In this document: positions 1-23,385 of the stretch, piece after piece
Numbering within the stretch: position 1 is the stretch's first letter
How the letters are laid out: each line of letters starts with the position of its first letter
Virus record (IMG/VR): IMGVR_UViG_3300046370_000191
Coordinates: 1 to 23,385 of that record
Length of the DNA stretch: 23,385 nt
Source of the DNA: a virus
Direction: 5' to 3' (one strand)
Notes under the pieces: generated by a model
Database searches by the model: none
What the model was told of the DNA's origin: nothing
The model's input: the letters and a program-made list of their open reading frames with translations, nothing else
Made by a program: the position numbers and the translations under genes

Positions 1-3000
1 GATCGTTACTGGGCTGCTTGCATCAATCTTGTGATTTGAGTCATAAGGCAATGCAGGCTCTAGGGCCATCCTGCCGTTTTTCAACGACACAAAGCACAAA
101 ACACTTGGTGCCTGCTCAGACAACCAGCTGCGCAGATTGACTGGGTCTGTGATCACGTCGTCCCAATACAGCTTGTTGTTTTCCAAGTAACGACCAGTTG
201 TCGTCAATAATGCCTTGTCAACGAGAGCGCTGTTAAGGATATTGCCCGCTCCAGTGTCCTTGTTCGTTACCAAGTACCAGAGCAGATCAGTCAACAGATT
301 GCTTGATCCAGTACCTCCCTCGACTAAACGCTCCACCTCAATGCCGTTCTTGACGTATGTCCGAAGTTGATCAAGCTGGTTGAAGTTGTCGCTTGATTTG
401 AGTTTCAAACCAGCCATTGCGCAACCGTCATACTGAGGAGTCGTTTCTTCCGAAAGTGTCTCGTTGACGTAAACGATTTCGTGCTCAGTGCCGTTATCGC
501 AGCTACGACTAATTAAATCACCGTAGTGGGAAACTTCAGCCAAGCCGCTGTACTTCTGCCAAAGACGTGTTGCCGTTGAGTTAAAACCTAACTGCCCTGC
601 TGAATTAGAAGGATGCAGGAAGCGATACCTAAATGCAAATTGGACCCCGTTAGCATTTCTTGCGTGCTTTGTAAAAGTATCGCCCTCAGAATAATCACCG
701 TTATAGCTGACTAGCTCTACTCGCTCGACGCGCCACCACTTATTCCTGGGCGTATGATCGTAGTTCTGTTCATACGCGATTAGATGGAGTTTCATGTAAA
801 CTTCCCGGCCTGCGTCTCGCACATATTCCCAGTTCTCAATAGTGCGCCGTTCGCCAACAGGGATATTGTCAAAATAAGGGTCAACGCCTAACGCTATGGA
901 GTATATATTGCTCTCGGTTCTGTCTAAAATTTGCTCACCAGTGCTTGTGTAAAAGCTGCCAGGAATAACATTGTTATTCGTGATACTAAGTGTTTCTAGA
1001 TAGAAAGTAGAAGTATCCTTCTGAGTGCTGCTGTAGTTGATGTTGATGCGTCCCTCGTCGTCTGTAATAAGCTCAGGAACCGCAGCCATCTCAAGGTGCG
1101 TAAAATAATTTCTCGGTTGTTGAAAATACCCACGCGCTCGAATTTGAAACTGGCCGTATGTTGTATCGCTTAGCCACGCTTCTGCGCCAAGACGGCCTCC
1201 GTCCAAAACAAATACGTTGCCAGCCCCATCGCTTTGCTCTACAAAAATTGCACTATTAAAGGGACGCAGCCGATACTCGAACTGCACTCGATCAGGATGC
1301 TGGATCCTAATAAACGAATAAATATCAAGAGGTGAGTTGCCAACAATCGCAAACAGATATGGGCCTATGTTGACCCAACCGTTATTGTCGCTGCGTGAAG
1401 AGTCATAGTTACTAGGTCGAACGTCTACCGCAAACAGCGACATTCGATGCGCAAACGACGTTACATTGCCTTCGCTCAGAGTTATATCATCATCGTTATT
1501 GTTGGCCAGTTTCCCTGGAGAGGGAACAGTATTAAAGTTAGTAATTCCGTCAAACTTATTCCAAACTTGCGACTTGATACCAATTTCGGTTACGTCGCAG
1601 GATCGGGTATTCTGAAACGTTCCGAGTTCATACTTGAGTAGCGGATACCATGCTTCGTGAATATCATCTCCTTCTTGAGTAAATGGCAGATAATCTTCGA
1701 CCGTAATTGCTTCTTCAGCAACGAGACCAATTTTTCTTTGCAGGCGACTCCAGGTTTCAATACATTCGAGCGTGATCACAATTCCATTACTTACATGGTC
1801 TTCTCGTGAACCGTCATACGGATCATCGGTGCTGCGATGTGTCACCTTCCAAGTGGTGCGCCCCACCATCCATGTAGAACCACGCGAGAACATCGCGTCA
1901 TACCTTGCAGATTCTGCTTGGATGGCAGATCGAATATCGCTTAGATCAACATCATCGAGACTTTTAGCGGAGAAAGGCTTTTCTGTTTGGCGTCCTTTGC
2001 CGATAAGAACTTTAATTTTGTCACCCACCAAGCAATCAACCTCTTGCTTTAGGTTGTTCCAGCTTTCGTTTCCGTTGTCAGTGTCTCTTACACCATGGGT
2101 GACTCTGGTAACTGTTCCGCCACGAATGTGCTCAACAATTCCAATACGCCTCGCATAATTCGTGCCCGTACCAGGCATCCCAGACTCAACAGCGCCGTGA
2201 TCACTGTCTTTTGACTTTCCACCAAACGGGTGGTTATCCATCAAATAAGGATCAACGTACTTTTTCTGTTGGTTCTTCAGTTGCCTTTGCTGTTTATCAT
2301 CGTAAGCTCTTGGAATTGAAATAACTTTCCAGTTTGGTCTGAAAGGTGTGCCATTTGGAACGCCGGTAAACACACCAAATCGCGTTTGTGATGATGGCGT
2401 AAACGCACCACAAAATGCAGGCTGCGCTACGCCACTTCTCGTAGGCGCATAAAACACTTGGTCTGAACCAGACAAGCCTGGGTTATCTCTGTCGCCATCA
2501 ATCGCTAAGTTCCCGTAGCGCAGGTTATACGCACGCAGACGACTGCCAGCGCCTAAAACTTCAAAGCCACCGTTCCAATAAAAATCAAAGTAATCCTCGT
2601 AAATGCCGTCCAAGGCGTTATTGCCAAGAAAGATTCCGGCAAGCTCAGGTCTTGCCATGTTGCCTTGACCGGCAATCGCCACAATCTCAGCAACTTGATA
2701 GCCGCCCCAGCTCTTCATGCGGGACCACACCAGCTGGGGTGAAATCAACAGACCGCCTGTTCCTTTGTCGTCGTTTTGATCGTCAGGATTGACTTGACCC
2801 TTACGACGGGTAAATGCGATTGGAACGGTTTGACCGTATTGCGCCAACTCCTGAAGACTGTCAAAGCCAAACGAAGGCGCATAAATATCTTTGCCCGTGC
2901 GACCTGCAAGCTGACGACGCTCAACCTGATTAGGTTGTTTTGGTTTTGGGGCAAGCAAAATTGCAGCCGCAGTGCTTAAAACACTGACGACAAGGCTGAC

Positions 3001-3189
3001 AATCGCAATCGTTGTTGCATCGTTTCTAACGTGAGGAATGTGTGCAAAATCTTCTGGGCGCTCCTTGTATCGACGCTCTACTTCATTCGCAAACTGTCGA
3101 TATTCCTGCTCGCTACAACCAAGAGCCGTGATCAGCCGCTTTTCATACGGAAGCAGTGGTTGCTCGACATTCCGTCGATAGGGCACCAT
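1..3189 (-). CDS. Tail-tip / host-specificity protein (lambda gpJ-like), 3' end beyond the window
   Basis: This frame is open without a stop for at least 1063 codons, from an ATG at 3189 to the left edge, so the C-terminus is missing. The start overlaps the end of the NlpC/P60 gene by 58 bases and follows a GAAGG Shine-Dalgarno-like stretch. Residues about 59-80 form a hydrophobic segment ending in LLAPKPK. It is followed by a region ending in FGFDSLQELAQYGQTVPIAF, which resembles the N-terminal part of gpJ-type central tail proteins. Size, position after tape measure, minor tail protein and NlpC/P60 gene, and this N-terminus all point to the tail-tip hub and receptor-recognition protein of a siphovirus. 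Known of the family: gpJ forms the tail tip and determines host range. The receptor-binding region would lie in the missing C-terminus. Confident about role, less so about exact family. Confidence 0.85.
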   Translation of the reverse strand, partial: MVPYRRNVEQPLLPYEKRLITALGCSEQEYRQFANEVERRYKERPEDFAHIPHVRNDATTIAIVSLVVSVLSTAAAILLAPKPKQPNQVERRQLAGRTGKDIYAPSFGFDSLQELAQYGQTVPIAFTRRKGQVNPDDQNDDKGTGGLLISPQLVWSRMKSWGGYQVAEIVAIAGQGNMARPELAGIFLGNNALDGIYEDYFDFYWNGGFEVLGAGSRLRAYNLRYGNLAIDGDRDNPGLSGSDQVFYAPTRSGVAQPAFCGAFTPSSQTRFGVFTGVPNGTPFRPNWKVISIPRAYDDKQQRQLKNQQKKYVDPYLMDNHPFGGKSKDSDHGAVESGMPGTGTNYARRIGIVEHIRGGTVTRVTHGVRDTDNGNESWNNLKQEVDCLVGDKIKVLIGKGRQTEKPFSAKSLDDVDLSDIRSAIQAESARYDAMFSRGSTWMVGRTTWKVTHRSTDDPYDGSREDHVSNGIVITLECIETWSRLQRKIGLVAEEAITVEDYLPFTQEGDDIHEAWYPLLKYELGTFQNTRSCDVTEIGIKSQVWNKFDGITNFNTVPSPGKLANNNDDDITLSEGNVTSFAHRMSLFAVDVRPSNYDSSRSDNNGWVNIGPYLFAIVGNSPLDIYSFIRIQHPDRVQFEYRLRPFNSAIFVEQSDGAGNVFVLDGGRLGAEAWLSDTTYGQFQIRARGYFQQPRNYFTHLEMAAVPELITDDEGRININYSSTQKDTSTFYLETLSITNNNVIPGSFYTSTGEQILDRTESNIYSIALGVDPYFDNIPVGERRTIENWEYVRDAGREVYMKLHLIAYEQNYDHTPRNKWWRVERVELVSYNGDYSEGDTFTKHARNANGVQFAFRYRFLHPSNSAGQLGFNSTATRLWQKYSGLAEVSHYGDLISRSCDNGTEHEIVYVNETLSEETTPQYDGCAMAGLKLKSSDNFNQLDQLRTYVKNGIEVERLVEGGTGSSNLLTDLLWYLVTNKDTGAGNILNSALVDKALLTTTGRYLENNKLYWDDVITDPVNLRSWLSEQAPSVLCFVSLKNGRMALEPALPYDSNHKIDASSPVTI

Positions 3190-3497
3190 GCGACCGCCTT
3201 CAAATGCCGGTTGATGTAGAGACATCCTCTGCTCCAAACGACTGCAAAAACAGGATCACCCTGATTTAGCAGCAACACGTCCCCATCGTACTGCGGTTGC
3301 TCAACACGAGTTCCCCACTTCAATAAATCACGCCCGTACTGTCTGACGCTTTGGTTATACCAGTCAGCCTGAAATTTAGGCGTTGGAATGTTTAACCGTG
3401 CCAATACCTCATAAACCAAATGAATGCAGTCAATCGCCCCGTCTGCCCCAGTACCATCAGCGCCTAGCCGATAAGGTTTACCAATAAGATCAATCAC
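3132..3497 (-). CDS. NlpC/P60-type tail assembly protein (lambda gpK-like)
   Basis: A 121-residue protein starting with GTG, which overlaps the preceding stop as GTGA. Residues about 17-30 (GADGAIDCIHLVYE) carry Cys24 in the D-C-x-x-(h) context of the NlpC/P60 cysteine-peptidase nucleophile. This is followed by a YDGDVLLLNQG turn typical of the second half of the domain. Its place between the minor tail protein and the J-like protein matches gpK of lambda, a tail-tip peptidase linked to assembly or cell-wall passage. One oddity: the usual His-Val-Gly-Ile motif is replaced by FAVVW, so the second catalytic residue is not obvious. The protein is shorter than lambda gpK and has no fused JAB domain. 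Confidence 0.75.
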   Translation of the reverse strand: MIDLIGKPYRLGADGTGADGAIDCIHLVYEVLARLNIPTPKFQADWYNQSVRQYGRDLLKWGTRVEQPQYDGDVLLLNQGDPVFAVVWSRGCLYINRHLKAVAWCPIDGMSSNHCFRMKSG

Positions 3498-4339
3498 GCA
3501 ACTCGAACAGCGCTAGTCAACGGCAAATGACCAACAAGCTGTCGTGTTAAACGCTTGCGTGGTACGTCCGCTCCAACAGCATCAAACACTGATGCCATCT
3601 CCAATGTCAGTGCTGTGCTGTCCCATTTGGCGCTAATAATCTGCCCGATGTACTGGTTGATCAAGGTGTAACCGTCTTTGTCGTCTGGGTCGATTAACAC
3701 AGTGCGAACGTTGGCTAGATATTCGTCCTGCACTGCAATCGTTGCGAATGGACGGCTCAGCTCGTTGTTTGGAAAAGCGATCGTTGCAGGTTGGTTGTCA
3801 CCGGACTTAGTGACGGTGACACCTGAAAACGCAAACGGCATAAAACCAAATTCGACCCTAGCGCCAGTGTCCTGGTTAAAAAAAGGCGCGTTTTCACCGA
3901 CCCAGTAGTTTTGGAACTTGTAATCACCCAAAGTCGTGGGTGAGCGCAACGTCAAGTAATGACCGAATGCAAGGCCAGCATCACTAGCTTCAATTCCAAC
4001 AGTCTTAGCAGCACCACCCATTCCAGAATGGACACTGCAGTAATAAAAAAGCAGCGGTGCTTTGTAGGCGATCGTGATCTCTGTATAAGCGCCTGAACTG
4101 CCAGGTGTCCCAGCCGTTGTTACGCCTGTTGTATACTCCGTTCCACCGCCATGGGTGCCGTCAGGGGTAGTGCTAAATCGAAGCGGGTGGCCTGAGTTAC
4201 TTGAGTCTTCCTGCGTGAATCGGTATGTCTTGCCTTCTGTCAGTTCGAGTGTTTCAGCATCCAGCGAACCACCGTCAAAGCGATAGCGGTTGCCGCCACC
4301 ACTAGCAACAACAGTTACGGCAAACGTTTGATCTGCCAT
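3494..4339 (-). CDS. Minor tail protein with N-terminal cupredoxin-like domain (gpL / DUF1833-like C-terminus)
   Basis: A 281-residue protein whose ATG overlaps the tape-measure stop (TGATG). Residues about 5-117 form a beta-rich, Gly/Thr-rich domain with His51 (GHPLRF), then Cys101, His104 and Met107 in CSVHSGMGG. This is the His...Cys-x2-His-x2-Met ligand order of type-1 copper proteins, with amicyanin-like spacing. Similar cupredoxin-like domains occur in marine phage structural proteins, as I recall the family. Residues about 120-281 look like a DUF1833/gpL-type minor tail domain (FMPFAFSGVTV, AFPNNELSRP). They lack the four cysteines that hold the Fe-S cluster in lambda gpL. The gene order tape measure - this gene - NlpC/P60 - J supports a tail-tip role. 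Copper binding is inferred from residues only. Confidence 0.75.
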   Translation of the reverse strand: MADQTFAVTVVASGGGNRYRFDGGSLDAETLELTEGKTYRFTQEDSSNSGHPLRFSTTPDGTHGGGTEYTTGVTTAGTPGSSGAYTEITIAYKAPLLFYYCSVHSGMGGAAKTVGIEASDAGLAFGHYLTLRSPTTLGDYKFQNYWVGENAPFFNQDTGARVEFGFMPFAFSGVTVTKSGDNQPATIAFPNNELSRPFATIAVQDEYLANVRTVLIDPDDKDGYTLINQYIGQIISAKWDSTALTLEMASVFDAVGADVPRKRLTRQLVGHLPLTSAVRVA

Positions 4340-6831
4340 CAGAGACCAATCCTCTTGCGCTGCGAAGTGTTCTGTCTAAGGGTAGTCAAGGCACGTTGTT
4401 CGCCTTGTGTCGCGCCTTGTGCTGCAGCCTGCTGCATTCCACGCTGGAACTGATCAGCAGTCACATAATCAACGCTATTGATACGTTCCACGGTGTAACG
4501 AACGTCGATTGGTTCGGCAACTGCTGTTCCGCCACCTTCGCCTGAGGTTCCAGAACCGCCCGTTTCGGGAATGACAGAACCACCACGAGCACCGCGAGAA
4601 TAACGCGCCATGCTTTCACGCATTTTGCTTTCAGGGATAACGTATTCAGGTTCACCGCCTTCACCAACAAGAGCATTAGTCGGGCCTGAAACGTAACCGC
4701 CTTCTGCATATCCTGTTGGTATGCCGCCAAGTGATCCAAAAACATTTGAATCGACTTGAGTGAAATTGCCAGTAGCACCAGATGACATTGCGAAGCTACC
4801 ACCGCCAATGCCCAGCGCCTTCATGATCGTGCCGTACAGGATCATCGCCAGCTGCTGCGCAATGATCTTTGCCGCCATATCAAGGAAGTGTTCGGCAACC
4901 GACGCCATCATGTCGGCTAGTGCTTCCTGAGCACTCTTGCTGCCAGTGATGACAGATGTGAAGGCATTGCTGAATGCATTGCCAATAGCAGTTGCACCAG
5001 CAGCAACCTGATTTTCAATCTTGAGTAACTCTTCTAGCTGCTGTTTCATTTGATATCCAGGATCAGCCTCTTGCGCTTTTCGACGCGCTTCTTCGGCTTC
5101 TTCGGCGTCACGTCGTGCTTTTTCGGCGGCATCAGCAGCGGCTTGTGCAGCCTCTTCGCGTTGTATTTCTGCTTCCCTTGCTTCATGCAATTTCTTGATT
5201 AAAACTTCGATGTTGTCAATTTCAGTTTGTTTCAGGTCTGGGAATTGCTTTGCAAGATCTGCAATTTGATGATCCCGCTGCAAAATGCGATCTTTCGCAT
5301 CATCAACTTCATTGGTTAATGCAATTTGTCGTTCAAGTTGTTTGATCATTTCAGCCGCTGATTGCGCTTGTCTTTGGCGACGTTTTTCGGCTTCCTCGGC
5401 TTGCTTTCGTTGTTGTTCTGTTAATTTAGTCTGCCTTTGTTGCTCTGCTTCGTTTGACATTTGATTGATCAAGCCCATATTCAAACCTGCACCCTGTGTT
5501 GCGTCGTACTCTTTGACGCGTGCTGCTTCTTTAAGAAGCTTGACTTGTTCGCGCATTCTGCGAACGCGTTCGATATCACCTTCAAGTACAAAATCTTCGA
5601 CAGCGCCTTGTGCCGCTTTGACTGCTTCTTCTAAACGGTCGGCTTCCTCTGTAAGTTTTTGCGCTTCTTCCTCAAGTTCAGAAACAGGTGCTTCCTCTAA
5701 ACGTTTATTAAACCGGCTTTGTGCAGTGGCTGCGTCGTATAACGAATAGCCAACAGCTGCAACGCCTGCAGCCAGTGCAACCCACGGCGCTGCCGCGATT
5801 AAACCGCCAACACTAATAGCGGCAAGCAAACTTTTAATTGCAGCCAATGCGGGTGCCATCGTCACAAATGCCCCGGTGAGGCCAATGACGGCGGCCGTGA
5901 AAGTTTTAACTGGTCCCGGAAGGTCTCCAAACGCCTTAATGATTTCGGTCAGCTGTTTGACCAATGGAACAACAACAGGCAGCAATTCAGAGCCAACTGC
6001 ATTGCTTAGTTCTGAAACTGCATTGCTAAATGCCTTGAATTGTTGCGCCGGAGATTCTGCTAGTAATGCATCAATCTTGCCTTTGTTCTCGTCAAAACCT
6101 TTTGCTAAAGCATTGATCAAAATGTCCGACGTAATCTTGCCTTCACTACCAAGCTGCTTGAGTTCACCTACCGTAACACCCATCTCTTTTGAGACAAGTC
6201 GCAAAATGCCCGGCACTTGTTCCGCAATAGAGCGGAATTCATCACCCTGCAAACGACCAGAACCGAGCGCCTGACTCAACTGCAAAAACGCACCTGATGC
6301 AGCAGCGGCAGATGTTCCGCTCGCTAGTGCTGTTGCATTAAAGCCTTCGTAAACCGTTTGAACTTGTTCAAGCGAAATACCGAGCGGCCGCAAACGTGCA
6401 TAAGCGTCTGAAAAATTGCTTGCCGCTTCGGCTTGCGATTGATTGAAAGTCCTGGCATTTTTACTTACAAGTTGTTGAATGCGTCCGAACTCGCCATATT
6501 CTTCAGACAGGGCTTTTAGCCGCACTTGTGTTTGCTTAAACTCTGCGGCTTGCCCAATGATTCGTTTCGTTAATGCGCCTGCACCGACGCTAAGAATCGC
6601 TCCGCGAACACCACTTAGCTTATTGGTCAGTGCCCTTGCACCTGCCGCAGCCCGATCAAAAGCAGACCGCATCTGTTTGCCCATGCGGCCAGCCACAACA
6701 GACAAATTACGCATGGCACGTTGCGTGCCAGACATGGTGCGTTGTACTTTTTTGCCTTCCTTGTCAACCTGGCGCAACGGGTTAATAGCTTTGACCGCGT
6801 TGACAATCAGCTCAACGTTGGATACTGCCAC
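4339..6831 (-). CDS. Tail tape measure protein
   Basis: An 830-residue protein starting at GTG 6831, six bases after an AGGT Shine-Dalgarno-like site. Residues about 75-270 contain the tape-measure core signature around GSGRLQGDEFRSIAEQVPG (190-208), typical of the lambda-type TMP_2 domain. Residues about 309-367 are strongly hydrophobic. Residues about 376-620 are a charged Glu/Arg/Ala/Gln-rich coiled coil. A second hydrophobic stretch (MILYGTIMKALGIGGG region) precedes a Gly-rich tail with GPTNALVGEGGEPEYVIPE, a motif common near tape-measure C-termini. In this family the protein sets tail length and lines the tube before DNA ejection. Its length is close to that of lambda gpH (853 residues), suggesting a tail of similar length. 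It follows the chaperone gene pair, as expected. Confidence 0.95.
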   Translation of the reverse strand: MAVSNVELIVNAVKAINPLRQVDKEGKKVQRTMSGTQRAMRNLSVVAGRMGKQMRSAFDRAAAGARALTNKLSGVRGAILSVGAGALTKRIIGQAAEFKQTQVRLKALSEEYGEFGRIQQLVSKNARTFNQSQAEAASNFSDAYARLRPLGISLEQVQTVYEGFNATALASGTSAAAASGAFLQLSQALGSGRLQGDEFRSIAEQVPGILRLVSKEMGVTVGELKQLGSEGKITSDILINALAKGFDENKGKIDALLAESPAQQFKAFSNAVSELSNAVGSELLPVVVPLVKQLTEIIKAFGDLPGPVKTFTAAVIGLTGAFVTMAPALAAIKSLLAAISVGGLIAAAPWVALAAGVAAVGYSLYDAATAQSRFNKRLEEAPVSELEEEAQKLTEEADRLEEAVKAAQGAVEDFVLEGDIERVRRMREQVKLLKEAARVKEYDATQGAGLNMGLINQMSNEAEQQRQTKLTEQQRKQAEEAEKRRQRQAQSAAEMIKQLERQIALTNEVDDAKDRILQRDHQIADLAKQFPDLKQTEIDNIEVLIKKLHEAREAEIQREEAAQAAADAAEKARRDAEEAEEARRKAQEADPGYQMKQQLEELLKIENQVAAGATAIGNAFSNAFTSVITGSKSAQEALADMMASVAEHFLDMAAKIIAQQLAMILYGTIMKALGIGGGSFAMSSGATGNFTQVDSNVFGSLGGIPTGYAEGGYVSGPTNALVGEGGEPEYVIPESKMRESMARYSRGARGGSVIPETGGSGTSGEGGGTAVAEPIDVRYTVERINSVDYVTADQFQRGMQQAAAQGATQGEQRALTTLRQNTSQRKRIGL

Positions 6832-6855
6832 GGCTACCTAAGCGATAGTCACATG

Positions 6856-7385
6856 CTATCGCCGCATTTTGGCGCGTTGCTGTGAACGCTCTTGCTCTTC
6901 CCCTTTAACTGCATAATATGCAGCGTAATAAATCAGCTCCGCATCGGTTAGTTCCGTGCGAAGCCGACTAACAGTCATTCCTAATTCGCAGGACAAGAAA
7001 AACTCAAAATTGAGCCACTTGTCCTGCTTCAGTCGTTTTTTGCCTCGTCAATGTCAGGGTCCGTGCTGACGCCAAACAAGAACAGCTCAAGATCATTTAA
7101 CACCGTTTCAGGCAGTCTGCGTTGCAGTTTCGCGGCATCAGCAGGCGCAAAGGCTTTGGTTCCATCCTCAAGTTCTGCCATTTGGCAAAGCATCTGCGTG
7201 CTGATGTCCAATGCTTCTTCAGTACCAGCAAGACTTGAAGCTTTTTTGCGATCTGCACGAGTGATGGGCTTGAAATACAGATCCGTCAGCTTTTCACCGT
7301 CTGCATTCTTTAGCTCAAATTTACGGCGTTGGTTCAGGTCGAACGCCTCAGTAAGAAGGTCAACCGTTCGCTTTTGCGGTGCCAT
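6856..7385 (-). CDS. Tail assembly chaperone, long form made by -1 ribosomal frameshift (gpGT-like)
   Basis: The 118-residue G-like ORF ends ...EAKND followed by TGA. Its codons GCA AAA AAC contain the heptamer A AAA AAC in the correct phase for a -1 slip at 7041-7035. After the slip, the -1 frame stays open for 59 codons (starting RLKQDKWLNFEFF and ending AKMRR) to TAG at 6858-6856. The fusion would have 176 residues. Known of siphoviruses: such G/GT pairs are made by programmed frameshifting and load onto the tape measure during tail assembly, being absent from the virion. The extension has no convincing start of its own and stops 24 bases before the tape-measure start. Heptamer, phase, open frame and gene position agree. 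The slip frequency cannot be read from sequence. Confidence 0.85.
7029..7385 (-). CDS. Tail assembly chaperone, short form (gpG-like)
   Basis: This is the zero-frame product, 118 residues, starting MAPQKRTVDLLTEAF. It is charged and helical, with the usual layout of tail assembly chaperones placed just before the tape measure. The ATG lies directly after an intrinsic terminator (7387-7414) and no Shine-Dalgarno sequence is visible, because the upstream bases are the T-run of that hairpin. Translation initiation may therefore be weak, or may depend on read-through and unfolding of the hairpin. The 3' end contains the slippery heptamer described separately. The function is assigned from position and architecture rather than from a clear sequence motif. 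Confidence 0.85.
   Translation of the reverse strand: MAPQKRTVDLLTEAFDLNQRRKFELKNADGEKLTDLYFKPITRADRKKASSLAGTEEALDISTQMLCQMAELEDGTKAFAPADAAKLQRRLPETVLNDLELFLFGVSTDPDIDEAKND
7035..7041 (-). promoter_or_regulatory. Programmed -1 frameshift slippery heptamer A AAA AAC
   Basis: On the minus strand the zero-frame codons read GAG GCA AAA AAC GAC TGA. The heptamer A AAA AAC fits X XXY YYZ with both tRNAs able to re-pair after a one-base backward slip. It sits two codons before the G stop. The shifted frame is open to 6856. Confidence 0.85.
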
Positions 7386-7386
7386 T

Positions 7387-7414
7387 AAAAAAGCGGGCCA
7401 AACTATGACCCGCT
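7387..7414 (-). terminator. Intrinsic terminator / attenuator between tail tube and tail chaperone genes
   Basis: On the minus strand AGCGGG (7414-7409) and CCCGCT (7397-7392) form a 6-bp GC-rich stem with an 11-base loop. The stem runs directly into six T residues (the stem's last T at 7392 through 7387). This is the classic rho-independent layout and points in the direction of late transcription. It lies in the 58-base gap after the tail tube stop and abuts the chaperone ATG (7385). It probably lowers expression of the tail-tip genes relative to capsid and tube genes. Confidence 0.75.
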
Positions 7415-7443
7415 AACAGTAGCACTAAACGCCTAAAAGTTCA

Positions 7444-7866
7444 TCACTCAAGGTTAGAAGTAATGGTGCCAGAGGTGACGAAGTTGCAGGTAACAATGAC
7501 AAGCTCACCAACAGTGGAAGTGATTTCCATGTCGGTAATGATGCCAGAAAATTCCAGCGAATCCGTGCCAGTGGTGCTTCCGGTGGTGAACAGCTCAAAT
7601 GATGCATCAGTGGCATCATTTGCCTTCACGACGTCCTCAATCAAACCGGCTTGACCCGTTGCGTCAGGGTCATAAACCAGCTCAACGGTGCCGGAGCCAG
7701 AAATCAAACCACCAACATAAGCACGGAAAGTATCGCCGTGATCAGTGGTTTCGTAGGTCTCTTTAGTGATCGACATCGACCAACTACGAGTCCCGACAAC
7801 AGTTGCAAGGGTGCCTGATCCAGTTTCAAACTGAACAGAACCTTGCTCACCGCGAAGAATAGCCAT
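7444..7866 (-). CDS. Major tail tube protein
   Basis: A 140-residue beta-rich protein starting MAILRGEQGSVQF. It has tube-protein features: SWSMSITKETYETTDHGDTFRAY in the first half, then GLISGSGTVELVYD, and a late strand region GELVIVTCNFVTSGTI. The ATG follows the stop of the tail terminator gene by two bases and has a strong GAGGA Shine-Dalgarno about nine bases upstream, in line with a highly expressed virion protein. It is followed by an intrinsic terminator, which would favour high tube expression. The family forms stacked hexameric rings making the non-contractile tube. Position between tail terminator and tail chaperones is canonical. Confidence 0.9.
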   Translation of the reverse strand: MAILRGEQGSVQFETGSGTLATVVGTRSWSMSITKETYETTDHGDTFRAYVGGLISGSGTVELVYDPDATGQAGLIEDVVKANDATDASFELFTTGSTTGTDSLEFSGIITDMEITSTVGELVIVTCNFVTSGTITSNLE

Positions 7867-7868
7867 GG

Positions 7869-8294
7869 TCAGAGTTCCTCAATGAATTCAAAGGTCACAC
7901 GGACCTGGGTTTGGTAATACCCTTCAGGCGATGGTGTTGCCACTACCTCCGGGCCGATTGGTGCATCGAAGTAAACCCCCGACACAATGTTTCGATTATA
8001 GAGATCACGAATGCGCTTGCTGATTGTCAAATTGGCCCCAGCTCCTACACCTTGAGCACTGAAAACGTTGATAACAACCACTCCGGTCATGCGGTTGTCG
8101 GATCCTGTAGGTAGACCCTGCGTTAGATACGAACTGCTGTTAAAGCTGACAAGGCACTGCACCCACGATGAGTTCGGGGTTGGCTTGTATGCCATGTTGT
8201 GAAATACAACCGGCACCTGCGGGCTGTTATTTAGCTCAGTGGCAAGCCGACCTTCAATGGTCGATCTGATGGTGTTCAGGTTTGCTGCCGCCAT
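7869..8294 (-). CDS. Tail terminator protein (gpU / DUF4128-like)
   Basis: A 141-residue protein whose ATG overlaps the previous stop (TGATG). It starts MAAANLNTIRSTIEGRLATEL and contains VPVVFHNMAYKPTPNSSWVQ, then VVVINVFSAQGVGAG and a C-terminal strand QVRVTFEFIEEL. This layout (N-terminal helix, PxxxNxPF-like loop, beta core) is typical of DUF4128/gpU-like terminators that cap the tail tube and join it to the head. Gene position between the gp10-like neck protein and the tube protein supports this. Confidence 0.8.
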   Translation of the reverse strand: MAAANLNTIRSTIEGRLATELNNSPQVPVVFHNMAYKPTPNSSWVQCLVSFNSSSYLTQGLPTGSDNRMTGVVVINVFSAQGVGAGANLTISKRIRDLYNRNIVSGVYFDAPIGPEVVATPSPEGYYQTQVRVTFEFIEEL

Positions 8295-8779
8295 CAGCTT
8301 TGCCGCTTGATACGTTCATATTCTGCCTTCACATAATCACGAAGGTCGTTGTTGATTAAATCAATCCAACCAGGCCCATTGGTTTGGTGGCTGCTTCCTT
8401 TGCCGGGCTCTGCCCAGTTCGTTACCTTGCGATTTGGGTCATACCGTTGTTCTTCTTTCTTGCCGGAACCGCCCTGCGCATAGGCGAGCTTTTCTGCGTA
8501 TGGCAGGTTGTTATGGATGCTGTAATAGTTGCCAAGTTTTTCTGTGCCGTAGTTCGCTTTGCGCACTTGCGGCTGGGTGTTTCGGTAATCACCTTTAGGT
8601 AAGCCAGCAAACGGTGCAGCGTTTTGACCAATCGCCCAGCTGTTCCTAAACCGACCAAGGTCAACAGGGCTTGCCTGTTTAAGCATTGAATCGGCTTGCA
8701 AGACGGTTTTGCGCAAGACCTTTTCAACCTGCTCTTGCATGTGATCAGCAATCTGATCGAGCCGTATTTCTTTTGCCAT
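8294..8779 (-). CDS. HK97 gp10-like neck/tail protein
   Basis: About 161 residues from the ATG at 8779 (MAKEIRLDQIADHM), two bases after the preceding stop. A TTG two codons upstream (8785) is a possible but less likely start. Helical N-terminus, then SPVDLGRFRNSWAIG (about residues 38-52), which is the P-V-D-x-G-x-x-R-x-S-W signature of HK97 gp10-like proteins. Later come NLPYAEKLAYAQG and GWIDLINNDLRDYV, also typical. These proteins lie between head closure and tail terminator genes and act at the head-tail junction; the exact role varies between phages. Confidence 0.85.
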   Translation of the reverse strand: MAKEIRLDQIADHMQEQVEKVLRKTVLQADSMLKQASPVDLGRFRNSWAIGQNAAPFAGLPKGDYRNTQPQVRKANYGTEKLGNYYSIHNNLPYAEKLAYAQGGSGKKEEQRYDPNRKVTNWAEPGKGSSHQTNGPGWIDLINNDLRDYVKAEYERIKRQS

Positions 8780-8781
8780 GA

Positions 8782-9138
8782 TCAAGCACGCAAGAACAGC
8801 TCGTAAGTAATCGCGGTGTTTTCTAGCTCTTGCGTTGTGATCTGAATGATTTGATGAACGACGCCGCCAATCAAAACTCGATCATTAGTTTCAGGCGTGC
8901 TTGTCAGATCCTGCGCTGCAACTGTTAATCGCTTGTCACCAGCACGCACAAGTTCGTTGACATCACGTTGATTGACATCTTCTAAAACACCCTTGATATT
9001 GTCGCTGCTACTGCTTGTAGTAATCGTGCCGCTTGACGTGTCATAAGCACTAGCAGTCACAAAGGTGACCGTAACGCTGCCGCCAAACTTGCTGATGGCT
9101 TTGCCTGCAACCTTTTTCAGAGAGTTAGCAAGTCCCAT
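8782..9138 (-). CDS. Head closure / head-tail joining protein
   Basis: A 118-residue protein, ATG overlapping the previous stop (TGATG). It starts MGLANSLKKVAGKAISKFGG, followed by beta strands, a Ser/Thr-rich loop (TITTSSSSDN) and GVLEDVNQRDVNELVRAGDKR. It ends with VLIGGVVHQIIQITTQELENTAITYELFLR. This small beta-barrel layout with a long loop matches SPP1 gp16 / phage H_T_join-type head closure proteins that seal the connector after packaging. The position before the gp10-like gene is the usual one. Confidence 0.75.
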   Translation of the reverse strand: MGLANSLKKVAGKAISKFGGSVTVTFVTASAYDTSSGTITTSSSSDNIKGVLEDVNQRDVNELVRAGDKRLTVAAQDLTSTPETNDRVLIGGVVHQIIQITTQELENTAITYELFLRA

Positions 9139-9392
9139 CAGATTCGATACGCAATGCAGGCACCGTTCTGAAGCTGAATGCTGGTAAACACACCGGTTAG
9201 ATGGAAACCGGACGGCATCGACTCACCTGCAAGCGTGTTGCCGGTGTAATTTTCAGAGACGATTGAAGTAATCGTGCTGTTTTCGTAGAAGTCGATTTGC
9301 TTAAATCGACCTGTATGTGCAACAGAATCAGTGATTACTTCCGCGCCAACGGTGTAATCAACGTCGCCGTAGGATCCAAAACCTTTAGACAT
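9138..9392 (-). CDS. Small structural-type protein, paralogue of the next gene upstream
   Basis: An 84-residue protein of unknown function starting MSKGFGSYGDVDYTVGAE. Its last 65 residues align along their length with the neighbouring 75-residue protein at 9395-9622: both have a D-x-x-A-H-T-G-R-F motif, an S/T-G-N segment, a G-V-x-T-S-I segment and a final AYR(I/L). Predominantly beta, with no cysteine-based or catalytic motif. It sits between the head-tail adaptor and head closure genes, so a virion component such as a neck, fibre or decoration protein is plausible. That is inference. ATG follows the upstream stop by two bases. Confidence 0.75.
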   Translation of the reverse strand: MSKGFGSYGDVDYTVGAEVITDSVAHTGRFKQIDFYENSTITSIVSENYTGNTLAGESMPSGFHLTGVFTSIQLQNGACIAYRI

Positions 9393-9394
9393 GA

Positions 9395-9622
9395 TCAGAG
9401 TCGGTAAGCCATTACAGAGCCGCTGGTCAGCGTAATGCTGGTGATCACACCGCAGATTTCGCAGCTTGCCTTCAATGGTGCTGCAGCCATTGAATTGCCG
9501 GTGATGTCTTCAGTGTCGATCGCAGCGATCACAGAATCCTCAAGGGCAACGATCTTGCCGAAACGACCTGTATGCGCTGCAGTGTCGTCAATGTATTCAG
9601 CACCCGGATACATGTATTGCAT
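9395..9622 (-). CDS. Small structural-type protein, tandem paralogue
   Basis: A 75-residue protein starting MQYMYPGAEYIDD and sharing the D-x-x-A-H-T-G-R-F, T-G-N, G-V-I-T-S-I and AYR(L) landmarks with its downstream neighbour. It has two cysteines close together (SCEIC) that the paralogue lacks. The ATG lies two bases after the adaptor stop (TAA TC ATG), the same spacing as the next junction, which fits a tandem gene duplication. Function unknown; location in the neck block suggests a virion protein. Confidence 0.75.
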   Translation of the reverse strand: MQYMYPGAEYIDDTAAHTGRFGKIVALEDSVIAAIDTEDITGNSMAAAPLKASCEICGVITSITLTSGSVMAYRL

Positions 9623-9624
9623 GA

Positions 9625-10185
9625 TTAACTCCGTTTGATGGAAACGTTACCCGGCCCACTGATTCTAATGCCGTTCAAATAACCCTGAACAATCGGTGGA
9701 ATACGATCCAAACCGACAGCACCAAACTGATTTGGTGTGACATTCAAGCTGCCGATACTGACGTTCTTGTAATCCTCAAGACCGCTTAGGCCGATGCCAT
9801 CCTTGTTGTTGTTTAGATAAACAGCAAGCACCGCTTGTGCTTTTTTGACCCGCTCAGGGATCTCTTCGTCGGTGTAGTAATCAGTGGTAATACGAAACGG
9901 AAAACCAACGCTGTAAGTGTTGATATACGTCCCAGGGCGCCTGACACCAGTTCGCGGCCATTCAAGCGCCTGCGTATCAGTTGCCTTTGCACCTAGAAAC
10001 CGCTCGCGATCAATGCGCTGCGCAGCGGTATAAAGGGCACGATTCTTTTGATCCGTGGTAGCACTTGCCCACGCAGTAACGTCATCATCTTCGATCAAGC
10101 CGTCGATGATATCTTGTGCGTCACTCAGCGTCAGGTAACTGTTGGCGCTTGCGCCGCCCGCTGTTGCGTCGATTGAGATTGCCAT
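9625..10185 (-). CDS. Head-tail adaptor, DnaT-like family
   Basis: A 186-residue protein starting MAISIDATAGGASANSYLTL. The N-terminal G-x-x-x-x-N-S-Y-L-T-x-x-x-A motif, then ALYTAAQRIDRERFLGAK, EWPRTGVRR and PERVKKAQAVLAVYL are the landmarks of the phage family labelled DnaT-like ssDNA-binding protein. Despite that label, it behaves in genomes as the connector adaptor under the portal. A GAAGG Shine-Dalgarno precedes the ATG by three bases. The first 65 bases overlap the small ORF at 10121-10294 in another frame. Role assigned from family and position. Confidence 0.8.
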   Translation of the reverse strand: MAISIDATAGGASANSYLTLSDAQDIIDGLIEDDDVTAWASATTDQKNRALYTAAQRIDRERFLGAKATDTQALEWPRTGVRRPGTYINTYSVGFPFRITTDYYTDEEIPERVKKAQAVLAVYLNNNKDGIGLSGLEDYKNVSIGSLNVTPNQFGAVGLDRIPPIVQGYLNGIRISGPGNVSIKRS

Positions 10186-10294
10186 CGGCCTTCACGGTCC
10201 GTTTTTTAGATTTTGGCGCGTCAACAGAAGAAGAGGCCACCGCATTTGCGGCAGCCTCAATCTCATGTTTTCGCCGGAAAGCGAACAACCCCAT
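10121..10294 (-). CDS. Small basic protein between decoration and adaptor genes
   Basis: A 57-codon ORF whose ATG overlaps the stop of the decoration gene (TGATG). The product begins MGLFAFRRKHEIEAAANAVA and ends in a Lys/Arg-rich stretch (KSKKRTVK, RRNSGRRKRQQ) before LPDAE. It fills the 108-base gap between decoration and adaptor genes and then overlaps the adaptor start by 65 bases. A short hydrophobic start, helical Ala/Glu middle and basic tail resemble small ORFs placed here in other phages, as I recall. No function is known. Gap filling and coupling are the main support. Confidence 0.65.
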   Translation of the reverse strand: MGLFAFRRKHEIEAAANAVASSSVDAPKSKKRTVKADGNLNRRNSGRRKRQQLPDAE

Positions 10295-10656
10295 CAGGAA
10301 GCTGCACTCTTGATGACAACAAAGTTCAGCACAAGGGCTTCACCTGCAGTCGAACCGACGTTGGAAAGGGTCACATCGAAAGACCCAGCAGCAACGGCGC
10401 TCACACTTGCGATGTAAGTACCGGTGCTTGCACCAGATTGCACGCAGACAGACACCACATCGGTGGCGGCCACTTCGCTGTTAGTAACGGTGAAGGAAAC
10501 TTCAGCCGCACCAGCAAGGGAAGCGTCGTCAGTGGTGATCTGACCGCAGGGCTGGTTCAGGGTTACGCCAGTGGACTTATCGGTCAACTGGGTAACAGCG
10601 CCGCCTTTGACATAGCCAATGGCTTTGCCGGCGGTTACTTCAAAGAGGGATGCCAT
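10294..10656 (-). CDS. Probable capsid decoration protein
   Basis: A 120-residue, Ala/Gly/Ser/Thr-rich beta protein starting MASLFEVTAGKAIGYVKGG. It contains KSTGVTLNQPCGQITTDDASL, AEVSFTVTNSEVAATDVVSV and FDVTLSNVGSTAGEALVLNF, a pattern widely seen in small proteins encoded beside phage major capsid genes. The ATG has a strong GAGGT Shine-Dalgarno, suggesting high expression. It lies directly downstream of the major capsid gene (11-base gap). The decoration or cement role is inferred from position, size and composition. Confidence 0.7.
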   Translation of the reverse strand: MASLFEVTAGKAIGYVKGGAVTQLTDKSTGVTLNQPCGQITTDDASLAGAAEVSFTVTNSEVAATDVVSVCVQSGASTGTYIASVSAVAAGSFDVTLSNVGSTAGEALVLNFVVIKSAAS

Positions 10657-10667
10657 GGTTAATTACC

Positions 10668-11693
10668 TCAGTCTTGGTTGGAAACGTTGGTAATACGCAC
10701 GATCCCGACGTTCTTGGTCTCAAAGACTTTCGTCCAGTTAGACGCAGTTTCGAGAACAGTGCGGGTCGGGTTCACGGTTGCAGAACCGTACTTAGCACCA
10801 ACGGGGTGGTACACATAATGAGCGTCAAGGCTCATTGCATCGGATTTGGCAAGGATGTCCCGGTCTTGCTCGATGTCGAGGCCGGTTTGCTCGCCAGATG
10901 CAACAGCGCCAGGAGTGAATGCATAAGTTGCATACTCGGTTGAAGAACCAGAGCCTGCAGTCTGCACATCGTCGCTAACAATCACGCGCATTCCCATGTA
11001 AACGGGAACGGAAGGATTGCCGAACTGGCCGCTCACATCACCACCTGACTGGGTGGTAGAAGTGCCGCGTGCATCTTCAGTGCTGACGTACTGAATTGCG
11101 TTGCGCTCAACGAGGTCGTAGTAAACCTTGCTGTGCATACAAAGCACAGAAAGCTTCTCGCCTTGGTCGCCCAGAATTGACCGAGCTTTTGCAATCTGAC
11201 GCGCAGAAAGTGCGGTCGGAGTGTCACCAGACTCAGAGTCAATGCACAGATCAAAGAATGCGCTGCTGCTGGTGTTGGCGTTCAGGGAACCGAACACACC
11301 GCTAAGGGTGGAAATCAGATCCTTTTGACGCTGGTGCGCAATGTAGCCAGCAAGTTTTTGACCAATAGCGGCCATAGGGTCCGAACCAGCCGCGAGGCTT
11401 GCGAGATCACGCGATTCGAACGCACGTCCCCTGTGGAGGATGACGGCAGTTTGCTGGTTGGTTGTGATTTTGCCGGGAGTCAGTGAAGAGCTATCGGTCA
11501 GCACTTCAAAGTCGCCAGCCAGGTTTGCTGCGAAAGCAGGAACCTTGACGAAATCACCGCCCTCGGTGGCATTCAGTTCCGCCATCGGAGACACAACACC
11601 GGACTGCAGGAATGCATCCCGACGGGTGGTCTCTTCAATGATGTACGGGGTAAATACCTCGGGTACGATGATATCGCTACGCAGGGTAGCCAT
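10668..11693 (-). CDS. Major capsid protein (HK97-fold coat)
   Basis: A 341-residue protein starting MATLRSDIIVPEVFTPYI. The N-terminal arm followed by ETTRRDAFLQSGVVSP, GGDFVKVPAFAANL, HRGRAFESRDLASLAAGSDP and AGYIAHQRQKDLISTL is typical of the coat family found with DUF4055 portals. Later, VPVYMGMRVIVSDDVQ and the C-terminal P-domain-like strands fit an HK97 fold. The scaffold gene lies just upstream and a decoration candidate just downstream, as expected. There is no protease gene nearby and no obvious N-terminal delta domain, so the separate scaffold probably guides assembly. A hairpin and T-run in the leader (11705-11747) may influence expression. Confidence 0.9.
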   Translation of the reverse strand: MATLRSDIIVPEVFTPYIIEETTRRDAFLQSGVVSPMAELNATEGGDFVKVPAFAANLAGDFEVLTDSSSLTPGKITTNQQTAVILHRGRAFESRDLASLAAGSDPMAAIGQKLAGYIAHQRQKDLISTLSGVFGSLNANTSSSAFFDLCIDSESGDTPTALSARQIAKARSILGDQGEKLSVLCMHSKVYYDLVERNAIQYVSTEDARGTSTTQSGGDVSGQFGNPSVPVYMGMRVIVSDDVQTAGSGSSTEYATYAFTPGAVASGEQTGLDIEQDRDILAKSDAMSLDAHYVYHPVGAKYGSATVNPTRTVLETASNWTKVFETKNVGIVRITNVSNQD

Positions 11694-11704
11694 AACAAAT
11701 TACC

Positions 11705-11747
11705 AAAAAAAGGTTTACTGAGTCGGGCACAGCCCTTGTTGGCTCAG
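11705..11747 (-). other. Leader hairpin before the major capsid gene
   Basis: In the 77-base gap between scaffold and capsid genes, the minus strand carries CTGAG (11747-11743), GGGC (11735-11732), GCCC (11728-11725) and CTCAG (11722-11718), able to form a two-part stem with an asymmetric internal loop. Seven T residues (11711-11705) follow six bases later. The stem is too far from the T-run for an ideal terminator. It could be a weak attenuator or an mRNA-stabilising or processing hairpin. No Shine-Dalgarno is obvious before the capsid ATG. Confidence 0.4.
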
Positions 11748-11770
11748 CACAGCCTCGCCGTGATTAGATA

Positions 11771-12445
11771 CTAACGACCAGCTGCAAGTTTGAGCCTTTC
11801 GTACAAATCACGATCAGTGCGAGCCAAACGCATCTGTTCGGTGATGTTGTAATGTTCTGGGCTGAACGGATTCTTCGTTCCTGCAGGAATGTCGCCGTTG
11901 CCGCGACTTGTCGGTGCGCCAGAACCTTGTGGTTTAGGTGCTTTCTGCATCCAGTCAGGCACATTTTGTTTCGCCCAGTCAGATACAGGTGTGCGCTGAT
12001 AACCGTCAACCACTACAACGGTGCCATCAGATTCGCGCTCGATCTGATTGCGATCTAGCTTCGTGTTCAGCACTAGCTCAGGATCATGCACAACATCAGC
12101 CAATGCACTAACAGCAGGGCTGATTAACTCAAGTTCACGAATACGGGCCTCAAGTTCTGCAATCCGCTTGTCTTTTTCAGACGTTGCTTCGCGGAACTGT
12201 TGTTCAAGTGCTTGGCGGGCTTCGTCATACTTGCCCTTTGACTCAAGCTTCGATTGTTCGACGCTGCGCTTGAACTCGATCAGCTCGTTGACATCGACGC
12301 CATCAGGAACAGCTTTTGACTGTTGCTTGGCTTTCTTGTACTCATCTAGAAGCTCGGCATTTTTGCGCCGCATTGCTTCTAGTTCGTTTTGCAGATTAGA
12401 CAGTTCTGCATTTTGCTCCACAGGAGCAGTTTGCTCTTCAGACAT
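11771..12445 (-). CDS. Capsid scaffolding protein
   Basis: A 224-residue protein starting MSEEQTAPVEQNAELSNLQ. Residues about 10-115 are a charged coiled coil (LQNELEAMRRKNAELLDEYK, then EKDKRIAELEARIRELE), the hallmark of scaffolding proteins. A Pro/Gly-rich linker (APKPQGSGAPTSRGNGDIP) and a C-terminal FSPEHYNITEQMRLARTD(R)DLYERLK segment follow. That last segment is the usual coat-interacting end in this scaffold type. The gene directly precedes the major capsid gene. Such proteins direct procapsid assembly and leave before DNA fills the head. Confidence 0.9.
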   Translation of the reverse strand: MSEEQTAPVEQNAELSNLQNELEAMRRKNAELLDEYKKAKQQSKAVPDGVDVNELIEFKRSVEQSKLESKGKYDEARQALEQQFREATSEKDKRIAELEARIRELELISPAVSALADVVHDPELVLNTKLDRNQIERESDGTVVVVDGYQRTPVSDWAKQNVPDWMQKAPKPQGSGAPTSRGNGDIPAGTKNPFSPEHYNITEQMRLARTDRDLYERLKLAAGR

Positions 12446-12487
12446 TTAACCCACAGGGCTAATTTGCAGGCTTAGTTTACACCTTTT

Positions 12488-12763
12488 CTACCATTTGGTT
12501 TTATTTGACCAGTAGGCTGCAGACATTTTGCCCTTGGCAATGTTTTGCGCATGTCGCGCCTTAAATGATGCGCGGCGTTCTTTGGCCGCTTTACTTTCAC
12601 CACTACGACGCGGTGAACCTGAAACGCCTTGTTGACCAAAGCGAATCAGTTTCACCTTGTCGCCTTCTTTCGCAAGTACCGCGTGCGATTTCTTCGGATG
12701 ACCTGGCGTCCGCTTCGGTTTGTTGTAACCGCTGAATTCTTCGCCGCGATACTTGATGCTCAT
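12488..12763 (-). CDS. DUF6321-type small basic protein
   Basis: A 91-residue basic protein starting MSIKYRGEEFSGYNKPKRTP. It contains GHPKKSHAVLAKEGDKVKLI, RFGQQGVSGSP and a C-terminal FKARHAQNIAKGKMSAAYW segment ending NKTKW. This is the consensus I associate with DUF6321, a family of unknown function found in many marine phages and some cyanobacteria. Its ATG overlaps the previous stop (ATGA). High Lys/Arg content and location within the head genes suggest a DNA- or head-associated role, but that is inference only. Confidence 0.75.
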   Translation of the reverse strand: MSIKYRGEEFSGYNKPKRTPGHPKKSHAVLAKEGDKVKLIRFGQQGVSGSPRRSGESKAAKERRASFKARHAQNIAKGKMSAAYWSNKTKW

Positions 12764-12984
12764 TTACGCTTCGGCGCGGAACGCAACTGTGAACGACGTT
12801 TCAACACAGGGTTGCCCGTGCTTTCCGACTTGATGCGGATCACCGGGTCTTCCTTGCTGCCGACTCGGGTGACAGTGCCACCGCTCGGTCCTTTAACAGA
12901 TGCCCGTGTACCTGCAGAACCAGTTACGACACCGAAGGTCCGCTTGCCTTGATACATCCAACTAACGCGCTGTCCTTTTTTCAT
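12760..12984 (-). CDS. Tudor-like (Hva1_TUDOR / DUF2945-like) small basic protein
   Basis: A 74-residue protein starting MKKGQRVSWMYQGKRTFGVV. The pattern K-G-x-x-V-S-W-x-Y-x-G, a central T-V-T-R-x-G-S-K-E-D-P-V and G-N-P-V-L-K-R-R-S-Q-L matches the small Hva1_TUDOR (DUF2945) beta domain, usually of about 60-70 residues. The C-terminus is Arg/Lys-rich. The start overlaps the stop of the 23-residue ORF upstream (ATGA), and its own stop overlaps the next gene (ATGA). It may bind nucleic acid or protein; function in phages is unknown. Confidence 0.65.
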   Translation of the reverse strand: MKKGQRVSWMYQGKRTFGVVTGSAGTRASVKGPSGGTVTRVGSKEDPVIRIKSESTGNPVLKRRSQLRSAPKRK

Positions 12985-13052
12985 TTTTTCTTGCTGCCTT
13001 TTTTCTTGACCGGTTTGGCGGGCTTTTTAGGGCCTTTCATGTAGCCAGGCAT
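12981..13052 (-). CDS. 23-residue lysine-rich mini-protein
   Basis: An ORF of 23 codons, MPGYMKGPKKPAKPV followed by KKKGSKKK. It starts 18 bases after the minor head gene stop and ends in an ATGA overlap with the Tudor-like gene. Nearly half the residues are lysine, with no acidic residue. It exactly fills an otherwise empty 86-base gap in a genome where most genes touch. It could be a real basic peptide, or a leader that couples translation of the next gene. Too short for a family call. Confidence 0.5.
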   Translation of the reverse strand: MPGYMKGPKKPAKPVKKKGSKKK

Positions 13053-13070
13053 GACAATGAAGACGCTGCT

Positions 13071-14321
13071 TCAATTTATCCGGCCGTAACGTTTCCGCAG
13101 GTCGGCCAGTGTTAATTCACTACCGTCATCGCGTACAAGCTTTGCGATTGCATCACGCGGGCCATACTTGCGGGAAAGCCTTTTGAAGTATGGAACTCGT
13201 GATTCTCCTAATGCTTCTACTTGTCGTGATTTGCCTTGCTTAGAAAGCCATTCGCCATAACTCTGATTTGCAGGCACCATGCCACCCTGCGCAGCACGAC
13301 GGCCAACTGGTAGCGGTGTTTCGCCTTCCTCTTGTTCAATCACCGGAACAGTCGTGGACCTGCAGTTGAAATGCTGCGGTGGTTTTGGTCCCTTGCCGTA
13401 TTCAAACTCGCGGCCATCTAATGCACGACAGATTGCAGAGGTGCGCGTATCAAGCGTTGCGACGTAGCGATATCGCTTGGTGATGTCTTGGTTTGCCTCG
13501 TAGACCTGTTGCGATGCAGCGTTCGCGACTTGATTCACGCTGGTGCGCACAAGGGTCAGCACTTGGCTGTTCGTCACCCTCGTTAGTTCGCCGCCTGCTT
13601 TCTGCAGTTGCTTGACTGACAAGCCAGCTGCACGCACTTGACCGCGCGACAACGGACCAATATCACCAAAATCCAGCCGACCTTTGATGCGGTTTGCGAT
13701 TTCCTGTGTTGGCTCACCAGTTAGCAAACCTTGCCGCACAACCTGCGCAAAACGTTCAGCCTGCTTCTCTGCAATGCCGCGAAATGCTTTGTTGACGACT
13801 TGACCGCTTGGCAACGTGATCGCCGTGCCTTGCGTTGCAGTAAGGCTGAACCTCTGCGGTGATCCTTCAACAGCAGCGAACAAGTCATCGCTAAGCGTCA
13901 CAACTCCGATCTGCGTCGGGTCAGTCATCACGACCGATTGTGCAAACTGCGGTGAAATCTCAACCGTGTTGACAGCAGTGCGCGAACCAGCCGGCAAAGC
14001 TTGTTCCAGCTGACCTTGTACAAATTCAGACTGCAGTTCAGCCAAACCCTGCAACTCTGACGCAGTGAGCAACGAACTGTCGCCCGCCCAGGTGTCGAGT
14101 GATTCCTTAAGTTGTGCCAATATCGACCGCAACCGTGCGGCCTTTGCTGGCGCAGTAATTGGCTGTAATTCACCTTCAGTAACGTTCGGAATCAGCCTCT
14201 GCAGTTGATCTACAGAGTCCAAAATAATACGGTTGTAATTTTCGATGATCTGCCGTGCAACACTGTTGCTGTAACGATTCAGATCAATCGCATTTCTGAA
14301 CAAAACTGAGGGTGTGCTCAT
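13071..14321 (-). CDS. Minor head protein (Mu gpF / SPP1 gp7-like)
   Basis: A 416-residue protein starting MSTPSVLFRNAIDLNRYSN, ATG overlapping the upstream TAA (TAATG). The diagnostic region is the second half: LTLVRTSVNQVANAASQQVY, RYRYVATLDTRTSAICRALD and PPQHFNCRSTTVPV. This is the Phage_Mu_F head-morphogenesis domain, with its conserved T-x-x-C...H-x-x-C-R-x-x pattern that can hold a metal ion. The N-terminal half is helical. In SPP1 the homologue is a minor capsid protein bound to the portal and involved in DNA ejection. It follows the portal and one small gene, the usual order. Confidence 0.9.
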   Translation of the reverse strand: MSTPSVLFRNAIDLNRYSNSVARQIIENYNRIILDSVDQLQRLIPNVTEGELQPITAPAKAARLRSILAQLKESLDTWAGDSSLLTASELQGLAELQSEFVQGQLEQALPAGSRTAVNTVEISPQFAQSVVMTDPTQIGVVTLSDDLFAAVEGSPQRFSLTATQGTAITLPSGQVVNKAFRGIAEKQAERFAQVVRQGLLTGEPTQEIANRIKGRLDFGDIGPLSRGQVRAAGLSVKQLQKAGGELTRVTNSQVLTLVRTSVNQVANAASQQVYEANQDITKRYRYVATLDTRTSAICRALDGREFEYGKGPKPPQHFNCRSTTVPVIEQEEGETPLPVGRRAAQGGMVPANQSYGEWLSKQGKSRQVEALGESRVPYFKRLSRKYGPRDAIAKLVRDDGSELTLADLRKRYGRIN

Positions 14322-14584
14322 TACTCATGCATCCCCACTTCTTCAGGGTCATAAGGGCATTGCAGGCAAACCTCAGCGCCGCCTTCAATCGCGGTTTTCA
14401 TGACCTCGGCAAAACCTTTGATAGTTTCCTCGCCTTCGTCAATGATTCGCACTTCGTCCACTTGTTCTGCGCCATGCTCTGAAAACCAAGTCATCCGCAC
14501 AATGGCAAACAACGGGTGCGGCAATTCGCGCTGAACGTAGTGGATCTGATATTTCTCTGATTTATTTGGCGTGTCCGATTCCAT
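14321..14584 (-). CDS. Unknown small acidic protein between portal and minor head genes
   Basis: About 87 residues from the ATG at 14584 (MESDTPNKSEKYQIHYVQ), preceded by GGCGGA at good Shine-Dalgarno spacing; a TTG two codons upstream is less likely. It contains LPHPLFAIVRMTWFSEHGAE, an acidic middle (DEVRIIDEGEE) and a C-terminal helix ending VCLQCPYDPEEVGMHE, where two cysteines form C-x2-C. The stop overlaps the minor head gene start. I do not recognise a family. The location suggests a head-related accessory role, but nothing in the sequence proves it. Confidence 0.75.
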   Translation of the reverse strand: MESDTPNKSEKYQIHYVQRELPHPLFAIVRMTWFSEHGAEQVDEVRIIDEGEETIKGFAEVMKTAIEGGAEVCLQCPYDPEEVGMHE

Positions 14585-14615
14585 GATCAATCCGCCACTA
14601 ATCCATCATGCCCGA

Positions 14616-16004
14616 TCATTCAATGATCGTGTCTTCGGGTGCAGCATCAAGCAAGCCGCCAGCCTGTGTGGCTTCAAGTTCACCTTCAATGTCAAAGTCA
14701 TCGCCCAGCACTTCGTTGTCGCTGAGTTGTGACAGCAAGGTTTCTTGCGTGATCGTGCCAGCGGTGTAAAGCTGCAGCAGTGCTTGAATCTCTTGCGGTT
14801 CGAGGCGTGTGCCAAGAAAATCGCGGTTGACGTAGCAGCTGCCGGGTTGGCGATCGTTCAAATACTGCGCATGAAACTGCAGGCAGTTGTCGATCATGTC
14901 CTGCATGTTTTGCGCGATGACCATCATGGTGCTGTCACCTTGACTGCGATCAAGACGCTTAGCTTCTGCGGTCTCGGCACTCAGCTTTTGACCAAGCACA
15001 GCAGACAGACCCAGTTCGTTGATCTGCTTTTCGATTTGATCAAGTCGTTGGAACTGCGATGCAAATGCATCTGATGGCGGGGCAATATATTGTGCGTCAC
15101 CTTCGGCAGGGAAGCTAATCGCCTCACCAGGACCAGCACTAACTTCCTCTGCGCTAGACGGAAAGCCCTTGAAAATCAAGAATGGCACCGCACTGATGTG
15201 CAGCTGATTGTCGAGATCGCTTTGCACCTGATATGCCTTCAGGTTCAGCATCGCGATATCTTCCAGCGGCGGCCGCGATTCCATGTAATTTACGCGGTTG
15301 GCGTATGCAACGCTGAACGGGATATCTTGCAGGCTTGTCGTACCTTCATCGACGATTTCCATCTTGCCTTTCTTCTCGTCTTTCTGAAACAGCTTGAACT
15401 CACCAGGCGTCAACACACGCACCTGTTGCACTTGCTTTTCGCCGTACTCACCGTCAGGCAGCGTCACTGTTTCAGACAACCGCAGCTGGGTTAGTTTCTG
15501 CTGCCCGTCGATAATTTCATGTCTGAAGCCTAAAATTTGGCGCGGCGTATAAGTTACCCAGTAAGGCCTGCCGTTGCCATCAGTAGGTGCATCAACAAGA
15601 ACGCCGATGTGCCCGTAACGAATCAGCTTGCGTGCTGTTTCATAGGTCCAAACGTTGAGGTCATCTTGCAGGTCAACGTTGAACAGCTGTTCACGGATCT
15701 GATCTGACGTGTCGTTAAGCCGCACCGGCTTACGGGTCAACATGCCCGCCAGCATTTTTTCGAGGCGCTGCAGGTAAGGGGGAACGACTGACCTGCTCAA
15801 ACGATGGTCATAGCTGATATCTTGCTCTCGTTCTTCCTGTGGCAAGTACCGGCGATGACGACGCCGCACTTCGTAAGTGCCACCGATTAAGTCTTCGATT
15901 AGACCCCAATGCGGTTCTTGGTTGTGCCAAGCGGCATTAGGGTCTGAGACCTGCGAAACTTTGCTGAATCGCTGGCGATCGTAATGAGAAAAACCAGAAT
16001 ACAC
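14616..16004 (-). CDS. Portal protein (DUF4055-type)
   Basis: A 462-residue protein with a GTG start at 16004. N-terminal landmarks are HWGLIEDLIGGTYEVRRRHR and YLPQEEREQD, then YDHRLSRSVVPPYLQRLEKM. Wing and stem landmarks include KLIRYGHIGVLVDAP and ISAVPFLIFKGFPSS. The C-terminal region has IEKQINELGLSAVLGQK and SAETAEAKRLDRSQGDSTMM. This is the layout of DUF4055 portals, which form the dodecameric DNA channel at one capsid vertex. Position after the terminase and before the minor head gene fits. Its acidic C-terminus (DFDIEGELE) may contact packaging or head partners. Confidence 0.92.
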   Translation of the reverse strand: MYSGFSHYDRQRFSKVSQVSDPNAAWHNQEPHWGLIEDLIGGTYEVRRRHRRYLPQEEREQDISYDHRLSRSVVPPYLQRLEKMLAGMLTRKPVRLNDTSDQIREQLFNVDLQDDLNVWTYETARKLIRYGHIGVLVDAPTDGNGRPYWVTYTPRQILGFRHEIIDGQQKLTQLRLSETVTLPDGEYGEKQVQQVRVLTPGEFKLFQKDEKKGKMEIVDEGTTSLQDIPFSVAYANRVNYMESRPPLEDIAMLNLKAYQVQSDLDNQLHISAVPFLIFKGFPSSAEEVSAGPGEAISFPAEGDAQYIAPPSDAFASQFQRLDQIEKQINELGLSAVLGQKLSAETAEAKRLDRSQGDSTMMVIAQNMQDMIDNCLQFHAQYLNDRQPGSCYVNRDFLGTRLEPQEIQALLQLYTAGTITQETLLSQLSDNEVLGDDFDIEGELEATQAGGLLDAAPEDTIIE

Positions 16005-16033
16005 AGCTAATCTCGCAGGCCAATGCTGATAGT

Positions 16034-16378
16034 TTACTCAGCGTTTGCAGCAGTCAGAACAACGCTGTTGCGACCCACCTTGATGTCAAACTTTGCGCCA
16101 GGTTCCAGACCCAGTTCGCTGACATATGCGCTGCCGATTAGCAGCTTGCCATCTTTTTGGATCTTGGTCTGATGCGTTAGCTTGCGACCCATCCGCTTTT
16201 CGGTCTTTAGAACAAGACCTTTTGCGGCGAGCAAGGCTTCATAAAACTCGGTGAACTTGATGCGCTCACCTTGTCCATCAGGACGCTCAGTAACGTAACC
16301 ACATGCACGCACCAAGTCGGATTTAGACAGATGCGTACCCTCGCGACATTTTGCGAGCAAATCAGCGCCTTCGAGCAT
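16034..16378 (-). CDS. Cyanobacterial-type AbrB transcriptional regulator (cyAbrB-like)
   Basis: A 114-residue protein starting MLEGADLLAKCREGTHLSKS. It has the two-part layout of cyanobacterial AbrB proteins. The N-terminal part has LSKSDLVRACGYV followed by KFTEFYEALLAAKGL. The C-terminal AbrB-like DNA-binding part has GRKLTHQTKIQKDGKLLIG followed by YVSELGLEPGAKFDIKVG. Length fits host proteins of this family (about 110-130 residues). Known of the family: these are small, abundant regulators of carbon and nitrogen genes in cyanobacteria. Here the gene is embedded between the mini-ORFs and the portal gene, on the late strand. It may alter host transcription or regulate phage genes. This is the best single host clue in the window. 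Confidence 0.85.
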   Translation of the reverse strand: MLEGADLLAKCREGTHLSKSDLVRACGYVTERPDGQGERIKFTEFYEALLAAKGLVLKTEKRMGRKLTHQTKIQKDGKLLIGSAYVSELGLEPGAKFDIKVGRNSVVLTAANAE

Positions 16379-16419
16379 GTTTCAATAAACAGAACTCGAC
16401 TAAGTTACACCTGAGGCAA

Positions 16420-16554
16420 TCAATTGTCTAGTGTTTTGTCTTTGATGATTTTGGCCGTGCCGTTGGCATTGACCTTGATCACTTGATGCTTGCGTGGTTC
16501 GCCATTTTTTGGCTGCAGCATCCGGCCGACCGCTGTGACTTTAGGCTTCGTCAT
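16420..16554 (-). CDS. 44-residue basic mini-protein of unknown function
   Basis: An ORF starting MTKPKVTAVGRMLQPKNGEP and ending KIIKDKTLDN. Its ATG lies within the last codons of the upstream 46-residue ORF (14-base overlap). Basic, with a possible small beta unit (QVIKVNANGTAKII). No recognised family. It helps fill the 339-base stretch between the very basic protein and the AbrB gene. Tight overlap and protein-like composition support it. Confidence 0.55.
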   Translation of the reverse strand: MTKPKVTAVGRMLQPKNGEPRKHQVIKVNANGTAKIIKDKTLDN

Positions 16555-16681
16555 CGTCAACCTCAAACAGGCTTTCGATCAGTTCGGCTTTAGTAATTTC
16601 AAGGGCACCGACCATTTCAATGAGCGATACCCCTTCCTGTTCAGCGATCAGGTCGTTCAGCTTGGTGAGGAATGATTCCAT
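16541..16681 (-). CDS. 46-residue acidic mini-protein of unknown function
   Basis: An ORF starting MESFLTKLNDLIAEQEGVSL and ending ESLFEVDDDEA. It is acidic and strongly helical, with a heptad-like Leu/Ile pattern. It lies 36 bases after the stop of the basic 372-residue protein and overlaps the next mini-ORF. The opposite charge of the two neighbours is noticeable, but binding between them is speculation. No clear Shine-Dalgarno. Confidence 0.6.
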   Translation of the reverse strand: MESFLTKLNDLIAEQEGVSLIEMVGALEITKAELIESLFEVDDDEA

Positions 16682-16717
16682 AACGGAAGCATGTAGCGGC
16701 TGAACTATAGATCAGAT

Positions 16718-17836
16718 TTAACGCATTGACCTTGGCAACCTAAAACCACGGCGCGTTTTGTTGACTGATTTCAAGGCTTGCTTCGGATCCTTGTAAAACT
16801 CAAGGGCTCTTTCAGCGCGAAGATTGCCGCGTGTCATCTTTTGAGAAGGTCGCCTGATCATGGTTGATCCTGGCTTGTTACGGGTGTCAGCAGTACGGGC
16901 AAGGTTTGCTTGTGCTCGTTGCTCACGGCCAGCCCTCGTCAGCAACTTCACCTGTTGCGATGGTGCCATGCCTTTGATCGTGGCTTTTACCTCGCTGACT
17001 TTGCGGCCAGATTTAGCAGCGAAGTCCTTAGCAAGCTGATCGCCGTACTTGCCGCGAAGTGCTTTAGCGCGTGATTGATCAGACTTGAATTGCGCGTTGC
17101 GTGCTCGGCTTTCAGCGCGTTTAGTTGTGCGCTGCTGTGTGACGTTGCGGGTGATCTCACTGTCAAGGCGACGACCGCGTGAACCACGCATCGGCACGTT
17201 TACAGAAGCAGTGTCGCCGCGTCGCCGTGCTGCATTCTTCGCCGCAAGTCGTTGACTGGCTGCACGTCGTTCGCGTTGCGCTCTGATCGAGTTATCACGA
17301 CCAGGCAGCTGACCGGTTCTTGTGAAATCTTGCGCACGCTTCAACGTCAAAGAACGCTTAATCGCTTTGTCGTATTGACGCGGATTTGGCAAGTTTCCAT
17401 AACGAGTCATGTTCCGCAGGTTCGCTTCATTCACAGCGACCTTGCGATCAACGCGACGCGCAACAGTTCTCGGGTCATTGCCTTTGGTGCGTGGTTTGGC
17501 AACTGTTGATGCAGGACGTTGAGCACGAATCCGACGCGCTTTGGGTTGCGCAGGAATCACAGAGCCTCGATCAGCTATCAATCTGCGCTTGGCTGCAGTT
17601 CTGAGCTTCAGGCGATTTGTTGCCTGTTCGCGTGCGCTTGAAACTTTCGGCTTTTCAGTGCGCCTTGCCTTGATCGTGCTGCGCTTTGTCGTTCCACGCT
17701 TGGATTCACCAGGCGTTGCTTTCATCGTTTGCGCTTTGCGTTTATTGCCGCTTGCTGTTCTTAAACGACCGCCGCGAGCCGTTGCACCTGTGGTTGCAAA
17801 TCTGCCGCGATTGTCGCGTACATATCGACGGGCCAT
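16718..17836 (-). CDS. Very basic 372-residue protein between large terminase and portal block
   Basis: The protein starts MARRYVRDNRGRFATTGATA and is extremely rich in Arg and Lys along its whole length, with few acidic residues. Ser, Thr, Ala and Gln make up most of the rest. It has no recognisable enzyme motif, membrane segment or signal peptide. Only the C-terminal 130 residues look partly folded (AKALRGKYGDQLAKDFAAKS, then a helix and LEFYKDPKQALKSVNK). Proteins with a similar N-terminus are recalled from marine phages, always of unknown function. Its location in the packaging and head block and its charge suggest nucleic-acid binding, perhaps as an internal head protein. That is inference. 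Confidence 0.8.
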   Translation of the reverse strand: MARRYVRDNRGRFATTGATARGGRLRTASGNKRKAQTMKATPGESKRGTTKRSTIKARRTEKPKVSSAREQATNRLKLRTAAKRRLIADRGSVIPAQPKARRIRAQRPASTVAKPRTKGNDPRTVARRVDRKVAVNEANLRNMTRYGNLPNPRQYDKAIKRSLTLKRAQDFTRTGQLPGRDNSIRAQRERRAASQRLAAKNAARRRGDTASVNVPMRGSRGRRLDSEITRNVTQQRTTKRAESRARNAQFKSDQSRAKALRGKYGDQLAKDFAAKSGRKVSEVKATIKGMAPSQQVKLLTRAGREQRAQANLARTADTRNKPGSTMIRRPSQKMTRGNLRAERALEFYKDPKQALKSVNKTRRGFRLPRSMR

Positions 17837-17854
17837 GACTTGCAGCCGATTAAC

Positions 17855-19192
17855 TCAATAAATTCTAAAACCAGTACCACGTCCAGCCCGCATTTCCAAC
17901 AGGCTGAATTGTTTCCATACCAAGTAACCCAGCGCATCGACCATGTGGTCATACCCTGCGTCTTTATCTGGGTCGCCTGCTTCCGTATAAGACTGCAGTT
18001 CGAGGCACTCGATCAGCTTGGTGCAGTGCTTCGCTACTTGCAATCTGACTTCCCCTTTGCCGTTCTCCAAAGCAGCTTGAACAGTAGAAACCCGATCGCG
18101 GACGGGAGGATTTGACCGACCCGACTGGTTAATGAACCCATACGATTGCAATATTTCGATGTCAGTTCGTGTGGCGTTCGTGCTTCGATTTCCGCCTGAT
18201 GCGTCAGGGTAGATGTATATCTTGGATCTTTGCCCAGCTCGTCGTTTAATTTCTTGTGCGAGCGAATCGGTGTCATGACTGCCACTGATTTCATCGACAA
18301 TAAAAATCTTATCGCCGTCACGAACACCTATCACCGCCGACATGTTGCCGACGTTGAAATCTAGGCCAACATGCCATGGCTCGTCTTCATATTTTGCAGG
18401 CGTACAAAGGTGCTTTTCTCTATCGAACCTGTCGTAAACTTGGCCGGTGTTTAGGTTGACAAACTCCCCGTTCAGGTATGCCTGAAGCATCGTCGGATCG
18501 TAGTTTGCCTTTAGGCGTTCAATGAAGTCAGGCGGCAGATGTGGGTTGTCTTGCGTGCGCATACGAATCAACTTGCGATCCGTGCGCTGTTGTGCTTCAG
18601 GGCTGCCGAACTCGTTGTAGAGCCACCTAAAGCCTTCTGGCGTGCTTGCTACCGCAAACTGTCGAACATGACCAGACCGCAAGCGACCAAGGATTTTTGG
18701 AAATGCCTTCGCCGCTATTGAGTATTGAACTGTGTCCACCTCGTCAACGATGACGTGCGACAGGTTGACACCCACAATCCGTCCAACGTTCTCGTAACTG
18801 CGGCACAAGATATGCGTGTCACCCCCAGGCAAGTGCAGGGTGTAGTTCGGCAGTGGACTTGCGCGAAAGCTGTACGGGATCTCGTACTGCTCTAAGTAGG
18901 AATCGAATTCACTGATCCAAATGTCGCGGATCATCGGGCCAGTCGGCTCCATGACGCACCCGGTGAACCCTTGATTTGCAATCGCAAGGGACACAGCCTT
19001 GCAAAGCAGCGATCTGGTTTTACCTGCGCCATACCCGGCGCTAATCGCGAGGATTTCTGATTCTTGGTCTTCGACAAACGCAAGCTGACCTGGGTGTAGG
19101 TCGGCCTTCATGCGTTTAAGCAGCATGTCAGTGTCAAGGCCCGATGAATCACCGAGCACATGACCTAGCGGTGCAGCATCAAGGATTGACAT
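17855..19192 (-). CDS. terL: Terminase large subunit
   Basis: A 445-residue protein taken from the ATG at 19192 (MSILDAAPLGHVLGDS), which overlaps the upstream 53-residue ORF by 14 bases. A TTG 14 codons further upstream is also in frame but less likely. ATPase part: Walker A SAGYGAGKT (51-59), Walker B VIVDEVD (147-153) with catalytic Glu151, and coupling motif ASTPEG (about 182-187). Nuclease part: GLDFN with Asp278, YPDASG with Asp330, and the final DHMVDALGY with Asp415 and Asp419, giving an RNase H-like metal site. It powers DNA packaging and cuts the concatemer. The small terminase lies upstream and the portal two to five genes downstream, as usual. Confidence 0.96.
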   Translation of the reverse strand: MSILDAAPLGHVLGDSSGLDTDMLLKRMKADLHPGQLAFVEDQESEILAISAGYGAGKTRSLLCKAVSLAIANQGFTGCVMEPTGPMIRDIWISEFDSYLEQYEIPYSFRASPLPNYTLHLPGGDTHILCRSYENVGRIVGVNLSHVIVDEVDTVQYSIAAKAFPKILGRLRSGHVRQFAVASTPEGFRWLYNEFGSPEAQQRTDRKLIRMRTQDNPHLPPDFIERLKANYDPTMLQAYLNGEFVNLNTGQVYDRFDREKHLCTPAKYEDEPWHVGLDFNVGNMSAVIGVRDGDKIFIVDEISGSHDTDSLAQEIKRRAGQRSKIYIYPDASGGNRSTNATRTDIEILQSYGFINQSGRSNPPVRDRVSTVQAALENGKGEVRLQVAKHCTKLIECLELQSYTEAGDPDKDAGYDHMVDALGYLVWKQFSLLEMRAGRGTGFRIY

Positions 19193-19340
19193 TTCGCAGA
19201 CACGCCCCACGCAGCTGGGCACGCTTCTCTTCAATCAAGTGCATCGACGAAACAGTGCAACTCATGGTCACATCGTCGATCTTCATGAAGACGCGGTACA
19301 TGTCGTCTTCAGTTGGCTCGTACCAGAATTCTTCGGTCAT
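19179..19340 (-). CDS. 53-residue protein between small and large terminase genes
   Basis: An ORF starting MTEEFWYEPTEDDMYRVFMK and ending RGACLRNVNP. Its ATG overlaps the small terminase stop (ATGA) and its stop overlaps the large terminase start, so it fills the whole gap between the two. Acidic N-terminus, basic C-terminus, two cysteines. No known family recognised. Perfect coupling on both sides is the main evidence that it is translated; it might serve mainly to couple the two terminase genes. Confidence 0.65.
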   Translation of the reverse strand: MTEEFWYEPTEDDMYRVFMKIDDVTMSCTVSSMHLIEEKRAQLRGACLRNVNP

Positions 19341-19660
19341 GAACAGAGCTGTGCAAGTTTTGCGGCGGTGTTGATGGCACCCAGGGCGATGTGATATTGG
19401 CCTTTAGCGCGTGCTTCCTGCTGCAGGGTGGCGCATTGCGACAAGAGGTCTGCGACCATCTGCGGTCGTTCTAAGTCCCAATCAGCGCGAATCTGATCGC
19501 GTGCGAGGGCTAGATACTTGTCAACCGTCCGATCAGTTACCCCCCAGTGATCTGTCGCATATCGAATGCAGTCAGACCGACGACCACCGCTTGCAACGAT
19601 GCGAACGAATTCAGCAACGCGCAATTCAGTTTCTGCTTTGGTGGTATTTTTTGCAGCCAT
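19337..19660 (-). CDS. Terminase small subunit (putative)
   Basis: A 107-residue protein starting MAAKNTTKAETELRVAEFVR. Residues about 18-55 form a helix-turn-helix-like segment (SDCIRYATDHWGVTDRTVDK). It is followed by long helices (MVADLLSQCATLQQEARAKG, then ALGAINTAAKLAQL) that could form the oligomerisation core. The final INTAAKLAQL-type helix recurs in small terminases as I recall them. The gene is two genes upstream of the large terminase and linked to it by overlaps. It would recognise the packaging site and recruit the large subunit. The call rests on position and layout. Confidence 0.75.
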   Translation of the reverse strand: MAAKNTTKAETELRVAEFVRIVASGGRRSDCIRYATDHWGVTDRTVDKYLALARDQIRADWDLERPQMVADLLSQCATLQQEARAKGQYHIALGAINTAAKLAQLCS

Positions 19661-19675
19661 TAGTAACAGGCTTTC

Positions 19676-19695
19676 GCCCTAATGATAACTAGGGC
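19676..19695. promoter_or_regulatory. Inverted repeat upstream of the small terminase gene (possible operator)
   Basis: GCCCTA and TAGGGC form perfect 6-bp arms with an 8-base spacer, 16 bases before the small terminase ATG and in one of the few gaps of this region. On the minus strand the spacer holds TATCAT, a fair -10 hexamer, but no good -35 is seen. A binding site for a regulator such as the adjacent ribbon-helix-helix protein is possible. No T-run follows, so it is not a terminator. Confidence 0.4.
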
Positions 19696-19758
19696 TAATC
19701 AATAAATTGTGGACGATTGGGGTTGTTGCGGTCTTCGTAGAGCGCAAGGTGATAGTGA

Positions 19759-20034
19759 TCAAGTAGTTCCAGCAGTTCGCCCAGTTTCTTGTCGCATCTG
19801 ATGTGCGATTTCAACGATGGCGATCGCGGCGGCTTGCTCGGCTTGCTGTGCGGTAAATACACCATGGAAGCGTTTACGGATTGCGCCTGTGACGCGATGC
19901 AGTGCGCCGCTACCGAAGCCGGATGAACGCAGCAGTTGACGGATGATCTCTGAACGGGACACACCTTCCTGCCGTGCCATCCGGTCGTAAGTTTCGATGT
20001 CTTCAGGCGACAAACTAACTTTTACGTCTCTCAT
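19759..20034 (-). CDS. Ribbon-helix-helix (CopG/Arc-type) DNA-binding protein
   Basis: A 91-residue protein starting MRDVKVSLSPEDIETYDRMA. The strand VKVSLS, helix EDIETYDRMARQEG and second helix SRSEIIRQLLR are the complete ribbon-helix-helix fold in its usual 45 residues. The rest (GAIRKRFHGVFTAQQAEQAA) is helical. Such proteins bind operators as dimers of dimers and act as repressors. It overlaps the upstream gene by 20 bases. Its last residues (RQETGRTAGTT) look less protein-like than the +1 frame, which stays open into the following gap; see findings. A regulator of late or packaging genes is plausible. Confidence 0.8.
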   Translation of the reverse strand: MRDVKVSLSPEDIETYDRMARQEGVSRSEIIRQLLRSSGFGSGALHRVTGAIRKRFHGVFTAQQAEQAAAIAIVEIAHQMRQETGRTAGTT

Positions 20035-20245
20035 GAACCGATGCAGCGGTGAACAGATATTCCTTGATCATCTCAAGGTCTTTAGCGAAAGATGATACCA
20101 GAGCCATTGGTATTTGCCGCTGTTCGTCAAAGGCGTTGTCAGAAATTGCAGCAGCGGTTGCAAGGGCATCTTCCATGATCGTTTCTAGTTTTGCGATCAC
20201 GGGTTCTTGACGCTTGGAAACGTCGATCAAGTCGTTAAGCGGCAT
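20015..20245 (-). CDS. Unknown helical protein upstream of the ribbon-helix-helix gene
   Basis: About 76 residues from ATG 20245 (MPLNDLIDVSKRQEPVIAKL). This start has a GCGGA Shine-Dalgarno-like site and an 11-base overlap with the upstream gene. A longer form from ATG 20302 would add 19 residues (with a C-x-C) but overlap by 68 bases and lacks a ribosome site. The product is helical (ETIMEDALATAAAISDNAFD, then SSFAKDLEMIKEYLFTAA). No family recognised. It sits in the regulatory block and could partner with the DNA-binding protein, but nothing shows this. Confidence 0.7.
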   Translation of the reverse strand: MPLNDLIDVSKRQEPVIAKLETIMEDALATAAAISDNAFDEQRQIPMALVSSFAKDLEMIKEYLFTAASVHERRKS

Positions 20246-20750
20246 GGGACATCCGCAAGTCTTTGAGGATTCCTGAGGAAGCTGACAGTTGTCGTTTGAC
20301 ATTAGTAGCAGTGGCGTTTGTGGGTGTTGGTTGAAGCTGCTGTTGATTCATGAATGCAGCAGTTTCAAGCCATTGTTGTTTACGTCGCTGGTGCAGTTTG
20401 CGTGCGGTGTCTTTGTCGATTGAAATGCCTACAGAACGCGGCCCAGCATCGGTTTGCACCGTGATGGGTTCTGATGTCCCAGAGTCACGCAGACCACCGC
20501 GTGCGGTGCTGCCGTCTGGTGCGTAGATGGTGTAGGCGCACTTGCAATGACAAATCAGGGCAAGGTCTGCACCGCCTTGGCGGTGAAGTACACCGTCGAT
20601 GATTTCGGCGTCGTAATCCGGCAGGTACTCATTAACGAGACCGTCTGAATTACTGATGATTCCCGAATCGTTACAGGCGAAGCATTCGTGTGCGGGCGGC
20701 CGCCACGAAGTATCACGGCTTTGTGCAAGCCGTTTGTGATTTGCAGTCAT
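20235..20750 (-). CDS. Unknown protein with cysteine-rich, possibly zinc-binding N-terminus
   Basis: A 171-residue protein starting MTANHKRLAQSRDTSWRPPA. Residues 21-30 read HECFACNDSG, a C-x2-C-x-D-x-G knuckle like half a DnaJ-type zinc site. Residues 67-71 read CHCKC. Together they could hold one zinc ion. The middle has APDGSTARGGLRDSGTSEP. The C-terminal half is Gln/Thr/Ala-rich and likely flexible (MNQQQLQPTPTNATAT). Unknown function; the place next to the replication initiator suggests a replication or regulatory accessory. Confidence 0.7.
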   Translation of the reverse strand: MTANHKRLAQSRDTSWRPPAHECFACNDSGIISNSDGLVNEYLPDYDAEIIDGVLHRQGGADLALICHCKCAYTIYAPDGSTARGGLRDSGTSEPITVQTDAGPRSVGISIDKDTARKLHQRRKQQWLETAAFMNQQQLQPTPTNATATNVKRQLSASSGILKDLRMSHAA

Positions 20751-20757
20751 GACGCGA

Positions 20758-21114
20758 TCAGATCACCGTCTTGGTGTTGTGATTCGGGTCGGTGCTGTCT
20801 AAGTGTGCTTCGGGGCCGAAACCTTCAGCAGCGATCCGTTGATGAGGAAAGTCTGCCTGCGGTTTTTGGTCTGTATCGAAGGAATCAAACCAAGCGACCA
20901 GTTGATCGCGTGTCGCAGATCCTTTAGTGAGACGCAAATGGCGACGAATATCTGCCGGGTCATGAAAAAACCTGGCGGTGTTGCGGTAGTACAGAACGAA
21001 GGTCGGTGATGGACCTTCGCGTGAGATCAGCCGGTGAACCTGTAGGCCACCAGCCCGAAAGGTGTTCGGCTTCAAAATTGCTGCTTCCGCGCTCACGGAA
21101 GGGCTAAAAATCAA
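20758..21114 (-). CDS. Unknown 118-residue protein in the replication block
   Basis: The frame begins at a TTG (21114) overlapping the initiator stop, with a GTG six codons later (21096) as another possible start; neither has a clear ribosome site. The product contains GGLQVHRLISREGPSPTFVL, YYRNTARFFHDPADIRRHLR and QLVAWFDSFDTDQ. The FHDPADIRRHLR segment, followed by a helix, looks like a small DNA-associated or phage-specific domain, but I do not recognise a family. The C-terminus is polar (STDPNHNTKTVI). Coupled to both neighbours. Confidence 0.65.
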   Translation of the reverse strand: MIFSPSVSAEAAILKPNTFRAGGLQVHRLISREGPSPTFVLYYRNTARFFHDPADIRRHLRLTKGSATRDQLVAWFDSFDTDQKPQADFPHQRIAAEGFGPEAHLDSTDPNHNTKTVI

Positions 21115-21971
21115 AACGGGTCGTCCCCGTTCGGCGCATGATCACGCGGGTCGAATGGTTTTTCAACCCCTGAGGCACCGTTCTCAAGGAACGCTTCATA
21201 TTTGCCGTCTCGCAGCCAACGGAAGCAATCGGGGAACGTGGCCGCAAGTGCCCCTGGGGTGCGTTCTGCGCGTGACTGTTCGTTGACAGCAGCCTTTAGA
21301 GCGTCCTGCAAGGCGCTGTGAGGCGCTTGACGCAGTGCGATGGCGTATTCCTTCGCAGCTTTCGGTTTGGACTGCCCTGAAGCCTTTTTGTCGATGGCTT
21401 GGTATTGCTTCCAGAAGGCGCTGAACTCGTCGGTGTAGGTCGTGCGCTTGCGGGCTGTTTTGTTCGGAACTTGTTCCGTGCCTGCCTGCCGTTGGTTTCC
21501 GTTCGTCTCAGGCGTGTCAATACCGTCCAGCACCTGGAAACCAACAGTATTGGCTGTTGGTTTTATTTGTTTTAGTTGATTTGTTTTAGTTAGGGTGTCA
21601 GGCTGACACCCCCCCCGTGTCACTGTGACACTAGTGTCAGATTGACACCCCGGATCAACACTAGGTTTAGGGGGTGTCAGATTTACACCCCGGTTGTCCC
21701 ACACGCGGACTTCGTAGACGTTGCTGGTCTGCCCGTTTTCCGCAAATCGGTCGGTCTTCACCAGCCAGCCATCGGCTGCCAGTTGCTTTATGACGCGGAT
21801 CACCGTGCTACGCGAAAGCTGCGTGTCGTTCGCAATCCGCTCGTAGCTCGGGAAAATTTCCGGGTAATAGCTCTGCAGCACCCACAACACTGCAAGTTGG
21901 TTCGGTGCAAGGCGACCCCGTAACGCTGTTGGCAGCGCGACAAACGGGGTTTGCTCTGGAATGAATGACAT
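21111..21971 (-). CDS. Replication initiator / replisome-organiser-like winged-helix protein
   Basis: About 286 residues from ATG 21971 (MSFIPEQTPFVALPTALRGR). Starts further upstream (ATG 22055, TTG 22067) would overlap the previous gene and read through a hairpin. Residues about 18-75 form a winged helix-turn-helix of the HTH_36 type (NQLAVLWVLQSYYPEIFPSY, LSRSTVIRVIKQLAADGWL). A low-complexity linker follows. The C-terminal 110 residues (DEFSAFWKQYQAIDKK, PGALAATFPDCFRWLRDGKY) match the tail seen in phage replication proteins that load a helicase. The linker DNA holds four palindromic iterons and an AT-rich repeat, as in lambda gene O. An eight-G run (C on the plus strand, 21609-21616) lies in the coding frame. 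Confidence 0.8.
   Translation of the reverse strand: MSFIPEQTPFVALPTALRGRLAPNQLAVLWVLQSYYPEIFPSYERIANDTQLSRSTVIRVIKQLAADGWLVKTDRFAENGQTSNVYEVRVWDNRGVNLTPPKPSVDPGCQSDTSVTVTRGGCQPDTLTKTNQLKQIKPTANTVGFQVLDGIDTPETNGNQRQAGTEQVPNKTARKRTTYTDEFSAFWKQYQAIDKKASGQSKPKAAKEYAIALRQAPHSALQDALKAAVNEQSRAERTPGALAATFPDCFRWLRDGKYEAFLENGASGVEKPFDPRDHAPNGDDPF
21541..21560. repeat. Inverted repeat next to the AT-rich repeats
   Basis: CCAACAG (21541-21547) and CTGTTGG (21554-21560) are perfect 7-bp arms around TATTGG, immediately beside the AT-rich tandem repeat. On the plus strand a T-rich stretch follows, so it also resembles a weak rightward terminator. Its position suggests a part of the origin structure. Confidence 0.5.
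21565..21592. repeat. AT-rich tandem repeat, possible DNA-unwinding element
   Basis: Two 14-base copies of ATTTGTTTTAGTT(G/A) lie head to tail (21565-21578 and 21579-21592), identical in 13 of 14 positions. The stretch 21561-21592 is far richer in A and T than its surroundings. It lies between an inverted repeat and the iterons, the position of an unwinding element in iteron-type origins. Confidence 0.65.
21595..21688. repeat. Four palindromic 15-bp iterons, putative replication origin
   Basis: Four copies of GTGTCAnnnTGACAC occur at 21595-21609, 21617-21631, 21634-21648 and 21674-21688. Three have perfect 6-bp arms and the fourth has one mismatch (TTACAC). Copies 1, 3 and 4 are flanked by C-rich runs. 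They lie inside the linker of the winged-helix initiator gene and next to an AT-rich tandem repeat. The layout is that of iteron origins within an initiator gene, as in lambda O. Operator function is the alternative. Confidence 0.65.
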
Positions 21972-22018
21972 GGTATTTTCGGTGCGGGGTCGGCATACCC
22001 TGTGAGTTGCGTTTGGTT

Positions 22019-22049
22019 TGACGGTGTTGCCTACACCGTCATTTTTTTT
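22019..22049 (+). terminator. Hairpin with T-run, oriented rightward
   Basis: TGACGGTGT (22019-22027) and ACACCGTCA (22033-22041) form a perfect 9-bp stem with a 5-base loop, followed on the plus strand by eight T residues (22042-22049). This is an intrinsic terminator for rightward transcription, although the genes here are read leftward. It lies in the 67-base leader of the initiator gene; on the minus strand the same stem could influence its translation. Confidence 0.6.
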
Positions 22050-22287
22050 GCCCATCCATTGCGGCAAAAAACGCTTTCAGCGTTTCTTCGTGCTGCGTCA
22101 GCATCAGACCTGAATCCTGTCTGACCTGTTCGGCTTCACTGCGGGTCACGTCGCGCCAAATACCGGTTTCCCAGTACAGGGCCTCTTCATGCTCGCGTTG
22201 CTGCCGCAAGAAATCAACCGTCTTGCGGGTTTGCTCTAGATCCTTTCGCAGCGCCTTCAACAGCGCATCACGTTGTTCTGGGGTCAT
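22039..22287 (-). CDS. Unknown 82-residue coiled-coil protein
   Basis: The protein starts MTPEQRDALLKALRKDLEQT and is almost entirely helical and charged. A heptad-like pattern covers the first 35 residues (then TVDFLRQQREHEEALYWETG) and again the C-terminal part (MLTQHEETLKAFFAAMDG). ATG overlaps the preceding stop (ATGA). The TGA stop lies inside the hairpin described at 22019-22049. No family recognised; it might be a small accessory of the replication block. Confidence 0.7.
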   Translation of the reverse strand: MTPEQRDALLKALRKDLEQTRKTVDFLRQQREHEEALYWETGIWRDVTRSEAEQVRQDSGLMLTQHEETLKAFFAAMDGQKK

Positions 22288-22799
22288 GCTTCAAGACCTG
22301 CTTTCATTGCGGCACGGATGATGTCCATCACGGCTTTTGATCCAGCCGTGTTGCCGGTGTAACCCTTCTTTTGCGCAACTTCTCGGCAATGCTGCGCAAG
22401 GAAAGATTCGTTAATGGTCACGCGCAACGGGTCGCCGCTTACAGGCTTGATAACTGCACGACGGATCTGCACGACCTTTGGCAGCTGCTTTTCTTGCGGG
22501 TTGGCAGCTTCCTGCACCCAGATCGGTTGCTCAGCCAGCGGTCGCATGTAGGCACGCCACTTAGTGCCGCGTGACTTGGTGTTTTCTTTCGGCTGTCGAA
22601 TGTGAACGACGGTGCCGACTTCAAGCACTTCTAAAACGTTCTGTTCGCCGTAGGCAGGATTAAGGATTGCTTCCTCAAATTTGCCTGATGGGGCTTGCCA
22701 TTCACCGAAGAGCATTTTGCGATCTTCTGTGATGTGGTAGATCTTGAGTTCGATAAACGGATTTACGCTTTCTTGGTGGAAGCCGATCTGTTGAATCAT
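22284..22799 (-). CDS. Unknown 171-residue protein, first gene of the leftward cluster
   Basis: The protein starts MIQQIGFHQESVNPFIELKI. The first two thirds look beta-rich (KMLFGEWQAPSGKFEEAI, LEVLEVGTVVHIRQPKEN). The C-terminal part contains LRVTINESFLAQHCREVAQK and ends with GSKAVMDIIRAAMKAGLEA. The beta-rich part could be an OB-like fold, which would fit single-strand DNA binding, but no signature supports that. Its ATG overlaps the start codon of the divergent RusA gene in CATG, so its promoter must lie inside the RusA gene. No Shine-Dalgarno is visible. Confidence 0.75.
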   Translation of the reverse strand: MIQQIGFHQESVNPFIELKIYHITEDRKMLFGEWQAPSGKFEEAILNPAYGEQNVLEVLEVGTVVHIRQPKENTKSRGTKWRAYMRPLAEQPIWVQEAANPQEKQLPKVVQIRRAVIKPVSGDPLRVTINESFLAQHCREVAQKKGYTGNTAGSKAVMDIIRAAMKAGLEA

Positions 22800-23256
22800 G
22801 AAAAATGAAGCGGATGAAAATAAACGTGAATTCGAGCCAATTCACATTGCGATAAATGGAATTGACCCAGCTCCGCAAGGCTCAAAACGCCATGTCGGTG
22901 GCGGCAGGTTAATCGAGGTTTCCAAGCGATGCAAGCCATGGCGCATGGCGATTGTTGGCGCGTGTCCATCTGTTTCGCGTCCAATGGATGTGCCTGTAGC
23001 GGTGTCGATCGTGTTTCGTTTCGCTCGACCTAAGACTCATCTGACGACAAACGGGCAACCGCGTGCGAATGCACCGAAGCAATACACGGTGAAAAGGAAC
23101 GATATCGACAAGTGCTGTCGGTCAACTCTTGATGCGTTAGTGGACGGTGGTGTGCTGCAGGATGATTGTTTTGTCGTTGTGCTGAATGCGAGCAAGCGGT
23201 ATTGCCTGCCGTATGAACCAGCGGGCGCGATCATTTCAGTCATCCCGCAGTATTGA
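22798..23256 (+). CDS. rusA: RusA-type Holliday-junction resolvase
   Basis: A 152-residue protein on the plus strand starting MKNEADENKREFEPIHIAIN. It has the RusA landmarks: PAPQGSKR near residue 25, FRFARPKTHLTTNG, then the acidic site KRNDIDKCCRSTLDAL and GGVLQDDCFVV. The two Asp of DID, followed by the conserved L-D-A-L and D-D pair, correspond to the catalytic Asp set and Lys of the family. RusA dimers cut Holliday junctions, resolving branched phage DNA before packaging or during recombination. It opens a rightward transcription unit, separate from the late cluster, consistent with early expression. No other in-frame start is available. Confidence 0.9.
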   Translation: MKNEADENKREFEPIHIAINGIDPAPQGSKRHVGGGRLIEVSKRCKPWRMAIVGACPSVSRPMDVPVAVSIVFRFARPKTHLTTNGQPRANAPKQYTVKRNDIDKCCRSTLDALVDGGVLQDDCFVVVLNASKRYCLPYEPAGAIISVIPQY

Positions 23257-23267
23257 ACCAGTTGCGT

Positions 23268-23315
23268 CCCTGTCACACGTCAGGGTAGACATCAGGGCAC
23301 ATCAGGGTGCATACT
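23268..23315 (+). promoter_or_regulatory. Putative promoter with phased TCAGGG repeats
   Basis: TAGACA (23286-23291) and CATACT (23310-23315) are separated by 18 bases and resemble sigma-70 -35 and -10 hexamers. TCAGGG occurs three times at 23280, 23292 and 23302 (12 and 10 bases apart, about one helical turn), twice within the spacer. CCCTG (23268-23272) forms an inverted repeat with CAGGG (23281-23285). The set looks like an operator-promoter for the gene that begins at 23342. Confidence 0.4.
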
Positions 23316-23341
23316 TGGATCAGTTCAAGCCAACGCAACTC

Positions 23342-23385
23342 ATGAACTACTGGACACCCGAACGCTGCAAAACCATCCCCACCTT
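23342..23385 (+). CDS. Start of a further rightward gene, truncated by the window edge
   Basis: ATG at 23342 opens MNYWTPERCKTIPT to the window edge, with no stop. It lies about 27 bases after a putative -10 hexamer and follows the RusA gene by 85 bases. Too short for any family call; composition and position after a promoter-like region are the only support. No clear Shine-Dalgarno. Confidence 0.4.
   Translation, partial: MNYWTPERCKTIPT

Follow-up and report, generated by a model that had tools for sequence, protein, structure and literature searches.

The predicted initiator gene and its protein

The stretch of DNA analysed here (the window) is an IMG/VR record of 23,385 bases from a cyanophage-like virus, which contains, on the minus strand, a gene for a predicted replication initiator, P0001. 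The features of this gene are listed below; the candidate iterons are numbered in the coding direction.

21111..21971, minus strand: predicted replication initiator gene P0001, 286 aa (HTH_36 PF13730, E=2.5e-10; phrog_270 replication initiation protein, E=3.6e-25)
21702..21914, minus strand: winged-helix DNA-binding domain, aa 20-90 (Pfam stretch aa 20-70; AlphaFold)
21771..21812, minus strand: recognition helix, aa 54-67, containing R59 and immediately preceded by S53 (residue invariance in GTGTCA initiators)
21432..21701, minus strand: linker, aa 91-180, predicted disordered (AlphaFold pLDDT about 44-53)
21177..21431, minus strand: C-terminal helical domain, aa 181-265 (AlphaFold; common to relatives with another winged helix)
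21674..21688, no strand: candidate iteron 1, GTGTCAGATTTACAC, one mismatch (pattern match)
21634..21648, no strand: candidate iteron 2, GTGTCAGATTGACAC, exact (pattern match)
21617..21631, no strand: candidate iteron 3, GTGTCACTGTGACAC, exact (pattern match)
21595..21609, no strand: candidate iteron 4, GTGTCAGGCTGACAC, exact, adjoining the AT-rich tract (pattern match)
21562..21591, no strand: AT-rich tract with two 14-mers, putative unwinding element (17% GC over 30 bp)
21538..21563, no strand: inverted repeat AAACCAACAG-N6-CTGTTGGTTT with 10-bp arms, beyond the AT-rich tract
21499..21966, minus strand: exchange cassette of winged helix, candidate iterons and AT-rich tract, swapped as a whole in the relative L007 (blastn)

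The N-terminal part of P0001 belongs to the HTH_36 family (PF13730; 40.4 bits against a curated cut-off of 25), and the best PHROG matches of the protein are replication initiation families, with phrog_270 at the top. PHROG families named O-like are matched as well, namely phrog_391 (1.5e-11) and phrog_678 (1.9e-9), these being profile matches in a comparison that did not extend to lambda O itself. The RepA_N domain (PF06970) has no match in P0001 at E<=0.01 in Pfam. AlphaFold predicts the winged helix with a pLDDT of about 87-98 across aa 21-90, with helices at 23-33, 43-50, and 54-67 and strands at 70-76 and 82-88. The best Foldseek matches, whose E-values are all weak, are to winged helices such as the N-terminal domain of DnaD, and MarR-type regulators are also found among the matches. 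Foldseek further lists 4pt7 and 4pql (E about 0.01-0.02; weak, fold-level matches), of which 4pql is presumably a RepA_N structure. The same assignment is documented for 4PT7 (PMC7145576). Among PDB sequences no match to P0001 was found, and P0001 alone as a query yielded no relatives in a scan of bacterial genomes and a tblastn search of plasmids. A mixed winged-helix alignment had no stretch of sufficient conservation for such a scan. By initiator gene, the nearest named relatives are the Prochlorococcus phages MED4-184/P-HS2 and MED4-117; the gene is annotated as one ORF in the former and as two in the latter (L013:20001-20769), owing to a frameshift or a sequencing error. No helicase or loader was found near the initiator gene among the subset of neighbouring genes searched.

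Two further elements were observed outside the gene. On the plus strand at 22019-22049, just upstream of the initiator gene and antisense to it, lies a terminator-like hairpin, TGACGGTGT-TGCCT-ACACCGTCA followed by eight T, which is present in the relative L006 and nearly so in L007, and which may be where an antisense RNA ends. At 23276-23308, directly after a RusA-like gene, there are short tandem repeats with the unit CACATCAGGGT.

A single array of palindromes in the linker

The repeats reported in the sequence-only reading were all confirmed to lie inside the linker of the winged-helix initiator gene (minus strand, 21111-21971), where, in the coding direction, the palindromes are followed by the AT-rich tract with the 14-mers and then by the inverted repeat. 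Four 15-bp palindromes had been described; all four sites are present, but only three are exact, the fourth (21674-21688) carrying one mismatch. The two 14-base AT-rich tandem repeats are found at 21562-21575 and 21576-21589 (13/14 identical), in a tract that starts 2 bp past the array and is the lowest-GC 30-mer of this 56% GC gene. The inverted repeat exists too, with arms of 10 bp instead of the 7 bp originally given (21538-21547 / 21554-21563); it is retained in L006, and its left arm is missing in the relatives L007 and L008.

The palindromes exceed chance expectation. With up to two mismatches, five matches occur in the window versus 1.28 expected, and 0/100 dinucleotide shuffles reached five. 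Within the gene there are three exact and four near copies, whereas 2000 shuffles of synonymous codons averaged 0.12 and 0.89 and never reached three exact copies; likewise, the linker holds 11 interrupted palindromes with six-bp arms versus 0.87 in synonymous shuffles (maximum 6). Allowing one mismatch, no additional copy turned up in the rest of the window or in a near-identical contig of 44,152 bases, which agrees with the window at the five points checked. The initiator gene contains several repeated candidate binding sites, i.e., the four linker palindromes, in an array that is absent elsewhere in the genome. Recurrence at promoters, which would have spoken for scattered operators and against an origin, was not seen, and promoter operators spread through the genome were rejected, the palindromes being confined to one array in both the window and the 44-kb contig.

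Probable selection at the level of DNA

It could be argued that what is selected in the repeats is the repeated linker peptide, with the DNA similarity a mere by-product. Recurrent peptides are indeed encoded, e.g., GCQSDT and VTVTP, and the repeated peptides GCQSDT and GCQPDT named in the sequence-only reading were both found in the linker translation. However, the same motif yields unrelated peptides from one frame to another, similar arrays also occur in non-coding DNA (see below), the palindromes exceed synonymous shuffles, and the linker is predicted to be disordered; selection on the peptide was rejected and is considered highly improbable, the least probable of the alternatives weighed here. 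The alignment with L006, which shares 89% protein identity and retains all four sites, points the same way: 0/48 half-site positions differ, versus 9/46 in the rest of the array (hand count; hypergeometric p about 0.001). The earlier suggestion that DNA and not protein is under selection is supported, because the half-sites are constant while the spacers vary, several frames are used, and non-coding arrays exist.

The reading frame leaves its own mark on the array. In frame 0 the palindrome reads TGA, and exact copies occur in frames 1 and 2 only, frame-0 copies always having one mismatch. Spacings are mostly 22 and 23 bp, a step of 22 bp leading from frame 1 to frame 2 and a step of 23 bp from frame 2 to frame 1, and in two split genes in which the array lies between ORFs (L051 and L064) every spacing but one is 22 bp. 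This fits putative DNA sites placed at about 22 bp, with the spacing adjusted so that the reading frame stays open.

Exchange of the winged helix together with its repeats

The linker comparison in relatives proposed in the sequence-only reading proved informative. L007 and L008 have the C-terminal half and the flanks in common with the window, but they carry another winged helix and different linker repeats, in a GGTACC-based array. At the DNA level (blastn), the window and L007 are 93.8% identical up to gene position +5, show no match from +5 to +472, and are 93.4% identical thereafter, the DNA of the C-terminal domain being 93% identical. Since the match is lost only from +5 to +472, the exchanged unit comprises winged helix, iterons and AT-rich tract; about 470 bp have been swapped between flanks that are 93% identical. 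A caveat to reading this co-exchange as evidence for an origin is that neighbouring swapped segments could in principle hitch-hike together. In the more distant relatives L009-L013, other linker repeats are found and the AT-rich CTAAAACAA repeats are retained.

The same array in distant phages and in bacterial genomes

To look for far relatives, 2.9 million viral contigs were scanned for two palindromes within 30 bp. At least 60 stretches matched, two of the 60 being relatives of the window, whereas two control patterns with permuted half-sites gave 0 matches in the viral contigs. Among the matches listed, 56/60 viral stretches have, on the same strand, an upstream winged helix whose end is 10-161 nt from the array, as do 9/13 stretches from bacterial genomes; by this profile test no winged helix was found for 4/60 (again among the matches listed) and 4/13, respectively. 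The profile was built from 36 of the matched sequences themselves, and Pfam HTH_36 independently matches 31 of these 36 proteins, whose C-terminal domains vary (DnaT, Phg_2220_C, DnaA_N). Part of the loci are contig fragments. In unrelated phages of many bacterial groups, the equivalent position of the predicted initiator gene holds the same palindromes.

The polarity of the AT-rich element recurs as well. Averaged over 32 non-redundant genes, GC drops to 0.36 some 10 bp past the array, compared with 0.53 in the genes, and no such drop precedes the array; in most of these genes, the one in the window included, the lowest-GC 30-mer of the gene sits just after the array. In the window this adjacent element is the 17% GC 30-mer that begins 2 bp after the array, and its polarity is constant across relatives. 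As a separate observation, L053 (about 420-450 nt into ORF 6477-7358), L099, L117, L150, and L155 have 12-bp direct repeats starting with GAACC after the iterons, encoding the peptide EPxxEPxxEP; these are possibly part of the unwinding element.

Outside coding sequence, the array was found in three phages. L051 and L064 have it between the winged-helix ORF and the next ORF, with AT-rich flanks; the initiator is apparently split in two ORFs, separated by five or six palindromes plus a TA-rich tract. In Bacillus phage vB_BpsM-61, a GTGTCA array and an AT-rich tract lie upstream of an initiator with an S..T..R helix (R59).

This last arrangement would suit the view that the palindromes are operators, used by the winged-helix protein to repress the gene that encodes it or to act as a transcription road-block, the origin being elsewhere. 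Palindromes suit a dimeric regulator, and the Foldseek matches to MarR-type regulators agree with this. In nearly all cases, however, the array is found some 300 bp into the gene, away from the promoter; the most AT-rich stretch of the gene directly follows it; multi-copy arrays at 22-23 bp resemble iterons; and the PHROG families call the protein a replication initiator. Origin and autoregulation could, moreover, coexist. An operator function in place of an origin is therefore regarded as improbable, although it is the least improbable of the alternatives.

Exact palindromes are confined to one array in 4/5 bacterial genomes scanned, the exception being Roseibium with one extra site 6.7 kb off (L053:139-153; G008:C5:1529593), which lies in the same prophage as the array and inside another open reading frame. 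A Clostridia MAG (G768, the source of L074) has nine exact palindromes over eight contigs, mostly single, which probably serve a different regulator; the palindrome motif alone is therefore not diagnostic.

Residues of the recognition helix

S53, T/S/G56, and R59 are invariant in 32/32 non-redundant GTGTCA initiators. The same S53/[TSG]56/R59 signature occurs in 12/31 initiator-like HTH_36 proteins from bacterial genomes, sampled irrespective of iterons (Fisher p about 2e-8, which is overstated because the sequences are related and the signature was picked after alignment). R59 alone was rejected as a marker, as it is too common in other HTH_36 proteins (37/52), and the three-residue signature was therefore used. 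In the HTH_36 sample from bacterial genomes, palindromes in the linker amount to 2.24, versus 0.76 before and 0.82 after it, and other iterons are spaced at about 22-24 bp. Examples of other sites are the GGGTCA-N5-TGACCC iterons of Pseudanabaena phage Pam5 and GTGTCT-N3-AGACAC at 23 and 22 bp in the Paenibacillus plasmid pPC02. K59 is accompanied by GTGAA/TTCAC sites in L101 and plasmid pDSM4216.

The invariance of the recognition helix and the co-exchange with the repeats hint, indirectly, that the initiator binds the palindromes. They also weigh against the array being another cis site of the phage, serving partition, packaging, or recombination and recognised by a different protein: clustered palindromes occur at such sites too, but this array goes closely with the winged helix and with particular residues of its recognition helix, and the two are exchanged jointly. 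Such a site seems very unlikely, somewhat more so than operators.

A probable intragenic iteron-type origin

The most probable reading by far, and one held with considerable confidence, is that the array in the P0001 gene is an intragenic iteron-type replication origin. The complete origin that the sequence-only reading had placed inside the initiator gene is supported by the anatomy of the locus, the recurrence and polarity of the array, its DNA-level conservation, and the co-exchange of the cassette. GC skew of two long contigs tracks gene strand without a clear origin signal and is uninformative here, because it is dominated by gene orientation. As to mechanism, we infer from the sequences that I) dimers of the N-terminal winged helix, with S53, T56, and R59 at the recognition helix, would bind, midway along the gene that encodes them, the GTGTCA-N3-TGACAC palindromes; II) the complex thus assembled would melt the AT-rich tract that adjoins the array towards the C-terminal end; and III) the C-terminal domain would bring in the helicase or its loader. 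Winged helix, iterons, and unwinding element may act as one exchangeable specificity cassette, and the linker peptide may tolerate the DNA repeats because it is disordered.

Such an arrangement fits an established class of intragenic iteron origins (lambda O, SPP1 gene 38, pSK41 rep). In lambdoid phages, four iterons and an adjacent AT-rich region lie in the middle of gene O (PMC7466680), i.e., in the same order as in the window; the iterons differ, a possible homology of P0001 to O rests on the O-like PHROG profile matches, and no P-type loader was identified among the subset of neighbouring genes searched. The lambda analogy drawn in the sequence-only reading is apt, although RepA_N plasmids and especially pPR9 are closer precedents (PMC5703833). 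SPP1 oriL has an AT-rich unwinding element and direct repeats that lie in gene 38 and are bound by the product of this gene, the origin-binding protein (PMC6316719), as proposed for the window; SPP1, however, has a distant second origin, oriR, whereas the 44-kb contig shows no second array. In the RepA_N plasmid pSK41, four Rep boxes midway along the rep gene are bound by the winged-helix N-terminal domain that this gene encodes; the peptide of the linker can be dispensed with, and the C-terminal domain is helical (PMC5703833). The winged helix, the mid-gene sites and the helical C-terminal domain are shared with P0001, but RepA_N plasmids have Pfam PF06970 and A+T-tract Rep boxes, and P0001 has HTH_36 and GTGTCA palindromes. 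In pPR9, an HTH_36 (pfam13730) N-terminal domain and the origin, about 500 bp, were swapped as a unit onto a pSK41 backbone; the C-terminus is >97% identical to that of pSK41, and the mini-replicon is functional and compatible with pSK41 (PMC5703833). The pPR9 Rep resembles P0001 in its domain family and in the exchange of domain with origin; it belongs to a staphylococcal plasmid and not to a phage.

Intragenic iteron origins as such are already known; the novelty appears to lie in the GTGTCA iterons as a class, in how widely they occur among taxa and in the recognition signature. The literature searched, mostly from outside the subscription journals, describes neither GTGTCA iterons in HTH_36 genes nor their breadth nor the three-residue signature. 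To our knowledge, replication origins have been mapped for few tailed phages. If the origin reading is true, the sequences of many uncultured phages would reveal where origin and initiator lie and how they pair, and initiator specificity would become testable through the cassette swaps found in nature. The locus also illustrates overlapping constraints, the spacing of the putative binding sites appearing to be dictated by the need for an open frame. A broader view, for and against which the odds seem even, is that the HTH_36 initiators of phages and of certain plasmids all belong to a single large system made up of self-contained specificity cassettes, the palindrome in the linker being dictated by a few residues of the recognition helix (R59 with S53 and T/S56 for GTGTCA-type sites, other residues such as K59 for other sites). 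Should this hold true, origins and initiator specificities would be readable and predictable from sequence across phyla.
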